Positions 1-64,000 of a DNA stretch of 64,000 nt are shown here, in pieces. The notes below the pieces were generated by a model. It ran no database searches, was not told the origin of the DNA, and worked only from the letters and a program-made list of their open reading frames with translations. Every line of letters begins with the position of its first letter. Position 1 is the first letter of the stretch. The translations under genes were made by a program, and so were the position numbers. The stretch is from Mycolicibacterium rhodesiae (GTDB lineage: Bacteria; Actinomycetota; Actinomycetes; Mycobacteriales; Mycobacteriaceae): assembly GCF_002086695.1 (NCBI RefSeq), contig NZ_MVIH01000004.1, positions 372,001-436,000 of the forward strand, in the 5' to 3' direction.

Positions 1-98
1 TCGAAGGTGCACGCAAGGCGTTGGGCCACGCGTACGGCGGCGGCGCGCAGTACTACTCGATGTGGGTGGTCAGCTCGGACAAGCCTGCCGCGAAATGA
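1..98 (+). CDS. C-terminal end of a thiolase-like / lipid-transfer (Ltp) protein, 5' truncated by window
   Basis: Only the last 31 residues are present, read in the frame whose first full codon is at 3 and ending in TGA at 96-98. The visible tail contains a GHAYGGGAQYY segment, which resembles the C-terminal glycine/histidine region of SCP-x thiolase-like proteins. The steroid locus of M. tuberculosis carries such genes (ltp3, ltp4) nearby, so one of these is the likely identity. The stop overlaps the next gene's ATG by four bases (ATGA), which indicates translational coupling. The family call rests on a short tail and on context. Confidence 0.5.
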   Translation, partial: EGARKALGHAYGGGAQYYSMWVVSSDKPAAK

Positions 99-985
99 CG
101 CGCATGCAGTACACGGTCAGCATCGCGTTCAGCCCGCTGGACCAACTCATCGAAATTGCCAAGGCAGCAGAGGATCTCGGCTTCGACAATATCGCGCTGC
201 CGGACTCCATCTTCTATTTCGAGGAGCAGTCCGTCGACTATCCGTACACCGCGGACGGCAAGCGGATGTTCGACGAGCACTCGCCCTGGGTCGATCCGCT
301 GATCCTCGCGGGCGCACTCGGCGCGGTGACCTCGAAGCTGCGGTTCTACACCAACGTGATGAAGCTCGGCTCGCGCAACCCACTGCTGTTGGCTCGCCAG
401 GTCGGTTCCGTGGCGAACCTGACCAATAACCGGTTCGGCTTCGGCGTGGGTATCGGTTGGGCGCCTGAGGAATTCGAGTGGTGCGGGGTGCCGTATGCCA
501 AGCGCGGCAAGCGTGTCGACGAGATGATCGACATCATCAAGCTGGTACTGGCCGGCGGTATGGTCGAGCACCACGGCGAGTTCTACGATTTCGAGCGACT
601 TCAGATGAGCCCGGCGCCGTCGGTGCCGGTACCGTTCTACGTCGGCGGCCACACCGATGTCGCACTCAAGCGTGCGGTCCGGATCGGCGACGGCTGGACC
701 AGCGCGATGATGACCTGCGACGAGCTGGCCGAGACGATCTCAACGCTCAAGAAACTGCTGGCCGAGGCCGGTCGCGGCGACGACCCCTTTGAGTACCAGG
801 CGGTCTGCATCGACAAGTTCGGTGTCGACGGTCACCGGGACCTGGTCGAGGCGGGCGTCACCGACTACATCGGGATTCCGTGGGTGTTCGAGGGGCTGCC
901 CTTCGACGCTCCGGTGGACAAGAAGATCGACTCGATGAAGCGGTTCGCCGAGACGTACATCCACTCGGGCTGGCAAGAGCAGTGA
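95..985 (+). CDS. LLM-class F420-dependent oxidoreductase (Rv3520c-like)
   Basis: A 296-residue luciferase-like monooxygenase fold protein of the F420-dependent class. An FGFGVGIGW segment at residues 114-122 and a VPFYVGGHTDVALKRAVRIGDGW-type region (described, not quoted in full) near residues 180-205 are typical of this family. Start 95 was chosen because its ATG overlaps the upstream stop as ATGA; an ATG at 104 is possible. Steroid-locus members are thought to act on steroid-derived ketones or alcohols, but the substrate is not evident from sequence. The stop at 983-985 overlaps a GTG that opens the next reading frame. Confidence 0.82.
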   Translation: MTRMQYTVSIAFSPLDQLIEIAKAAEDLGFDNIALPDSIFYFEEQSVDYPYTADGKRMFDEHSPWVDPLILAGALGAVTSKLRFYTNVMKLGSRNPLLLARQVGSVANLTNNRFGFGVGIGWAPEEFEWCGVPYAKRGKRVDEMIDIIKLVLAGGMVEHHGEFYDFERLQMSPAPSVPVPFYVGGHTDVALKRAVRIGDGWTSAMMTCDELAETISTLKKLLAEAGRGDDPFEYQAVCIDKFGVDGHRDLVEAGVTDYIGIPWVFEGLPFDAPVDKKIDSMKRFAETYIHSGWQEQ

Positions 986-1382
986 GTTCACCGGCCCACG
1001 AGGCGGGACGGCGATCCCGTGCGGCCGCCATGGCTCGCGACAAGCAGGCGTGGCTTGCGGTGTTCGCCGACGACGCGATCGTCGAAGATCCCATCGGGCC
1101 ATCGCATTTCGACCCTGAAGGCAAGGGCCACCGGGCAAGGAAGCTATCGCGAAGTTCTACGACATGGCTATCGCGCCCAGCAAGCTGACGTTCAATTTCG
1201 ACAAGACGTATCAGTGCGGCAACGAGGAAGCCAACGTCGGCCATATCGTGATCGAGTCCAGCGGCTACCGGGTGATCGCCGAGGGCGTCTTCACCTATCG
1301 CGTCGACGACGAGGGCAAGATCGTCGCGCTACGCGCGTATTGGGAACTGGACAAGGCGACCGCGAGCGCACAAAAGATCTAG
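982..1382 (+). pseudogene. SnoaL/NTF2-like (ketosteroid isomerase fold) gene with an apparent -1 frameshift
   Basis: Two frames together encode one small NTF2-like protein. The first part starts at GTG 982, overlapping the upstream stop, and runs through an AWLAVFADDAIVEDPIGPS segment to about 1134. The second part, in the next frame from about 1134, continues GKEAIAKFYDM and ends ELDKATASAQKI at stop 1380-1382. The junction lies in a CGGGC run at 1132-1136, and one extra G there would restore a continuous protein of about 133 residues. This is either a real inactivating indel or a homopolymer sequencing error. NTF2-like proteins of this type often assist neighbouring oxidoreductases; the function here is unknown. 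Confidence 0.72.
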
Positions 1383-1513
1383 GCGGCGGGGGCGGTCGCC
1401 TCGGCGTAGGCCAAGGGCCATTCAACCGGTGCCGGTGCGGCCAACGAGCAGGCCGCACACACCGCCGCTCCGATGGTGGGATAGCCACACGCCGGGCAGA
1501 TATCGAGAGCCAT
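1379..1513 (-). CDS. 44-residue zinc-ribbon microprotein
   Basis: A small open frame on the minus strand starts at ATG 1513 behind a GGAGG motif about 8 nt upstream. It encodes MALDICPACGYPTIGAAVCA followed by AC and an alanine/proline-rich tail. The two C-x2-C pairs (CPAC, CAAC) 12 residues apart suit a single treble-clef or rubredoxin-like zinc knuckle. Its stop overlaps the stop of the converging NTF2-like gene. I do not recognise a named family. A good ribosome-binding site and the cysteine pattern support a real gene, but no expression evidence is visible. Confidence 0.55.
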   Translation of the reverse strand: MALDICPACGYPTIGAAVCAACSLAAPAPVEWPLAYAEATAPAA

Positions 1514-1599
1514 CCTCAGTCCTCCACGCGCTACGCCTTGTCAGGTAGCGGGGACATACCCTGCGCCGAAATCTGCCAAACGCTCGGGAGACGGGGATC

Positions 1600-2124
1600 T
1601 CAGACTTCGTCGAAGCCCGTCAGATAGCGCTGCGCCAGATCTTGGTAGGCCTTCGGGTTGATGTTCACCCACACCTCGGCCCGGGTTCCGGCGATCGGAC
1701 CCTTGACCTTCGCCGGTGATCCGGTGACCAGCACCTCGTCCGGAATGTGGGTGCCGCCGACCACCAGCGAGTGCGCAGCGATCATGCTGCGGGCGCCGAT
1801 CACCGCACCGTCGAGAACGGTGCAGTGATTGGCGATCAGCGCCTCTGCCCCGACGTGCACACCGTGGATGGTGCACATGTGCGCGATCGTCGCCCCGGGA
1901 CCGATGTCCACCGGGATGCCCGGCGGGGCGTGCAGTACCGACCCGTCCTGCACATTGGCGCCCTCTCGGATCACGATCGGCGCGTAGTCCCCCCGCAATA
2001 CCGTGTTGAACCACACCGATGCGCCGGCCTCGACGGTCACGTCCCCGATGAGCACCGCGGTGGGCGCGACGAATGCGGTCGGATCCACCCGCGGTGAACG
2101 CCCTTCGAACGAATACATCGGCAT
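1600..2124 (-). CDS. Gamma-class carbonic anhydrase-like protein (left-handed beta-helix, Rv3525c-like)
   Basis: A 174-residue hexapeptide-repeat protein; start 2124 (MPMYSFEGRSPRV) matches the usual family N-terminus, while an upstream ATG at 2178 would add 18 atypical residues. Imperfect hexapeptides run through most of the chain. Histidines at 65 (VLHAPPG), 82 and 87 (AHMCTIHG) fit the three-histidine metal site of gamma carbonic anhydrases, the zinc being shared between subunits of a trimer. It is transcribed divergently from kshA, so the KstR box at 2199-2216 may serve both. Whether it hydrates CO2 in vivo is unproven for this family in mycobacteria. Confidence 0.85.
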   Translation of the reverse strand: MPMYSFEGRSPRVDPTAFVAPTAVLIGDVTVEAGASVWFNTVLRGDYAPIVIREGANVQDGSVLHAPPGIPVDIGPGATIAHMCTIHGVHVGAEALIANHCTVLDGAVIGARSMIAAHSLVVGGTHIPDEVLVTGSPAKVKGPIAGTRAEVWVNINPKAYQDLAQRYLTGFDEV

Positions 2125-2198
2125 CGTCCAGATATACCGCACTTCAGATGGGTAATCCGCAGGTAGTACTGCTCTCATTGCGCGATGAGTCGGAAAAA

Positions 2199-2216
2199 CT
2201 GTAACGTGTTCTAGTT
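2199..2216. promoter_or_regulatory. KstR operator between the gamma-carbonic anhydrase gene and kshA
   Basis: The sequence TAACGTGTTCTAG (2202-2214) carries the AAC-N2-GTT core and right-hand TCTA wing of the KstR consensus TAGAACGTGTTCTA; the left wing is degenerate. It lies 28 bases before the kshA GTG and between divergent genes. KstR is the TetR-family repressor of the cholesterol regulon, derepressed by steroid-CoA thioesters. Confidence 0.85.
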
Positions 2217-2244
2217 AGAACCTACGAGTTGGAGGGGCGCGAGG

Positions 2245-3393
2245 GTGACAAGCGGCATTCGCGAGATCGACACTGGAACCCTGCCGGACCGGTACGCCCG
2301 GGGCTGGCACTGCCTGGGCCCGGTCACTGACTACACCGACGGCAAGCCCCACCCGATCAATGCGTTCGGGACCAAATTGGTGGTTTTCGCCGACTCGAAC
2401 AACGACGTGCACGTCTTGGACGCGTACTGCCGGCACCTCGGCGGCGACCTGTCGCAGGGCACCATCAAGGACGACGCCCTCGCGTGTCCGTTCCACGATT
2501 GGCGCTGGGGCGGCGACGGCCGCTGCAAGCTGGTGCCTTACGCCAAGCGCACGCCGCGGCTGGCCCGCACCCGGTCCTGGGAGACCGACGTGCGCAGCGG
2601 CCTGCTGTTCGTCTGGCATGACGCGGAGGGCAATCCCCCGCAACCCGAGGTGCGGATTCCGGAGATCCCGGAGTACACCAGCGGTGAGTGGACCGAGTGG
2701 AAGTGGAACTCGATGCTGATCGAGGGCTCCAACTGCCGCGAGATCGTCGACAACGTCACCGACATGGCGCATTTCTTCTACATCCACTTCGGCTTGCCGA
2801 CGTACTTCAAGAACGTCTTCGAGGGCCACATCGCCTCGCAGTATTTGCACAACGTCGGGCGTCCCGACGTCACGCTGGGCGGATCGGCCTACACCGAGTC
2901 GCACCTGGACTCCGAGGCGTCGTACTTCGGCCCGTCCTTCATGATCAACTGGCTGCACAACAACTACGGCGGCTTCAAGGCCGAGTCGATCCTGATCAAC
3001 TGCCACTACCCGGTGACGCAGGATTCGTTCATGCTGCAGTGGGGTGTGATCGTCGAAAAGCCCAAGGGCATGGACGATTCCATGAGCGACAAGCTCTCGG
3101 ATGCGATGGTCACCGGTGTCAGCAAGGGCTTCCTGCAGGACGTCGAGATCTGGAAGCACAAGACCCGCATCGACAATCCGCTACTGGTGGAAGAAGACGG
3201 CGCCGTCTACCAGATGCGACGCTGGTATCAGCAGTTCTACGTCGACGTCGCCGACGTGACGCCCGATATGGTCGACCGCTTCGAACTCGAGGTCGATACC
3301 GCACCGGCCAACGAGAAGTGGCAGATCGAGGTTCAGGAGAACCTCAAGAAGCAGGCCGAAGCCGGTTCTGAAGGACAGCCGACTCAGGTGTGA
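2245..3393 (+). CDS. kshA: KshA, oxygenase component of 3-ketosteroid 9-alpha-hydroxylase
   Basis: A 382-residue Rieske non-haem iron oxygenase that, with reductase KshB, hydroxylates C9 of androst-1,4-diene-3,17-dione, making ring B open spontaneously. Rieske [2Fe-2S] ligands are C62/H64 (CRHLGGD) and C81/H84 (CPFHDW). The mononuclear iron motif is N170, D173, H176 and H181 in NVTDMAHFFYIHFG. The start is GTG behind a GGAGGGG ribosome site. It overlaps the next gene by four bases. Regulation by KstR is indicated by the box at 2199-2216. Length and motifs match characterised KshA proteins. Confidence 0.95.
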   Translation: MTSGIREIDTGTLPDRYARGWHCLGPVTDYTDGKPHPINAFGTKLVVFADSNNDVHVLDAYCRHLGGDLSQGTIKDDALACPFHDWRWGGDGRCKLVPYAKRTPRLARTRSWETDVRSGLLFVWHDAEGNPPQPEVRIPEIPEYTSGEWTEWKWNSMLIEGSNCREIVDNVTDMAHFFYIHFGLPTYFKNVFEGHIASQYLHNVGRPDVTLGGSAYTESHLDSEASYFGPSFMINWLHNNYGGFKAESILINCHYPVTQDSFMLQWGVIVEKPKGMDDSMSDKLSDAMVTGVSKGFLQDVEIWKHKTRIDNPLLVEEDGAVYQMRRWYQQFYVDVADVTPDMVDRFELEVDTAPANEKWQIEVQENLKKQAEAGSEGQPTQV

Positions 3394-3857
3394 ATATGAC
3401 CCCCGAGGATCCACCGCCCGACGTCGACGATCTGGCGCGGTCCATGCTCGAGCTTCTCGGCGTGCACGAGCACGACGAGGCGCACGAGCATAGCGACGAG
3501 GCGTCCGGATCATGGTCCAAGGCACCGAATTTCGCTGCGGATCCACAACGGCTTGCCGCCGTGCAGGAGGCGACCCGCCAGGACAAGGAGCGCTACCTGT
3601 CGGCCGGCCTGGTCGAGATCGACTGCCGGTTCTGCCACATCGCGGTGAAGGTCAAGAAGCTCGGAGCCGCCCACACCGCGGTGCAGTGGAGCAGCGAAGC
3701 ACAGCAACGGTGCGCCTACTTCGCCGAGATCCGCGAGGCGGGCGGCAGCAGTGCCCGGACCCGGTCCTGCCCGAAACTGTCCGACAGCATCAGACATGCT
3801 GTGGCAGAAGGATGTCTGGAGGAATACTCCAGCGCACCCGCCCCCGGCGACGGCTGA
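3390..3857 (+). CDS. Conserved mycobacterial protein with Cys-x2-Cys motif, kshA partner (Rv3527-like)
   Basis: A 155-residue protein of unknown function starting at GTG within the kshA stop (4-nt overlap), so it is probably co-translated with kshA. The N-terminus is acidic and histidine-rich (HEHDEAHEHSDE, residues 26-37). The core holds CRFCHIAVKVKK (C79, C82), further cysteines at 108, 127 and 142, and a basic/hydrophobic segment between. The cysteines could bind a metal or Fe-S centre, but this is inference. The position directly after kshA matches the M. tuberculosis order. Confidence 0.75.
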   Translation: MNMTPEDPPPDVDDLARSMLELLGVHEHDEAHEHSDEASGSWSKAPNFAADPQRLAAVQEATRQDKERYLSAGLVEIDCRFCHIAVKVKKLGAAHTAVQWSSEAQQRCAYFAEIREAGGSSARTRSCPKLSDSIRHAVAEGCLEEYSSAPAPGDG

Positions 3858-3940
3858 GTTCTCCGCTTCCTCGAGTGAATGCCGCAATTCGTCGATCTCG
3901 GCAATCACATCCGCGGCTTCAGGCCGAGTAGCGTGCCGGT

Positions 3941-4378
3941 ATGACCATCAAACTCGAGAACGTGGGCATCGCGGTTCGCGACCTCGAAGCGGCGATCTCC
4001 TTCTTCACCGACCTTGGTCTGACGGTCATCGGCCGCGACACGGTCAGCGGTGAGTGGACCGACACCGCTGTCGGACTCGACGGCAACCACGCGCACATCG
4101 CCATGCTCCAGACCCCGGACGGTCACGGCCGCCTCGAGCTCTTCGAATACCTGCACCCTGAGGCGATCGAGTCCGGCCCGACGAGCCCCAACGAGATCGG
4201 CATGCATCGCGTGGCGTTCTCCGTCGACGACATCGACGACGCCCTGGCGATCGCCGCCAGACACGGATGCCACCCGCTGCGTGGGGTGGCCACCTACGCC
4301 GACGTCTACAAGCTCAGCTACATCCGAGGTCCCAGCGGGATCATCGTGATGCTCGCCGAGGAGCTCGAGAAAGCCTGA
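3941..4378 (+). CDS. VOC-superfamily (glyoxalase/bleomycin-resistance/dioxygenase) protein
   Basis: A 145-residue protein with the two beta-alpha-beta-beta-beta modules of the vicinal oxygen chelate fold: an N-terminal module (NVGIAVRDLEAAISFFTDLGL) and a C-terminal module (GMHRVAFSVDDIDDALAIAA). The usual first metal ligand, His in 'HVGIAV', is Asn7 here, while the glutamate in GRLELFEYLHP and the histidine in GMHRV are retained, so metal binding may be altered. It stands alone between kshA and the sulfotransferase operon. The substrate is unknown; epimerase, lyase or dioxygenase activities all occur in this fold. Confidence 0.75.
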   Translation: MTIKLENVGIAVRDLEAAISFFTDLGLTVIGRDTVSGEWTDTAVGLDGNHAHIAMLQTPDGHGRLELFEYLHPEAIESGPTSPNEIGMHRVAFSVDDIDDALAIAARHGCHPLRGVATYADVYKLSYIRGPSGIIVMLAEELEKA

Positions 4379-4391
4379 GCGCTCCTGCGCG

Positions 4392-5531
4392 CTACAGCCC
4401 CTTGAAGCGCTCCTTGACCTGCTCCTCGGTCAGACCGTAGTCGGCCAGCGAGTAGGTGTGCTTGGGCGCCCGCGGGCCCTGCTTGCTTTCCTCGTCGGTG
4501 CGCTGGATCGCCGCCCGCGCGTCGTCGGTCATCTCCAGTCCGAAGGCGTCATAGATCTTCTCCACCGTGCTGATCGGTTCGCGGATCAGCTCGAAGTAGT
4601 CGACATCGTAGAACTGCGCCGGATTGTGCTTGGCGCGTTCGGTGTTGAACAGCTCCAGGCCGCGTGACCAGGTCTCCAGTGAGTCGGCGCCGATGACATC
4701 GTCTTTGAACGTGTTCGACCAGCCCTCGGTGGTGTGCTGAGCAAGCGAGCACATCGAGGCCATGATCGTCTCGGCCGGCCGGTGGCATTGCAGGATCAGC
4801 GCGTCCGGATAGACGGCGAACACCGCGTCCAGGGCGAACAGATGGCTGGGATTCTTGAGAACCCAACGCTTCTCGGGATCGTTGAGTCCGATCAGCTGCA
4901 GATTCTTGCGATGCCGTGCGTACGGCTTGGTCCAGTCCTGCCGCGAAAGCCACTGCGAGTAGGTGGGCACGTGCGCGAGCGTCTCGTAGGACACCGAGTG
5001 CACGGACTGGCGCAGCAGCTGCCAGCATTCCTCCACCTCGTCGGCGGTCATGTAGTGCAGACCCGTGTAGTCCGGGTTCTCCTCATGCGCCTTGGTGAAC
5101 TGTGCGTCGATCTGCTGGAAGACCGGGTTGTCCTTCCAGGATTCGCGCGGCGGGCGGGGCTGCGGGAACTCCGCGAGCCACAGCTCGAGCCCCTGGTGTC
5201 GCGGATCCCCGCACAGAAGTCGGTGTAACGCGGTGGTACCGGTGCGCGGCAGTCCGGTGACGAAGATCGGGCGCTCGATCGGCACGTCGACGTGCTCCGG
5301 ATACTGCTTGAAGGCGGCCTCGGAAACCAGCCTGGCCACCAACGCATTTCGGACGAAGAACCGGTGCATCTTGCTGCCGAGTTCGGTCAGGTCGGCATCG
5401 TTGCGGAACGACTCCAGCAGCACGCTCAGTGCTTCTTGATAGTTGTCGTCATCGACGCCGAAGTCATCCATACCGGTGGCTTTGACGGCCGAAGCCTTGA
5501 GGCTCTCGACCGTGAGGAAGTCCGAGCTCAT
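4392..5531 (-). CDS. PAPS-dependent sulfotransferase family protein (Rv3529c-like)
   Basis: A 379-residue sulfotransferase-fold protein. The 5'-phosphosulfate-binding loop is VTGLPRTGTTALHRLL at residues 91-106. A second element, WVLKNPSHLFALDAVFAVYP, about residues 225-245, followed by CHRP, fits the 3'-phosphate-binding region. It is the last gene of a KstR-controlled operon and its ATG overlaps the upstream SDR stop by one base (TGATG). Family members in the steroid locus may sulfate a steroid or lipid hydroxyl; the acceptor is not known. Confidence 0.85.
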   Translation of the reverse strand: MSSDFLTVESLKASAVKATGMDDFGVDDDNYQEALSVLLESFRNDADLTELGSKMHRFFVRNALVARLVSEAAFKQYPEHVDVPIERPIFVTGLPRTGTTALHRLLCGDPRHQGLELWLAEFPQPRPPRESWKDNPVFQQIDAQFTKAHEENPDYTGLHYMTADEVEECWQLLRQSVHSVSYETLAHVPTYSQWLSRQDWTKPYARHRKNLQLIGLNDPEKRWVLKNPSHLFALDAVFAVYPDALILQCHRPAETIMASMCSLAQHTTEGWSNTFKDDVIGADSLETWSRGLELFNTERAKHNPAQFYDVDYFELIREPISTVEKIYDAFGLEMTDDARAAIQRTDEESKQGPRAPKHTYSLADYGLTEEQVKERFKGL

Positions 5532-6313
5532 CAGTTGTGATACTCCCCGCAGTTGACGTCCAGTGTCTGCCCGGTGATGCCGTTCGACAGATCGCTGGCC
5601 ATGAACAGGATCGCCGAGGCAACCTCGTCCTCGGTCGGTAGCCGCTTGAGGTCGCTGTTGACCGCAGCAGCCTTGTAGATCTCGTCGACGGTCGTGCCGT
5701 ACTTACCGGCCTGGTGCTCGAAATAACCCTGCAAGGTGCCACCCCAGATATAGCCGGGCAGAACGGAATTCACCCGGACGCCCTGGGGCCCGAGTTCACT
5801 GGCCAACGACTGGGACATCGACAGCAGCGCAGCCTTGGCCAGCTTGTAGGCACCCTGCTTGGGATCTGAGTGCCGCAGCACCATCGAGTTGACGTTGACC
5901 ACCGAGCCTTTGGCCTCGACCAATGCCGGGGTGAATCCCTGGATCAGCCGCAGCGCACCGAGCACCGTGAGCTCCACGGTCTCGCGGATGTGGTCGAAAG
6001 AGGTGTTGGCGAAGGGCTTCATCGACGGCACCTTGAACGCGTTGTTGATCAACACGTCGACCTTGCCGTAGGCGGCCAGGGTCTCCTTCACCAGGTTGTC
6101 GACCTGAGCCTCGTCGGTGATATCGGTGCCCACCGACAGCGCGCGCCGGCCGAGGTCGGTGACCTGCTTGGCCACATCGTCCAGACGCCCGACCGTCCGT
6201 GCCGCCAACACCAGGTCGGCGCCTTCCTCGGCACATCGGCGCGCCAGCGTGGTGCCCAGCGCGGGACCGACGCCACTGATCACGACGACCTTGTTCTCGA
6301 GCATGCCGGCCAT
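5531..6313 (-). CDS. Short-chain dehydrogenase/reductase (Rv3530c-like)
   Basis: A 260-residue SDR. The NAD(P)-binding turn is SGVGPALG (residues 13-20), the NNA motif is at 90-92, and the catalytic set is Ser143 (NVNSM) with Tyr156 and Lys160 (AYKLAK). Start 6313 (MAGMLENKVV) was preferred; upstream in-frame codons would add a 37-residue non-SDR leader. It lies four bases after the DUF1214 gene and overlaps the sulfotransferase start, so the three are co-transcribed. A hydroxysteroid or hydroxyacyl substrate is plausible given the KstR operator upstream. Confidence 0.85.
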   Translation of the reverse strand: MAGMLENKVVVISGVGPALGTTLARRCAEEGADLVLAARTVGRLDDVAKQVTDLGRRALSVGTDITDEAQVDNLVKETLAAYGKVDVLINNAFKVPSMKPFANTSFDHIRETVELTVLGALRLIQGFTPALVEAKGSVVNVNSMVLRHSDPKQGAYKLAKAALLSMSQSLASELGPQGVRVNSVLPGYIWGGTLQGYFEHQAGKYGTTVDEIYKAAAVNSDLKRLPTEDEVASAILFMASDLSNGITGQTLDVNCGEYHN

Positions 6314-6317
6314 GTGT

Positions 6318-7445
6318 CTACCCCACCATCCTGTTGCCAATGAGTTTCTGACGCAGCGCGATTCGCTCACGCCAATCGTCTTCGGAGATCTTGTTCTGCT
6401 CGTAGTAGGGCAGCTTGCCCGCAACCTCGTCGAGGTCGACGATTTCCATCGTCGGGCCGTCGGCCTCGGTCAACGCGCGCGACACTCGCTGCCAACGGAA
6501 CTGCAGGTAGCCCTTGCCATGCCCGAGCGTCTCGACCCAGTTGGTCACCCCGGGGCTCTTGTCGGCAACGACGATCCGGATCTTGCCGTCCGGATCAGCC
6601 TGCGCCTGAGTGCCATTGAGCGAAGTCTGGTGGTTGATGTAGTCCAGCGAGATGTACCAGAGGCTGCCGAGCTGGAAGCCGAGGTACGGAGCGTCGGTGA
6701 CCGGCAACGTGATGATGATCGCCTGGTCTGCGGTGATGTCGTAATGCCCGACCGATGAGTATTGAGTGGCCAGCCCGCCCGGGGTGAGCCGCGGCGCGGT
6801 CAGCGTGTTGACGGGCAGGGTGTCATAGAACCACTTCGGGAACTGCAGCCAGGTCTTGACGCGCTGCACAAGCTGTTTGCCCGCTGTCGCCCAGCGCCTT
6901 TCGATCAGTTCCTTGGTCAGTGCCGGCGGTGCGGTCCCCGCGGTATCGGTGCGCGCGATCGCGAAGCTGCCGCGCTGCGCCGACCAGTCGTTGTACACCT
7001 CCCGGATGACCAGCTGCGCGTTGCTATCCGGGGTGAATCGCCACTCGAAGGTGCCGTCGGCGGCGATGTCGAGCTTGCGGTCGTCGAACGCGGTTTCGCT
7101 GTCCGGCACCACTGCGTCGGTGTACTCGCCGCCGAGCAACTGGAAGCTCACGTCGGTGGTGGTTCCGCGCTTACCGGTGACGACGTACTCGTTGCCGGCA
7201 ACCACCCTGGTCCCGAAGTACATGGTGTCAGGATTGTCCAGGCCCATCTTGGTGAACGGTCCGGTGCCCGAGTGCAGGAAGGGATGGTCACGGTCGTAGT
7301 CGAAGGCGACGTGCGTGCAGGCCGCGACACAGCCGGCCAGGTACTGCAGCCCCTCCAGCAGATCCGCCTCGCTCTCGATGAAGTCGGCTTCTTTCACCAG
7401 ACGTTCGGACTCGGCAATGGCGTCCACCAAGGGCTGTGTGTACAT
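6318..7445 (-). CDS. DUF1214-domain protein, first gene of KstR-controlled operon (Rv3531c-like)
   Basis: A 375-residue protein whose C-terminal half (YLGFQLGSLWYISLDY to the FRWQRVSRAL segment) fits the DUF1214 fold. The starting ATG at 7445 (MYTQPLVDAIAES) was chosen; another ATG 18 bases upstream is possible. No signal peptide or membrane segment is visible. It heads the operon DUF1214-SDR-sulfotransferase, behind the near-perfect KstR operator at 7500-7513. Biochemical function is unknown; operator and position argue for a role in steroid use. Confidence 0.8.
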   Translation of the reverse strand: MYTQPLVDAIAESERLVKEADFIESEADLLEGLQYLAGCVAACTHVAFDYDRDHPFLHSGTGPFTKMGLDNPDTMYFGTRVVAGNEYVVTGKRGTTTDVSFQLLGGEYTDAVVPDSETAFDDRKLDIAADGTFEWRFTPDSNAQLVIREVYNDWSAQRGSFAIARTDTAGTAPPALTKELIERRWATAGKQLVQRVKTWLQFPKWFYDTLPVNTLTAPRLTPGGLATQYSSVGHYDITADQAIIITLPVTDAPYLGFQLGSLWYISLDYINHQTSLNGTQAQADPDGKIRIVVADKSPGVTNWVETLGHGKGYLQFRWQRVSRALTEADGPTMEIVDLDEVAGKLPYYEQNKISEDDWRERIALRQKLIGNRMVG

Positions 7446-7490
7446 GACCGCCTCGCGTTTCAAAATTGGACCGCACTGGTACGTTGTTGG

Positions 7491-7522
7491 GACTGAGACT
7501 AGAACGTGTTCTAATCTCAGTC
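7491..7522. promoter_or_regulatory. KstR operator embedded in a 32-bp extended palindrome
   Basis: The core TAGAACGTGTTCTA (7500-7513) is a consensus KstR box. It is centred exactly inside outer arms GACTGAGA (7491-7498) and TCTCAGTC (7515-7522), which are perfect reverse complements. Only the central GT pair and the pair 7499/7514 break symmetry over 32 bp. It lies 46 bases before the DUF1214 start and also upstream of the divergent IclR gene. Confidence 0.88.
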
Positions 7523-7531
7523 AACCAACGT

Positions 7532-7551
7532 GTGTTCCATATATGGAACAC
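7532..7551. promoter_or_regulatory. Perfect 20-bp palindrome, probable IclR-family autoregulatory operator
   Basis: GTGTTCCATATATGGAACAC is a perfect inverted repeat ending 17 bases before the IclR-type gene. Its GTTCC-N6-GGAAC arrangement resembles operators bound by IclR-family dimers. It sits only 10 bases from the extended KstR palindrome, so both regulators could act on the same divergent promoter region. Confidence 0.7.
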
Positions 7552-7568
7552 GAAGGTAGGATTTTGCA

Positions 7569-8480
7569 ATGCCGGACGGTTCTGTTTCTGGTCGATCATC
7601 GCCCCCCACGCAGCGCGTGGTGGCGATTCTGGATTTCCTGGCCAAACACCCGCAAGAGAAGTTCGGCCTGTCGGAGCTCTCCCGGCGACTGCAACTCGCC
7701 AAGCCGACCTGCCTTGGCATTGTCACGACGCTGACCGAGTCGGGCTACCTCGTCCGGGACGCGGCGGATAAGACCTACCGGTTGGGGCCCAGCCTGATCA
7801 CGCTCGGTCACCTCGCTCAGGAGTCGTTGCGGGTCAATCCGGCGGCGCGCGCTGAACTCAGCAAGCTGTCGAAGACTTTCGAGACCACAGCCGCGCTCGC
7901 CGGCGTCGTGGACGACCGGATCACGCTGCTCGAGCTGGTCGGACCACCCGGTTCCGATGTCGGGGTGCGGGTTGGGGAGAGCTACCCGTTCGCCCCGCCG
8001 GTCGGTTTGATGTTCGTGCTGTGGGACGACGAAGCGTTGCGCGGCTGGCTCGGCCGCGCGCCGACCATTCCGCTGCGGACCGAGACGGAACGGTTGGATC
8101 GCGTCATCGCCGAATGCCGGACCGCGGGATACCTCGTCGAGCGACTCACCCCCGGCGGTCGGCGGCTGTATGCACTGATGGCCGGCATGTCCACCTCGAT
8201 GCCCGACGAACTGCGGGCCCTGTTGGGCGAGTTGATCTCCGACATCGGTGAGCGGGTGTACCTGCGAAGCGAAGCGGAGGGGCCGGGGTCACGCCAGCGG
8301 CACGACGTCAGCGTCATCTCCGCACCGGTCTACGACCACCACCATCGGCAGGCGATGGTGGTGTCGCTCCAGATCGGGCGGGCGCTGACCGATTCCGAGA
8401 TCGCGAAGCACGCAAAGGGTTTGGTGGCGACCGCCACTGCGCTCACCACACAGCTCGGCGGCAGCAAGCCCCAGTGGTGA
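7569..8480 (+). CDS. IclR-family transcriptional regulator
   Basis: A 303-residue regulator with an N-terminal winged helix-turn-helix (about residues 14-75: TQRVVAILDFLAKHP, GLSELSRRLQLAKPTCLGIV) and a C-terminal IclR effector domain with a GAF-like fold. It is divergent from the DUF1214-SDR-sulfotransferase operon; the perfect palindrome at 7532-7551 is the likely binding site. Its position suggests control of that operon, of itself, or both. I know of no IclR gene at the equivalent place in M. tuberculosis, so it appears to be local cargo. Confidence 0.88.
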   Translation: MPDGSVSGRSSPPTQRVVAILDFLAKHPQEKFGLSELSRRLQLAKPTCLGIVTTLTESGYLVRDAADKTYRLGPSLITLGHLAQESLRVNPAARAELSKLSKTFETTAALAGVVDDRITLLELVGPPGSDVGVRVGESYPFAPPVGLMFVLWDDEALRGWLGRAPTIPLRTETERLDRVIAECRTAGYLVERLTPGGRRLYALMAGMSTSMPDELRALLGELISDIGERVYLRSEAEGPGSRQRHDVSVISAPVYDHHHRQAMVVSLQIGRALTDSEIAKHAKGLVATATALTTQLGGSKPQW

Positions 8481-8485
8481 TCTCG

Positions 8486-8500
8486 CGGGGCCCAGCCCCG
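8486..8500. terminator. Short GC hairpin between convergent genes
   Basis: CGGGGC / GCCCCG arms with a three-base CCA loop lie between the IclR stop (8480) and the converging MHB-gene stop (8511). There is no following U tract, as is common for mycobacterial terminators. Confidence 0.4.
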
Positions 8501-8510
8501 ACGGCGGTGA

Positions 8511-8903
8511 CTACAGCTCGCCGATGACGACGAGCGCCTCGGCGGGCTCCACCTGCAGGCCGCAGCGGTTCTGGAAATCAACCAGCGGCGCCTTGATGGC
8601 CCGGATGTCGTTGGCCTGGTCCGGGTGATCGTTGAAGTAGGTGTTGAATGCGCCGATCGCACTGAAGGCCGACTGCCTGGTGGCGTCGAGCAGCGCCTCG
8701 TTCGCGTCGGGGTGCACGGCGAAATAGTCGGAAAGGTTCTTGGTCACCGAGCTGATGGTGGACGACAGACCCGCCGCCGAGCACTCGGTTGCCGCGGCGG
8801 GGGCAGGCGCGGGCGTGGGATCGGCGACCGCGAACGGCATCGACACAACCGCGCCGGCCGCGATTACAACCAGCGCGGGCACAACGGCACGACGAATGAA
8901 CAT
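8511..8903 (-). CDS. Secreted haem-binding (MHB/hemophore-type) protein
   Basis: A 130-residue exported protein. A Sec signal peptide spans residues 1-27 (cleavage expected at AVA|DPT). The mature part has two cysteines (C41, C114) that could form the single disulfide of the family, and the YFAVHPDANEALLDA and YFNDHPDQANDIRAI repeats characteristic of mycobacterial haem-binding proteins. These proteins capture haem outside the cytoplasmic membrane. No regulatory box is obvious in the 199-bp region shared with the divergent sugar-dehydrogenase gene. Confidence 0.8.
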   Translation of the reverse strand: MFIRRAVVPALVVIAAGAVVSMPFAVADPTPAPAPAAATECSAAGLSSTISSVTKNLSDYFAVHPDANEALLDATRQSAFSAIGAFNTYFNDHPDQANDIRAIKAPLVDFQNRCGLQVEPAEALVVIGEL

Positions 8904-9102
8904 TGGGTTCTCCCTTCACGGCGCATACCAGTCCGGCCGCGCAGCCACTGAAAGGAACGTCGCGCCGGTGCCGCATCGTGTTACCGCCTGCGTTGCGTAG
9001 TCCGATCCCGGCGACCGCAAAATGCAGTAGCGCGCTACTGCACTCGCCCAGCGCTGCGCGACCGACGATTCCCCTGCACAGCAAGCCTGGGGGGGCAGTC
9101 GT

Positions 9103-11661
9103 ATGGGGTCGCACGGATACGCGCAATATGTCGGTCGGTTGGGGACGCTGGCCGTGGCCCTGGGAATCGGCGTGGGATTGGGCTACGGTTCGCCCACCGC
9201 CTGGGCCGACGACTCGACATCGAGTGCGCCATCGCGAGCTGACAGCGGAACAGGCCACAGCGCGGGCAGCGCACGCCCTCACAGCACCGGCCCGGCCCGG
9301 CGCGGCCAGGGACACGCCGTCACGTCCACCGGAGCGGTCCCGCCTCGCCTGCGCACCGGCCAAACCGACTCGGCAGCAACGACTTCGCGGCGGGCATCGG
9401 TCAGCGCGACGCCGGCGGCCGGCCAGAGCGCAGCACCTGGCGCCGCCTCGTTGGTGTTCGGACCCGACTTGGACGACACCGGGCACAGCGGAAAGCCGAC
9501 ACCGACGACACCCTCACCGGGCAACCCGTTGACCAAGCTGCTCCAGCCGGTGAAGGTTTGCGCCTGCAAGCTTGTCATGCGAGTGATCGAGACCATCGGC
9601 AAAGCCGTCGGGGGTGAGCAGAGTGGCGGCGGTCCCGCACTGCCGCCGATGGACAATCCGGTGCTGGCGGCCGTCGCCGAGTTTGCGCGCCGTGGCATCA
9701 ACCAGATTCTGGCGATCCCGCCGATCGCCCATGCTGTTGCTGTTGTCAACCAACAGCTCGAACTCGCGCTCGACCGGCTCACCTTCGCCTCACAGGACCT
9801 GATTCGGTGCGCCAATCCCGTTCAATCGCAGCCGCTTCCAGCCGACCTCGACCGCACGACCATCACCGCCGGGCTGGATCAGCCGACTGATTTCCAGTTC
9901 CTCCCGGACGGCCGCATCCTGATCCTGCAGCGGGACGGCTCACTCAAGATCGCCCCCAACACCGAGGGCGCGACCGCGGTCAAGGTCGGTGAGATCCAAC
10001 CGTCGGACGCGTTCGAACTGGACCCGGATTTCGCGCACAACGGTTACTTCTACACCGCCTACAACTCGACCGACTCTCATGCCCGACTGTCACGATTCAC
10101 CATGGTCAACGACACCGTCGATCCGAAATCCGAAAAGGTGCTGATCGATTCGGTACAAACCGGATCGATGCATCAGGGCAATACCATGGCGTTCGGCCCC
10201 GACGGCAAGATCTATTTCGCGATGGGCGATGACAGCCTGAACACCAACGGCCAGGACCTGACGAACATCTTCGGCAAGATTCTTCGAATCAATCCCGATG
10301 GCACCATCCCGCAGGACAATCCGTTCTACAACACCCCCGGTGCGCGCCAGGAGATTTACGCACTGGGCATGCGCAACCCGTTCAGGATGACGTTCACCCC
10401 CACCGGTCAGCTGTTGGTGGGCGACGTGGGTGACGAATCCTGGGAAGAGCTCAACAACGTTGTTGCGGGAGGCAACTACGGCTGGCCGGTCCAGGAAGGG
10501 CCCTGTGCGAGTTGCGCCTACGACAACCCGGTCTACGCCTACCCGCACACTCCCCCGCCGGGTCGCGCGGGCTCGATCACCTCCGTGATCGTGTACACCG
10601 GCACCGCGTTACCGGCCGAGTACCAGAACAAGGTATTCGTCGCCGACTACACGCTGCACTGGCTCAAGGCGCTGACCTTCGACTCCACCTACACCAATGT
10701 GATCGGCGAGCAGGTTCTGGACACCGACGCGGGCACGACCGTGCAGATGCGGCAGGGTCCGGATGGCAATCTGTATCAGCTCAACATCTATCCCGGCGAG
10801 CTGTACCGGATCGCGGCGTCCGGCGGAAACCGCGCTCCGACAGCCGTTCTGACCGCGACCCCGACCGACGGGTACTCGCCGTTGAGCGTGCAGTTCTCCT
10901 CCGCAGGCTCCAGCGATCCGGACCCGGGCACGACACTGAGCTACAGTTGGGACTTCGGCGACGGTGGCACGTCGGTGGCCGCGAACCCGCTGCGCACCTA
11001 CACCACTGACGGCAGCTACACCGTCACACTCACAGTCAGTGACGGGCAGCGGACCAACACCGCAAGCCAAAAGGTCGTCGTCGGCAGCGCACCGCCGGAT
11101 GTGCAGATCCTGACCCCGATCAACGACTCCCACTACAACGCCGGCGATGTCATCAGTTTCAGCGCCACGGCCACCGACGCCGAGGACGGCACCCTGCCTG
11201 ACAGTGCCTACAACTGGCGGGTGATCTTCCACCACGCCGACCACATCCACCCCTACGTGGACAGCGTCGTCGGGCCAAGCGGCACCGTCTCACTCGCCAC
11301 CAACGAGCACAACGTGGCCACCACGTGGTACGAGATCAGTCTCACCGTCACCGACAGCAGTGGATTGTCGACGACCAAGACGGTGAACATCAAGCCCAAC
11401 CTCGTCACGCTGACGTTCAACAGCAACGACCCGAACGCGGTGTACACCGTCGACGGCATTCCGCACACCGGTACGTTCAGCCAGCAGGCGGTCGTCGGTG
11501 TGGTGCGACACCTGGATGCGGGCTCGCCGCAGGCCGTCGCCGACGGACAACTGGTCTTCAACCGGTGGTCGGATGGCCTGAATCAGCAGCACGAGATATC
11601 TACGCCGGGAAGCGATTCCACCTACACGGTGTACTTCGACAAGACACCCAGCCGTGTCTAG
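9103..11661 (+). CDS. Exported glucose/sorbosone dehydrogenase-type beta-propeller with PKD domain
   Basis: An 852-residue secreted protein. A signal peptide occupies about residues 1-35 (cleavage near AWA|DD). A Ser/Thr/Pro/Ala-rich linker extends to about 150, then a helical mycobacterial segment to about 235. A six-bladed GSDH-type propeller (about 245-575) starts with LDQPTDFQFLPDGRILILQR and contains GMRNPFRMTFTPTGQLLVGD. A PKD domain (about 577-665) has the SYSWDFGDGG signature, and two beta-rich repeats follow to the end. GSDH proteins usually oxidise sugars with PQQ. The PKD domain suggests carbohydrate or surface binding. Its stop overlaps the converging recQ stop. Confidence 0.83.
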   Translation: MGSHGYAQYVGRLGTLAVALGIGVGLGYGSPTAWADDSTSSAPSRADSGTGHSAGSARPHSTGPARRGQGHAVTSTGAVPPRLRTGQTDSAATTSRRASVSATPAAGQSAAPGAASLVFGPDLDDTGHSGKPTPTTPSPGNPLTKLLQPVKVCACKLVMRVIETIGKAVGGEQSGGGPALPPMDNPVLAAVAEFARRGINQILAIPPIAHAVAVVNQQLELALDRLTFASQDLIRCANPVQSQPLPADLDRTTITAGLDQPTDFQFLPDGRILILQRDGSLKIAPNTEGATAVKVGEIQPSDAFELDPDFAHNGYFYTAYNSTDSHARLSRFTMVNDTVDPKSEKVLIDSVQTGSMHQGNTMAFGPDGKIYFAMGDDSLNTNGQDLTNIFGKILRINPDGTIPQDNPFYNTPGARQEIYALGMRNPFRMTFTPTGQLLVGDVGDESWEELNNVVAGGNYGWPVQEGPCASCAYDNPVYAYPHTPPPGRAGSITSVIVYTGTALPAEYQNKVFVADYTLHWLKALTFDSTYTNVIGEQVLDTDAGTTVQMRQGPDGNLYQLNIYPGELYRIAASGGNRAPTAVLTATPTDGYSPLSVQFSSAGSSDPDPGTTLSYSWDFGDGGTSVAANPLRTYTTDGSYTVTLTVSDGQRTNTASQKVVVGSAPPDVQILTPINDSHYNAGDVISFSATATDAEDGTLPDSAYNWRVIFHHADHIHPYVDSVVGPSGTVSLATNEHNVATTWYEISLTVTDSSGLSTTKTVNIKPNLVTLTFNSNDPNAVYTVDGIPHTGTFSQQAVVGVVRHLDAGSPQAVADGQLVFNRWSDGLNQQHEISTPGSDSTYTVYFDKTPSRV

Positions 11662-13748
11662 CTGACGCCCGCGAGCGCGAACGGTAGTACCGCCGAGACG
11701 CCGGCATGACGCAGGCAGCGCGCCGCGGTGGTGAGCGTCCAGCCGGTGTCGGTGACGTCGTCGACCAAGAGCACTGTCTGCGGAACCTGCTGCAGCGCAG
11801 TGAAGTCGGGCTCCTGCCAGGCGTCGTGCAGTGCCGCGACGCGATAGGCCGAGTTCATGGCCGTGACCGGCCGCCGCGTCGGGCGGTAGTGAAGCGTTCC
11901 CAGGTTCGTCAGGCGGCCCGCCTGTCCGAGCCGGTCGACGAGGGAACGAATCAGGATCGGATGCGTCGATGAGTCGAGTCCCATGACTGCCTCGGGTCGC
12001 GTGTCCCATGGCCAGTCCGCCAGCACCGCGATCGCGGCGCGGACGAACTCGTCGGGGACCGGACCGTCCGGTGCGTCCAGCAGCCGACGCAGCCGGGTCC
12101 CCCAGCCCAGATCCGTCAGCCGCCCGATCGCGCGACCCTCCAGCGGGCCGTCGTCGATGCGTCCGCTCACGTCGACCCCGAGCTTGGCCATGCCCGTCGG
12201 CCATATCCGCCGTGGCGCCAGCTCGACACCGCATTGCTGCAGCCGGTCGTTGGCCGCGTCGAGCGCACGCTCGTCGACCTCGGCGGTGTAGCGGGATCCG
12301 GCACAGTTGTCACACCTGCCGCAGCGATCCTGCGCTGACAGTTCCGGATCGTCCAATTGCGCACGGAGGAAAGCCATCCGGCAGCTCGTCGAATTCTGAT
12401 AGTCGAGCATGGCCTGCTGTTCGCGGCTGCGGGCCGCGTCCAGCGTGCGATAGCGCTCCTCGTCATAGGTCCACTGCTGGCCGGTGCCGATCCAGCCACC
12501 CTTCACCCGCTGCACCGCACCATCGACATCGAGCACCTTGAGCACCATCTCCAGACGATTGCGCCCCAGGTCGACGAGCGGCTCCAACGCGGGTGTCGAC
12601 AGCGGACGGTCCGGCTCCAGCACGCTGATCACCTTGCGCACCAATGCTTCCGGCGGGAATGCGACCGAGGCGAAGTAGCTCCATATCTCGGCGTCCTCAC
12701 GCCCCGGAAGCAGGATCACCTCGGCGCGGGCGGTGGCTCGGCCGGCGCGCCCCACCTGTTGGTAGTACGCGATCGGTGACTGCGGCGCCCCCAGGTGGAT
12801 GACGAAGCCCAGATCGGGCTTGTCGAAACCCATCCCGAGCGCGGAGGTGGCCACCAGGGCCTTGACCCGATTGCTGAGCAGATCGACCTCCATCTGCTCA
12901 CGCTCGGCGGGGTCGGAGGCCCCGGTGTAGGCGGCAACCTGATGGCCGTGCTCCCGCAGGACCGCCGCCAGATCACGGGCGGCGGCGACGGTCAGCGTGT
13001 AGATGATGCCAGACCCCTCCAATGAATTGAGGTGTGCCGCAATCCAGGCCGCGCGACCGGCAGCGGTGGGTACCTTCACGACCGACAGATGAAGCGACTC
13101 GCGGTCCAAGCCGCCACGCAGGACCAGAGTGTCGCCACCACCGACGCCGAGTTGAGCCGCCACATCGCCGACCACTCGGTCGTTGGCCGTCGCTGTGGTG
13201 GCCAACACCGGCACGCCGGAACCCAATTCGGCAATCAATGTTCGGATGCGCCGGTAGTCCGGCCGGAAATCATGTCCCCAATCGGAGACGCAGTGCGCCT
13301 CGTCCACCACCACCAGCCCGGCGTCGGCAGCCAACGATGGCAGCACCTGGACGCGAAACTCCGGATTGTTCAACCGCTCCGGGCTCACCAGCAGCACGTC
13401 GAGATCACCGTCGGCGACCTGGCGATGGATGTCATCCCACTCGGTGACGTTGCCGGAGTTGATGGTCGCCGCACGCACCCCCGCGCGCTGCGCGGCACTC
13501 ACCTGGTTGCGCATGAGAGCCAGCAACGGTGACACGATCACCGTCGGCCCGCGGCCCTGCTCACGCAGCAGCTTGGCGGCGACGAAGTAGACGGCCGACT
13601 TGCCCCAGCCGGTGCGTTGCACGACCAGCGCCCGCCGCCGCTGCACCACCAAAGCCTCGATGGCCGTCCACTGGTCATCACGCAGCACCGCCTGCGGACC
13701 CGCCAACTGCTCGAGGATCTTCTGCGCGTCAGCTCGGGTCGCGGTCAT
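11658..13748 (-). CDS. RecQ-family ATP-dependent DNA helicase with C-terminal phosphoribosyltransferase-like domain
   Basis: A 696-residue superfamily 2 helicase. Motif I is TGWGKS (46-51), motif II is DEAH (149-152), and a VGRAGRA motif VI occurs near residue 330. A zinc-binding CGRCDNC cluster lies near residue 475. The last roughly 170 residues lack an HRDC domain and instead end with VLLVDDVTDTGWTLTTAA (about 659-676), matching the PRPP-binding loop of type I phosphoribosyltransferases as in ComF. Similar fusions are known in actinobacteria, but what the PRTase-like part does is unclear. It converges on the sugar-dehydrogenase gene. Confidence 0.88.
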   Translation of the reverse strand: MTATRADAQKILEQLAGPQAVLRDDQWTAIEALVVQRRRALVVQRTGWGKSAVYFVAAKLLREQGRGPTVIVSPLLALMRNQVSAAQRAGVRAATINSGNVTEWDDIHRQVADGDLDVLLVSPERLNNPEFRVQVLPSLAADAGLVVVDEAHCVSDWGHDFRPDYRRIRTLIAELGSGVPVLATTATANDRVVGDVAAQLGVGGGDTLVLRGGLDRESLHLSVVKVPTAAGRAAWIAAHLNSLEGSGIIYTLTVAAARDLAAVLREHGHQVAAYTGASDPAEREQMEVDLLSNRVKALVATSALGMGFDKPDLGFVIHLGAPQSPIAYYQQVGRAGRATARAEVILLPGREDAEIWSYFASVAFPPEALVRKVISVLEPDRPLSTPALEPLVDLGRNRLEMVLKVLDVDGAVQRVKGGWIGTGQQWTYDEERYRTLDAARSREQQAMLDYQNSTSCRMAFLRAQLDDPELSAQDRCGRCDNCAGSRYTAEVDERALDAANDRLQQCGVELAPRRIWPTGMAKLGVDVSGRIDDGPLEGRAIGRLTDLGWGTRLRRLLDAPDGPVPDEFVRAAIAVLADWPWDTRPEAVMGLDSSTHPILIRSLVDRLGQAGRLTNLGTLHYRPTRRPVTAMNSAYRVAALHDAWQEPDFTALQQVPQTVLLVDDVTDTGWTLTTAARCLRHAGVSAVLPFALAGVS

Positions 13749-13778
13749 GGACCCATCGTGCCCGCAGACGACGACAAC

Positions 13779-14828
13779 TTACGAAGCGGAGGCAGCTTCC
13801 TGCTCGCGCTTGATCTCCAGCGCGATGTCGATCAGCTGATCCTCCTGGCCGCCGATGAGCTTGCGCTGCCCGGCCCGGTGCAGCAGCTGATGCGCCGGTA
13901 CGCCGTAACGCTCCGACTGCCGGATGGCGTGCTTGAGGAAGCTCGAGTACACCCCGGAATAGCCCATGATCAGCGCGTTGCGGTCCAACAGGCACTCGGC
14001 CGGCATCGCCGGGGCGACGACCTCCTCAGCGGCGTCGGCGATGTCGAAGAAGTCGATGCCGGTCTTGACGCCGATCTTGTCGAACACCCCGATCAGCGCC
14101 TCGACCGGAGCGTTGCCCGCACCGGCGCCGAAGCGGCGGCACGAGCCGTCGATCTGCTTGGCTCCCGCGCGGACGGCTTCGATCGAGTTGGCCACGCCCA
14201 GGCCCAGGTTCTCGTGGCCGTGGAAGCCCACCTGCGCGTCGTCGCCCAGTTCGGCGACCAACGCGCTCACCCGGTCGGCCACGCCTTCGAGTACCAGCGC
14301 ACCGGCCGAGTCGACGACGTAGACGCACTGGCAGCCGGCGTCGGCCATGATCCGGGCTTGCTTGGCGAGCTTCTCCGGGCTGATCGTGTGACTCATCATC
14401 AGGAAGCCGACGGTCTCCAGCCCGAGTTCGCGAGCCAGCCCGAAGTGCTGGATCGAGACGTCGGCCTCGGTGCAGTGGGTGGCGATCCGGCAGATCGAGC
14501 CGCCGTTGTTCTGCGCCTCCTTGATGTCCTCCTTGGTGCCGACGCCCGGCAACATCAGGAAGGCGATCTTGGATTCCTTGGCCGTCTCGGCGGCCAGCTT
14601 GATCAGCTCCTGCTCGGGGGTTTTGGAGAACCCGTAGTTGAAGCTCGAACCGCCCAGCCCGTCACCGTGGGTCACCTCGATCACCGGGACACCAGCGGTG
14701 TCCAGCGCGGCGACGATCGCACCGACCTCTTCTTTGGTGAACTGGTGGCGCTTGTGGTGGCTGCCGTCGCGAAGCGACGTGTCCGTCATACGGACGTCCC
14801 ACATGGGGTTGAAGTAGATGTCGCTCAT
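13779..14828 (-). CDS. hsaF: HsaF, 4-hydroxy-2-oxoacid aldolase
   Basis: A 349-residue DRE-TIM metallolyase that splits 4-hydroxy-2-oxohexanoate from the A/B rings into pyruvate and propanal, which is channelled to HsaG. Catalytic residues visible are R20, D21 and H24 ([11 protein letters not shown]); divalent-metal ligands are H203 and H205 (GFHGHEN). The C-terminal DmpG-type communication domain is complete. It overlaps hsaG by four bases (ATGA), as expected for the aldolase-dehydrogenase complex. Third gene of hsaE-hsaG-hsaF. Confidence 0.95.
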
Positions 14829-15742
14829 GCTTGAGCTCCCGTTCCTGCAGAGGCGCGTTCCTTGGCGATCTCCTCGCCCACTTTGGTGGCCGCGGCGGTC
14901 ATGATGTCCAGATTTCCCGCATAGGGCGGCAGATAGTCGCCCGCACCCTCGACCTCCACGAACGTGGTGACGAGGTGATGGCCGCCGTTGTACACCGTCG
15001 GCTCGTCGAACTGCGGCTCGTTGAGCAGACGGTAGCCCGGCACGTAGGTCTGCACCTCGGCGACGACGTCCTTGATGGACTGCGTGATCGCGTCGTGGTC
15101 GGCATCCTCGGGGATCGCGCAGAAGATGGTGTCGCGCATGATCATTGGCGGATCAGCCGGATTCAGGATGATGATCGCCTTGCCTCGCTTCGCGCCGCCG
15201 ATCACCTCCACGCCGGCACTGGTGGTCTTGGTGAACTCGTCGATGTTGGCCCGGGTGCCGGGGCCTGCCGACGCCGACGACACCGACGCGACGATCTCGG
15301 CGTACGGCACGTCGACGACGCGGCTCACCGCATAGACCATCGGGATCGTGGCCTGACCACCGCAGGTGACCATGTTGACGTTCGGCGCGTCCAGGTGCGC
15401 ACGAAGGTTGGCCGGCGGGATCACGCCGGGGCCGACGGCGGCCGGCGTCAGATCGATCGCGCGGATACCAGCCTCTTCGTAACGGGGCGCGGCGGCCCGG
15501 TGGACGTAGGCGCTGGTGGCTTCGAACACCAGGTCCGGCTTCTCCGACTGGGCCAGCAGCCAGTCCACACCCTCGTGGCTGGTCTCCAGTCCGAGCTTGC
15601 GCGCCCGGGCCAGACCCTCACTCTCGGGATCGATGCCGATCATCCAGCGCGGCTCGAGCCACTCCGAACGAAGGAGCTTGTACAGCAGGTCGGTGCTGAT
15701 GTTGCCCGACCCGACGATGGCGACAGAACTCTTTTGGGGCAT
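14825..15742 (-). CDS. hsaG: HsaG, acylating aldehyde dehydrogenase
   Basis: A 305-residue CoA-acylating dehydrogenase that converts propanal (or acetaldehyde) from HsaF to propionyl-CoA (or acetyl-CoA) with NAD+. The nucleotide-binding loop is GSGNIS (11-16) and the catalytic cysteine is C127 in [10 protein letters not shown]. It lies 13 bases after hsaE and overlaps hsaF by four bases. Family length is normal. The shared operon keeps the toxic aldehyde within the HsaFG complex. Confidence 0.95.
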
Positions 15743-15755
15743 GTGAAGCCTCCTC

Positions 15756-16541
15756 TTATTCGAATGACAGCCGGACTGAACCCAGACCGGCGAAGTCCGC
15801 GACGAACTCGTCGCCTGGGCGGCAGTCGATGGCCCTGGTGCACGACCCCGGCAGGACGATGTCGCCCGCCTTCAGCCGCACACCGAAGCTCTCGACCTTG
15901 CGGGCCAGCCACGCCACTGCAGTGACCGGATTGCCGAGGACGGCGTCGCTGCGGCCCTCGGCCACCACCTCGCCGTTGCGGGTGAGCACCGCGTCGATGC
16001 CCCTGATGTCAACATCTTTGGGCGATACCCGCTCCTTGCCGAGCACGTAGCCCGCCGACGACGCGTTGTCGGCGATGGTGTCGCACAGCGCGATCTTCCA
16101 GTCCTTGATCCGGGTGTCGATGAGTTCGATCGCCGGGGCGAACGCCGCGGTGGCCGCCAGCACGTCGTCCTCGGTGCACCCGGCGCCGGGCAGGTCGTCG
16201 GCGAGGATGAAACCGACCTCGACCTCGACGCGCGGAAACAGAAAGCGCCCCGCGGGAACCGGCTGGTCCTCGAACACCTCCATGTCGGCCAGCAGATGGC
16301 CGTAGTCGGGCTCGTCGACGCCCATCATTTTCTGCATGGCCTCCGATGACAGGCCGACCTTGTGACCGACCACCCGGGCGCCTTCGGCGATGCGCTGCCG
16401 AATGTTGATCAGCTGGATTTCGTAGGCGTCGACCACGTCGATGTCGGGGTGATTGGCTGTCAGCGGCGTCATCGGGACGCGGCTGCGCTCCGCCTCGGCA
16501 AGGTCGGCGGCGAGCTCTTCGCGCGTCGAAACGCTCAGCAT
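15756..16541 (-). CDS. hsaE: HsaE, 2-hydroxyhexa-2,4-dienoate hydratase
   Basis: A 261-residue fumarylacetoacetase-fold hydratase acting on the dienoate released by HsaD. Start 16541 ([14 protein letters not shown]) was chosen because it gives the usual family length; an ATG 15 bases upstream is less likely. The metal-binding region includes HKVGLSS (residues 59-65) and the acidic [11 protein letters not shown] segment (about 104-114). It is first in the hsaEGF operon, divergent from kstD, with the promoter region at 16542-16695 carrying a KstR box and a direct repeat. Confidence 0.93.
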
Positions 16542-16580
16542 TCCGGGGAGTCCCATCGTCGGTGTGACCGGGGCGAACGG

Positions 16581-16681
16581 CGCCCGGTGCGGGCAATTCT
16601 AGTGCCGTCCGCAGCGCCGTGGGGTAAGCGTTCCGCTGATCGGAAAGGAGGGGTCAGTAGCGCCCGGACGGGGCAATTCTA
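16581..16681. repeat. 21-bp direct repeat spaced exactly 80 bp in the hsaE-kstD promoter region
   Basis: Copies at 16581-16601 and 16661-16681 share CGCCCGG, differ at three bases, then share GGGCAATTCTA (18 of 21 identical). The second copy abuts the KstR box before kstD. Read on the minus strand each copy shows TAGAATTG, whose TAGAAT resembles a -10 element pointing toward hsaE. Confidence 0.6.
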
Positions 16682-16694
16682 TAACGTGTTCTAG
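16681..16694. promoter_or_regulatory. KstR operator abutting the kstD start codon
   Basis: ATAACGTGTTCTAG carries the KstR core AAC-N2-GTT and the TCTAG wing and ends one base before the kstD ATG at 16696. No ribosome-binding site fits between them, which suggests a leaderless or nearly leaderless kstD transcript with the repressor covering the start site. The box may also control the divergent hsaE operon. Confidence 0.85.
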
Positions 16695-16695
16695 T

Positions 16696-18378
16696 ATGAC
16701 AGCTCAGGAGTTCGACGTCGTCGTCGTCGGAAGCGGTGCTGCCGGCATGGTCGCCGCACTTACCGCCGCTCACCAGGGACTATCGACAGTCGTCGTCGAG
16801 AAGGCCGCGCACTTCGGCGGCTCGACCGCCCGCTCGGGTGGCGGCGTGTGGATCCCCAACAACGAGATCCTCAAGCGTGACGGGGTCACCGACACCAAAG
16901 AAGCCGCGCGTACTTATCTGCACTCGATCATCGGCGACGTGGTGGAACCCGAGCGCATCGACACCTACCTCGAACGCGGGCCGGAAATGCTGTCGTTCGT
17001 CCTCAAGCACACGCCGTTGAAGTTGTGCTGGGTGCCCGGGTACTCGGACTACTACCCGGAGGCGCCGGGCGGCCGCCCCGGCGGACGCTCGGTCGAGCCC
17101 AAGCCCTTCGACGCCAAGAAACTCGGCCCCGACGAGAAGTTCCTGGAGCCGGCGTACGGCAAGGTTCCGCTCAATGTCGTTGTGATGCAGCAGGATTACA
17201 TGCGTCTCAATCAGCTCAAGCGCCACCCCCGCGGCGTGTTGAGGAGCTTGAAGGTCGGCGCTCGCACCGTGTGGGCCAACGCACGCGGCAAGAACCTGGT
17301 CGGAATGGGCCGGGCGCTGATCGCCCCGATGCGGATCGGCCTGCGCGAGGCCGGTGTTCCCGTGCTGCTCAACACCGCGCTGACCGATCTGTACGTCGAG
17401 GACGGCGTGGTCCGCGGCATCTATGTCCGGGACACCACCGGACCGGAAGCGGCTGACCCGCAACTGATCCGCGCACGCCGGGGCGTCATCCTCGGCAGCG
17501 GTGGGTTCGAGCACAACGAGCAGATGCGGGTCAAGTATCAGCGCGCGCCGATCACCACCGAGTGGACGGTGGGGGCCGCGGCCAACACCGGCGACGGCAT
17601 CGTCGCCGCCGAAAAGCTCGGTGCGGCACTGGAATTGATGGAGGACGCCTGGTGGGGTCCGACCGTCCCGCTGGTCGGCTCGCCGTGGTTCGCGCTGTCG
17701 GAGCGCAACTCCCCCGGCTCGATCATCGTCAACCTGTCCGGCAAGCGCTTCATGAACGAGTCGATGCCCTACGTCGAGGCCTGCCACCACATGTACGGCG
17801 GCCAGTACGGTCAGGGCGCCGGTCCCGGCGAGAACGTCCCGGCATGGCTGGTATTCGACCAGCAGTACCGTGACCGCTACATCTTTGCCGGACTGCAACC
17901 GGGACAGCGCATTCCGAAGAAGTGGATGGAATCCGGCGTCATCGTCAAGGCCGACACCCTCGAGGAGCTGGCCAAGGTCACCGGACTGCCCGCGGACGCG
18001 TTCCTGGCGACCGTCGAGCGGTTCAACGGGTTCGCCCGCTCCGGTAAGGACGAAGACTTCCGCCGCGGTGAGAGCGCTTACGACCGCTATTACGGCGATC
18101 CGACCAACAAGCCCAACCCCAACCTCGGCGAGATCAAGCACGGGCCGTTCTACGCCGCCAAGATGGTGCCCGGCGACCTCGGCACCAAGGGTGGCGTCCG
18201 CACCGATGTGAACGGACGGGCTCTGCGCGACGACGGTTCGGTGATCGAAGGCCTGTACGCGGCCGGTAATGTCAGCTCGCCGGTGATGGGGCACACCTAT
18301 CCCGGCCCGGGCGGCACCATCGGACCCGCGATGGCGTTCGGGTACCTGGCGGCGTTGCACATTGCAGGGAAGGGCTGA
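16696..18378 (+). CDS. kstD: KstD, 3-ketosteroid-delta1-dehydrogenase
   Basis: A 560-residue flavoprotein that introduces the C1-C2 double bond into 3-ketosteroids, a step needed with KshA to open ring B. The FAD-binding motif GSGAAG (12-17) opens the Rossmann domain. GGSTARSGGGVWIPNN (about 41-56) and the C-terminal GNVSSPVMGHTYPGPGGTIG segment are conserved KstD elements. Start ATG 16696 has no ribosome-binding site but is fixed by the family N-terminus. The downstream chsH3 start follows two bases after the stop. Confidence 0.94.
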   Translation: MTAQEFDVVVVGSGAAGMVAALTAAHQGLSTVVVEKAAHFGGSTARSGGGVWIPNNEILKRDGVTDTKEAARTYLHSIIGDVVEPERIDTYLERGPEMLSFVLKHTPLKLCWVPGYSDYYPEAPGGRPGGRSVEPKPFDAKKLGPDEKFLEPAYGKVPLNVVVMQQDYMRLNQLKRHPRGVLRSLKVGARTVWANARGKNLVGMGRALIAPMRIGLREAGVPVLLNTALTDLYVEDGVVRGIYVRDTTGPEAADPQLIRARRGVILGSGGFEHNEQMRVKYQRAPITTEWTVGAAANTGDGIVAAEKLGAALELMEDAWWGPTVPLVGSPWFALSERNSPGSIIVNLSGKRFMNESMPYVEACHHMYGGQYGQGAGPGENVPAWLVFDQQYRDRYIFAGLQPGQRIPKKWMESGVIVKADTLEELAKVTGLPADAFLATVERFNGFARSGKDEDFRRGESAYDRYYGDPTNKPNPNLGEIKHGPFYAAKMVPGDLGTKGGVRTDVNGRALRDDGSVIEGLYAAGNVSSPVMGHTYPGPGGTIGPAMAFGYLAALHIAGKG

Positions 18379-18379
18379 C

Positions 18380-19240
18380 ATGCCGATCGATCTGTCCGTC
18401 GCGCTCGGCGCCGAACTTGAGCCCGTCGAGTTCTCGTGGACGAGCAGCGATGTGCAGCTCTATCAGCTCGGCCTCGGCGCGGGCGCCGATCCGATGGATC
18501 CCAAGGAGTTGCGCTACCTGGTGGATCGCACCCCGCAGGTGTTGCCCACCTTCGGCAATGTGGCGGCCAGCTTCCACATGACCGAGCCGCCCGAGGTGAA
18601 GTTCCCCGGCATCGAGATCGAGCTGAGCAAGGTGTTGCATGCCAGCGAGGCGGTGACGGTGCCGGCTCCGCTGCCGCCGAGTGGCACCGCGCGTTCGGTG
18701 CAGCGGTTCACCGAGATCTGGGACAAGGGTAAGGCGGCGGTCATCGTCAGCGAGACGACGGTGACCGATCCCGACGGCACACTGTTGTGGACCACCAAGC
18801 GGTCGATCTTCGCCCGCGGTGAAGGTGGTTTCGGTGGCGAGCGCGGCCCGTCGACGTCGGTGGCCGCGCCCGATCGCGCGCCGGACTACGAGATCTCGGT
18901 TCCGGTGCTGCCGCAGCAGGCGCTGCTGTACCGGCTCTGCGGTGACCGCAACCCACTGCATTCCGATCCCGAATTCGCTGCGGCGGCCGGCTTTCCGAAG
19001 CCGATCCTGCACGGACTGTGCACCTACGGCATGACGTGCAAGGCGCTGGTGGACACACTGCTCGATGCCGACGTCTCGGCCGTGCAGACCTACGGTGCCC
19101 GGTTCGCCGGGGTCGTCTACCCGGGCGAGACCATCAAGGTCAACGTGTGGAAGGACGACGGCCGCTACATCGGTGTGGTCACCGCTCCGGGCCGCGAGGA
19201 CGCCGTCGTGCTCTCCGACGTCGAGCTCATTCCGGTCTGA
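18380..19240 (+). CDS. chsH3: Steroid side-chain enoyl-CoA hydratase, MaoC/hydratase-2 type (ChsH3, Rv3538-like)
   Basis: A 286-residue double-hotdog protein. The hydratase-2 motif is YRLCGDRNPLHSDPEFAAAA, with catalytic Asp189 and His194. ATG 18380 gives the same length as the M. tuberculosis protein; an in-frame codon 18 bases earlier overlaps kstD. It lies directly after kstD and is likely co-transcribed. Family knowledge places this enzyme in beta-oxidation of the C26 steroid side chain; older annotation calls it Hsd4B-like although no dehydrogenase domain is present. Confidence 0.87.
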   Translation: MPIDLSVALGAELEPVEFSWTSSDVQLYQLGLGAGADPMDPKELRYLVDRTPQVLPTFGNVAASFHMTEPPEVKFPGIEIELSKVLHASEAVTVPAPLPPSGTARSVQRFTEIWDKGKAAVIVSETTVTDPDGTLLWTTKRSIFARGEGGFGGERGPSTSVAAPDRAPDYEISVPVLPQQALLYRLCGDRNPLHSDPEFAAAAGFPKPILHGLCTYGMTCKALVDTLLDADVSAVQTYGARFAGVVYPGETIKVNVWKDDGRYIGVVTAPGREDAVVLSDVELIPV

Positions 19241-19403
19241 GTTTTCCCGCCCGGTCCCGTACCGATCGCACGCGGTCGGCGGTCCAGATTACGAAGTGGT
19301 GTGATTTGGACGTCAAATTTACGCATAGGTCAGACTTTCAGCTGGCTCCAAGGTAGGAACTTAGGCAAAGCAAACTTTGGTGCTTCCGCGAAAGGACTTT
19401 CCT

Positions 19404-20036
19404 ATGAAGATTGCCCCCACCAAGACCGTCGGCCTCGTCGGCGCAGCCCTGCTCGTGGGCGTCGCCGCAGTCGGCTGTGGTAGCGACGACAAGGGGTCCG
19501 AATCGTCGTCGTCATCGTCGTCCGCCGCGTCGAGCTCCGCCACCTCGTCGGCCGCCGCATCGGAGACCACCAGCGCCGCCGCCGCCCCGGCCGGTGACTA
19601 CAGCAAACTGCTGCTGAAGGCCTCTGACATCGATCCGAGCTTCGTGGCCAGCGATCCGCAGATCAATCCCAATGGTCTGAACGGCGTCGTCCAGTCGATG
19701 ACGAACCCCGGCAAGAACGAAACCATCGTCTTCGCGATCGTGGTGAGCGAGGATGCCGCCGGCGCTCTCAAGGCCTTGGACTCCGCGAAGGCCGAGCTGC
19801 CCAAGGAAGTTGACGGCGCACCGAAGCCCGCCGATGTCGGCGACGGGGGCAACGGCATCATCGCCACCGGCAAGTCACCGGACGGCACGAAGGCGATCAC
19901 CGAGGTGTACTTCACCCAGGGCAAGTCGCTGGTGAACATCGAATTCTCCAGTGAGCCCAACGATCCCGTGCTGGACGAGACCGCGCTGGCCATCGCCAAG
20001 ATGCAGGACACCCAGGTCAAGAACAACCTGACCTAA
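19404..20036 (+). CDS. Small secreted lipoprotein, Ser/Ala-rich linker
   Basis: A 210-residue probable lipoprotein. The signal peptide ends in lipobox AAVGC with the lipidated Cys25; start 19404 follows an AAAGGA ribosome site. A serine/alanine/threonine linker (about 33-65) leads to a globular domain of about 145 residues starting GDYSKLLLKASDIDPSFV. This resembles mycobacterial cell-envelope lipoproteins of unknown function. It occupies the place where M. tuberculosis carries a PPE gene between the chsH3 and ltp2 loci. A 163-bp upstream gap contains no gene. Confidence 0.8.
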   Translation: MKIAPTKTVGLVGAALLVGVAAVGCGSDDKGSESSSSSSSAASSSATSSAAASETTSAAAAPAGDYSKLLLKASDIDPSFVASDPQINPNGLNGVVQSMTNPGKNETIVFAIVVSEDAAGALKALDSAKAELPKEVDGAPKPADVGDGGNGIIATGKSPDGTKAITEVYFTQGKSLVNIEFSSEPNDPVLDETALAIAKMQDTQVKNNLT

Positions 20037-20047
20037 AGCTCGAAGCT

Positions 20048-20108
20048 CGACAGTAACGCCACGGCGGGAGATCCACGGATGCTCCGCCGTGGCGTTACTG
20101 TCGGCGCG
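20048..20108. repeat. 61-bp hairpin repeat, copy 1 (downstream side of the DUF559 gene)
   Basis: Left arm CGACAGTAACGCCACGGCGG (20048-20067) and right arm CCGCCGTGGCGTTACTGTCG (20084-20103) are perfect 20-bp reverse complements around a 16-nt loop, followed by GCGCG. A second 61-bp copy at 20972-21032 matches at 53 of 61 positions by eye. The TAA stop of the DUF559 gene lies inside the right arm. It could act as a terminator between convergent genes, but the duplication suggests more. Confidence 0.85.
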
Positions 20109-20937
20109 CCAAAGCCGCTGCCACTCGGCGCCTGACGGTGCCCGCAGTGTCCTCAGACGTGAAACGTACGACGAGCCAACCCAATTCGGCGAGGTCTTCA
20201 AAGCGACGAATGTCCCTGTCGCGCTGGCGACGATCAACGCGGTGGTGGGCGCCTTCGTATTCGAACGCGATCTTGAGGTCTTCATAACCCATATCGAGCT
20301 CGGCGATCAAAACGCCGTACTCGTTGCGCACCGGAATCTGGGTTTGCGGTCTGGGGAAACCGGCCCGAACTATCACCAGCCGCAGCCATGTCTCCCTGGG
20401 TGATTCCGCGCCCGGGTCGACCAGGTCGAGAGCGGCACGGGCTCGGACGATTCCTCGCCGGCCTTGATGGCGCTCTGCCAAGAGCTCGATGTCGGCAACC
20501 TTCAGGCGCGTCGCACGTGCCAACGCGTCGACAGCCGCAATCGCCATGTCCGTCGGATACCAGCACAACAGGTCCAGGGCGGTCCGGGTCGGGACCGTGA
20601 CGACCATGCCTTCGCGCCGGCAGATCTCGTCGGCCTCGATACTGCAGCCGCGCGCACGCACACCTTGGGTCGCCCGGTGGTTGGTGTCGGCGATCTCCGC
20701 GGGTCGTCTCTTGTCGATCCATCTGGCGCCGTGGACAGCAGACGCCGAGAACCCGACGAGCACGCCCCGTCTGCGCGATCGCAACCAGCAGGCCTTGGCC
20801 CGCAGCACCGGACTGAGCTCGGTGCCCACCGGGATGTAGATGTCCTGATGGATCGCGCGGAACTTGGTTCGCAGTTCGTGGCGCGTCAGGCGGCAGCCTG
20901 CGAGCGCTTCACTCCCGACGAACGGCTCATCCTCCAT
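20095..20937 (-). CDS. DUF559 / Vsr-like putative endonuclease with N-terminal AbiEi-type winged helix
   Basis: A 280-residue two-domain protein. The N-terminal part (about 1-130) resembles the AbiEi-type winged-helix and linker region seen in actinobacterial 'type IV TA' proteins. The C-terminal part (about 175-275) fits a restriction-endonuclease-like DUF559 core, with E182 (SPRETW), D215 (AELDMGY), E226/E228 (FEYEGAHH) and H231/H232 as possible active-site residues. It is bracketed by two 61-bp hairpin repeats, one of which contains its stop codon. Members are abundant in mycobacteria and their role (defence, repair or mobility) is unproven. Confidence 0.78.
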   Translation of the reverse strand: MEDEPFVGSEALAGCRLTRHELRTKFRAIHQDIYIPVGTELSPVLRAKACWLRSRRRGVLVGFSASAVHGARWIDKRRPAEIADTNHRATQGVRARGCSIEADEICRREGMVVTVPTRTALDLLCWYPTDMAIAAVDALARATRLKVADIELLAERHQGRRGIVRARAALDLVDPGAESPRETWLRLVIVRAGFPRPQTQIPVRNEYGVLIAELDMGYEDLKIAFEYEGAHHRVDRRQRDRDIRRFEDLAELGWLVVRFTSEDTAGTVRRRVAAALARRQ

Positions 20938-20971
20938 GCCCGGAGTGTGCCGCCGCCCACCGACAAGACCA

Positions 20972-21032
20972 CGACAGTAACGCCACGGCGGCAGATCAAC
21001 CGATTGCTCGCCCTGGCGTTACTGTCGGCGCG
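20972..21032. repeat. 61-bp hairpin repeat, copy 2 (upstream side of the DUF559 gene)
   Basis: The left arm CGACAGTAACGCCACGGCGG is identical to copy 1, and the last 19 bases TGGCGTTACTGTCGGCGCG are also identical. The centre differs (8 mismatches in 61), so only the outer 14 bases pair perfectly here. It lies 34 bases upstream of the DUF559 start and five bases before the ltp2 stop codon, in the same orientation as copy 1. Confidence 0.85.
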
Positions 21033-21037
21033 AAACC

Positions 21038-22204
21038 CTAGCCCAGGATGATGCCCGACGTCGGGACGCCGGTGCCTGCGGTGACGAGCACGTGCTCGAC
21101 GTTGTCCACCTGGTTCACCGACGTGCCGCGCAGCTGGCGCACACCTTCGGCGATGCCGTTCATGCCGTGGATGTAGGCCTCGCCGAGCTGACCGCCGTGG
21201 GTGTTGATCGGCAGCCGTCCGCCGATCTCCAGCGCACCGTCCTTGACGAAGTCCTTGGCGTCACCCGGCTCGCAGAAACCCAACTCCTCCAACTGAATCA
21301 ACGTGAAGGGGGTGAAGTGGTCGTAGAGGATCGCGGTCTGGATGTCGGCCGGCGTCAGCCCCGACTGCGCCCACATCTGCTTGCCAACCAGACCCATCTC
21401 GGGCAGCCCGAGTTCGGGCCGGTAGTAGCTCGTCATGGAGTACTGATTCGGGCTCGACCCCTGCGCGGCCGCCTCGATGATGGCCGGCCGGTGCTTGAGA
21501 TCCTTGGCACGCTCGGCCGAGACGATCACCAGGGCGACACCACCATCGGTCTCCTGGCAGCAGTCCAGCAGCCGCAGCGGCTCGGCGATCCACCGCGAAT
21601 TCTGGTGATCCTCGATGGTGATCGGCTTTTCGTAGAAGTACGCCTTCGGATTATTGGCCGCATGCTTACGGTCCGCGACCGACACGGCGCCGAAATCACG
21701 GCTGGTCGCACCGGAGTAGTGCATGTAACGCTGGGCGATCATCGCGACCTGCGCGGCCGGCGTCGAGAGCCCGTGCGGGTATGAGAACGAGTTGTCCACG
21801 CCGGTGGAGTCCGCGTTCTCGACCAGCCGCATCTGCACCTGACCGAACCGCATGCCGGAGCGTTCATTGAAAGCCCGATATGCCACAACGCAATCCGCGA
21901 CACCGGTGGCCACCGCGATCGCCGCCTGCTGGACGGTGGCACATGCCGCACCGCCGCCGTGGTGGATCTTGGAGAAGAACTTCAGATCGCCGATACCGGT
22001 GGCCCGCGCGATGGCGACCTCGGTGTTGGAGTCCATCGTGAACGTGGTCATACCGTCGACGTCGGCGGGAGTCAGACCCGCGTCGTCGAGGGCGTCCAGC
22101 ACGGCCTCCGAGGCCAGCCGCAACTCACTGCGGCCGGAGTTCTTCGAGAAGTCGGTGGCGCCGATGCCGACGATCGCGGCCTTGCCGCTCAGTTCGCCCG
22201 GCAT
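21038..22204 (-). CDS. ltp2: Ltp2, steroid side-chain retro-aldolase (thiolase fold)
   Basis: A 388-residue thiolase-fold protein that, with the DUF35 domain of ChsH2, cleaves 17-hydroxy-3-oxo-4-pregnene-20-carboxyl-CoA to androstenedione and propionyl-CoA. GGGAACATVQQAAIAVATG and the NTHGGQLGEAYIHGMNG region are family features, whereas the normal thiolase C-terminal cysteine is absent, consistent with aldolase rather than thiolase chemistry. Its ATG overlaps the chsH1 stop by one base. It ends the operon cyp125-chsE1-chsE2-chsH2-chsH1-ltp2. Confidence 0.93.
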   Translation of the reverse strand: MPGELSGKAAIVGIGATDFSKNSGRSELRLASEAVLDALDDAGLTPADVDGMTTFTMDSNTEVAIARATGIGDLKFFSKIHHGGGAACATVQQAAIAVATGVADCVVAYRAFNERSGMRFGQVQMRLVENADSTGVDNSFSYPHGLSTPAAQVAMIAQRYMHYSGATSRDFGAVSVADRKHAANNPKAYFYEKPITIEDHQNSRWIAEPLRLLDCCQETDGGVALVIVSAERAKDLKHRPAIIEAAAQGSSPNQYSMTSYYRPELGLPEMGLVGKQMWAQSGLTPADIQTAILYDHFTPFTLIQLEELGFCEPGDAKDFVKDGALEIGGRLPINTHGGQLGEAYIHGMNGIAEGVRQLRGTSVNQVDNVEHVLVTAGTGVPTSGIILG

Positions 22205-22605
22205 TACGCGGCGCCGATCGTCAGCGTGGCGGTGGCGATCACATGATCACCAAGACTGTTGCTGCCAACGATTTTCAGCGTGATCAAACCGTCCTCCACT
22301 GCAGTGACCTCACCCGAGAACGTCACCGTGTCATAGGCGTACCACGGCACGCCCAGGCGCAGACCGATCGACTTGATGACGGCGGTCGGGCCTGCCCAAT
22401 CGGTGATGAACCGCTGCACCAGACCGGTGTCGGTGAGGATGTTGACGAAGATGTCCTTTGAGCCCTTGGCCTGCGCCTTGTCCCGGTCGTGATGCACATC
22501 CTGGTAGTCCCGGGTGGCAATCGCCGTCGAGACGATGAACGTCGGGTCGCCGTAGAACTTCAGCTCCGGCAGCTTGGTGCCGACTTCGATTGCAGGCGCG
22601 CTCAT
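22204..22605 (-). CDS. chsH1: ChsH1, MaoC subunit of steroid enoyl-CoA hydratase
   Basis: A 133-residue single-hotdog MaoC protein that forms the hydratase with ChsH2, acting on 3-oxo-4,17-pregnadiene-20-carboxyl-CoA. Candidate catalytic residues D33 and H38 (TRDYQDVHHD) have the spacing of the characterised enzyme. Start 22605 (MSAPAIEVGTKLPELKFYG) overlaps the chsH2 stop as ATGA. A longer in-frame extension upstream lies inside chsH2 and is not protein-like. Its stop overlaps the ltp2 start. Confidence 0.93.
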   Translation of the reverse strand: MSAPAIEVGTKLPELKFYGDPTFIVSTAIATRDYQDVHHDRDKAQAKGSKDIFVNILTDTGLVQRFITDWAGPTAVIKSIGLRLGVPWYAYDTVTFSGEVTAVEDGLITLKIVGSNSLGDHVIATATLTIGAA

Positions 22606-23579
22606 TTGGCCGGCTCCCACGCATAGTTGGTCCACGCCGGCCCCACATCGTTGGCCGGGAAGTCGATATACATTGCGCGGACGGGCATTCCGATCTTCAC
22701 GGTCGAGGGATCGACGTTGCGCAGCTCGCCGAGCATCCGCACACCTTCCTCGAGCTCGACGAGCGCGATCACGAAGGGCAGAGTCCGCCCGGGCACCTTC
22801 GGCGCATGGTGCACCACGAAGCTGAAGACGGTGCCGTTGCCGCTGGCGACGACGTAATCGGTCTCCTGCTCCTTGTCCAGCCACAACGCCGGAACCGGCG
22901 GGTGGACCAGTGTTCCGTCGCCGCGCTTCTGGATGCGCAGTTCATGCGCGTTGACGCCATCCCAGAAGAACTTGGTGTCCTTCGACGACGCCGGACGCAT
23001 CGCGGAATCGGCGTCGAGGTCATCCGGTACCGCTGATGAGGTAGCGGGGGCCGCCTCCGATTTGTCGGCAGGGATGAACTTCATGATGCGCCACATCATC
23101 TCGGCGACATCCTCGTCACCGACCGACCAGGTGATGGTCTGGGTGATGAAGAACGCCTCGCCCAGAGCGGTCCGCTTCGGGCCGACGACATCGGTCAGCT
23201 CGGCGGCGACACTGACCTCTTCGCCGGGCCGCAGGTAGCGGTGGTAGGTCTGCTCACAGTTGGTCGCGACGACGCCGATATAGCCTGCCTCGTCGAACAA
23301 TTCGATGATCTTGCCCAGCGGGTCGTCGTCCGGCCGGACGCCGCCCAGACCCATCATCGTCCACACCTGGATCATCGCCGGCGGGGCGACCAGACCGGGA
23401 TGGCCTGCCGCCTTGGCGGCAGCCTCGTCGACGTAGATCGGGTTCTTGTCCCCGATCGCGTCGAGCCAGTGGTCGATCATCGGCTGGTTGACCGGATGCC
23501 TGCCGACCCGCGGCTTGCTCTTGCCCTCAGCCTTGACCCGCTCGGCAGCGGCCTTGATGTCCTCGACCGAGGCGCTCAC
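22602..23579 (-). CDS. chsH2: ChsH2, MaoC-DUF35 fusion subunit
   Basis: A 325-residue protein. The N-terminal hotdog MaoC domain (about 20-175, starting near HPVNQPMIDHWLDAIGDKNP) pairs with ChsH1. The C-terminal DUF35/OB domain (about 195-310, with FFWDGVNAHELRIQKRGDG) partners Ltp2 for retro-aldol cleavage. DUF35 proteins often have a CxxC zinc ribbon; here the linker is SSKDTKFFWDG without the cysteines, a zinc-free variant. Both ends overlap neighbouring genes by four bases. Confidence 0.92.
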   Translation of the reverse strand: MSASVEDIKAAAERVKAEGKSKPRVGRHPVNQPMIDHWLDAIGDKNPIYVDEAAAKAAGHPGLVAPPAMIQVWTMMGLGGVRPDDDPLGKIIELFDEAGYIGVVATNCEQTYHRYLRPGEEVSVAAELTDVVGPKRTALGEAFFITQTITWSVGDEDVAEMMWRIMKFIPADKSEAAPATSSAVPDDLDADSAMRPASSKDTKFFWDGVNAHELRIQKRGDGTLVHPPVPALWLDKEQETDYVVASGNGTVFSFVVHHAPKVPGRTLPFVIALVELEEGVRMLGELRNVDPSTVKIGMPVRAMYIDFPANDVGPAWTNYAWEPAK

Positions 23580-24739
23580 CGCGGAACCCTCGGCACCTTC
23601 AGACCCGCAGCCGCAATCATCTCGCGCATGACCTCGTTCACTCCGCCACCGAAGGTGATCACCAAATTGCGTTTTGTCTGGCTGTCCAGCCAGTCCATCA
23701 GCTCGGCAGTCTCCGGGTCAGCCGGATTGCCGTGTGCAGCAACGATTTCCTCGGCAAGCCGGCCCGCATACTGGATGCGCTCGGTGCCGAAGACCTTGGT
23801 GGCGGCCGCATCAGCGACGTCGATGTCCTCGCCCGACGCCGCGACCTGCCAATTGAGCAACTCGTTGATGCGCCACATGGCCTTGAGCTCGCCCAGCGAG
23901 CGCTTCACGTCCGCGTGATCGAGCGGAGTGTCTCCGCTGCTGCCCGGCTTCGAGGCCCACGCATGAACCTTGTCGTAGAGCGCCGCGAACCGTCCGGCCG
24001 GTCCGAGCATGACCCGCTCGTTGTTGAGCTGGGTGGTGATCAGCCGCCATCCGCCGTTCTCTTCACCGACGAGCATGTCGGCGGGCACCCGCACGTCGTT
24101 GTAATACGTGGCGTTGGTGTGGTGGGCGCCGTCGGACAAGATGACCGGCGTCCAGGAGTAACCCGGATCCTTGGTGTCCACGATCAGGATCGAAATGCCC
24201 TTGTGCTTCACGGCTTCCGGATCGGTGCGGCAGGCCAGCCAGACGTAATCGGCATCGTGCCCGCCGGTGGTCCACATCTTCTGGCCGTTGACGATGTACT
24301 CGTCGCCCTGCTTGACCGCGGAGGTCCGCAGTGACGCCAGGTCGGTGCCGGCCTCCGGTTCGCTGTAGCCGATCGCGAAGTGCACCTCGCCGGCCAGGAT
24401 CGCCGGCAGGAACTTCTTCTTTTGCGCTTCGGTTCCGTACTGCTGCAACGTCGGTCCAACGGTCTGCAGCGTGACCGCGGGCAGCGGCACATCGGCACGC
24501 TGGGCCTCGTTGACGAAGATCGACTGCTCGATGGGGCCGTAGCCCAGGCCGCCGTACTCCTTGGGCCAGCCAACGCCCAGCTTGCCGTCGGAACCCATCC
24601 GCTTGATGATCGCGCGGTAGGCCTCGTTGTGCCGGTCGGACTCCATCGCCTGGGCTTCCTCAGGCGAGATGAGATTCGAAAAGTATTCCCGCAGTTCAGC
24701 TTGCAGCTGCTTCTGCTCCGGAGTCAGCTCGATGAACAT
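23576..24739 (-). CDS. chsE2: ChsE2 (FadE29), acyl-CoA dehydrogenase subunit
   Basis: A 387-residue acyl-CoA dehydrogenase. It forms an alpha2beta2 enzyme with ChsE1 that oxidises 3-oxo-4-pregnene-20-carboxyl-CoA, the last side-chain cycle. IGYSEPEAGTDLASLRTSA (about 130-148) and the MWTTGGHDADYVWLACRT region supply flavin and substrate contacts. A helical C-terminus ends at FGGGVNEVMREMIAAAGLKVPR. It overlaps chsH2 by four bases, and its ATG follows directly after the chsE1 stop with no gap. Confidence 0.92.
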   Translation of the reverse strand: MFIELTPEQKQLQAELREYFSNLISPEEAQAMESDRHNEAYRAIIKRMGSDGKLGVGWPKEYGGLGYGPIEQSIFVNEAQRADVPLPAVTLQTVGPTLQQYGTEAQKKKFLPAILAGEVHFAIGYSEPEAGTDLASLRTSAVKQGDEYIVNGQKMWTTGGHDADYVWLACRTDPEAVKHKGISILIVDTKDPGYSWTPVILSDGAHHTNATYYNDVRVPADMLVGEENGGWRLITTQLNNERVMLGPAGRFAALYDKVHAWASKPGSSGDTPLDHADVKRSLGELKAMWRINELLNWQVAASGEDIDVADAAATKVFGTERIQYAGRLAEEIVAAHGNPADPETAELMDWLDSQTKRNLVITFGGGVNEVMREMIAAAGLKVPRVPR

Positions 24740-25747
24740 TTACGCTCCCACCAGTTCCAGACGGTGTGCCTTGCCACCCAACAGACGGGTGAGATCCTTG
24801 ATCGACGAGTAGTAGCGGTGCATCGGGTAGGTGATGTCCATACCCATGCCGCCGTGCAGATGGTGGCACAGTTGCATGACCGGCGGCGCCTGCGAGGTCA
24901 CCCAATAGCCAAGGATGTCAATGTCTTCGGCCGCATCGCGTCCTTCGGACAGCGCCCAGGACACCGCCGTCGACGCCAACGTGATGGTGCGCGAGGCGAT
25001 GTAGATCTCGGCGAGCTGCGCGGCGACGGTTTGGAAGGTGGACAGCGGCTTGCCGAACTGGTGCCGGTTGGCGACGTAGTCGGCGGTGAGCCGCAGCGCA
25101 CCTGCCACCAACCCGGACGCGTAGGCGCCGACGGCGGCCACCACCAGCTGATTGATCCGCCGCACAGTATCGCTGCCGCCCAACACATCTGCGCTGTCGA
25201 CGGGGGTGTCGGCAAAGGTGACGACGTATTCGTCAGCGTGCGTCGCCGACGGGGTCTTCGCCAGGCTCACGCCGGCCGCCGTGGGCGACACGACCACCAC
25301 ACCGCTATCGGTGCTCACGACGATCCAATCCGCTTGCTCGGCAAAGGGAACGCCGATCTTGGTGCCGTTGAGCTTGCCGTCCGTCAGCCGCGTCTCGGGC
25401 CGCTCGGGCAGCGCGCGCCCCGGCTCGTTGAGCGCCGCCGTCAGCACCGCCCCCTTGGCGACACCGGCCAGGTAGCGATCCTGCTGAGAGTCCGACGCCA
25501 GGTCCAGCAGCGGAAGCAGACCCAGACCGAGGGTCGCGAACGCGGGACTGATGTTGCCGAACCTGCCGATCTGGGTGAGCGCCGCGGTGATCTCGGCCAG
25601 GCCGAGGCCGTCACCGCCCAGGCGCTCGGGGACGCCGAACGCCACGACGCCGCCGGAAACCAGCGCGTCCCAGCTGTTGTCCCGCTCGAGCGCGGACGTC
25701 ACCACGTCGGTGACTGCCTGCTGCCCTTCGTCCGGACTGAAGTCCAC
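24740..25747 (-). CDS. chsE1: ChsE1 (FadE28), acyl-CoA dehydrogenase subunit
   Basis: A 335-residue shortened acyl-CoA dehydrogenase, partner of ChsE2. The start is GTG 25747 (VDFSPDEGQQAVTDVV), preceded by GGAGGA at the right distance; a 52-residue upstream extension is low-complexity and rejected. The protein has the reduced middle domain typical of steroid FadE heteromer subunits, followed by the RHQFGKPLSTFQTVAAQLAE helix. It is 37 bases from the cyp125 stop. Confidence 0.91.
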   Translation of the reverse strand: MDFSPDEGQQAVTDVVTSALERDNSWDALVSGGVVAFGVPERLGGDGLGLAEITAALTQIGRFGNISPAFATLGLGLLPLLDLASDSQQDRYLAGVAKGAVLTAALNEPGRALPERPETRLTDGKLNGTKIGVPFAEQADWIVVSTDSGVVVVSPTAAGVSLAKTPSATHADEYVVTFADTPVDSADVLGGSDTVRRINQLVVAAVGAYASGLVAGALRLTADYVANRHQFGKPLSTFQTVAAQLAEIYIASRTITLASTAVSWALSEGRDAAEDIDILGYWVTSQAPPVMQLCHHLHGGMGMDITYPMHRYYSSIKDLTRLLGGKAHRLELVGA

Positions 25748-25784
25748 GAAGAATCCTCCTTGATTCTCAGGCGATAAGCGTGTT

Positions 25785-27023
25785 TTAGGCCGATGCTCCG
25801 GTGTAGTCGACCTGCCAGTGCTTGATGGCGTTGAGCCACCCCGAACGTAGCCGCTCCGGTGTGCCCGCGGAGGTGAGATCGGGCATGTGGTCAGCAACTG
25901 CATTGAAGATCAGGTTGATCGTCATCTTGGCCAGGTTGGCGCCCACGCAGTAGTGCACCCCGGTGCCACCGAAACCGACGTGCGGATTCGGGTTGCGCAG
26001 GATGTTGAAGCTGTACGGGTCCTCGAAGACGTCTTCGTCGAAGTTGGCCGAGCGGTAGAACATCACCACCCGCTGGTCCTTCTTGATCTGCACGCCGGAC
26101 AGCTCGACGTCCTCGGCGGCGGTGCGCTGGAACGCGGTGACCGGGGTGGCCCAGCGGACGATCTCGTCGGCCGCGGTCTCCGGGCGCTCCTTCTTGTAGA
26201 GCTCCCACTGGTCGGGGTTGTTCGCAAACGCGATCATGCCGTGGGTGATCGAGTTGCGGGTGGTCTCGTTGCCGGCCACGGCCAGCATCATCACGAAGAA
26301 GCCGAACTCGTCGTCGGAGAGCTTCTCCCCGTCGATGTCGGCGTTGATCAGCGCGGTGACGATGTCGTTGCCGGGGTTCTTACCCTTCACCTCGGCCATG
26401 TGCATGGCGTAGGCCAGCACCTCCATCGACGACTGCTTGGGGTCGACGTCGAACTCTTCGTCACCGTTGCCGGTCATTTCGTTCGACCAGCGGAACAGCT
26501 TGGCCCGATCGTCCTGGGGCACACCGAGCAAATCGGCGATCGCCTGCAGCGGCAGCTCGCAGGCCACCTGCTCGACGAAGTCTCCGCTGCCGTGGGCGGC
26601 GGCCTCCTTGGCGATGATCTGCGCCCGCCGGTCGAGTTCGTCGCGCAGCGCACTGATGGCACGCGGGGTGAACCCCTTGGAGATGATGCGGCGCAGCCGG
26701 TCGTGGTACTCGCCGTCCATATTGAGCATGACGACCTTCTGCAGGTCGATGTCCTCGCGCGCCATCTCGTCGGGGAACTGCGGGATGGCGGTGTTGGGCG
26801 AGCTCAGGAAAACGTCGTTGCGGCGGGAGACCTCTTTGACGTCCTTGTGCTTGGTGACGACCCAGTAACCGCCGTCGTTGAAGCCGCCCTTGCCGATAGC
26901 CTGTTCGCACCACCAGATCGGCGCGACCCGGCGCAGTTCGGCGAGCTCCTCTACCGGCAGCCGCTGCACATGCAGGTCCGGATCCAGAAAGTCGAAACCG
27001 GCCGGGATGTTGGGGGTTGGCAT
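25785..27023 (-). CDS. cyp125: CYP125, steroid C26/C27 monooxygenase
   Basis: A 412-residue cytochrome P450 that oxidises the terminal methyl group of cholesterol or cholest-4-en-3-one to the carboxylic acid, which starts side-chain degradation. I-helix AGNETTR, K-helix EIVR and the haem-ligand loop FGGTGVHYCVGANLAK are present. Start 27023 (MPTPNIPAGFDF) matches the family; ATG 27029 is an alternative. It is the first gene of the ltp2 operon. KstR boxes at 27043-27056 and 27121-27134 lie in the promoter region shared with fadA5. Confidence 0.94.
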   Translation of the reverse strand: MPTPNIPAGFDFLDPDLHVQRLPVEELAELRRVAPIWWCEQAIGKGGFNDGGYWVVTKHKDVKEVSRRNDVFLSSPNTAIPQFPDEMAREDIDLQKVVMLNMDGEYHDRLRRIISKGFTPRAISALRDELDRRAQIIAKEAAAHGSGDFVEQVACELPLQAIADLLGVPQDDRAKLFRWSNEMTGNGDEEFDVDPKQSSMEVLAYAMHMAEVKGKNPGNDIVTALINADIDGEKLSDDEFGFFVMMLAVAGNETTRNSITHGMIAFANNPDQWELYKKERPETAADEIVRWATPVTAFQRTAAEDVELSGVQIKKDQRVVMFYRSANFDEDVFEDPYSFNILRNPNPHVGFGGTGVHYCVGANLAKMTINLIFNAVADHMPDLTSAGTPERLRSGWLNAIKHWQVDYTGASA

Positions 27024-27042
27024 GATCATGCGCTCCTCAATA

Positions 27043-27056
27043 TGACGTGTTCTAGT
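27043..27056. promoter_or_regulatory. KstR operator proximal to cyp125
   Basis: TGACGTGTTCTAGT carries GAC-N2-GTT followed by the TCTAG wing, a slightly degenerate KstR box, about 14 bases upstream of the longer cyp125 start. Confidence 0.75.
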
Positions 27057-27120
27057 GCCAGTAAAACATGCCTTCACCGCAGACAAAAGGCACCGCAGCA
27101 TCCTCGCTTGTCAGAGTAAT

Positions 27121-27134
27121 GAAACGTGTTCTAG
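27121..27134. promoter_or_regulatory. KstR operator proximal to fadA5
   Basis: GAAACGTGTTCTAG has the AAC-N2-GTT core and TCTAG wing, nine bases before the fadA5 ATG. With the box 78 bases away it forms a pair, one per divergent promoter. Confidence 0.82.
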
Positions 27135-29148
<2,014 letters not shown>

Positions 29149-29150
29149 AG

Positions 29151-29957
29151 CTACGCCCAGGATCTCGGCGACCAGAGCGCACCCGCGGCGAGTTCCGCGG
29201 CCTCGATGCCCGCTCTGAGATCAACGGTGGCCACGAGTAGGTCGGCGCCGTCGGTATCCCCCACCCGTGGCGCTTGAGCCACGATTGACCCGTCCGGTGC
29301 GATGATCCGGCTCTTGCCAAGCAGGTCGGCACCGCACTGATTCGCCATGATCCACCACTGGCCGTTGGCCAGCGCATTGGCCGGATACAGGATGTCCCAC
29401 CAGGATTCGGTAGCGACTTCGTAGGCGCACGGTGCGACCACCACCCGGGCTCCGGCGTCATGCAGTGCGCGCGCATAGCCGGGATGGTCGCCATCGAAAC
29501 ACGTGCTCAATCCCACCGTGCCGAGATTGTCGATCTCGACGACGGTGGCTCGCTCGCCTGCGGTGAACGCCTTGTGCTCGTTCAATGGGGTATACAGATG
29601 GACTTTGCGATGGGCGCCCACGAGTCGGCCGTCGGGTCCGTAACACGGTGCGGTGTTGTAGATCCGGTCTGCGGCCAACTCCGGCACTGTTCCCGCGAAC
29701 AGCCACACCCCGTGGCTGCGCGCGGCATCTGCAAGAGCCCGGCCCCGCACACCGTCGAGCGGTTCGGCCGCCGTGCGCGCATCGTCGGCCACCGTCGCGG
29801 GATCGTATCCGCACGGCCACAGCTCCGGAAGCACAATGAGTTCGCAGCCACCGTCCGCGAGGTCGGCGACACGACGCAGCGCGTCGTGGAGATTGCGCTC
29901 CGGCTCACCGCATCGCGCCAGCCACTGCGCGATACCGATGGTCAGCGTGTTCGTCAT
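29151..29957 (-). CDS. Nitrilase-superfamily carbon-nitrogen hydrolase
   Basis: A 268-residue hydrolase with the Glu-Lys-Cys triad: Glu in LIVLPELWPCGY, Lys in AHRKVHLYTPLNE, Cys in LSTCFDGDHPGYARAL. Start 29957 (MTNTLTIGIAQ) overlaps the aspartase stop by one base, so it is the last gene of the operon fmo-ridA-DUF1028-M20-aspA-nit. The CFDGDHP variant differs from the CYD/CWE of nitrilases and fits amidase- or carbamoylase-type members. The substrate is unknown. This gene starts the non-steroid island, two bases after the ddn-like stop. Confidence 0.85.
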   Translation of the reverse strand: MTNTLTIGIAQWLARCGEPERNLHDALRRVADLADGGCELIVLPELWPCGYDPATVADDARTAAEPLDGVRGRALADAARSHGVWLFAGTVPELAADRIYNTAPCYGPDGRLVGAHRKVHLYTPLNEHKAFTAGERATVVEIDNLGTVGLSTCFDGDHPGYARALHDAGARVVVAPCAYEVATESWWDILYPANALANGQWWIMANQCGADLLGKSRIIAPDGSIVAQAPRVGDTDGADLLVATVDLRAGIEAAELAAGALWSPRSWA

Positions 29958-31360
29958 CAGCTGTTCCCGTGCTGCGGGCCGGTCAAATTCTGTGGTGTCA
30001 GGATCCTCTCCAGCTCCGAGGCCGTCAGCAGCCCGCGACCGAGAACGAGAGAGGCGATGTCGGAGTCGGAACTCAGCGCGTCGGCGGCGAGCCGGGTTGC
30101 CGCCTCGTAGCCGATGTACGGGTTGAGTGCCGTGACCAGTCCGATGGATTGGTCGACGGTGGCCCGCATCCGGTCCACGTTGGCGGTGATCCCGACGACG
30201 CACCGTGTCCGCAAGGTGTCGCAGGCCGCTGTCAGGTGGGCCAACGATTCGAACAGACTGTGGGCGATGATCGGCTCGAAGGCGTTGAGCTGCAACTGGC
30301 CACCCTCGGCCGCCATGCTGATGGCGACGTCGTTGCCGACCACCTCGAAAGCGACCTGATTGACGACTTCGGGAATCACCGGGTTGACCTTGCCCGGCAT
30401 GATGCTCGAACCCGCCTGCACCGCAGGAAGATTGATCTCACCCAGGCCTGCGCGCGGACCAGAAGACAGCAGCCGCAGATCGTTGCAGATCTTCGACAGC
30501 TTGACCGCCGTACGCTTGAGCACCCCGGACAGCTGGACGAAGGAACCGACATCCTGGGTGGCCTCCACGAGATTCGAGGCGGTCACCAGCGGTAGTTCGG
30601 TGGCGGCACAGAGCTCTTCGCAGACCGCCTCGGCGTATCCCCGATGCGTGTTGAGGCCGGTCCCGATCGCGGTGCCGCCGAGGTTGATCTCGCAGATCAA
30701 TGTTGCGGCCTCCCCCAACCGGTCACTGTCCTCACCTACCATCACCGCGTAGCTGCCGAACTCCTGCCCGAGCGTCATGGGAACCGCGTCCTGCAGTTGG
30801 GTGCGTCCCATCTTCAGATGGCCACCGAACTCGACCGCCTTATCGGCGAAGGCCGAAACCAGTTCGGCCATCGCAAGTTGCAGCCGGTGGACCGCGAACT
30901 GGAGCGCGATCTTCAACGCCGTCGGGTAGACATCGTTGGTGCTTTGCCCGAGGTTGACGTGCTCGAGTGGATGCAGGTAGCGATACTCGCCGCGCCGGTG
31001 TCCGAGTAGCTCCAGACCGCGGTTGGCGATCACCTCGTTGGCGTTCATATTGGTCGACGTGCCGGCACCGCCTTGGATGACGTCGACGACGAACTGGTCG
31101 TGCAGCAATCCGGACTTGAGTTCCGCGCATGCCGAGACGATGGCATTCGCGCGTTCTGAACCGAGCAAACCCAGCCGCTGATTGGCAAGCGCAGCAGCCA
31201 TTTTCACGCAGGCCAGCGCAACAATGAACTCCGGATAGCGTGAGATCTGCGTCCCGGTGATCGGGAAGTTCGCCATCGCGCGAGCGGTATGGACGCCGTA
31301 GTACGCCGCGTCGGGGACCTCGCAGTCGCCGAGCAGATCGTGTTCGACACGAACGCTCAT
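29957..31360 (-). CDS. aspA: Aspartase-type ammonia-lyase (aspartase/fumarase superfamily)
   Basis: A 467-residue lyase. GGAGTSTNMNANEV (about 97-110), HVNLGQSTNDVYPTA and the mobile loop GSSIMPGKVNPVIPE (signature serine) mark the aspartase branch rather than class II fumarase. The expected reaction is aspartate to fumarate plus ammonia; relatives act on N-substituted aspartates. It is overlapped by four bases with the M20 gene and one base with the nitrilase gene. The operon position suggests it disposes of an amino-acid product of those hydrolases. Confidence 0.87.
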   Translation of the reverse strand: MSVRVEHDLLGDCEVPDAAYYGVHTARAMANFPITGTQISRYPEFIVALACVKMAAALANQRLGLLGSERANAIVSACAELKSGLLHDQFVVDVIQGGAGTSTNMNANEVIANRGLELLGHRRGEYRYLHPLEHVNLGQSTNDVYPTALKIALQFAVHRLQLAMAELVSAFADKAVEFGGHLKMGRTQLQDAVPMTLGQEFGSYAVMVGEDSDRLGEAATLICEINLGGTAIGTGLNTHRGYAEAVCEELCAATELPLVTASNLVEATQDVGSFVQLSGVLKRTAVKLSKICNDLRLLSSGPRAGLGEINLPAVQAGSSIMPGKVNPVIPEVVNQVAFEVVGNDVAISMAAEGGQLQLNAFEPIIAHSLFESLAHLTAACDTLRTRCVVGITANVDRMRATVDQSIGLVTALNPYIGYEAATRLAADALSSDSDIASLVLGRGLLTASELERILTPQNLTGPQHGNS

Positions 31361-32532
31361 CGCGCATCTCCTTCGGCGGTGGCCATCAAGCGTTGGCGAG
31401 TGCCGGTATCAACCGCCGCATCCAGCAGCGTAAGCGCCAGTGCCAGCGCACCATCGGTCGCGGCCCGGTCGGCGGCCGGCGAAATGGCGGCAGCGGCGAA
31501 CTCGACCTGGTGGTTGACCGCGGGCAGCGAGTCGATCCCGATGTAGGGGTGGATGGCCGGAATGCGCTGGGAGACATTGCCCATGTCTGTGGACGCGCGG
31601 TTCATCAGCGAGTCGGCGCCGGAACTGAACCGCCGGCCGAGCTCCTCGGCGCGGCGGACGTATCCGGCGAGTAGTCCCTCATCGGTACGGAACTCCGCGT
31701 ACGGCTTGCTCTCAGCAGTGATGGTCAGTTCACAGCCCGTCGCGTGCGCGCCGGCTTCGAAACACCGGTTGACGCGTTCCTCCAGGCCCGCGAGTTCGGC
31801 CAGTGTGCCGGCTCGTACGTACCAACGGCCTTCGGTTCGCTGCGGAATGGCGTTCGGCGCCTCACCGCCGTTGGTCATCACCCCATGCACCCGGACTCCG
31901 CTGGGCAGCTGTTGGCGCAGCAGGCCGATCGCCACCTGGGCAATGGTGAAGGCATCAGCGGCATTCACCCCCCGATCCGGATATGCCGCGGCGTGTGCGG
32001 CCTTTCCGTCGTACTGAATGTGGCTGTGCGACACCGCGTATGGTTCAGCTCTGGCCACATCGACGGGCCCGGGATGCACCATCGCGGCCGCATGCACGCC
32101 GGCGAATCCGCCGCGCTCGAGTATCTCGATCTTGCCGCCGCCGCCCTCCTCTGCAGGTGTCCCGAATACCGACAGCGTGATGCCCAGATCGTCGACGTAG
32201 GGTGCCAACGCAACGGCCGCGCCGGTGGAGATCGCGGCGATCACATTGTGGCCGCATGCGTGCCCCATCCCCGGGAGTGCGTCGTACTCGGCACACACCG
32301 CCAAATGCAGCGGCCCGGTACCGAGGCGGGCCAGGAAAGCGGTCGACAGACCCGTGAAGTTCTCCTCGACGGCGAATCCGGAGTCGGCAAGGTCGCCGGC
32401 CACGCGCGCACAGGACCGGACCTCTTCCCAGGCGATTTCGGGGTGTGCGTGTAGGTCGTGGGACAGCGCAAGGATCTGGCCGGTCGCCCGATCGGCCGCC
32501 GACCGGACGGCATCGTCGAGTGCGGTGATCAT
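31357..32532 (-). CDS. M20-family amidohydrolase / N-acyl amino acid deacylase-like peptidase
   Basis: A 391-residue metallohydrolase. Metal ligands expected in HAHPEIAWEE, CAEYDALPGMGHACGHN, TPAEEGGGGK and VHPG are visible. The dimerisation domain (about 175-290) follows HIQYDGKAAHAAAYPDRG. The subgroup looks like p-aminobenzoyl-glutamate or peptidase-M20D amidohydrolases. Start 32532 (MITALDDAVRSAAD) overlaps the DUF1028 stop by four bases. It probably deacylates or opens an amide to free an amino acid. Confidence 0.86.
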   Translation of the reverse strand: MITALDDAVRSAADRATGQILALSHDLHAHPEIAWEEVRSCARVAGDLADSGFAVEENFTGLSTAFLARLGTGPLHLAVCAEYDALPGMGHACGHNVIAAISTGAAVALAPYVDDLGITLSVFGTPAEEGGGGKIEILERGGFAGVHAAAMVHPGPVDVARAEPYAVSHSHIQYDGKAAHAAAYPDRGVNAADAFTIAQVAIGLLRQQLPSGVRVHGVMTNGGEAPNAIPQRTEGRWYVRAGTLAELAGLEERVNRCFEAGAHATGCELTITAESKPYAEFRTDEGLLAGYVRRAEELGRRFSSGADSLMNRASTDMGNVSQRIPAIHPYIGIDSLPAVNHQVEFAAAAISPAADRAATDGALALALTLLDAAVDTGTRQRLMATAEGDAR

Positions 32533-33197
32533 AGATCCCCCGGCACTCCGTACGAGGGCGCGGCGGTGGGATCGATGCCGCGGGTGCGGTAGTCGGCCTT
32601 CTGCGGCGCCCACACCGCCCACAGCCGATGGAGTTCACCGATCGGATCATCGTGCCAGTCGACTCGCAGATCGGTGACCGGCCACGGTACGTCCTCGACC
32701 ACTTGAAGGCCCGCGGAATGCACAGGTCCCGCTTCACCGCCGACTGCCAGCGCGGCGCCGAGGCCGTCCAGTAGCCGCTGTTCGGTCTGCAGTGCAACGG
32801 AATTGAGGTATCCGTCGATCAATGCGTCGATCACCGCCGGTTCGGCGAGCATATTGCCTGCGGCGGCGGCATTCTCGGTCTGCCGCTCGTGGCGGGTGCC
32901 AAGCGCCTTGGCGCCGGTGTGGATCGCCGTCCCTCCTGAGGCATCCACGACGATCAGCTGTCGATACTCGGCGAACGGCTCCCCCACGACGGTCTTCTCA
33001 AGTGCCGAGGACGCATTCGCTCCTGCCGCAAGCGCATCCAGGGCCAGCGCGCCAAGGTTCGGATTCGTGACGTTCTGACTGGCCACCGCTCCCACACCCG
33101 CGCGCAGGTGCACACACCGGGATGCGACCGCGGGACTCGACGAGCACACCACCATGCCGAACGCCGCGCCGTTGCGCACAACGAGCGAGAACGTCAC
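32529..33197 (-). CDS. DUF1028-family Ntn-hydrolase-like protein
   Basis: A 222-residue protein of the DUF1028 family. The start GTG 33197 (VTFSLVVRNGAAFGMVVCSSSPA) overlaps the RidA stop as GTGA. Removal of the initiator and an exposed Thr2 would fit an N-terminal nucleophile hydrolase; family members are annotated as putative Ntn hydrolases but the activity is not established. GVGAVASQNVTNPNLG and AGNMLAEPAVIDAL are conserved. Genomic pairing with M20 hydrolases and RidA is common for this family. Confidence 0.8.
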   Translation of the reverse strand: MTFSLVVRNGAAFGMVVCSSSPAVASRCVHLRAGVGAVASQNVTNPNLGALALDALAAGANASSALEKTVVGEPFAEYRQLIVVDASGGTAIHTGAKALGTRHERQTENAAAAGNMLAEPAVIDALIDGYLNSVALQTEQRLLDGLGAALAVGGEAGPVHSAGLQVVEDVPWPVTDLRVDWHDDPIGELHRLWAVWAPQKADYRTRGIDPTAAPSYGVPGDL

Positions 33198-33637
33198 GAC
33201 CGATCTCCACTGAGCACCGCGGTGGCGTCGATCTCCACCAGCCATTCGGGGCGGGCCAACGCGTCGACGACCAGCCCGGTAGAAACCGGGTAGACGCCTT
33301 TCAGCCAGCGCCCCATGACGCGGTACACCGGTTCGCGGTAACGGATGTCAACCAGGTAGACCGTGACCTTGACGATGTCCTCGACACCGCTGCCCGCCTC
33401 GTCGAGGAGCATCGCGATGTTGGCCATGGCCTTCTCGGCCTGCGCCTCGACATCGCCGATCCCCACCGACTCCCGGCTGTCGAGGTCTTGGCCGATCTGC
33501 CCGCGCAGATAGACGACTCCTCCGGCCACCACCGCTTGGCAGAGATCGTTGTCGAGGTTCTGCTCGGGGTAGGTGTCCTTGGTGTTGAACGGCCGGATTC
33601 GCCTGTGGGTCGCGCCGGCCGGCGTCGCATCGCTCAT
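33194..33637 (-). CDS. RidA/YjgF-family enamine/imine deaminase
   Basis: A 147-residue RidA-fold protein. Start 33637 (MSDATPAGATHRRIRPFNT) follows a GAGAGGACCTC ribosome region. YLRGQIGQDLDSRESVGIGD and the C-terminal RPEWLVEIDATAVL are family segments; the usual catalytic Arg-Glu pair appears as the A-R-P-E-W-L-V-E-I region. RidA proteins hydrolyse reactive imines from amino-acid or amine oxidation, which suits its place directly downstream of an FMO-like gene. It overlaps DUF1028 by four bases. Confidence 0.86.
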   Translation of the reverse strand: MSDATPAGATHRRIRPFNTKDTYPEQNLDNDLCQAVVAGGVVYLRGQIGQDLDSRESVGIGDVEAQAEKAMANIAMLLDEAGSGVEDIVKVTVYLVDIRYREPVYRVMGRWLKGVYPVSTGLVVDALARPEWLVEIDATAVLSGDRS

Positions 33638-33669
33638 TGACAGAGGTCCTCTCTCAGGTGTTGGCGCAG

Positions 33670-34992
33670 TCAGTGATCGGCGAGCACAGGCGCCTGGTAG
33701 GCGAGGTAACTGCGTTGGATCGCAATCTGATCGGCCAGGTACTTGGCGTCGTGCCAGACTCCCCAGATGAAGCTCGACCCCCGGCGGGACTGCCACGGCA
33801 GACCGAGGAAGTAGACACCGGGCTCGCTCGACACACCGCGCTGATGACGCGGACGGCCGCTGTCATCGAAGGTGTCCACCTGAAGCCAGCCGAAGTCGAA
33901 CGCGAAGCCGACCGCCCAGATGATCGACGTGATGCCTGCCTGCGCAAGCTCCAGCGAGCCGATCGGGTTTGTCACGCACTCCGGATCGGGGGCGAATACC
34001 CGAGCCTGTGGCTCCTCGGGTAGGTCCAGCCCGTTGCGGGCGATATAGGCATCTGCCTCGTCGAGCATCGAGAGGTAGTTCGCATCACCGCTTTCGATGT
34101 TGGCGCGCAGATCCGGAGCAAAGTTCATCACGCCGTTCTCGTAGGGACCGGCCATCCCGAGCAAGGTGATTCCACGTGCCGCCAGATCGCGGAAATCGAC
34201 AGTGTGCCCGCCGTGCGCCCCGCTGACCGCGATCGTCACATGCTCGGCGCCACGCGGCGGTGCGGCCATGTCCCACTTGCCGAGAACCCCCAGCCACCAA
34301 CAGAAGTCGCGGCCACGATAGCTGCGGGGCGGTCGGTCGTGCGGGCCGACGGCGAGATACACACTGCGCCCGGACTGACGCAGTTCGTCGGCGATCTGCA
34401 CTCCTGATGAACCCGCACCGATCACCAGTACGGCACCGTCGGGCAGTTGCTCGGGGTTGTGATACGAGCTGGAGTGCAGCTGATGAACGCCCGCACTCTC
34501 GGGGACCACCGGGGGGATGATCGGTTTCTGGAACGCGCCGGTGGCGGCGACGACGTATCGGGCGTCGATGGTCCCGGCGGTTGTCTCGGCCCGGAAGCCG
34601 CTGCGCCCCTCGAGCTTTCGAACGGATTCCACGGTGACACCAGTACGGATCGGCGCGTCGATCTTGTCCGCGTACGCGACGAGGTAGTCGGCGACCTCTT
34701 CCTTGCCTGCGAAGGCGTCGGGGGCGATGTCGAAGTCCAGCCCCGGGAACCGGTCGTGCCACGCCGGGCCGTTGGCGACCAATGAGTCCCAGCGCCATGA
34801 CCGCCACCGTTCGGCGATGCGGTCGCGCTCCACGACCAGATGCGGCACGCCGTGCGCACTGAGGTGCTCACTCATCGCGATCCCCGCCTGCCCAGCCCCG
34901 ACAACGAGAACCTCGACCTCTTCGATCGCCAATTTGACCTCCACGGACTCGGCGTTCCTGCTCGCCCTCCATCGTTCAAGCCGCTCTTGCAT
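33670..34992 (-). CDS. Flavin-containing monooxygenase (class B, FMO/BVMO-like)
   Basis: A 440-residue flavoprotein. The FAD site is VVGAGQAGIAMSEHL near residue 30. An NADPH-binding loop VIGAGSSGVQIADEL occurs near residue 200. FQKPIIPPVVPES and SSSYHNPEQLPDG resemble the YucA/CzcO-type FMO region. Start 34992 was chosen because upstream frame lies in LysR-gene terminator sequence. It likely N-oxidises or oxygenates an amine or ketone; an imine product would explain the RidA gene 32 bases downstream. Confidence 0.84.
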   Translation of the reverse strand: MQERLERWRASRNAESVEVKLAIEEVEVLVVGAGQAGIAMSEHLSAHGVPHLVVERDRIAERWRSWRWDSLVANGPAWHDRFPGLDFDIAPDAFAGKEEVADYLVAYADKIDAPIRTGVTVESVRKLEGRSGFRAETTAGTIDARYVVAATGAFQKPIIPPVVPESAGVHQLHSSSYHNPEQLPDGAVLVIGAGSSGVQIADELRQSGRSVYLAVGPHDRPPRSYRGRDFCWWLGVLGKWDMAAPPRGAEHVTIAVSGAHGGHTVDFRDLAARGITLLGMAGPYENGVMNFAPDLRANIESGDANYLSMLDEADAYIARNGLDLPEEPQARVFAPDPECVTNPIGSLELAQAGITSIIWAVGFAFDFGWLQVDTFDDSGRPRHQRGVSSEPGVYFLGLPWQSRRGSSFIWGVWHDAKYLADQIAIQRSYLAYQAPVLADH

Positions 34993-35053
34993 CTGTACAG
35001 CGCGTAGATCCGATGTACGGCATCGATGAAAACGATCCACGCTGGTCGTGGTG

Positions 35054-35965
35054 TCAGATCTTGGGCGGGTTCGCGAACAGGTTGCGGCACAGGTCCGCCA
35101 CCACACTGGCCCGGCGGGTGGGACGGGCGGCCACCGCGTCGAGCAGCACCACGGTGAGGCTCGGCGGGTCACCACTGATCGGGATCGCCGCCACGGCATG
35201 GCCGTCGAGCGCGGTGGGCACCGCGGCCCGCAGGTTCAGCACGCAGTAGGCCAGCCCGCGCCCGACCAGGGCCCGGCAGGTCTCGACCGTCGTCGAGCGA
35301 TACCGGATGTTCGGCGTGACGCCGGCGGCGCGGAACACGCTCTGGAAGTAGTCGCGGCTGTGCGGCAGGTCCAGCAACACCATCGGTTCGTCGGCCAGCT
35401 CGGCGAGATCGACGCTGTCCCGCGTCGCGAAGCGGTGCTCCCCCGACACCAGGACATACGGCGGCAACGTGTACAGCGGCCAGCGCTTCAACCGTGGATC
35501 GTCGACGAGGTCGTAGCCGATGCCGAGTTCGAACGTCCCGTTGGCGACGCCCTCGGCCAGATCGGCGAGATCGACCTCGGTGGTCAACAGATCGAGTTTG
35601 GGGAGTTTCTCGGCGGCGGTGGCCAACAACTCCGGCAGCAGGTAGGGCGCCACCACCTGGAAGCAGCCGATCGACAGAGTGCCGCTCAGTGAGGTGCCCA
35701 ATCCCTGTGCGACTGCTCGCAGGTCACCCGCCGATGCCAGCAGCTGGCGGCTGGCCACCAGAAGTTCCTTGCCCGCGGGTGTCAGGCTGATGCCCCGCGC
35801 GTGGTGCCGAACCAGCAACTGGACCGACAGCGCATTCTCCAGGTCGGCCAGCGCGGCCGACATCGCCGATTGCGACAGGTGGACCGACGCCGCCGCCCGC
35901 GTGACACTGCCTGCCTCGGCCACCGCGACGAAGTACTCGAGTTGTCGCAACGTGTAGTCGGACAT
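35054..35965 (-). CDS. LysR-type transcriptional regulator
   Basis: A 303-residue LysR protein. The winged helix-turn-helix (about 1-62: LRQLEYFVAVAEAGSVTRAA, HLSQSAMSAALADLE) is followed by a periplasmic-binding-like effector domain. It lies upstream of the fmo-ridA-DUF1028-M20-aspA-nit genes in the same direction and divergent from an aldehyde dehydrogenase. The intergenic palindrome at 36012-36026 is the probable binding site. An island amine or amino acid intermediate is the likely inducer (inference). Confidence 0.88.
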   Translation of the reverse strand: MSDYTLRQLEYFVAVAEAGSVTRAAASVHLSQSAMSAALADLENALSVQLLVRHHARGISLTPAGKELLVASRQLLASAGDLRAVAQGLGTSLSGTLSIGCFQVVAPYLLPELLATAAEKLPKLDLLTTEVDLADLAEGVANGTFELGIGYDLVDDPRLKRWPLYTLPPYVLVSGEHRFATRDSVDLAELADEPMVLLDLPHSRDYFQSVFRAAGVTPNIRYRSTTVETCRALVGRGLAYCVLNLRAAVPTALDGHAVAAIPISGDPPSLTVVLLDAVAARPTRRASVVADLCRNLFANPPKI

Positions 35966-36011
35966 GTCGGCGCCTTCCGCATCAGGAAAATCGATCCTAG
36001 GGTTCGGAAAC

Positions 36012-36026
36012 ACCTGCTGTACAGGT
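36012..36026. promoter_or_regulatory. Candidate LysR operator upstream of the aldehyde dehydrogenase gene
   Basis: ACCTGCTGTACAGGT is an interrupted palindrome (ACCTG, 5 bases, CAGGT) of the 15-bp size usual for LysR recognition sites. It lies between the divergent LysR and aldehyde dehydrogenase genes, 26 bases before the latter's start. Confidence 0.55.
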
Positions 36027-36052
36027 TCATGCGGTGCGTGCAGGGTGGAACT

Positions 36053-37549
36053 GTGACGCTTTCCGCAGATGCCCACCCCGAGACTCTGGACGACTGGACC
36101 CGGCACGCCGCCGAGATCGAGCCTCGAGCCGGCGTTTTCATCGACGGCACCTTCCGGACTGCCGCATCGGGGGCGACCTTCGATTCGGTCAACCCGGCCA
36201 CCGGCGAGGTCATCGCTGCGGTGGCCTCAGCCCAGGACGCCGATGTCGATCTGGCCGTGCGATCGGCCCGGCGGACGTTCGACGGTGGCGAGTGGTCGCG
36301 CTGCGCCATCTCCGACCGTAAGCGGGTGCTGTTGCGGCTGGCGGACTTGATCAGCGAGCACAGCGTCGAACTGGCGCTGCTGGACTCCATGGACATGGGC
36401 AAGCTCGTCATCGAAGCCCACAGCGTTGACGTTCCATCGGCCGCCGGCTTGGTCGCCTACTACGGCGAGGCACTGGACAAGATCAACGGCGAGATCGCAC
36501 CCACCGAACCGGGCAATCTCGCCCTGGTCAGCCGTGAACCGCTCGGCGTGGTCGGCGCCGTGACCCCGTGGAACTTCCCGCTCGACCTCGCCGTGTGGAA
36601 AGTCGCCCCGGCACTGGCCGCGGGAAATTCGGTGGTGCTCAAGCCCTCTGAACGCGCGCCGCTGTCCTCACTGCGGCTGGCCGAACTGGCAGCCGAAGCG
36701 GGTGTGCCCGCCGGGGTGTTCAACGTCGTCCCCGGCCTGGGTCAGACCGCGGGTGCCGCCCTCGGCCTGCACCCCGACGTCGACGTCATTGCGTTCACCG
36801 GCTCGACCGCAACCGGAAAGGCGTTTCTGCGTTACGCCGCCGACTCCAACCTCAAACAGGTCTGGCTCGAATGCGGCGGCAAGAGCCCCAATCTGGTTTT
36901 CGCGGATGCCGACCTGGAGCAGGCCGTCGACAAGGCACTGTTCGGCGCCTTCTACAACCAGGGCGCGGTGTGCTCGTCGAATTCCCGCCTGCTGGTGGAG
37001 AAGTCGATCGCCGAGGAATTCGTCGCCGAATTGGTGAACCGCGCCGGCCAGATGCGTCCGGGTAACCCGCTGGATCCGGTGGCCGCCCAAGGCGCAATCG
37101 TCGACGCCGCCCACACCGAGCACGTCCTCGGCTTCGTCGAGCGGGCCCGCGAGCGCGGCGACATCAGGGTCGGCGGTCGACGAGTCGACGGCGGCTGCTT
37201 CATCGAGCCGACCGTGGTGACCGGCCTCGGCCCCCGCGACGAACTGATCACCGACGAAGTCTTCGGTCCCGTTCTCGCCGTGCAGACATTCGACGATCAG
37301 GACGAGGCGATCCGGATGGCGAACGACACCGTCTACGGCTTGGCCGCATCCGTATGGACCAACGACCTGCGCCGGGCTCACACGGTCTCCGCGGCCTTGC
37401 GGGCCGGCACTGTATCGGTGAATACGGTCGACGCACTCAGTGCTGGAACGCCGTTCGGCGGTTTCAAGCAATCCGGCTTCGGCCGGGATCTGTCCCTGCA
37501 CGCGCTCGACAAGTACACCGGTCTGAAGACCACGTGGATCGCCCTCTAG
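36053..37549 (+). CDS. NAD(P)-dependent aldehyde dehydrogenase
   Basis: A 498-residue ALDH. Catalytic Cys is in QGAVCSSNSRLL, the general base Glu in WLECGGKSPN, and cofactor loops are TPWNFPLDLAVWKVAPALAA and FTGSTATGK. The preferred start is GTG 36053 after AGGGTGGA; ATG 36029 is possible but lies near the operator. The sequence resembles gamma-glutamyl-gamma-aminobutyraldehyde / aminoaldehyde dehydrogenases (PuuC/KauB group). It would oxidise the aldehyde left by amine transamination or deamination. Confidence 0.87.
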   Translation: MTLSADAHPETLDDWTRHAAEIEPRAGVFIDGTFRTAASGATFDSVNPATGEVIAAVASAQDADVDLAVRSARRTFDGGEWSRCAISDRKRVLLRLADLISEHSVELALLDSMDMGKLVIEAHSVDVPSAAGLVAYYGEALDKINGEIAPTEPGNLALVSREPLGVVGAVTPWNFPLDLAVWKVAPALAAGNSVVLKPSERAPLSSLRLAELAAEAGVPAGVFNVVPGLGQTAGAALGLHPDVDVIAFTGSTATGKAFLRYAADSNLKQVWLECGGKSPNLVFADADLEQAVDKALFGAFYNQGAVCSSNSRLLVEKSIAEEFVAELVNRAGQMRPGNPLDPVAAQGAIVDAAHTEHVLGFVERARERGDIRVGGRRVDGGCFIEPTVVTGLGPRDELITDEVFGPVLAVQTFDDQDEAIRMANDTVYGLAASVWTNDLRRAHTVSAALRAGTVSVNTVDALSAGTPFGGFKQSGFGRDLSLHALDKYTGLKTTWIAL

Positions 37550-37574
37550 GAGCACATGATTCGCGGCGCCCTCG

Positions 37575-38183
37575 GTGCTGACCAGATGGGTGCCGAGCCC
37601 GCTGCGGGCGATGTGCCTCGTCACCGGCCAGTGGCTGTTCGGCACCGGCGAGGCGATGATCGTGGCGGCCCAGCTGGGTAATTCGCCATGGACAGTGTTC
37701 GCCCAGGGCACTGCGATGCGCGCTGGACTGTCCATCGGACTGATGACGAATCTCATCGGCGCACTGGTCCTGCTGCTGTGGGTTCCTTTGCGGCAGCGGC
37801 CTGGTCTGGGGACGGTGGCAAACGTGCTGCTGGTCGGCACCGCGCTCGATGTCACCGCGCACTGGCTGCCCGCACCGAGTGGCCTGCCGGAGCGCATCGC
37901 GCTGTGCCTGGGCGGCATCCTCGTCGTCGCATTGGGCAGCGGCATCTATCTGACGACGGGGCTGGGACCCGGCCCGCGGGACGGACTCATGACCGGAATC
38001 GCGCGGGTGTCGGGGTGGCCCCTGGCCGCGGCGCGCGTTGCCGTCGAGGCGACGGTGCTGATCGCCGGCTGGCTGTTGGGCGGCGCCGCCGGCCTGGGGA
38101 CCCTGCTGTTCGCGGTCTTCATCGGACCCTGTGTCCAGATCGCGGTGCGGCTGATCGGCCGTATGCCGGACCGAGACCTCTGA
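37575..38183 (+). CDS. YczE/YitT-type integral membrane protein
   Basis: A 202-residue protein with about five hydrophobic segments (roughly 12-35, 52-70, 77-95, 103-125 and 150-190). AQLGNSPWTVFAQG and the TTGLGPGPRDGLMTGI loop are characteristic of the YczE/YyaS/YitT membrane family, of unknown transport role. Start GTG 37575 is tentative. It lies 25 bases downstream of the aldehyde dehydrogenase in the same direction. It may be a small efflux or uptake protein for island metabolites. Confidence 0.75.
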   Translation: MLTRWVPSPLRAMCLVTGQWLFGTGEAMIVAAQLGNSPWTVFAQGTAMRAGLSIGLMTNLIGALVLLLWVPLRQRPGLGTVANVLLVGTALDVTAHWLPAPSGLPERIALCLGGILVVALGSGIYLTTGLGPGPRDGLMTGIARVSGWPLAAARVAVEATVLIAGWLLGGAAGLGTLLFAVFIGPCVQIAVRLIGRMPDRDL

Positions 38184-38202
38184 CATCGACACCGCGGCAC
38201 CC

Positions 38203-39747
38203 TCACTGCAGAGCGGGTTCGCTCTCCACGGCCGAGTCCATGCCGTCGGCCGTACGACGTTGGATCCGAAGGGGTCTCGCCGCCAGATAGCCGACGAGGC
38301 CCAGCACGGTCAGGGTGGCCAGCGTGCCGAGCGTGAACGCCTCGAACACGCCCGCGCTCACGCCCCAGGTCTCCTCGAAGTCGTAGTCCAGGCCGAAGAG
38401 GCGGTCCAGCGTGCCGGGGAAAACGGCCACCCAACTCCCCAGTGCCACCCAGGCGAAGCAGAGTGCGCCCATCGCACGGAATACGTTGTTCGACACCGGA
38501 ACCCTGAACGGACGGACGACATCGGGGAATGCCGTGCGCAGCCGCACCGCCGCCGGAATCGAGATCAGATAGCTCAGCAGGAATGTCGACACCGAGATCG
38601 ACAGCACAACGCCGAACACCGCAGCCGCTGATCCGCTCAGCGCCATGGCGGCCAGCATGAAGACGGTCCCGACGACACCGGACAGCAGATTCACCCGTAC
38701 GGGCGTGCCCAGCCTGGGGTGGAAGTGGCCGAAGAAGCCGCGGAAGAAGGCGCCGTCGGCCGCGGCCATCGCCTGCATCCGGTCGCTGATGATCATCCAG
38801 GCAGACCCTTGCGTCATCAGAACAAGGGCGAACACGACGCCGGTCAGGGTCAGCATGGTCGGTGCCGCGGATCCGTAGACGCTGTAGACGGTGGCGACGG
38901 CCTCCATGAGACCCCCGATGCCGGTGATCTTTTCGGCAGGCACGACGAGCAGAATGGCAGCGATCGGCAGCAAGTAGGCGGCCGCGGCGATGGCCGACGA
39001 GCGTGCGATGGCGATCGGTACGTCGCGGGCGGGCTTCTTCATCTCTTCGGCCGCGCTGTTGCCCGACTCGAATCCGAGATAGGAGAACAACAGCAGCGGC
39101 GTGACGCCGAGAAGACCAGCCAGTGTCGGGGAGAAGTCGCTCGAGGTCAGTCCCGCGAAGCCGTTGCGGGCGGCGTAGATTCCCGCGGTTACGAGGAATC
39201 CCACCAGGAATCCGATCTTGAGGATCGCACCGAGATTTGGGATCCACTTGCCGTGTCGCAAGCTGACCACTGCGGCGAGCACGGTCATCCAGATGAACAC
39301 GGTTTTGAATATGTAGTCGGTCCATGAGCCGTGTTCGAATGGCATGACGTACTGACTCCACACCTCGGCGGCGATGAACGTGCACGAACCGCCCACCCAC
39401 ACCGGCTGTGTCACCCATGTCAGCAGCGACGCGATGGCCGCCATCGGCCGGCCGAACGCCCGTCGCACCCATACGTACACGCCGCCCTCGTCGGTGAAGG
39501 TACTGCCGATTTCGGCGAAGATCAGGCCGTACGGCACCAGGAACAACACTGCGAGCACCAGTGCCCAGGTGAAGGTCTGACCTCCGAAGCTGGACACTTG
39601 CCCGAGCACTTCGATGGAGACCACTGCCGCCACGATGAGGAAGATGATGTCGAGCCGGCCGAGCGACTTCTGGAGATGTCTGCTCTGAGTGGCGGCCAGG
39701 ACAGTCTGTTGCTCCGCCGATACTTCGAATGGCTTGTCTGGGGCCAT
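38203..39747 (-). CDS. APC-superfamily amino acid / polyamine permease
   Basis: A 514-residue permease with about 12 predicted transmembrane helices and the APC family start LGRLDIIFLIVAAVVSIEVLGQ in TM1 and the FGRPMAAIASLLTWVTQPVW region. A cytoplasmic tail with IQRRTADGMDSAVESEP is seen. It converges with the YczE-type gene and lies downstream of the class III aminotransferase. An import role for an amino acid or amine used by the island is likely (family knowledge plus context). Confidence 0.86.
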   Translation of the reverse strand: MAPDKPFEVSAEQQTVLAATQSRHLQKSLGRLDIIFLIVAAVVSIEVLGQVSSFGGQTFTWALVLAVLFLVPYGLIFAEIGSTFTDEGGVYVWVRRAFGRPMAAIASLLTWVTQPVWVGGSCTFIAAEVWSQYVMPFEHGSWTDYIFKTVFIWMTVLAAVVSLRHGKWIPNLGAILKIGFLVGFLVTAGIYAARNGFAGLTSSDFSPTLAGLLGVTPLLLFSYLGFESGNSAAEEMKKPARDVPIAIARSSAIAAAAYLLPIAAILLVVPAEKITGIGGLMEAVATVYSVYGSAAPTMLTLTGVVFALVLMTQGSAWMIISDRMQAMAAADGAFFRGFFGHFHPRLGTPVRVNLLSGVVGTVFMLAAMALSGSAAAVFGVVLSISVSTFLLSYLISIPAAVRLRTAFPDVVRPFRVPVSNNVFRAMGALCFAWVALGSWVAVFPGTLDRLFGLDYDFEETWGVSAGVFEAFTLGTLATLTVLGLVGYLAARPLRIQRRTADGMDSAVESEPALQ

Positions 39748-39838
39748 TTATCGCGCCTTTACTTGAGTCGTCAGCGATGGGATACCGCTGCTGTGAGATA
39801 AGACACTGCGGCCTCCGGGGCCACCTGTAAAGCGCTCT

Positions 39839-39854
39839 TTTCCTGCTTAGGAAA
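39839..39854. promoter_or_regulatory. TTTCCT-N4-AGGAAA palindrome upstream of the permease gene
   Basis: A perfect six-base inverted repeat around GCTT, 92 bases upstream of the permease start in a 190-bp gap that holds no gene. It may be an operator; no known motif was recognised. Confidence 0.4.
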
Positions 39855-39937
39855 TCGCATAAATCGATGTAGCACAACTGTTTTCGCGAACGACGAAGTG
39901 CCCGAAGCCGATGACTCCGGGCACCTGGCGCGAGCGT

Positions 39938-41356
39938 CTACCGCACGGATCCGGCCAGTTCGTCGAGGAGCCGGCGCATCCGCGCGACCAGCTCGTCGAT
40001 GTCGGCCCGGTCGAACACCAGCGGTGGGGAGAACTGGACCAAAGGTGCGCCCTCGTGATCCACCGCGGCGCGGCAGAGGATTCCAGCCTTCAGCAGCGCC
40101 GGCTGAAGCATGTCGTAGACGAAGTCGTTGGCTGCCGTCTCGGCCTCCCACGTCCGCCGCTGCTTGTCGGTCACCAATTCCAATGAGTAGTGGTAGCCAA
40201 GACCTCGAACGTCGCCGACGAGCTGCTGGTCGCGTAGCGTGTCCAGCTGTGCGCTGAAGTAGTCCTGGTTGCGCCGGACGTTTCCGAGTACGTCCTCACG
40301 CTCCATCACCGCGATGTTCGCCAGTCCGGCCGCACAGGCGACGGGATGACCGCCGAACGTCAAGCCGTGCAGAAACATTCCGTCTGGGCCGTTGTTGACC
40401 GCGTCCAGAATCTCACTCTTGGTGATCATGCCGCCGAGGGGCACGTGCGCTGACGACACGCCCTTGGCGAAGGTGATGATGTCGGGCGCGACATCGAACC
40501 GTGTCGAACCGAACCACTCCCCGAGCCTGCCGAATCCACAGATCACCTCATCGGCGACCAGGACGATGCCGTACCGATCGCAGATCTCGCGCACGCCTTC
40601 GTGGTACCCCGCCGGAGGCACCAGCGAGCCCCCTGCGTTCTGCAGCGGCTCCAGGAAGATTCCCGCCACGGTGTCCGGGCCCTCCTGCACAATCAGTGAC
40701 TCCATCTCGCTCAGCAGCAGACCGGTGAACTGCTCTTCGGTCTCCCCTGCCGGCCGCCTGTAGCGCTTGCTGTTCGAGATGTGCCGAGACCCGTACATCA
40801 GCGGCTCGAACTGTTTGCGCAGATTGGTCATCCCATTGAGTGACAGTGCCGCGTAGGACGTTCCGTGGTAGGCCGAGCGGCGGGAGAGGAACTTGATTCG
40901 GGTGTACTCACCGCGCGCCTGGTGATACTGGCGGATGAGTTTGACCGCGGCTTCGTTGGACTCACCGCCGCCGGAGGTGAAGTACACGCGGTCCAGCCCG
41001 GGCGGCGCCAACTCGGCGATCTTGGCGGCCAACTTCACCGCAGGCGGGTGCGCGGCGTTCCAGTTGGTGTAGTAGGGCAGCTCGGCCATCTGGGCGCGAA
41101 CGGCGTCGCCGATCTCCGCGCCGAAGCTGTAACCGACGTTGACGCAGAACAATCCGGCCAGCGCGTCGATATATTCACACCCGTCGGCATCCCACAGACG
41201 ACTTCCCGCTCCCCGGACCATCACCGGCGGTGGCGCACCCGTGTACGCCGAACCCGCGGTGAAACTCATGACGAGGTGCCGCTGGGCCAATCTTCCCAAG
41301 TCGGTCGCCTCGGCGGCGTGAACCGAAGTGCTGGGGCTCTCGATCGTGTCGGTCAT
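39938..41356 (-). CDS. Class III pyridoxal-phosphate aminotransferase (omega-amino acid type)
   Basis: A 472-residue fold-type I aminotransferase. The PLP lysine is in IITFAKGVSSAHVPLGGM; the phosphate and aspartate region is VLVADEVICGFGRLGEW. Start 41356 (MTDTIESPSTSV) was preferred over an in-frame codon 18 bases upstream, because GGACAG lies 6-12 bases before it. Such enzymes transaminate omega-amino acids or diamines with pyruvate or 2-oxoglutarate, giving an aldehyde for the ALDH. A 28-bp inverted repeat lies 43 bases upstream. Confidence 0.87.
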   Translation of the reverse strand: MTDTIESPSTSVHAAEATDLGRLAQRHLVMSFTAGSAYTGAPPPVMVRGAGSRLWDADGCEYIDALAGLFCVNVGYSFGAEIGDAVRAQMAELPYYTNWNAAHPPAVKLAAKIAELAPPGLDRVYFTSGGGESNEAAVKLIRQYHQARGEYTRIKFLSRRSAYHGTSYAALSLNGMTNLRKQFEPLMYGSRHISNSKRYRRPAGETEEQFTGLLLSEMESLIVQEGPDTVAGIFLEPLQNAGGSLVPPAGYHEGVREICDRYGIVLVADEVICGFGRLGEWFGSTRFDVAPDIITFAKGVSSAHVPLGGMITKSEILDAVNNGPDGMFLHGLTFGGHPVACAAGLANIAVMEREDVLGNVRRNQDYFSAQLDTLRDQQLVGDVRGLGYHYSLELVTDKQRRTWEAETAANDFVYDMLQPALLKAGILCRAAVDHEGAPLVQFSPPLVFDRADIDELVARMRRLLDELAGSVR

Positions 41357-41398
41357 GTGGTGCTGTCCTCTCACCGGGCGTTCGTATCGGATCGCTCA

Positions 41399-41426
41399 CA
41401 TTCTTTGCGCTATACCGCAAAGAATG
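41399..41426. promoter_or_regulatory. 28-bp inverted repeat, candidate TetR-family operator
   Basis: Perfect 11-bp arms CATTCTTTGCG and CGCAAAGAATG flank CTATAC. It is positioned as an operator for the downstream aminotransferase-permease genes, between the TetR-family gene stop and the aminotransferase start. The size and symmetry suit a TetR-type dimer. Confidence 0.65.
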
Positions 41427-41466
41427 CTCCTTGGAGAAGTTCACGTCAAGTGGGACAGCGGGTTTC

Positions 41467-42066
41467 TCAGATATCGATTCCAGTGGCCGAGCGCGCATAA
41501 CTGCGCAGCAAGGCCGCGGCGGCGCCGGCATCCAACGACGAGTTGCCCCCGTTGATATACATGCCGAAGGCGTCCTCGAGTGCGACAAAGTTCTGTGCGA
41601 TCGCGAGCACCGACTCCGAGAGCACGAAATCTTCTGTCTTCAGGCCAGATTCGAGAACAGAGACGTAGAGCGAGACCTCCCGCTCGAACAGCAGAGTCAT
41701 GAGCGCGCCATGAGTGGGTTCACGTCCGGCGTTGACCGAGAACTCGTACAAGGCTCGGCTGAGCATGTCACCGTCGCCCGCGGGCAGGCCCGATTCGATC
41801 AGGTTGACGAGCTGGTCGACCGGACTGTCGAGCTTGCTGATCGCCTCCAGCCGTTGCCAGTAGTACCGGTCAACGGCGCTGCGGTACACCTCGTCGATGA
41901 GATCGTCGATCTCGGGGTAGTAGTAAGCCACCAGTCGTGGCGATATCCCCGCGACCTCGGCAATGTCCTTGGCACGCACGGCACCCAGCCCACGGTCGGC
42001 GATGACCTCGATCGCCGCGGCCACCAATTGGCTGCGTCGGGCGTCCTGGTTGCGCACTCGCGCCAC
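41467..42066 (-). CDS. TetR/AcrR-family transcriptional regulator
   Basis: A 199-residue regulator. The helix-turn-helix lies at about residues 12-58 (SQLVAAAIEVIADRGLGAVRAKDIAEVAGIS, LVAYYYPEIDDLIDEVY). The start GTG 42066 is one of few choices; the C-terminal ligand domain is helical. It lies upstream of the aminotransferase and the 28-bp palindrome, and so is the likely repressor of the aminotransferase and permease genes. A local effector such as an amine or its acyl-CoA is a guess. Confidence 0.85.
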   Translation of the reverse strand: MARVRNQDARRSQLVAAAIEVIADRGLGAVRAKDIAEVAGISPRLVAYYYPEIDDLIDEVYRSAVDRYYWQRLEAISKLDSPVDQLVNLIESGLPAGDGDMLSRALYEFSVNAGREPTHGALMTLLFEREVSLYVSVLESGLKTEDFVLSESVLAIAQNFVALEDAFGMYINGGNSSLDAGAAAALLRSYARSATGIDI

Positions 42067-42122
42067 AGCCTGCTCCTACCCGTCCCGAGGTGTCCGCCAA
42101 GGGTACGGTACGCCGCCACTCT

Positions 42123-43718
42123 CTATCGGTCTGCCGGCGTTATCTGCGGGTCATCGCACGGGATGTGCGGCACCGTCACCGCCTTACGATTGTCCTCGGC
42201 GATGAGGTCGCTGGCACGTTCGGCAACCACCATGATCGTCCCCACCGGATTGACCGAGGGGATCGTCGGGAGTACCGACGCGTCGACAACCCGTAACCCG
42301 CGCACCCCGCGAACGCGCAACCGCGAATCACACACCGCCAGTGGATCTTCGGACGCACCCATCCGGCACGTGCCGGACACGTGGTAGACGGTCTGGTGCG
42401 TGGCGCGCAGCGCGGGCGAAAGCTCCTCGTCCTCGGTGAGATCCGCCCCTGGAAACACTTCGGCACCGATCCACTCCGACATCGGCGCGGTCGCCGCGAT
42501 GCGCCGCGCGAGCCTGATTCCGGCGATCAAGGCCGCTTCGTCGGCGCCGCCGGCGTCGGTGAAGTAGCCGTAGTCGATCTCGGGCGGTGCCGCCGGATCC
42601 GGCGTGCTGATCCACACCCGGCCGCGGCTGACCGGCTTCGCGACGTTGGGCGCCAACGCCACGATCCGATCGGGCAGTTCGACACCGTAGGTGACAGCGT
42701 GGTCGGCGACGGCCTCCACCGGAAAGTGCATGAGAACGTCGGGCCGCGCGGGGCCATCGCTGCGCAGCCGCACCGCGGCACCGGCGTCCCAGCCGGTGGC
42801 ACAGGTGTCGGGGATATCGCGCCGGGCCTCCCAGACGATGAGGCCCTCGGCATGATCCATCAGGTTCTCCCCGACACCGGGGCTGTCCACGACAGTCGTC
42901 ACACCCGCAGCGGCCAAAACGTCTTGTGGCCCGATCCCGGAGAGCTGCAACAACTTCGGCGAGTCGATAGCGCCGCAGCACAGGATCACCTCGCATGAGG
43001 CGCGAATATCGTGCTCGGTTCCGTCATCGTCGAGAGCCAGCACACCTACCGCGACCCCGTCCTCGAGCAGGATGCGCACCGCGCGCATTCCGTGCCGAAC
43101 AGTGAGGTTGTCGCGCACGCCGATGATGTCGTGGAGGTAGTGCACCGATGTCGACGACCGCAGATGAGTTTGCGGCGTGTAGCCGATCTCGAAGAAGCCC
43201 GCTCCCACGCCGGTGCGGGCGAAGTCGGGATCGCTGTTCCAGTTCGATCGCCGTGGCAGATCGAGGGCGGTCACCGCGGACGCGACGACGTCGGCAAGGT
43301 AGCGATTCTGATCTTGCTCGGGTATCGGAACGATCGGCGTCGCGAGTCTGTCGAAGCAGGCGTCGACGGTGTCAGAGTCCCAGCCCTCGACACCGAGCGC
43401 CGCCCACTCCTGCAGATCGGCGGCCAGCGGTCGCCAGCTGATCATGGTGTTGGCCGTGGAGCATCCACCCAGGATGCGCATCCGCGCCTGGCGGATGTTG
43501 GAGTTACCCCGCTGTTGCGCAATGCTGCGGTAGTCGAGGTCGTACTCGCTCTCCACCATCTCCGGCCACCGGCGGATGTCCAGCGCACGGGGTTCGCCTG
43601 CGTCCGAAGGCCCCGGCTCGATGAGAGTGACCCGGACGTCGGGATTCTCCGAAAGGCGCGCGGCGACAATGCATCCTGCGGTGCCACCCCCGACGACCAG
43701 GAACTCGCAGTCACTCAC
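42123..43718 (-). CDS. GMC-family FAD-dependent oxidoreductase (choline/alcohol dehydrogenase type)
   Basis: A 531-residue flavoprotein. The FAD-binding motif GGGTAG is near residue 10, RILGGCSTANTMISWRP near residue 80, and the C-terminal catalytic region YHVSGTCRMG with PSVNPVGTIMVVAE is present. The GTG start at 43718 overlaps the NCS1 stop by four bases (GTGA). It probably oxidises an alcohol or choline-like compound imported by the upstream transporter. The substrate is unknown. Confidence 0.86.
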   Translation of the reverse strand: MSDCEFLVVGGGTAGCIVAARLSENPDVRVTLIEPGPSDAGEPRALDIRRWPEMVESEYDLDYRSIAQQRGNSNIRQARMRILGGCSTANTMISWRPLAADLQEWAALGVEGWDSDTVDACFDRLATPIVPIPEQDQNRYLADVVASAVTALDLPRRSNWNSDPDFARTGVGAGFFEIGYTPQTHLRSSTSVHYLHDIIGVRDNLTVRHGMRAVRILLEDGVAVGVLALDDDGTEHDIRASCEVILCCGAIDSPKLLQLSGIGPQDVLAAAGVTTVVDSPGVGENLMDHAEGLIVWEARRDIPDTCATGWDAGAAVRLRSDGPARPDVLMHFPVEAVADHAVTYGVELPDRIVALAPNVAKPVSRGRVWISTPDPAAPPEIDYGYFTDAGGADEAALIAGIRLARRIAATAPMSEWIGAEVFPGADLTEDEELSPALRATHQTVYHVSGTCRMGASEDPLAVCDSRLRVRGVRGLRVVDASVLPTIPSVNPVGTIMVVAERASDLIAEDNRKAVTVPHIPCDDPQITPADR

Positions 43719-45118
43719 GCGACGCTCGGTGCCGCACCGGTGACGGTTGCCGCGGAAACCCGCGGCCGCATCAGCACGTAGTACAGCGGGCAGATGACCG
43801 CCAGGCCGACGATCCACGAGATATCCACCTTGCCGATGGCCTCGGCGGCGAACCCGGTGAACAACGTCGTGGACAGGAACGGGATCTGCACCAGGATGCC
43901 GGCGAAGTAGCAGCCGATGGCTACCCAGTTGAAGCGGCCGTATATGCCGCCGTCACGCTCGAAGAGCGCGTCGATGTCGTAGTGGCCGTGGCGCAACAGG
44001 TAGTAGTCGACCAGGTTCACCGCCGTCCACGGAATCAGCACACACAACAGCAGTGCCAGGAAGTTGGCGTAGTTGGCCAGGAAGTCGTCTGCGCTGACCA
44101 GTGCCGGGATCAACGTGAGCACGAAGAGCACGATCGCGACGGCGGCGCGACTGCCGGCTTGAGGATTCCACCGCGGGACGATGTTCTGCCCGATCGTGAT
44201 TGTCGACAGCGTTCCGCAGTACAGGTTCATCGCGTTGGTGGCGGTGATGCCGATCGCGAAGATCGCGAACACCCCGGTCGTGACACCGTGGGTCAATGTC
44301 GAGAGTCCATCGAGTGTCTCGTCGTTGGGCAGCGCGGCACCCACCAGCACACCGAGCAGCATCGGTAGCACCGAGCCGAGCACGCACCCCGAGTAGGTGC
44401 CCCAGAACGCGGCGCGCTGACCGGTGTCCTTGGGCATGTACCGGGTGTAGTCGGAAACGTATGGGGCGTAAGCGATCTGCCACAGAGCGGCCACCGAGAG
44501 CGTGGCCATGAAGCCGGCCCAGGTGAAACCGTCGGTATGCCAGGTGCCGGCAGGAACGCCGTTGACACCGACAATCCACACGAAAGCGACGACGAGCGCA
44601 CCGCCGGCCACTACCGACAACACCGCTGTCACCCGGTGGATCAGCCGGTAGCCCACGATGGTGGCAGCCACGCTGATCAATCCGATGATCACGATGGACC
44701 AGTTGGTGGGGATGCCGGTCACGTGCGAAAGGGCCTGTCCGCCCAGGACCGCGTTGGAGGCGAAGAACCCCAGATACATGAACACCACCAGAACCACGAC
44801 CAGCAGGCTGCCGTACGACCCGAACTGGGCGCGGGTCTGCAGCATCTGGGGTACTCCCATCTGCGGTCCCTGCGCGGCGTGCAGTGCCATCACGACGGCG
44901 CCGACCACGTTGCCGAGTATCACCGCGACCGCGCCGGCCCACCACGGCAGACCGAAGACCGTGGTGGACAGCGCCCCGGTGATGATCGTCAGCAGCATGA
45001 TGTTGGAGCCGAACCACACCGTGAACAGATCACGCGCGCGGCCATGGCGTTCGTCCACCGGAACGTGGTCGATCGTCCGGCGTTCGACGGATTCCGGTCT
45101 GGAACTGGGTGCGGTCAT
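43715..45118 (-). CDS. NCS1-type purine/cytosine-allantoin permease
   Basis: A 467-residue transporter with about 12 transmembrane segments; WFGSNIMLLTIITGAL, PFWAG-like motifs and the YAPYVSDYTRYMP element match the NCS1 family of nucleobase, allantoin and hydantoin transporters. Start 45118 (MTAPSSRPESVERR) follows GAAGG; a GTG six bases upstream is possible. It is co-transcribed with the GMC gene. The divergent amidohydrolase gene suggests use of an imported cyclic amide or nitrogen base. Confidence 0.85.
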   Translation of the reverse strand: MTAPSSRPESVERRTIDHVPVDERHGRARDLFTVWFGSNIMLLTIITGALSTTVFGLPWWAGAVAVILGNVVGAVVMALHAAQGPQMGVPQMLQTRAQFGSYGSLLVVVLVVFMYLGFFASNAVLGGQALSHVTGIPTNWSIVIIGLISVAATIVGYRLIHRVTAVLSVVAGGALVVAFVWIVGVNGVPAGTWHTDGFTWAGFMATLSVAALWQIAYAPYVSDYTRYMPKDTGQRAAFWGTYSGCVLGSVLPMLLGVLVGAALPNDETLDGLSTLTHGVTTGVFAIFAIGITATNAMNLYCGTLSTITIGQNIVPRWNPQAGSRAAVAIVLFVLTLIPALVSADDFLANYANFLALLLCVLIPWTAVNLVDYYLLRHGHYDIDALFERDGGIYGRFNWVAIGCYFAGILVQIPFLSTTLFTGFAAEAIGKVDISWIVGLAVICPLYYVLMRPRVSAATVTGAAPSVA

Positions 45119-45169
45119 GGACACCGGCCTTCACATACGACGTTTTCTCGCGGATGAGACCGCGACCAC

Positions 45170-45194
45170 TTTCAGTATTCGGCCAGGACTGAAA
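45170..45194. promoter_or_regulatory. TTTCAGT-N11-ACTGAAA palindrome between NCS1 and amidohydrolase genes
   Basis: Perfect 7-bp arms separated by 11 bases in the 143-bp divergent promoter region. It may be an operator for a regulator not in the immediate operon. Confidence 0.5.
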
Positions 45195-45261
45195 CGGATA
45201 AATCACAAAGAACTGGACTGCTAGATCTGTTTCATCGATGTAGGGCAGCGGGAAGTCCGCG

Positions 45262-46947
45262 TTGACCGCGCCGCGGGAGCGGCGTGACGATCTCCCGGTG
45301 CGCGCCGACTACCTTTTCACCAACGCCTCGGTCTTCTGTCCCGCCGGTGACGGCCCCTCCGACAGTGTCGCGGTGCATGACGGTCGGGTAGTCGCCGTCG
45401 GACGCGGTGTCGATCGCGACTTGATCGGCGCGGGCACCCAGATCGTCGACCTCGGCGGTGCGACCCTGCTGCCCGGTTTCATCGATGCCCACGTCCATCC
45501 CGTCGCCGCCGGAATGCAGGCTCTCCGTTGCGATCTGTCCACGCTTGCGCACGACCGGGCCGGCTATCGCGCGGCGCTAGCCGATTACGCGGCAGCCCAT
45601 CCCGAGGATCACGTGATCGCGGGGAGCGGGTGGTACGGCGACGCGTTCGACGGTGGTTTCCCCACCGCCGCCGATATCGACGATGTGGTCGCCGACCGCC
45701 CGGTCGTGCTGTCGAGCCACGACGGCCACGGCGTCTGGGTCAACAGCCGCGCGCTGGCCCTTGCCGGGGTCGACGCCGCCACCCCTGACCCGCCAGGGGG
45801 ACGCATCGTGCGAGACCACGACGGGAGGCCCACGGGAATGCTCGTCGAAAGCGCCGCCGATCCGCTCAACCGCCTCATCCCGCAGGTCACGCCGGAGTTC
45901 CTCCGCCGAGCTCTGCTCGAGGCGCAGCGACGGCTGCACGCCGTCGGCGTCACGAGCTGGCAGGACGCAGGCGTCGGCATTCCTGCCTTCGGCCTCACCG
46001 ATATTCTCGCGACCTACCTCGACGCCGATGCCGCCGGCGAGCTGAGGTCACGGGTGGTCGGGGCGCTGTGGTGGACGGCCGAGGCGGGGCTGGCCCAGAT
46101 GGACGAGCTTCTGGCCCGCCGCGCCGCGGCCGGGCAAGGCCGGTTCAGCGCCACGACCGTCAAAGTGATGCAGGACGGTATCTGCGAGAACTGCACGGCG
46201 GCGATGCTTGCGCCCTATCAGGGCGGCGCCTACGGCAGTGCACCGACCGGAATGTCGTTCATCGACGCGAGCGAGCTCACCGAGATCACGACTCGTCTTG
46301 CCGCCGAACGCTTTCAGATCCACATGCATGCCGTCGGCGACCGCGCCGTCCGCGAGTGTCTCGACGCGCTGGAAGCTGCCGTCCGGTCTGCACCCGAGTT
46401 CGACGGGCGACACCAGATCGCCCACCTCGACGTCGTCGACCCGAGCGACATCCCGCGATTCGGTGCGCTCGGCGTGATCGCAAACATCCAGGCATTGTGG
46501 GCGCGTCGAGACACCGAGATCGTCGAGCGCAAGCTGCCGCTGCTGGGCCCGGACCGCGCGCGGTGGCACTTCCCGTTCGGATCGTTGCAGCGGCATGGTG
46601 CGCGCCTGGCGATGGGCAGCGACTGGCCGGTGACCGACCCGAATCCGTTGTGGGCCATCCACACCGCCGTGCATCGCACAGGTACCGGCGCCGACCCGCA
46701 CGCGGTCGGCGCGGACGTGTTCGACACTCCGCTGCAGGCGCAGGAGGCCATCGGATTGCGTACCGCCCTGACGGCGTACACCGCCGGCTCGGCGTACGCC
46801 AACCATGACTCGCAGCGCGGCATCATCGCAGTCGGCAAGGTCGCCGACCTGGTCGCACTCGACGGCGACGTCTTCGGCGCCGAGGACATCGGCACCGTGC
46901 AGGTGGCGCTGACCATGGTCGGCGGCGAGGTCGTCTACCGGCGGTGA
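45262..46947 (+). CDS. YtcJ-like metal-dependent amidohydrolase
   Basis: A 561-residue amidohydrolase-superfamily enzyme. LPGFIDAHVHPVAAG supplies the first metal histidines. The carboxylated-Lys region, HMHAVGDRAVRECL, and GSDWPVTDPN complete the TIM-barrel site. It belongs to the YtcJ/NfdA-like group, which includes hydrolases of formamides and other amides. The start is TTG 45262, with GTG 45298 an alternative. It is divergent from the NCS1 transporter gene, so the two are probably functionally linked. Confidence 0.85.
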   Translation: MTAPRERRDDLPVRADYLFTNASVFCPAGDGPSDSVAVHDGRVVAVGRGVDRDLIGAGTQIVDLGGATLLPGFIDAHVHPVAAGMQALRCDLSTLAHDRAGYRAALADYAAAHPEDHVIAGSGWYGDAFDGGFPTAADIDDVVADRPVVLSSHDGHGVWVNSRALALAGVDAATPDPPGGRIVRDHDGRPTGMLVESAADPLNRLIPQVTPEFLRRALLEAQRRLHAVGVTSWQDAGVGIPAFGLTDILATYLDADAAGELRSRVVGALWWTAEAGLAQMDELLARRAAAGQGRFSATTVKVMQDGICENCTAAMLAPYQGGAYGSAPTGMSFIDASELTEITTRLAAERFQIHMHAVGDRAVRECLDALEAAVRSAPEFDGRHQIAHLDVVDPSDIPRFGALGVIANIQALWARRDTEIVERKLPLLGPDRARWHFPFGSLQRHGARLAMGSDWPVTDPNPLWAIHTAVHRTGTGADPHAVGADVFDTPLQAQEAIGLRTALTAYTAGSAYANHDSQRGIIAVGKVADLVALDGDVFGAEDIGTVQVALTMVGGEVVYRR

Positions 46948-47436
<489 letters not shown>

Positions 47437-47437
47437 G

Positions 47438-48343
47438 CTACGCGCCGAAGACCGGCAGCGGCATGCGCGACTTGGCGATCAGGTCGCTGACCACCGGGCC
47501 GAGCTCGGCGGGATCCCAGCGGGCGCCCTTGTCGATGGTCCCGCCGCGGTTCCAGCCCTCGGCCACCCGGATGATGCCGCCCTCGACCTCGAACACCTGG
47601 CCGGTGACGTCCTTGGACTCCACACTGCCGAGCCAGACCACCAGTGGCGAAACGTTCTCCGGTGCCATCGCATCGAAATCGCTGTCCTGCGTGGCCATCA
47701 TGTCGGCGAACACGGTCTCGGTCATCCGGGTACGCGCCGACGGCGCGATGGCATTGACGGTGACGCCGAAGCGGCCCATCTCGGCGGCGGCGACCAACGT
47801 CAGGGCCGCGATCCCCGCCTTCGATGCGCTGTAGGTTGCCTGCCCGACGCTGCCCTGCAGGCCGGCGCCGGAGCTGGTGTTGATGATGCGGGCATCAACG
47901 GCGTTGCCCGCCTTGGACTGCGCGCGCCAGTAAGCCCCGGCGTGCTTCATCATGGCGAAGTGCCCCTTGAGGTGCACGGCGGTCACGGCGTCGAACTCGT
48001 CCTCGGTGGCGTTGACGAACATCCGGTCCCGCACGATGCCGGCGTTGTTCACCAGCACGTCGAGTCCGCCGAATGAGTCGACGGCAGTCTGGATCAGCGC
48101 CTCGGCCTGAGCCCAGTCGGCGACGTTGGATCCGTTGGCGACGGCTTCCCCACCGGCAGCGACGATTTCGTCGACGACACCCTGCGCGGCGCTTCCACCA
48201 CCGGCCGGCGAGCCGTCGAGCCCGACCCCGATGTCGTTGACCACCACGCGCGCGCCTTCAGCTGCGAACGCCAGCGCGTGCGCCCGGCCGATGCCGCCGC
48301 CCGCTCCTGTCACGATGACGACACGGCCGTCGAGAAGTCCCAT
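47438..48343 (-). CDS. Short-chain dehydrogenase/reductase (Rv3548c-like)
   Basis: A 301-residue SDR. The cofactor loop is TGAGGGIG (12-19), NNAG is at about 92-95, and the catalytic YSASK motif occurs in GQATYSASKAGIAAL. Extra C-terminal residues after FEVEGGIIRVAEG resemble the 3-hydroxyacyl-CoA dehydrogenase branch of peroxisomal type 2 multifunctional enzymes. It is 13 bases downstream of another SDR gene, in the same direction. A steroid-derived hydroxyacyl-CoA is the plausible substrate. Confidence 0.86.
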   Translation of the reverse strand: MGLLDGRVVIVTGAGGGIGRAHALAFAAEGARVVVNDIGVGLDGSPAGGGSAAQGVVDEIVAAGGEAVANGSNVADWAQAEALIQTAVDSFGGLDVLVNNAGIVRDRMFVNATEDEFDAVTAVHLKGHFAMMKHAGAYWRAQSKAGNAVDARIINTSSGAGLQGSVGQATYSASKAGIAALTLVAAAEMGRFGVTVNAIAPSARTRMTETVFADMMATQDSDFDAMAPENVSPLVVWLGSVESKDVTGQVFEVEGGIIRVAEGWNRGGTIDKGARWDPAELGPVVSDLIAKSRMPLPVFGA

Positions 48344-48356
48344 TTACGTTGTCTCC

Positions 48357-49136
48357 TTATTTGATGTCGGCAGTGGTGGTCGACAGGTAGTGCGGCGGTT
48401 CCCCGCCGCCGTGCACCTCCAGCGACGCACCGCTGATGTAGGACGCCGCCGGTGAGGCGAGAAATGCGGTGGCCCAACCGATATCCTCAGGTTTGGCCAG
48501 CCTGCCCAGCGGCACGTTCTTAGAGATCGCGGCGATCGATTCGGCGTCGCCGTAGAAGAGCTCGGATTGCTCGGTTTCGACCATGCCGACGACGACGGAG
48601 TTGACCCGGACCTTGGGCGCCCATTCCACGGCGAGCGTGGTGGTCATGTTCTCCATGCCGGCCTTGGCCGCTCCGTACGCGACGGTGCCCGGCGTCGGCC
48701 GCCGGCCGCTCACGCTGGTGATGTTGATGATCGAGCCACCGGAGTCCTGGGCCTGCATCACCGCATTGGCGTGCTGCGAGACTGACAGCGCACCAAGGAG
48801 ATTGAGCTCCACGATCTTGGTGCTGAATTTCGCCGAGGCGTCGGCCGCGAGTACATAGGGTGAGCCGCCCGCGTTGTTGACGACGACGTCGAGGCGCCCG
48901 TGGTCGGCGACGATCCCGTCGATGAGAGCTTTGACGGCCTCGTCGTCGCGGATGTCGCATGCCCTGAACTCGTACGGCGACCCGTCGACCGGACGCCGCG
49001 CACACGTGATGACGGTGGCGCCCTGCGCGGCGAAGACGGCGCTGATTCCGGCGCCCACACCCCGCACACCGCCTGTCACCAGGACGACAGAGGCGCGCAA
49101 TTGCAGGTTGATACCGCTGTCAGCCGCTTCGGTCAC
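48357..49136 (-). CDS. Short-chain dehydrogenase/reductase (Rv3549c-like)
   Basis: A 259-residue classical SDR. TGGVRGVGAGIS is the nucleotide-binding turn, NNAGG the structural motif, and Ser/Tyr/Lys residues occur in NITSVSGRRPTPGTVAYGAAK. The start GTG 49136 lies 15 bases from the KstR2 box at 49151-49166. It is first of two SDR genes and divergent from echA20. Membership in the KstR2 regulon fits a role in C/D-ring catabolism, but the reaction is unassigned. Confidence 0.86.
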   Translation of the reverse strand: MTEAADSGINLQLRASVVLVTGGVRGVGAGISAVFAAQGATVITCARRPVDGSPYEFRACDIRDDEAVKALIDGIVADHGRLDVVVNNAGGSPYVLAADASAKFSTKIVELNLLGALSVSQHANAVMQAQDSGGSIINITSVSGRRPTPGTVAYGAAKAGMENMTTTLAVEWAPKVRVNSVVVGMVETEQSELFYGDAESIAAISKNVPLGRLAKPEDIGWATAFLASPAASYISGASLEVHGGGEPPHYLSTTTADIK

Positions 49137-49150
49137 TGTGCTAGCGTACC

Positions 49151-49166
49151 AAGCAAGTGCTTGCTT
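49151..49166. promoter_or_regulatory. KstR2 operator between the SDR operon and echA20
   Basis: AAGCAAGTGCTTGCTT is a perfect AAGCAAG-N2-CTTGCTT palindrome, the KstR2 consensus. It lies between the divergent SDR pair and the echA20-ipdABC operon. KstR2 is released by HIP-CoA. Confidence 0.92.
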
Positions 49167-49204
49167 AGGTATTCACCCCGTCAGGAAGTGGCCCAGGTAT
49201 CCCG

Positions 49205-49963
49205 ATGACCATCACCACCAGCACCGTTGAGCCGGGCATCGTCGCCGTCACGGTGAACTACCCGCCCGTCAACGCGATCCCCTCCCGCGGCTGGTTCGAG
49301 CTCGGTGACGCCATCACCGCAGCAGGCCGCGACATGAACACCCACGTGGTGATCCTTCGCGCGGAGGGCCGCGGCTTCAACGCCGGTGTCGACATCAAGG
49401 AGATGCAGAACACCGAAGGGTTCACCGCACTGATCGACGCCAACCGCGGGTGCTTCCACGCGTTCAAGGCCGTCTATGAATGCGAGGTTCCGGTGATCGC
49501 CGCCGTCAACGGATTCTGTGTCGGCGGCGGCATCGGACTTGTCGGCAACTCCGATGTGATCGTCGCCTCCGATGACGCGAAGTTCGGCCTCCCCGAAGTG
49601 GAACGCGGCGCCCTCGGTGCGGCCACCCACCTGTCGCGGCTGGTGCCCCAGCACATGATGCGCCGACTGTTCTTCACCGCCGCCACCGTGAGCGCCGAGA
49701 CTCTGCATCACTTCGGGTCGGTGCACGAGGTGGTGCCCCGCGCCGACCTCGACGAGGCAGCACTGCGGGTGGCCCGCGACATCGCATCCAAGGACACCCG
49801 GGTGATCCGCGCCGCCAAGGAGGCGCTGAACTTCATCGACGTCCAACCGGTCAATGCGCGCTACCGGATGGAGCAGGGCTTCACGTTCGAACTGAACCTG
49901 GCCGGCGTCTCCGACGAGCACCGTGACGCGTTCGCCGGAACCTCGAAGGGCGAGAAGGCATGA
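49205..49963 (+). CDS. echA20: EchA20, crotonase-family ring-D hydrolase
   Basis: A 252-residue crotonase-fold enzyme. Oxyanion-hole residues are in FNAGVDIKEM and VNGFCVGGGIGLVG, with a catalytic glutamate candidate in LPEVERGALGA. Published work on the M. tuberculosis homologue assigns hydrolytic opening of ring D in the late C/D pathway. It is first of the operon echA20-ipdA-ipdB-ipdC and overlaps ipdA by four bases. The KstR2 box is 38 bases upstream. Confidence 0.92.
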   Translation: MTITTSTVEPGIVAVTVNYPPVNAIPSRGWFELGDAITAAGRDMNTHVVILRAEGRGFNAGVDIKEMQNTEGFTALIDANRGCFHAFKAVYECEVPVIAAVNGFCVGGGIGLVGNSDVIVASDDAKFGLPEVERGALGAATHLSRLVPQHMMRRLFFTAATVSAETLHHFGSVHEVVPRADLDEAALRVARDIASKDTRVIRAAKEALNFIDVQPVNARYRMEQGFTFELNLAGVSDEHRDAFAGTSKGEKA

Positions 49964-50847
49964 GCGATAAGCAAACAACTCTCGACGAGGCCGTTGCCGT
50001 CGTCGAAAGCGGGATGACGATCGGCATCGGCGGCTGGGGTTCGCGGCGCAAGCCGATGGCCCTCGTGCGCGCCTTGCTGCGCACCGACGTCACCAACCTG
50101 ACCGTCGTCACCTACGGCGGCCCCGACCTCGGCCTGCTCTGCTCGGCAGGCAAGGTCAAGCGCGTCTACTACGGCTTCGTGTCGTTGGACTCACCACCGT
50201 TCTACGACCCGTGGTTCGCCAAGGCCCGCACGACGGGTGCCATCGAGGCACGCGAGATGGACGAGGGCATGCTGCGCTGCGGTCTGCAGGCAGCGGCCCA
50301 GCGATTGCCGTTCCTGCCGATTCGCGCCGGGCTGGGCAGCGACGTCCGGGCATTCTGGGGCGACGAGCTCAAGACCGTCAAGTCCCCCTACCCGACCAAT
50401 GGTGGTTACGAGGAACTCGTCGCGATGCCCGCGCTGAACCTCGACGTTGCGTTGGTGCACCTCAATCTCGGTGATGCACAGGGCAATGCCGCGTACACGG
50501 GCATCGACCCCTACTTCGACGATCTGTTCCTGATGTCGGCGCAGAAGCGGGTCATGTCGGTGGAGAAGGTGGTGCCGACCGACGAGCTGGTGAAATCTGT
50601 TCCGGTGCAGGCATTGCTGATCAACCGGATGATGGTCGACAGCGTGGTAGAGGCGCCCGGCGGCGCACACTTTACCACCGCAGAGCCCGACTACCGTCGC
50701 GACGAGAAGTTCCAGCGCCACTATGCAGAGGCCGCTGCATCCGATGAGACCTGGGCCGAGTTCGTCAAGACGTATCTGTCCGGCAGCGAGGCGGATTACC
50801 AAGCCGCAGTGCGCAAGTTCAAGGAAGACTTGGAGGCCTCGAAGTGA
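49960..50847 (+). CDS. ipdA: IpdA, subunit of C-ring CoA hydrolase (CoA-transferase fold)
   Basis: A 295-residue class I CoA-transferase-like subunit. GMTIGIGGWGSRRKPMALVRA is the CoA-binding start of the fold, and HLNLGDAQGNAAYTG is conserved. With IpdB it hydrolyses the remaining C ring of COCHEA-CoA, instead of transferring CoA. It overlaps both echA20 and ipdB by four bases. Confidence 0.93.
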   Translation: MSDKQTTLDEAVAVVESGMTIGIGGWGSRRKPMALVRALLRTDVTNLTVVTYGGPDLGLLCSAGKVKRVYYGFVSLDSPPFYDPWFAKARTTGAIEAREMDEGMLRCGLQAAAQRLPFLPIRAGLGSDVRAFWGDELKTVKSPYPTNGGYEELVAMPALNLDVALVHLNLGDAQGNAAYTGIDPYFDDLFLMSAQKRVMSVEKVVPTDELVKSVPVQALLINRMMVDSVVEAPGGAHFTTAEPDYRRDEKFQRHYAEAAASDETWAEFVKTYLSGSEADYQAAVRKFKEDLEASK

Positions 50848-51590
50848 TCTCCGCGACCCGCGCCGAGGTGTGCGCCGTCGCCTGTGCCGAATTGTTCCGT
50901 GACGCAGGTGAAATCATGGTCAGCCCGATGGCCAACATGGTGTCGATCGGTGCGCGGCTGGCCCGGCTGACGTTCTCCCCCGACATCCTGCTGACCGATG
51001 GTGAAGCGCGCATCCTCGCCGATACGCCGGCGATGGGTGCCACCGGAGCGATCGAAGGCTGGATGCCGTTCGGCCGCGTCTTCGAGACGCTCGCCTGGGG
51101 ACGCCGCCATGTGGTGATGGGCGCCAACCAGATCGACCGCTACGGCAACCAGAACCTGTCCGCCTTCGGTCCGCTGCAGCATCCGACCCGCCAGATGTTC
51201 GGCGTACGCGGCGCGCCCGGCAACACGATCAACCACGCCACCAGCTACTGGGTTGGCAACCACTCCAAGCGGGTGTTCGGCGAGAGCGTGGACATCGTCT
51301 CCGGGATCGGCTGGGACAAGGTCGATCCCGACAATCCGGCCTATCGCTTCATGAACGTCTACCGGGTCGTGACCAACCTCGGCGTGTTCGACTTCAACGG
51401 ACCCGACCATCAGATGCGGGCGGTGTCACTGCATCCCGGCGTGGAGCCCGATCAGGTCGCCGAGAACACCTCGTTCGAGGTGCACGGCCTTGGGGAGGCG
51501 GAGACGTCCCGGCTTCCCTCCGGCGAGGAGCAGAAGCTGCTGCACGAGGTCATCGACCCGAAGGCACTGAGGGACCGAGAGGTTAAGTAG
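50844..51590 (+). CDS. ipdB: IpdB, subunit of C-ring CoA hydrolase
   Basis: A 248-residue CoA-transferase-fold partner of IpdA. MVSPMANMVSIGARLARLTF and MGANQIDRYGNQNLSAFGPL match the beta subunit. It lacks the usual SENG motif of CoA-transferases, as expected for IpdB hydrolases. The ATG-like GTG start at 50844 overlaps the ipdA stop. Located between ipdA and ipdC, six bases before the latter. Confidence 0.93.
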   Translation: MISATRAEVCAVACAELFRDAGEIMVSPMANMVSIGARLARLTFSPDILLTDGEARILADTPAMGATGAIEGWMPFGRVFETLAWGRRHVVMGANQIDRYGNQNLSAFGPLQHPTRQMFGVRGAPGNTINHATSYWVGNHSKRVFGESVDIVSGIGWDKVDPDNPAYRFMNVYRVVTNLGVFDFNGPDHQMRAVSLHPGVEPDQVAENTSFEVHGLGEAETSRLPSGEEQKLLHEVIDPKALRDREVK

Positions 51591-51596
51591 CAGAGA

Positions 51597-52661
51597 ATGA
51601 CCGCACACCTGAAGACCCCGCTGACCGAACTGATCGGCATCGAACATCCCGTCGTGCAGACCGGCATGGGCTGGGTCGCCGGTGCGCGGCTGGTGTCGGC
51701 CACCTCCAACGCAGGCGGCCTCGGCATCCTGGCATCGGCCACGATGACGATCGACGAGCTGGCAACGGCTATCAAGAAGGTGAAAGCGGCCACCGACAAA
51801 CCGTTTGGCGTCAACATCCGCGCCGACGGCGCCGACGCCGGCGACCGGGTCGACCTGATGATCCGGGAGGGCGTCAAGGTGGCGTCGTTCGCCCTGGCCC
51901 CCAAGCAGGAACTGATCGCGAAGCTCAAAGAGGCCGGCTCCGTGGTGATTCCGTCGGTCGGCGCGGCCAAGCATGCCCGTAAGGTGGCCGGCTGGGGTGC
52001 AGACGCGGTGATCGTGCAGGGCGGCGAGGGCGGCGGCCACACCGGCCCAGTCGCCACCACACTGCTACTCCCCTCGGTGCTCGACGCCGTCGACATTCCG
52101 GTGATCGCCGCCGGTGGTTTCTTCGACGGACGCGGTCTGGCCGCGGCGCTGTCCTACGGCGCGGCGGGTGTGGCGATGGGAACCCGGTTCCTGCTGACCT
52201 CGGATTCGACTGTGCCCGAGGAGATCAAGCAGCGTTACCTCAAGGCCGCCCTGGACGGCACCGTGGTGTCCACCCGGGTCGACGGCATGCCGCACCGGGT
52301 GCTGCGCACCGAACTCGTCGAGAAACTCGAGAGCGGCTCACCCATTCGCGGTTTCACCGCCGCCGCGCGCAATGCGGCCAAGTTCAAGAAGATGTCTCAG
52401 ATGACATGGGCGGGGATGATCCGCGACGGTCTGGCGATGCGGCACGGTAAGGACCTCACCTGGTCGCAGGTGCTGATGGCCGCCAACACCCCGATGCTGC
52501 TGAAGGCCGGGCTGGTCGAAGGCAACACCGAGGCGGGTGTGCTGGCCTCCGGGCAGGTTGCCGGGATCATCGAGAATCTGCCGTCGTGCGCCGAGCTGGT
52601 CGACACCATCGTCGCCGATGCCGTCAAACACTTGCAGTCGGCCAGCTCCTACATCAAGTAA
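51597..52661 (+). CDS. ipdC: IpdC, FMN-dependent dehydrogenase of the nitronate monooxygenase fold
   Basis: A 354-residue TIM-barrel flavoprotein. GGLGILAS, VIVQGGEGGGHTG and the phosphate-binding VIAAGGFFDGRGLAAALSYG resemble nitronate monooxygenase/2-nitropropane dioxygenase proteins. In steroid degraders IpdC acts on hydroxylated C/D-ring CoA intermediates before ring D opening. It ends the echA20-ipdABC operon; the next gene begins 43 bases later in an AT-rich region. Confidence 0.92.
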   Translation: MTAHLKTPLTELIGIEHPVVQTGMGWVAGARLVSATSNAGGLGILASATMTIDELATAIKKVKAATDKPFGVNIRADGADAGDRVDLMIREGVKVASFALAPKQELIAKLKEAGSVVIPSVGAAKHARKVAGWGADAVIVQGGEGGGHTGPVATTLLLPSVLDAVDIPVIAAGGFFDGRGLAAALSYGAAGVAMGTRFLLTSDSTVPEEIKQRYLKAALDGTVVSTRVDGMPHRVLRTELVEKLESGSPIRGFTAAARNAAKFKKMSQMTWAGMIRDGLAMRHGKDLTWSQVLMAANTPMLLKAGLVEGNTEAGVLASGQVAGIIENLPSCAELVDTIVADAVKHLQSASSYIK

Positions 52662-52670
52662 AGCTATCTG

Positions 52671-52732
52671 CTTCATTTTGATAAAATGAAGCTATAGTCT
52701 TCATATGACTGAAGTGAAGACTATAGCTTCAT
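52671..52732. promoter_or_regulatory. Nested inverted repeats with the satD start codon in the loop
   Basis: First hairpin: CTTCATTTT (52671-52679) and AAAATGAAG (52683-52691) around GAT. Second: perfect 18-bp arms at 52686-52703 (ATGAAGCTATAGTCTTCA) and 52715-52732 (TGAAGACTATAGCTTCAT), with an 11-nt loop TATGACTGAAG that contains the satD ATG. Six CTTCA/TGAAG half-sites occur in 62 bp. The stretch is AT-rich compared with its surroundings. It could be a repressor operator, an RNA switch, or both. Confidence 0.85.
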
Positions 52733-53346
52733 CATCTCGGGCGGCTCTGATCGGCGACGTCGTCGACTCCCGCCATGCCGCCGACCGCGCGGACCTGCAT
52801 CGACGCGTGACTCACGCGCTCGGCGAAGTCGCGGTGGGCCCTCCCGCATTCACAGTCGGGGACGAATTCCAGGGCAGCTATCCGACCGTCGGAGCCGCGA
52901 TCGATGCCGCGCTGACCGTGCGCCTGGCGCTCGATCCCGACATCGACGTGCGTTTCGGTATCGGCTGGGGCGAGATGACTGTGCTCGACTCCGACACCGG
53001 CATTCAGGACGGCCCCGGCTGGTGGTCGGCGCGAGAAGCCATCGAGTGGACGGCGGCCGCTCAGCAGCAACCTGCACTCGCGACGGTGCGCACCGCCTAC
53101 CGCCGCCACGGCGACGCCGGGCCCGACCCCGACGCCGTCAATGCCGCCCTGTTGTGTCGGGACCACCTGCTTGGATCGATAGATGCCCGGTCGCTTCGGC
53201 TCCTGCGGGGACTGCTCGACCACAAGACGAAGAAGGAACTGGCAGCCATGGAAGGCATCAGTGCATCGGCGGTGTCCCAGCGAACCGCGCGCGATGGACT
53301 GGATCTGCTGGTGCTGGCGTCCGAGCATCTGAGGGCGATCCGGTGA
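52705..53346 (+). CDS. SatD-family protein with C-terminal helix-turn-helix
   Basis: A 213-residue protein. The N-terminal part (ALIGDVVDSRHAADRADLHR, VGDEFQGSYP, RFGIGWGEM) resembles the SatD family, which has a nucleotidyl-cyclase-like core. The C-terminal part (about 165-210: LLRGLLDHKTKKELAAMEG, ASAVSQRTARDG) fits an HTH. Its ATG lies in a hairpin loop, and the first 9 codons form the right arm. It is coupled to the DUF3307 membrane protein by a GTGA overlap. The function of SatD in bacteria is poorly understood; the HTH suggests self-regulation. Confidence 0.75.
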   Translation: MTEVKTIASSSRAALIGDVVDSRHAADRADLHRRVTHALGEVAVGPPAFTVGDEFQGSYPTVGAAIDAALTVRLALDPDIDVRFGIGWGEMTVLDSDTGIQDGPGWWSAREAIEWTAAAQQQPALATVRTAYRRHGDAGPDPDAVNAALLCRDHLLGSIDARSLRLLRGLLDHKTKKELAAMEGISASAVSQRTARDGLDLLVLASEHLRAIR

Positions 53347-54080
53347 GCGGTATCGCCGTCTTCCTGATCGCGGTCGGTTGTGCCGACAGCCTGCGCAGGT
53401 TGACGCGACTCCGGTGGCCGGCCGTCGCCATCGGCCCGGTCGTCGCGGTGATCACGGCCGCGCTGTGCGGACTGCTGCATCTTGGTGATCTGGTCCTCGT
53501 CGGCATCGCCGCGGCGGCCTCGGTGGCGTGGGAGCTGTCGTGCACCCGCGCCGAGCGGGCCGGAGGCCGCTGGCAAGTGGCGCCGTTGGTGTTGTTCGGC
53601 GCCGTGCTGGCGGTGCTGATCCTGCTATCCGGATTGGGTTCGCCGGTGGCAGGCCCGGCCAAGGCCTGGCTCGGGTGGGCCCCGGTGACCGCGACCGATC
53701 CGACCCGAATCATGTTGGTGGTCGGCGTGATTCTGCTGCAGCTCGTGACAGGTAATCAACTGGTCCGTCTTCTGCTGGGGTCGGTGGGCTCGGTCAAGCC
53801 CGCCGGCCAGCCGCAGCCGTCCGACAAGTTGAAGGGCGGGCGGCTATTGGGGCCGATGGAACGGTTGTTGATCGTGGGGCTGGCCCTGGCCGGGCAGCTG
53901 GCCGCCGCGACCGCGGTGGTGGCCGCCAAGAGCATCATCCGGTTTCCGGAGATCAACGCCCAGAAGGCCAGGGAGAACGGCGGAATCGGAATCGACGATG
54001 TGACCGAGTACTTTCTGGTGGGCAGTTTCGCCAGCTGGATTGTGGCGCTCGGCGGCCTCGCTCTGACCGCTCTCGGTTAG
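53343..54080 (+). CDS. DUF3307-type integral membrane protein, SatD partner
   Basis: A 245-residue membrane protein starting at GTG 53343 in the satD stop. About six hydrophobic segments are visible (roughly 3-15, 23-60, 78-98, 120-145, 175-198, 222-244). The cytoplasmic AAKSIIRFPEINAQ and EYFLVGSFASWIVALGG segments match DUF3307 proteins, which usually follow a satD gene. The pair is widespread in bacteria with unknown function. It sits within KstR2-regulated genes but lacks a KstR2 box. Confidence 0.75.
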   Translation: MSGIAVFLIAVGCADSLRRLTRLRWPAVAIGPVVAVITAALCGLLHLGDLVLVGIAAAASVAWELSCTRAERAGGRWQVAPLVLFGAVLAVLILLSGLGSPVAGPAKAWLGWAPVTATDPTRIMLVVGVILLQLVTGNQLVRLLLGSVGSVKPAGQPQPSDKLKGGRLLGPMERLLIVGLALAGQLAAATAVVAAKSIIRFPEINAQKARENGGIGIDDVTEYFLVGSFASWIVALGGLALTALG

Positions 54081-54126
54081 CCGAATCGTCGTCGCGGACC
54101 GGCGCCGGCGTCATACGTTGTGCACC

Positions 54127-55239
54127 ATGAAAATGAATGCCGCCATCTTGTGGGAGTACGGGCAAGACTGGAGCGTCGAAGAGGTCGAGCTCGACCCGCC
54201 GAAGGACGGCGAGGTTCTGGTCTCGTTCGAGGCCACCGGGCTGTGCCACTCCGATCACCACATCCGCGACGGTGATCTGGTCGCACCCATTCCGCTGATC
54301 GGCGGCCACGAAGGCGCGGGCATCGTGCAGGAAGTCGGGCCCGGAGTTCGCGACCTCAAGGTCGGCGATCACATCGTGGCCGCATTCCTGCCCGCATGCG
54401 GACGCTGCCGCTGGTGTGCGACCGGCAAGTCGAACCTGTGCGACATGGGTGCCGAGATCCTCATGGGGCTGCAGCCCGACGGCACCTTCCGCCGGCATGC
54501 GCGCGGCCAAGACATCTACGCGGCAATCGGATTGGGCACGTTCGCCCCCTACGGCACCGTTCCTGAGGCGTCACTGGTCAAGATCGACGACGACATCCCG
54601 CTGACCCGGGCCTGCCTTCTCGGCTGCGGTGTCACCACCGGGTGGGGGTCGGCGGTCAACACCGCCGACGTGGCGCCGGGCGACACCGTGGTGGTGATCG
54701 GTTGCGGCGGCATCGGTAGCGGTGCCATCCAGGGCGCGCGGCTGGCAGGCGCGGAGAAGATCGTCGTGATCGACATCGTGGAAAGCAAGCGGGACAAGGC
54801 ATTTCTGTTCGGCGCCACCCACTTCGCGACGTCGATCGCGGAGGGTACCGAGTTGGTTCGCGAATTGACCAAGGGCGTGATGGCCGATTCCGCGCTGCTG
54901 ACGGTGGGACTGGTCGAAGGCCAGATGATCAACGACGCACTGGAACTCGTCAGCAAGGGCGGCGCCGTGGTGCTCACGGCGTTGGCGCCGATGACCGACG
55001 TGACACCGGTATTGCCGATGACGATGTTCACGCTCTTCCAGAAGCGGTTACTCGGCAGCCTCTACGGGCAGGCCAACCCGCGCGCCGACATCCCCAAGCT
55101 GCTCAGCCTGTACCGGCAGGGCAAGCTTCTGCTCGACGAGACCGTCACCCACGAGTACAAGCTGGGCGAGATCAACAACGCCTACGACGACATGCTCGCC
55201 GGCCGCAACATCCGTGGCGTGGTGCTGCACGACCACTGA
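54127..55239 (+). CDS. NDMA-dependent-type zinc alcohol dehydrogenase
   Basis: A 370-residue medium-chain dehydrogenase. Catalytic zinc ligands are in TGLCHSDHH and GGHEGAG. The structural zinc cluster is CGRCRWCATGKSNLC. The nucleotide loop is GCGGIGSGAIQGARLAG. Start 54127 (MKMNAAILWEYGQDWSVEEV) fits the NDMA-dependent (mycofactocin-associated) group; an upstream TTG at 54118 is less likely. Such enzymes keep NAD tightly bound and pass electrons to other acceptors. The substrate is unknown. Confidence 0.84.
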   Translation: MKMNAAILWEYGQDWSVEEVELDPPKDGEVLVSFEATGLCHSDHHIRDGDLVAPIPLIGGHEGAGIVQEVGPGVRDLKVGDHIVAAFLPACGRCRWCATGKSNLCDMGAEILMGLQPDGTFRRHARGQDIYAAIGLGTFAPYGTVPEASLVKIDDDIPLTRACLLGCGVTTGWGSAVNTADVAPGDTVVVIGCGGIGSGAIQGARLAGAEKIVVIDIVESKRDKAFLFGATHFATSIAEGTELVRELTKGVMADSALLTVGLVEGQMINDALELVSKGGAVVLTALAPMTDVTPVLPMTMFTLFQKRLLGSLYGQANPRADIPKLLSLYRQGKLLLDETVTHEYKLGEINNAYDDMLAGRNIRGVVLHDH

Positions 55240-55260
55240 TGCGGCCGGCGACGAAAGTCG

Positions 55261-56418
55261 CTAGAGCCGTTCGATGATCGTGACGTTGGCGGTGCCGCCG
55301 CCTTCGCACATCGTCTGCAGGCCGTACCGGCCGCCGCGGCGTTCGAGCTCATTGAGCATGGTGGTGAACAGCTTGGCGCCGGTGGCGCCCAGCGGGTGGC
55401 CCAGTGCGATCGCGCCGCCGTTGGGGTTGACCTTTTCCGGGTCGGCCTTGGTCTCCTTGAGCCAGGCCATCACCACCGGCGCAAACGCCTCGTTGATCTC
55501 GACGACGTCGATGTCGTCCATCGTCAGGCCGGTCTTGTCCAGTGCGTACTTGGTCGCCGGGATCGGTCCGGTCAGCATGAACACCGGGTCGGCGCCGCGG
55601 GCGCTGATGTGGTGGATGCGGGCCCGCGGGGTCAGCTTGTGGTCCTTGACGGCCTGATCGCTGGCGAGCAGCACCGCGCTGGCGCCGTCGGAGATCTGGC
55701 TGGCCATCGCGGCGGTCAGCCGTCCACCCTCACGCAGCGTCTTGAGGCTGGCCAGCTTCTCCAGGGTCGACTCGCGTGGGCCCTCGTCGGTGCGGAACTC
55801 GCCGACCGGGATGATCTCGTTCTCGAAGTTGCCTGCCCGGATGGCGGCGAAGGCCTTGTCGTGACTGCCTTTTGAGAACTCCTCCATCTCCTCACGAGAC
55901 AGGCCCCACTTCTCGGCGATCATCTCCGCGCCGCGGAACTGGGAGATCTCCTGGTCGCCGTAGCGGTGCAGCCAGTTCTCCGACTCGTTGGTCGGCGAGG
56001 TGAAGCCGAACTGCTCGGCGACGGTCATCGCCGACGAGATCGGGATGCGGCTCATGTTCTGCATGCCACCGGCCAGAATGAGGTCGGCGGTACCCGCCAT
56101 GATCGCCTGGGCGCCAAAGGAAATCGCCTGCTGGCTGGAGCCGCACTGGCGGTCGACGGTCACGCCGGGAACCTCTTCGGGGAAACCGGCCGCCAGCCAG
56201 GTGTTGCGACCGATGTTGCCGGCTTGCGGGCCGATGGTGTCCAGGCAGCCGACGATCGCGTCTTCCACGGCGCCGGGGTCGACGTCGACGCGGTCGAAGA
56301 TCCCGCGGAACGCCACCACGCCGAGGTCGATGGGATGGACGTGGGCCAGCGAACCGTTGCGCTTGCCGACCGCGGTGCGTACGGCGTCGATGACGTATGC
56401 CTGTGAAGCGGGGGCCAT
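55261..56418 (-). CDS. fadA6: FadA6, thiolase of C/D-ring catabolism
   Basis: A 385-residue thiolase. The nucleophile is the cysteine in [32 protein letters not shown] and the C-terminal TMCEGGGTANVTIIERL complete the active site. In M. tuberculosis it takes part in the late acyl-CoA breakdown (cleavage to acetyl-CoA) of the C/D fragment. It follows kstR2 by 10 bases in the operon fadE30-ipdF-kstR2-fadA6. Confidence 0.92.
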   Translation of the reverse strand: MAPASQAYVIDAVRTAVGKRNGSLAHVHPIDLGVVAFRGIFDRVDVDPGAVEDAIVGCLDTIGPQAGNIGRNTWLAAGFPEEVPGVTVDRQCGSSQQAISFGAQAIMAGTADLILAGGMQNMSRIPISSAMTVAEQFGFTSPTNESENWLHRYGDQEISQFRGAEMIAEKWGLSREEMEEFSKGSHDKAFAAIRAGNFENEIIPVGEFRTDEGPRESTLEKLASLKTLREGGRLTAAMASQISDGASAVLLASDQAVKDHKLTPRARIHHISARGADPVFMLTGPIPATKYALDKTGLTMDDIDVVEINEAFAPVVMAWLKETKADPEKVNPNGGAIALGHPLGATGAKLFTTMLNELERRGGRYGLQTMCEGGGTANVTIIERL

Positions 56419-56428
56419 GTCGATCTCC

Positions 56429-57019
56429 TTACTTTGCGGCGGCTATTCCGCCGAGGACGATGGAAAGGTATTGGCGACCAACCTCTTCGGCCGTCAGCGG
56501 GCCACCTGGCTGATACCAACGCACGGAAACCCACGTGGTATCCCGGATGAATCGATACACCACGTCGACGTCGATATCGGGCCGGAAGTAACCCTGCTCG
56601 ACGCCGGAATTGAGTAGGTCGAGCCACATCTTGCGCTGCTCTTTGTTGCGGGCTTCGACGAAATCGAACTGCGGCAGCGACGACAGCCGCTTGGCCTCGT
56701 CCTGGTAGATCACCACCTGCGCGTGCCGGTCTTCAATCGCCTCGAAGGACGTCATGAACAGGCCCTTGAGCCGCTCCAGCGGATTGGGCTCGGTGGCGAT
56801 GATCTGCTGATAGCGGTCGAACAGCCAGTCCAGGAAGTCGCGCAGGACCTCCTCGACCATCTGCTCCTTGCTCTTGAAGTGGTGATAGAGGCTGCCGGAC
56901 AGGATGCCCGCCGAGTCGGCGATGTCGCGCACGGTGGTCGCACGCAGGCCACGCTCGGCGAACATCGTCGCGGCGAGCACCAGAAGCTCGTCGCGACGAC
57001 TGACCGGCTGCTCTGTCAC
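56429..57019 (-). CDS. kstR2: KstR2, TetR-family repressor of the C/D-ring regulon
   Basis: A 196-residue TetR protein with helix-turn-helix at about residues 9-55 (LVLAATMFAERGLRATTVRDIADSAGILSG, LYHHFKSKEQMVEEVLRD). It binds HIP-CoA and controls the genes from 47.4 kb to 63.6 kb. The ATG overlaps the ipdF stop by four bases, so there is no space for the PPE gene found here in M. tuberculosis. KstR2 boxes at 49151 and 58977 mark its targets. Confidence 0.92.
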   Translation of the reverse strand: MTEQPVSRRDELLVLAATMFAERGLRATTVRDIADSAGILSGSLYHHFKSKEQMVEEVLRDFLDWLFDRYQQIIATEPNPLERLKGLFMTSFEAIEDRHAQVVIYQDEAKRLSSLPQFDFVEARNKEQRKMWLDLLNSGVEQGYFRPDIDVDVVYRFIRDTTWVSVRWYQPGGPLTAEEVGRQYLSIVLGGIAAAK

Positions 57020-57807
57020 GCGCGTTGACTCGAAACCGAAATGACTTCGCCGGTAAGGTAACTCGAATAGTCACTGGCCAGGAATGCGATGGTGGCCGCC
57101 ACCTCCCACGGCTCCGCGGCGCGGCCGAACGCCTCGCCCTCGGAGAGCCGATCGAGCAGGTCGGCCGAGCTGACCTTCTCCAGGAACTTGTGCCGCGCGA
57201 TGCTCGGCGAGACGGCATTGATGCGCACCCCGTATTCGACGGCCTCGATTGCACTGCACCGGGTCAGCGCCATCACGCCGGCCTTGGCGGCAGCGTAGTG
57301 CGACTGTGAATGCTGTGCCCGCCACCCCAGGACGCTGGCGTTGTTGACGATCACGCCGCCGTGGCCGGCATCCCGGAAATAGCGCAGCGCAGCGCGGGTC
57401 GCCCGCATCACCGACGTCAGCGTCACGTTGAGAACGCGGTCCCATTCCTCGTCCGTCACGTCGATGACCGGAGTCTCAGCGCCGAGCCCGGCGTTGTTCA
57501 CCAGAACGTCGAGGCGACCCATCCGCGCGGTGGTGGACGCGATGAGCGCATCGACCTGGGCGGTGGACGTCACGTCACACACCACAGCTTCGACCCGACC
57601 CAGCCCCAATTCGGCCAACTGGTCCCGAGTTTCGCCGAGCCGGCGTTCGTGGTGATCGGAGACCACGACGTCGGCGCCTTCGAGCACCGCGCGCCGCGCG
57701 GTCGACGACCCGATACCGGTACCCGCCGCCGCGGTCACGACGACGACCTTGCCGGTCAGCAGGCCATGGCCCTCGATCTCCTTGGGCACGTCCGACAGTG
57801 GAGCCAC
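57016..57807 (-). CDS. ipdF: IpdF, short-chain dehydrogenase of C/D-ring catabolism
   Basis: A 263-residue SDR. The cofactor loop TAAAGTGIGSS, NNAG and the catalytic SHYAAAKAGVMAL are present. The start GTG 57807 (VAPLSDVPKEIEGHGLLTGK) shares one base with the fadE30 stop. IpdF oxidises or reduces the 5-hydroxy/keto position of the HIP-CoA-derived intermediate (characterised in relatives). It is tightly coupled with fadE30 and kstR2. Confidence 0.91.
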   Translation of the reverse strand: MAPLSDVPKEIEGHGLLTGKVVVVTAAAGTGIGSSTARRAVLEGADVVVSDHHERRLGETRDQLAELGLGRVEAVVCDVTSTAQVDALIASTTARMGRLDVLVNNAGLGAETPVIDVTDEEWDRVLNVTLTSVMRATRAALRYFRDAGHGGVIVNNASVLGWRAQHSQSHYAAAKAGVMALTRCSAIEAVEYGVRINAVSPSIARHKFLEKVSSADLLDRLSEGEAFGRAAEPWEVAATIAFLASDYSSYLTGEVISVSSQRA

Positions 57808-58961
57808 TAGCCCTTCACCTCTCGAGGAAGGCCGAGCACCCGCTCGGCGATGATGTTGCGCTGGATCTCGTTGGACCCGCCGTAGATCGTGTCGGACCGC
57901 GAGAACAGGAACAGTCGCTGCCACTCGTCGAATTCACCATCGGGCAGCAACAGGCCGGAGCGGCCCTTGATGTCCATGGCCAGCTCGCCGAGATCGCGGT
58001 GCCAGTTCGCCCACAACAGTTTCGACACGTTGTCCATACCTGGCTGCTCGACGTCCATGGTCGCCAGCGCATAGGACCGCATCGTCTGCAACCCCGCCCA
58101 GGCCCGGGTCAACCGCTCGCGGATCAGCGGGTCGTCGATGGCCCCGGTGGACCTGGCCAGTTCGACGATTCCGGAAAGCTCACGCGCATAACGGATCTGC
58201 TGGCCCAGCGTGGAAACACCCCGCTCGAAAGTCAGCGTTCCCATGGCCACCCGCCAGCCGTCACCCGGCTCGCCGACGACCAGGTTGGCGTCGGTGCGGG
58301 CGTCGGTGAAGAAGACCTCGTTGAACTCCGAGTCGCCGGTCAGCTGGATGATCGGGCGGATCTCCACACCGGGTTGATCAAGCGGCACCAACAGGTACGA
58401 CAGCCCGGCGTGGCGCTTGGAGCCCTTCTCGGTGCGGGCCACCACGAAGCACCACTGCGCCCAATGCGCCAGCGAGGTCCACACCTTCTGCCCATTGATA
58501 TGCCACTGCTGATCCTCTGCGTCCAGGACGGCGGAAGTCGAGACGTTGGCCAGGTCACTACCGGCCCCCGGCTCCGAATAACCCTGCGACCACAGCTCGG
58601 TGACATCGAGGATCCGAGGCAGGAACCGCTGCTGCTGCTCGGCGGTGCCGTAGGCGATCAGCGTCGGCCCGAGCAGTTCCTCACCGAGGTGGTTGACCTT
58701 GTCAGGAGCGTCGGCTTTCGCGTACTCCTCGTAGAACGCAACCCGATGGGCGACCGAGAGACCGCGACCGCCGTGTTCGACCGGCCAGCCCAGGCAGGTC
58801 AGCCCCGCCGCGGCGAGATGCCGGTTCCAGGCCAGCCGTTCTTCGAAGGCTTCGTGCTCGCGTCCAGGGCCGCCGAGGCCCTTGAGCGCGGCGTATTCAC
58901 CGACAAGATTGTCGGCCAGCCACTCGCGGACCTCCGCCCGGAACTCCTCGACCGTGATCAC
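57807..58961 (-). CDS. fadE30: FadE30, HIP-CoA-type acyl-CoA dehydrogenase
   Basis: A 384-residue acyl-CoA dehydrogenase. YSEPGAGSDLANVSTSA gives the flavin contact region; SDTIYGGSNEIQRNIIAERVLG near the C-terminus is complete, unlike the shortened FadE32/33. Relatives dehydrogenate 5-OH-HIP-CoA or HIP-CoA. The GTG start is 15 bases from the KstR2 box. It heads the operon fadE30-ipdF-kstR2-fadA6. Confidence 0.92.
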   Translation of the reverse strand: MITVEEFRAEVREWLADNLVGEYAALKGLGGPGREHEAFEERLAWNRHLAAAGLTCLGWPVEHGGRGLSVAHRVAFYEEYAKADAPDKVNHLGEELLGPTLIAYGTAEQQQRFLPRILDVTELWSQGYSEPGAGSDLANVSTSAVLDAEDQQWHINGQKVWTSLAHWAQWCFVVARTEKGSKRHAGLSYLLVPLDQPGVEIRPIIQLTGDSEFNEVFFTDARTDANLVVGEPGDGWRVAMGTLTFERGVSTLGQQIRYARELSGIVELARSTGAIDDPLIRERLTRAWAGLQTMRSYALATMDVEQPGMDNVSKLLWANWHRDLGELAMDIKGRSGLLLPDGEFDEWQRLFLFSRSDTIYGGSNEIQRNIIAERVLGLPREVKG

Positions 58962-58976
58962 CCTTGTAGGCTAACC

Positions 58977-58992
58977 TACCAAGCACTTGCTT
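58977..58992. promoter_or_regulatory. KstR2 operator between fadE30 and fadD3
   Basis: TACCAAG-CA-CTTGCTT matches the KstR2 palindrome with a perfect right arm CTTGCTT (58986-58992) and 5 of 7 matches in the left arm. It lies in the 79-bp divergent region and can serve both operons. Confidence 0.82.
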
Positions 58993-59040
58993 TGTTAGCC
59001 CGGGACCGATGCACCGGGTATCAAGCCATGAGGAGTCTCG

Positions 59041-60582
59041 ATGACGAGCCAGCCGCGCACCACACCTGGGGTGCTGGACCGGATGGCCGTTGACTTCGCC
59101 GACCATGACGCGCTGATCACCGACGATCGCAGCTTCACATTCGCCGAACTGCGTGACGAAGTACGCCGGGCGGCCGCCGCGATCATCGGCCTGGGCGTGC
59201 AGGCCGGCGACAAGGTCGCAATCTGGTCGCCGAACACCTGGCACTGGGTGATCGCCTGCCTGGCGACGCAGTACGCCGGCGCGGTGATGGTCCCGCTGAA
59301 TACGCGCTACACCGCTGACGAGGCATCCGACATCCTCGCCCGGACGCACGCGCCGCTGCTGTTCGGCATGGGCCGGTTCCTGGGCGCCGATCGGGTTGGC
59401 GATCTCGACCGCGCCGCACTGCCGGACCTGCGGCACGTCGTGCGCATCCCGATCGACGAGTCCGACGGCACCTGGGACGAGTTCCTCGCGGGCCCTGCTG
59501 CTCCGCTCTCGGAGGTCGACGCCCGGGCCGCCGCGGTGCGCCCCGACGATCCGTCCGACGTCCTGTTCACCTCGGGCACCACCGGCCGCAGCAAAGGTGT
59601 GCTCTGCGCGCACCGGCAGTCACTGGCCGCGCCCGCGGCGTGGGCCGAATGCGGCCAGCTCACCAGCGCCGACCGCTACCTCTGCATCAACCCGTTCTTC
59701 CACAACTTCGGCTACAAGGCCGGCATCCTGGCCTGTCTGCAGACCGGCGCGACGCTGATCCCCCAGCTCACGTTCGACCCCGAGCAGGCCATGCGGGTGA
59801 TCGCCGAGAAGCGCATCACCGTGGTGCCTGGGCCGCCGACGATCTTCCAGACGCTGCTGGACCACCCGAATCGAGGCCAGTACGACCTGAGCTCGCTGCG
59901 GTTCGCGGTGACCGGCGCGGCGACGGTGCCCGTCGTGCTGATCGAACGCATGCAGGCCGAGCTGGACTTCGACATCGTGCTGACCGCCTACGGGCTGACC
60001 GAGGCCAACGGCTTCGGCACCATGTGCCGCGCCGACGACGACGCGGTCACCGTCGCCACCACCTGCGGAAGACCGATCGCGGATTTCGAACTGCGCATCG
60101 ACTCTCCCGACGCAGAAACCGGCGCGGGCGAGGTTCTGCTGCGCGGCCCGAACGTGATGCTCGGCTACCTCGACGATCCGGCGGCGACGGCGGCGGCGAT
60201 CGACGCCGACGGCTGGCTGCACACCGGTGATGTCGGCACCGTCGATGCGGCAGGGAATCTGCGGATCACCGACCGGCTCAAGGACATGTACATCTGCGGC
60301 GGTTTCAACGTCTACCCCGCCGAGATCGAGCAGGTTCTGGCACGGCTCGACGGAGTCGCGGACGCCGCCGTGATCGGCGTGCCCGACGAACGCCTCGGTG
60401 AGGTCGGGCGGGCGTTCATCGTGCGCCGGTCCGGCAGCGACCTCGACGAGCAGGCCGTGATCGATTACACCCGCAAGCACCTGGCCAATTTCAAGACCCC
60501 GCGCTCGGTGGTATTCGTAGAGGCACTACCACGAAACCCCGGCGGAAAAGTGGTCAAACCCACACTGCGAGAGATGGTTTGA
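59041..60582 (+). CDS. fadD3: FadD3, HIP-CoA synthetase
   Basis: A 513-residue adenylate-forming acyl-CoA synthetase that activates the propanoate side chain of HIP (3a-alpha-H-4-alpha-(3'-propanoate)-7a-beta-methylhexahydro-1,5-indanedione), the entry to C/D catabolism. The AMP-binding P-loop is FTSGTTGRSKGVLCAH; YGLTEANGFGT, the D-GWLHTGDVGTVD region, and the C-terminal GGKVVKPTLREMV lysine motif are visible. It is first of fadD3-fadE31-fadE32-fadE33 and its stop overlaps the fadE31 start. Confidence 0.94.
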   Translation: MTSQPRTTPGVLDRMAVDFADHDALITDDRSFTFAELRDEVRRAAAAIIGLGVQAGDKVAIWSPNTWHWVIACLATQYAGAVMVPLNTRYTADEASDILARTHAPLLFGMGRFLGADRVGDLDRAALPDLRHVVRIPIDESDGTWDEFLAGPAAPLSEVDARAAAVRPDDPSDVLFTSGTTGRSKGVLCAHRQSLAAPAAWAECGQLTSADRYLCINPFFHNFGYKAGILACLQTGATLIPQLTFDPEQAMRVIAEKRITVVPGPPTIFQTLLDHPNRGQYDLSSLRFAVTGAATVPVVLIERMQAELDFDIVLTAYGLTEANGFGTMCRADDDAVTVATTCGRPIADFELRIDSPDAETGAGEVLLRGPNVMLGYLDDPAATAAAIDADGWLHTGDVGTVDAAGNLRITDRLKDMYICGGFNVYPAEIEQVLARLDGVADAAVIGVPDERLGEVGRAFIVRRSGSDLDEQAVIDYTRKHLANFKTPRSVVFVEALPRNPGGKVVKPTLREMV

Positions 60583-61727
60583 TGGATCTGCGCTACGACG
60601 ACGCTACCGAAGAGTTCCGCACCGAGGTGCGGAACTTCCTGGCGGCCAACAAGGACTCGTTCCCGACGAAGTCCTACGACAATGCCGAAGGGTTCGAGCA
60701 GCACCGCCGCTGGGACCGCATCCTGTTCGACGCCGGCCTATCGGTGGTGACCTGGCCGGAGAAGTACGGCGGCCGCGACGCCACCCTGCTGCAATGGGTG
60801 GCCTACGAGGAGGAGTACTTCCGGGCAGGCGCGCCGGGACGCGCCAGCGCCAACGGCACCTCGATGCTGGGACCCACCCTGTTCGCGCACGGCACCGAAG
60901 AACAGCTGGACCGCATCTTGCCGAAAATGGCCAGCGGCGAGGAGATCTGGGCGCAGGCCTGGTCGGAGCCGGAGTCCGGAAGCGATTTGGCGTCACTCCG
61001 GTCCACAGCCACCCAGACCGACGGCGGCTGGCTGCTCAACGGCCAGAAGATCTGGAGCAGCCGCGCGCCGTTCGGTGATCGTGCCTTCGGCCTGTTCCGG
61101 TCCGATCCGAGCGCCGAGCGCCATCGTGGGCTCACCTACTTCATGTTCGACCTGAAGGCCGAGGGTGTGACGGTGCGCCCCATCGCGCAGCTCGGCGGCG
61201 ACACCGGCTTCGGAGAAGTGTTCCTGGACAACGTCTTCGTCCCAGACGCCGACGTCATCGGCGCCGTGCACGATGGCTGGCGTGCCGCGATGAGCACATC
61301 GAGCAACGAACGCGGTATGTCACTGCGCAGTCCGGCACGGTTTCTCGCACCGGCCGAGCGACTGGTCTCGGAATGGCACGATCGCGGCGCCGACCCGGCG
61401 TTCGCCGACCGGGTGGCCGATGCCTGGATCAAGGCACAGGCCTACCGGCTGCACACGTTCGGCACCGTGACCCGAGTTGCCGCCGGCGGCGAACTGGGCG
61501 CCGAGTCGTCGGTGACCAAGGTGTTCTGGTCGGATCTCGATGTCGCACTGCACCAGACGGCGCTGGATCTCCGCGGCGCCGACGCCGAGCTGACCGACTC
61601 CTGGACCGAGGGTCTGCTGTTCGCGTTGGGCGGTCCGATTTACGCCGGTACCAACGAGATTCAGCGCAACATCATCGCCGAGCGGCTGCTCGGGCTGCCC
61701 CGAGAAAGCTCAGGAGCGAAGAAATGA
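60582..61727 (+). CDS. fadE31: FadE31, acyl-CoA dehydrogenase
   Basis: A 381-residue acyl-CoA dehydrogenase with AWSEPESGSDLASLRSTA and the complete C-terminal GTNEIQRNIIAERLLG segment. Start ATG 60582 overlaps the fadD3 stop as TGATG; the in-frame TTG three bases earlier is not needed. FadE31 pairs with FadE32 or FadE33 as heteromeric steroid-type dehydrogenase in other actinobacteria. Both ends overlap neighbours. Confidence 0.91.
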   Translation: MDLRYDDATEEFRTEVRNFLAANKDSFPTKSYDNAEGFEQHRRWDRILFDAGLSVVTWPEKYGGRDATLLQWVAYEEEYFRAGAPGRASANGTSMLGPTLFAHGTEEQLDRILPKMASGEEIWAQAWSEPESGSDLASLRSTATQTDGGWLLNGQKIWSSRAPFGDRAFGLFRSDPSAERHRGLTYFMFDLKAEGVTVRPIAQLGGDTGFGEVFLDNVFVPDADVIGAVHDGWRAAMSTSSNERGMSLRSPARFLAPAERLVSEWHDRGADPAFADRVADAWIKAQAYRLHTFGTVTRVAAGGELGAESSVTKVFWSDLDVALHQTALDLRGADAELTDSWTEGLLFALGGPIYAGTNEIQRNIIAERLLGLPRESSGAKK

Positions 61728-62677
61728 AATTCGCACTCGACGAACAGCAGCGGGATTTCGCCGCCAGTATCGACGCCGCACTGGGCGCCGCCGATGTGCC
61801 CGGCGCGGTCCGGGCGTGGGCGCAGGGTGACACCGCACCCGCACGCAAGGTGTGGTCGGCGCTGACCGACCTCGGCGTGACCGCCCTCGCCGTCGCCGAG
61901 AAGTACGACGGCATCGAAGCGCATCCCGTCGACCTGGTGGTCGCCCTGGAACGCCTCGGCCGCTGGAACGTTCCGGGACCGGTCACGGAATCCATTGCGG
62001 TGGCGCCGGTTCTGCTTGCTGACGACGACCGATCAGCCGCTCTGGCGGCCGGGGAACTGATCGCCACGGTGGCATTGCCGCCGTCGGTGCCCCGCGCGGT
62101 CAACGCCGACTTCGCCGGACTCACCTTATTGGCGCAGGGCGGCCAGGTCGGTGACGCCACCATCGGCGACGGGCACTCCTCCGTCGACCCCAGCCGCACC
62201 CTTTTCGACGTGACCGCGGCAGACACCCGCGACGCCGACGTGGCTCTGGCATTTGAGTACGGGGCGCTGGCGACCGCCGCGCAACTGGTCGGCGCCGCGC
62301 AGGCGATGCTGGACATGTCGGTCGAATATGCCAAGCAGCGCAGCCAATTCGGCCGCATCATCGGCAGCTACCAGGCGATCAAGCACAAGCTCGCGGACGT
62401 TCACATAGCGGTGGAACTTGCCCGACCTCTGGTCTACGGTGCGGCGCTGTCGCTTGCCGACGGATCCCCCGACGCCGCACGCGATGTCAGCGCAGCCAAG
62501 GCGGCGGCCTCGGATGCCGCGCTGCTATCGGCACGGGCATCGCTACAGACCCACGGCGCAATCGGTTTCACCTCCGAGCACGACCTGTCACTGTGGCTGC
62601 TGCGGGTGCAGGCGCTGCACTCGGCGTGGGGTGATCCCACCACCCATCGTCGTCGAGTGCTGGAGGCGCTGACATGA
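61724..62677 (+). CDS. fadE32: FadE32, shortened acyl-CoA dehydrogenase subunit
   Basis: A 317-residue shortened FadE typical of steroid heteromers. Start ATG 61724 (MKFALDEQQRDFAASIDA) overlaps the fadE31 stop by four bases. The KQRSQFGRIIGSYQAIKHKLAD helix and the C-terminal SLQTHGAIGFTSEHDLSLWL are conserved. It lacks a full middle beta-domain, so it depends on FadE31 for the active site. Confidence 0.91.
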   Translation: MKFALDEQQRDFAASIDAALGAADVPGAVRAWAQGDTAPARKVWSALTDLGVTALAVAEKYDGIEAHPVDLVVALERLGRWNVPGPVTESIAVAPVLLADDDRSAALAAGELIATVALPPSVPRAVNADFAGLTLLAQGGQVGDATIGDGHSSVDPSRTLFDVTAADTRDADVALAFEYGALATAAQLVGAAQAMLDMSVEYAKQRSQFGRIIGSYQAIKHKLADVHIAVELARPLVYGAALSLADGSPDAARDVSAAKAAASDAALLSARASLQTHGAIGFTSEHDLSLWLLRVQALHSAWGDPTTHRRRVLEALT

Positions 62678-63621
62678 CATCCACCGAAGAACGGCAGATG
62701 CTGCGCGATTCGGTCGCGGCACTGATCGACAAGCACGCCTCGCCGGCGGCGGTGCGCGAGGCGATGGAGTCCGAGCGCGGCTACGACGAGTCGCTATGGA
62801 GCAAGCTGTGCGAGCAGGTTGGCGTCGCCGCACTGGTGGTGCCCGAGGAACTCGGCGGCGCCGGCGGTGAATTGGCCGATGCTGCAGCGGTTCTCGAAGA
62901 GCTGGGCCACGGCCTGGTCCCCACCCCGTTGCTCGGCACGACGCTGGCCGAACTGGCGCTGCTGGCCGCCGACGAACCCGACACCGACACCCTCGAGCAA
63001 CTCGCTGCGGGTGAGTCCATCGGCGCCGTGGTGTTCGACCCCGGTTACGTTGTCAACGGGGACGTCGCCGACGTGGTTGTCGGTGTCGAAGGCGGTTCAC
63101 TAACCCGGTGGAGTGATGTCACCGCCGAGGCCCTCGTGACCATGGACCCGACCCGTCGACTGGCCCGCCTGTCCGCCGGCTCCACCGCCGCCATCGGCGC
63201 CGATCCCGGCCTGGCCGACACCGCGGCCATCCTGTTGGCGGCCGAGCAGATCGGCGCGGCCGCGCGCTGCCTGGAACTCACCGTCGACTACACCAAGGAA
63301 CGCGTGCAGTTCGGCAGGCCCATCGGCAGCTTCCAGGCGCTCAAACACCGGATGGCCGATCTGTACGTCGCGGTGCAGTCAGCCCGTGCGGTCGTCAACG
63401 AGGCCGTCGTTGCTCCCTCGCCGACGACGGCAGCGCTGGCCCGGCTGGCGGCCACCGAGGCGTTCACCAAGGTCGCCGGCGAAGCGATCCAACTGCACGG
63501 CGGAATCGCGATCACCTGGGAGCACGACATCCAGCTGTACTTCAAGCGTGCGCACGGCAGCGCCAAGCTGCTCGGCTCGGTCGGCGACCAACTGCGTCAG
63601 CTCGAATCCGAAGTGCTTTAG
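62674..63621 (+). CDS. fadE33: FadE33, shortened acyl-CoA dehydrogenase subunit
   Basis: A 315-residue paralogue of FadE32. VPEELGGAGGELADAAAVLEEL near residue 55, KERVQFGRPIGSFQALKHRMAD near residue 210, and LHGGIAITWEHDIQLYFKRA near 275 are preserved. It overlaps fadE32 by four bases (ATGA) and ends the operon before aspB. It pairs with FadE31 by analogy to the M. tuberculosis proteins. Confidence 0.91.
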   Translation: MTSTEERQMLRDSVAALIDKHASPAAVREAMESERGYDESLWSKLCEQVGVAALVVPEELGGAGGELADAAAVLEELGHGLVPTPLLGTTLAELALLAADEPDTDTLEQLAAGESIGAVVFDPGYVVNGDVADVVVGVEGGSLTRWSDVTAEALVTMDPTRRLARLSAGSTAAIGADPGLADTAAILLAAEQIGAAARCLELTVDYTKERVQFGRPIGSFQALKHRMADLYVAVQSARAVVNEAVVAPSPTTAALARLAATEAFTKVAGEAIQLHGGIAITWEHDIQLYFKRAHGSAKLLGSVGDQLRQLESEVL

Positions 63622-63631
63622 CCTGAGTCAG

Positions 63632-64000
63632 GTGAACAACCGCGTCGCCCTGCGAGCCGGAATCCCACCGTTCTATGTGATGGACGTGTGGCTGGCCGCC
63701 GCGGAGCGCCAGCGCACCCACGGCGATCTGGTGAACCTGTCGGCAGGCCAGCCGAGCGTCGGCGCACCCGAGCCGGTGCGGGCGGCCGCCGCGGCGGCAC
63801 TGGAGGCCAACCAGCTGGGCTACACCGTCGCGCTCGGTATACCGGAACTGCGGCAGGCGATCGCCGGTTCCTACGCCGACCGCTACGGCCTGGACGTCAG
63901 CGCCGACGACGTGGTGGTGACCACCGGATCGTCGGGCGGCTTCCTGCTGGCATTCCTGGCGTGCTTCGACGCCGGCGACCGGGTGGCCATCGCCAGCCCC
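63632..64000 (+). CDS. aspB: Class I/II aminotransferase, 3' truncated by window (Rv3565/aspB-like)
   Basis: The first 123 codons of a PLP-dependent aminotransferase run off the right edge. The start is GTG 63632, 10 bases after the fadE33 stop, behind GAGTCAG. IPPFYVMDVWLAAAERQRTH, VNLSAGQPSVGAPEPV (the substrate-contact GQP region), GYTVALGIPELRQAIA and VVTTGSSGGFLLAFLACFDAGDR are standard for aspartate-type aminotransferases. Position equals Rv3565 in M. tuberculosis. Catalytic lysine lies beyond the window. Confidence 0.88.
   Translation, partial: MNNRVALRAGIPPFYVMDVWLAAAERQRTHGDLVNLSAGQPSVGAPEPVRAAAAAALEANQLGYTVALGIPELRQAIAGSYADRYGLDVSADDVVVTTGSSGGFLLAFLACFDAGDRVAIASP

Follow-up and report, generated by a model that had tools for sequence, protein, structure and literature searches.

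DUF559 proteins form a nuclease family found in most Actinomycetes genomes tested, usually with several members per genome, and no role has been accepted for them. One such gene in the window (a 64,000-nucleotide stretch of Mycolicibacterium rhodesiae DNA) lies between two hairpin-forming repeats, which raises the question of whether gene and repeats form a single unit and whether that unit moves.

The window locus and its predicted nuclease

The unit, hereafter the cassette, runs from palindrome to palindrome (20048..21032, no strand assigned, ~985 bp). Copy 1 of the palindrome (20048..20108, unstranded; a 56-bp palindrome at 20048-20103 followed by a GGCGC tail) forms the lipoprotein-side end and holds the stop codon of the nuclease gene, while copy 2 (20972..21032, unstranded; a 56-bp palindrome at 20972-21027 plus tail) forms the thiolase-side end, ~35-90 bp upstream of the nuclease gene start. 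These limits were inferred from a swap between sister species, from solitary and empty sites, and from the points at which homology ends at unrelated sites, all described below. The insertion site is flanked by a putative lipoprotein gene without a Pfam family (19404..20036, plus strand) and a thiolase-family gene (21038..22204, minus strand), each with its 3' end toward the cassette. The two repeats are direct, 61 bp each, identical at 53 of 61 positions (87%), and 924 bp apart from start to start. Copy 1 pairs perfectly over a 20-bp stem around a loop of 16 nt; the stem of copy 2, 19 bp long with a loop of 18, contains one mismatch beyond the outer 14 bp. As single-stranded DNA they fold with z scores of -7.6 (copy 1) and -6.9 (copy 2), and none of 200 shuffles was equally stable. 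A preliminary description, made from sequence alone, had reported two 61-bp repeats in the same orientation, 53/61 identical and 924 bp apart, bracketing a DUF559 gene, with a perfect 20-bp hairpin in copy 1 and the end and stop of the gene inside that copy. All of this held; its statement that only the outer 14 bp of copy 2 pair was slightly too strict.

The nuclease gene (DUF559/MTES_1575; 20095..20937, minus strand, 843 bp) encodes 280 amino acids, and the right arm of copy 1 contains its final codons (..R-R-Q-stop), including the TAA stop. In Pfam the protein matched MTES_1575 (E=1.9e-5) and, less strongly, DUF559 (E=6.5e-4), each under the gathering score (for DUF559, 20.0 bits vs 20.6); of 11 diverse homologues, 11 matched MTES_1575 and 10 matched DUF559. 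Overall, the Pfam scans returned solely MTES_1575, DUF559, AbiEi_1 and one weak HTH_21, and no transposase family was found in the Pfam or NCBIfam scans. PADLOC AbiEi models matched residues 16-155 (E=1.2e-6). AlphaFold (AF2) run with 54 homologues gave a model with a pLDDT of 94 and a pTM of 0.89; the single-sequence model (pLDDT 34) was discarded. Foldseek matched the catalytic domain of I-Bth0305I (PDB 3r3p; prob 1.00, TM 0.78 of target) and showed a weak resemblance to Rv2827c, an AbiEi-like antitoxin (1zel; prob 0.99, TM 0.40), although the E-values against the PDB were weak (9e-3 and 0.1), and 3r3p was also the sole, weak match in a PDB sequence search (E 0.22). In the 54 homologues E182 and D215 never vary, and H232 and D242 are each kept in at least 90%, which is the EDxHD pattern. 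The protein is thus predicted by the model to have two domains, an AbiEi-like N-terminal half and an EDxHD/Vsr-type nuclease C-terminal domain. A review (PMC3943268) gives nearly 60 bp as the length of the target on which I-Bth0305I dimerises, and the palindromes at DUF559 loci are of about that length.

Palindromes across the genome and at other DUF559 loci

The sequence AGTAACGCCANNGCG occurs seven times in the 6.0-Mb genome, every time inside such a hairpin: four of them make up the arms of the window palindromes, and the remaining three lie one each in three solitary hairpins elsewhere. Since it is confined to such hairpins genome-wide, the window palindromes are not a product of chance. 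A covariance model built from these five palindromes (two window copies, three solitary) detected about five solitary copies of the window family in the genome (C12:439729, C1:182073, C3:178864, C3:18662 and C49:249468), its weaker matches being other palindrome families, and four relatives contained similar numbers. None of the solitary copies adjoins a DUF559 gene, and 7 of the 9 solitary sites examined lie between convergent genes. An early reading, based on these solo copies, that the hairpins are unrelated to DUF559 was overturned by the paired palindromes found at homologues in other species. With the window covariance model, many of these homologues showed palindromes on both sides at a spacing of ~920 bp. 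A sequence-blind hairpin finder likewise placed palindromes on both sides of the DUF559 paralogues of the source genome, with quite different sequences (beginning CGAGCGTGCGAGTT at L067, CGAGTTTCACTTTTGGC at L073, GCAGACACAAACTCGGGCG at L075 and GCAGACGCAAAGG at L076). The palindromes at DUF559 loci are generally ~55-65 bp long, alike left and right within an element and unlike between elements.

A search 200 bp to each side of 103 Mycobacterium loci gave palindromes with a score >=11 upstream of 54%, downstream of 58% and on either side of 79%, compared with 2.7% of control windows; raising the score to >=12 gave 45% and 50% (upstream and downstream) vs 0.4%. A set of 76 named-species loci, partly from the same genomes as the 103, gave 58% upstream, 66% downstream and 83% either, with controls at 1.9%. 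At 25 lipoprotein loci, which served as a control gene family, the figures were 0%/8% and the median alignment score was 20. The upstream and downstream palindromes of the 103 loci aligned with a median score of 51, whereas mismatched pairs reached 33 at their 95th percentile; the 95th percentile was preferred because the 99th percentile of control scores in this test was inflated by overlapping or syntenic control windows. Matched palindromes were also found at 23 loci outside the genus, in other Actinomycetes (median 60; cross-pair 95th percentile 27), and the nuclease family was found in 114 of 148 Actinomycetes genomes and 70 of 81 genera. Because the association of DUF559 with palindromes is seen across these samples, it is class-wide and old. 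Genomes carry 2-19 paralogues (61 genomes). As to placement, 90 of 134 classified loci sit in convergent 3' gaps and 39 have a 5' end on the upstream side. As a side observation, the family was absent from whole groups of the 148-genome sample (among them most g22 genomes, of family f19, and all listed g29 ones, of f26), and other genomes of the sample held up to 12-15 copies.

When syntenic homologues were compared, the left and right palindromes within a genome scored a median of 60 and 64 in two groups, while left palindromes compared between species scored 22 and 23 (permutation p about 2e-4). The left and right palindromes therefore evolve in concert. Across 184 elements, palindrome similarity climbed with nuclease identity along the same curve at same and different sites: 20 (same site) and 19 (other site) at 45-55% identity, which is background, 35 and 34 at 65-75%, and 50 and 44.5 at 75-85%. 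As this curve tracks nuclease identity irrespective of site, it is the strongest sign of cognate pairing, and we consider it very likely that the gene and both palindromes are one unit in which each nuclease lineage has its own palindrome.

Several smaller observations concern intergenic palindromes. The convergent gap between serB and a MocR gene holds a window-family palindrome in the source genome (L050, G000:C1:182073; compared with L197-L200), a different hairpin with the loop ACTCGCACTT in G024 and G004, and a third (CGATTTCGGCGCGCAAACG) in G044 and G018, which indicates rapid turnover of intergenic palindromes. At L060 (G000:C45:223737) a near-perfect 55-bp palindrome (beginning CACAACGCAATCAGGGCGAGAGATC) lies between convergent genes, and no nuclease partner for it was identified in the source genome. 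Both window copies also gave matches to the Rfam family Ms_IGR-8, a Mycobacterium sRNA (20040-20120 and 20979-21041, minus strand), at 28-30 bits against a gathering score of 44, with no match for the three solitary hairpins tested. This match was treated as chance because the stem sequences differ; it remains possible that Ms_IGR-8 is itself such a palindrome.

Site history and movement of the cassette

The window site was surveyed in the thirty nearest species. Some carry window-type cassettes with nucleases 72-89% identical; G294, G319, G429, G466 and the truncated G315 have a nuclease only ~50% identical with unrelated palindromes; G310 and G535 have other cassette types; G044, G327 and G009 have solitary palindromes; and G039 has an empty junction. 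In G044 the orthologous neighbours are 65 bp apart, with a single palindrome and no gene between them. With G018 added, the thiolase tree (31 rows) required at least 10 state changes at the site, and the sister pairs G024/G294, G432/G044, G327/G315 and G429/G456 differ. G024 and G294 have almost the same flanks, as far as the outermost ~10 bp of the palindromes (CGCCGAGCGT...ACGCTCGGCG), whereas inside the cassette identity is roughly 35-70% per 50-bp window throughout, recovering beyond it. The second cassette type of G429 and G466 adjoins a clipped window-type palindrome. Homology at unrelated sites has the same limits: L138 and L154 (81% protein identity) match from palindrome outer end to outer end, ~1.0 kb, and then the match stops, and L119 and L292 (79% protein identity) match over ~1.0 kb, again from outer end to outer end. 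At the solitary-palindrome site L047, G004 has an empty overlap of convergent genes and G024 a different palindrome family. A decaying cassette was noted downstream of the thiolase gene in G315 (L342), in which only nuclease residues 159-272 find a match, flanked by palindromes that can still be recognised.

Comparison thus shows that the unit has been swapped, has been lost (sometimes leaving one palindrome) and is present at unrelated sites. It lies mainly in convergent 3' gaps, for which it has a preference or in which it survives. Swaps at one site could also be plain homologous exchange of flanking genes between strains. In the nuclease tree most locus groups come out as monophyletic, which indicates that movement is rare, while the thiolase site requires at least 4 changes. 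Given the long vertical inheritance of most loci, "mobile" here means occasionally so. The family was found in 7 of 72,556 plasmid records and 1 of 50,697 phage records. No target-site duplication was established by comparing filled and empty sites, whose flanks are too diverged; CTAG was considered as a duplication, but convergent TAG stops produce CTAG themselves and confound it.

The preliminary description had proposed a mobile or self-maintaining cassette of a REP-like element and a nuclease, or a nuclease system that recognises the hairpin. The former is supported by comparison, with mobility that is occasional, on the evidence of matched palindromes at most DUF559 loci, similarity that tracks the nuclease, solo and empty sites, an exact swap and palindrome-to-palindrome homology. 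As for the latter, cognate pairing is supported; binding or cutting, and the way of moving, are not shown. Two observations had been named that would refute the proposal, and taken together the outcome is mixed but leans in its favour. For one, repeats occurring widely without a DUF559 association, the genome has about five solo copies of the window family; the other, the absence of any empty site in relatives, does not apply, as empty sites exist.

Explanations of the cassette and its relation to known systems

Our preferred reading is that the locus is likely a ~1-kb single-gene selfish cassette, consisting of a two-domain nuclease flanked by two ~56-62-bp palindromes of its own, with recognition inferred. 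That the palindrome is the substrate of the nuclease is likewise likely but inferred, without binding or cleavage data. In the proposed mechanism, a dimer of the protein would bind the palindrome and nick or cut it, either as duplex or as a hairpin during replication; repair of the break may then copy the cassette, or the palindrome alone, into sites with the palindrome or a similar sequence; and repair between copies would homogenise left, right and perhaps solitary palindromes. Repair of a cut palindrome from its partner would explain the concerted evolution of the two ends. The inference that spread occurs by such homing or break repair rather than by cut-and-paste transposition could go either way, and cut-and-paste transposition remains possible and is not excluded. 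Some points count against the cassette model: two intact target palindromes adjoin the gene, so that avoidance of self-cutting needs explaining, movement is rare, solitary copies are few, and the family is nearly absent from plasmids and phages.

One rival explanation treats the palindromes as operators through which an AbiEi-like DNA-binding protein (a regulator or a relative of toxin-antitoxin antitoxins) controls its own gene; protein and operator coevolve, and nothing is mobile. The match of the N-terminal half to AbiEi models and Rv2827c (1zel) favours this, as does the upstream palindrome, which at ~35-90 bp before the start is in operator position, and operator-regulator coevolution would itself yield similarity that tracks nuclease identity. 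However, an equivalent palindrome covers the stop codon at the 3' end, the solitary ones sit mainly (7/9) where convergent genes end rather than at promoters, entire units are exchanged and are also found at unrelated sites, and the nuclease residues are conserved; we regard this explanation as unlikely. A domesticated host system also seems unlikely, one in which the nuclease does housekeeping (mismatch or hairpin processing) at dispersed palindromes under vertical selection with occasional exchange. Its support comes from several loci that persist vertically for long, from several paralogues per genome (2-19 in 61 genomes), from conserved catalytic residues, from the near absence of the family from plasmids and phages, and from the precedent of Caulobacter VsrA, for which a Vsr-like repair role is proposed (PMC12907096). 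Against it, sequence and presence turn over fast between sister species, G315 carries a truncated nuclease copy, and one genome holds many different specificities.

Least credible, and in our judgement very unlikely, is the explanation that the palindromes are ordinary (bidirectional) terminators or REP-like 3'-end hairpins that adjoin these genes by coincidence. The hairpins are indeed strong and mostly at convergent 3' ends, and the serB-site gap of relatives holds other, unrelated hairpins. However, the stems are not followed by a T-run, upstream copies are present where no gene ends toward them (the 39 of 134 classified loci with an upstream 5' end), generic terminators would neither match left to right nor track nuclease identity, and the control gene family is largely without palindromes (0%/8%).

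Among known systems, REP/RAYT (TnpA_REP) is similar in its layout of one gene between palindromes belonging to its own family that also stand alone, in the intergenic, mostly 3'-end position of the solitary palindromes, and in a lineage-specific pairing of enzyme and palindrome with mostly vertical inheritance. The defining enzyme differs, being an HUH Y1 transposase in REP/RAYT and PD-(D/E)XK-like EDxHD/Vsr in the cassette, and since the Pfam scans gave no HUH Y1 family and the predicted fold is EDxHD/Vsr-like, the cassette fails this test. The cassette palindromes are also longer (~55-65 bp vs 20-40 bp for REPs), and solitary copies of the window family are present but few (~5), far fewer than those of classical REPs. 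The GTAG/CGTC tag, a criterion for REPs (PMC3733652), was absent near the foot of either window copy (plus strand, by eye, window family only). The EDxHD homing endonuclease I-Bth0305I (PDB 3r3p) shares the predicted nuclease fold and the catalytic residue pattern, but the cassette gene is not intron- or intein-borne and carries an AbiEi-like half, and whereas homing genes of this type interrupt their target in filled alleles or lie in an intron of it, the cassette gene sits between two whole putative-target palindromes. The N-terminal half weakly resembles the AbiEi antitoxins of AbiE type IV toxin-antitoxin systems; unlike in AbiE, no AbiEii toxin adjoins (the neighbours being the putative lipoprotein and thiolase-family genes), and the AbiEi-like half is fused to a nuclease with palindromes on both sides. 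Vsr and Caulobacter VsrA (DUF559) share the nuclease superfamily and the DUF559 domain. VsrA causes a DNA-damage response upon loss of a cytosine methylase, with a proposed Vsr-like repair role (PMC12907096); in contrast to the cassette it is tied to cytosine methylation and SOS, and bracketing palindromes are not described in the passage of that paper on it. Insertion sequences and MITEs share terminal inverted repeats, non-autonomous solitary ends and movement as a unit, but the cassette has no known transposase, each of its ends is a long palindrome, and no target-site duplication was established.

We found no prior description of a DUF559 palindrome cassette in the open-access literature searched; within that literature the cassette may be undescribed so far and may be a class of its own. 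A bolder reading, which we hold as no surer than a coin toss, is that it belongs to a mobile-element class that is new and common among Actinomycetes. In this reading the nuclease would move a ~1-kb unit by acting on coevolving ~60-bp palindromic ends, as an analogue of REP/RAYT that uses an unrelated enzyme and has many specificities side by side in a genome. The pairing of nuclease and palindrome provides a large orphan nuclease family with a substrate that can be tested, would account for the solitary palindromes between mycobacterial genes, and yields natural pairs of nuclease and target that evolve together; should the nucleases turn out to recognise ~60-bp sites specifically, they would also add to the sources of nucleases with long sites.

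Two further observations concern the architecture of the palindromes. In one nuclease clade (loci L115, L117, L121-L127, L131, L135 and L136) each end consists of two tandem ~26-bp palindromes (e.g. CGAGTGTGCGGCTAGCCGCACACTCG) and not of one long one. The otherwise different palindromes of L065, L069, L058, L061, L197 and L198 have in common a loop motif similar to AAAGTGCGAGTAA or to the complement of this sequence, which suggests that loop and stem may be recognised separately.
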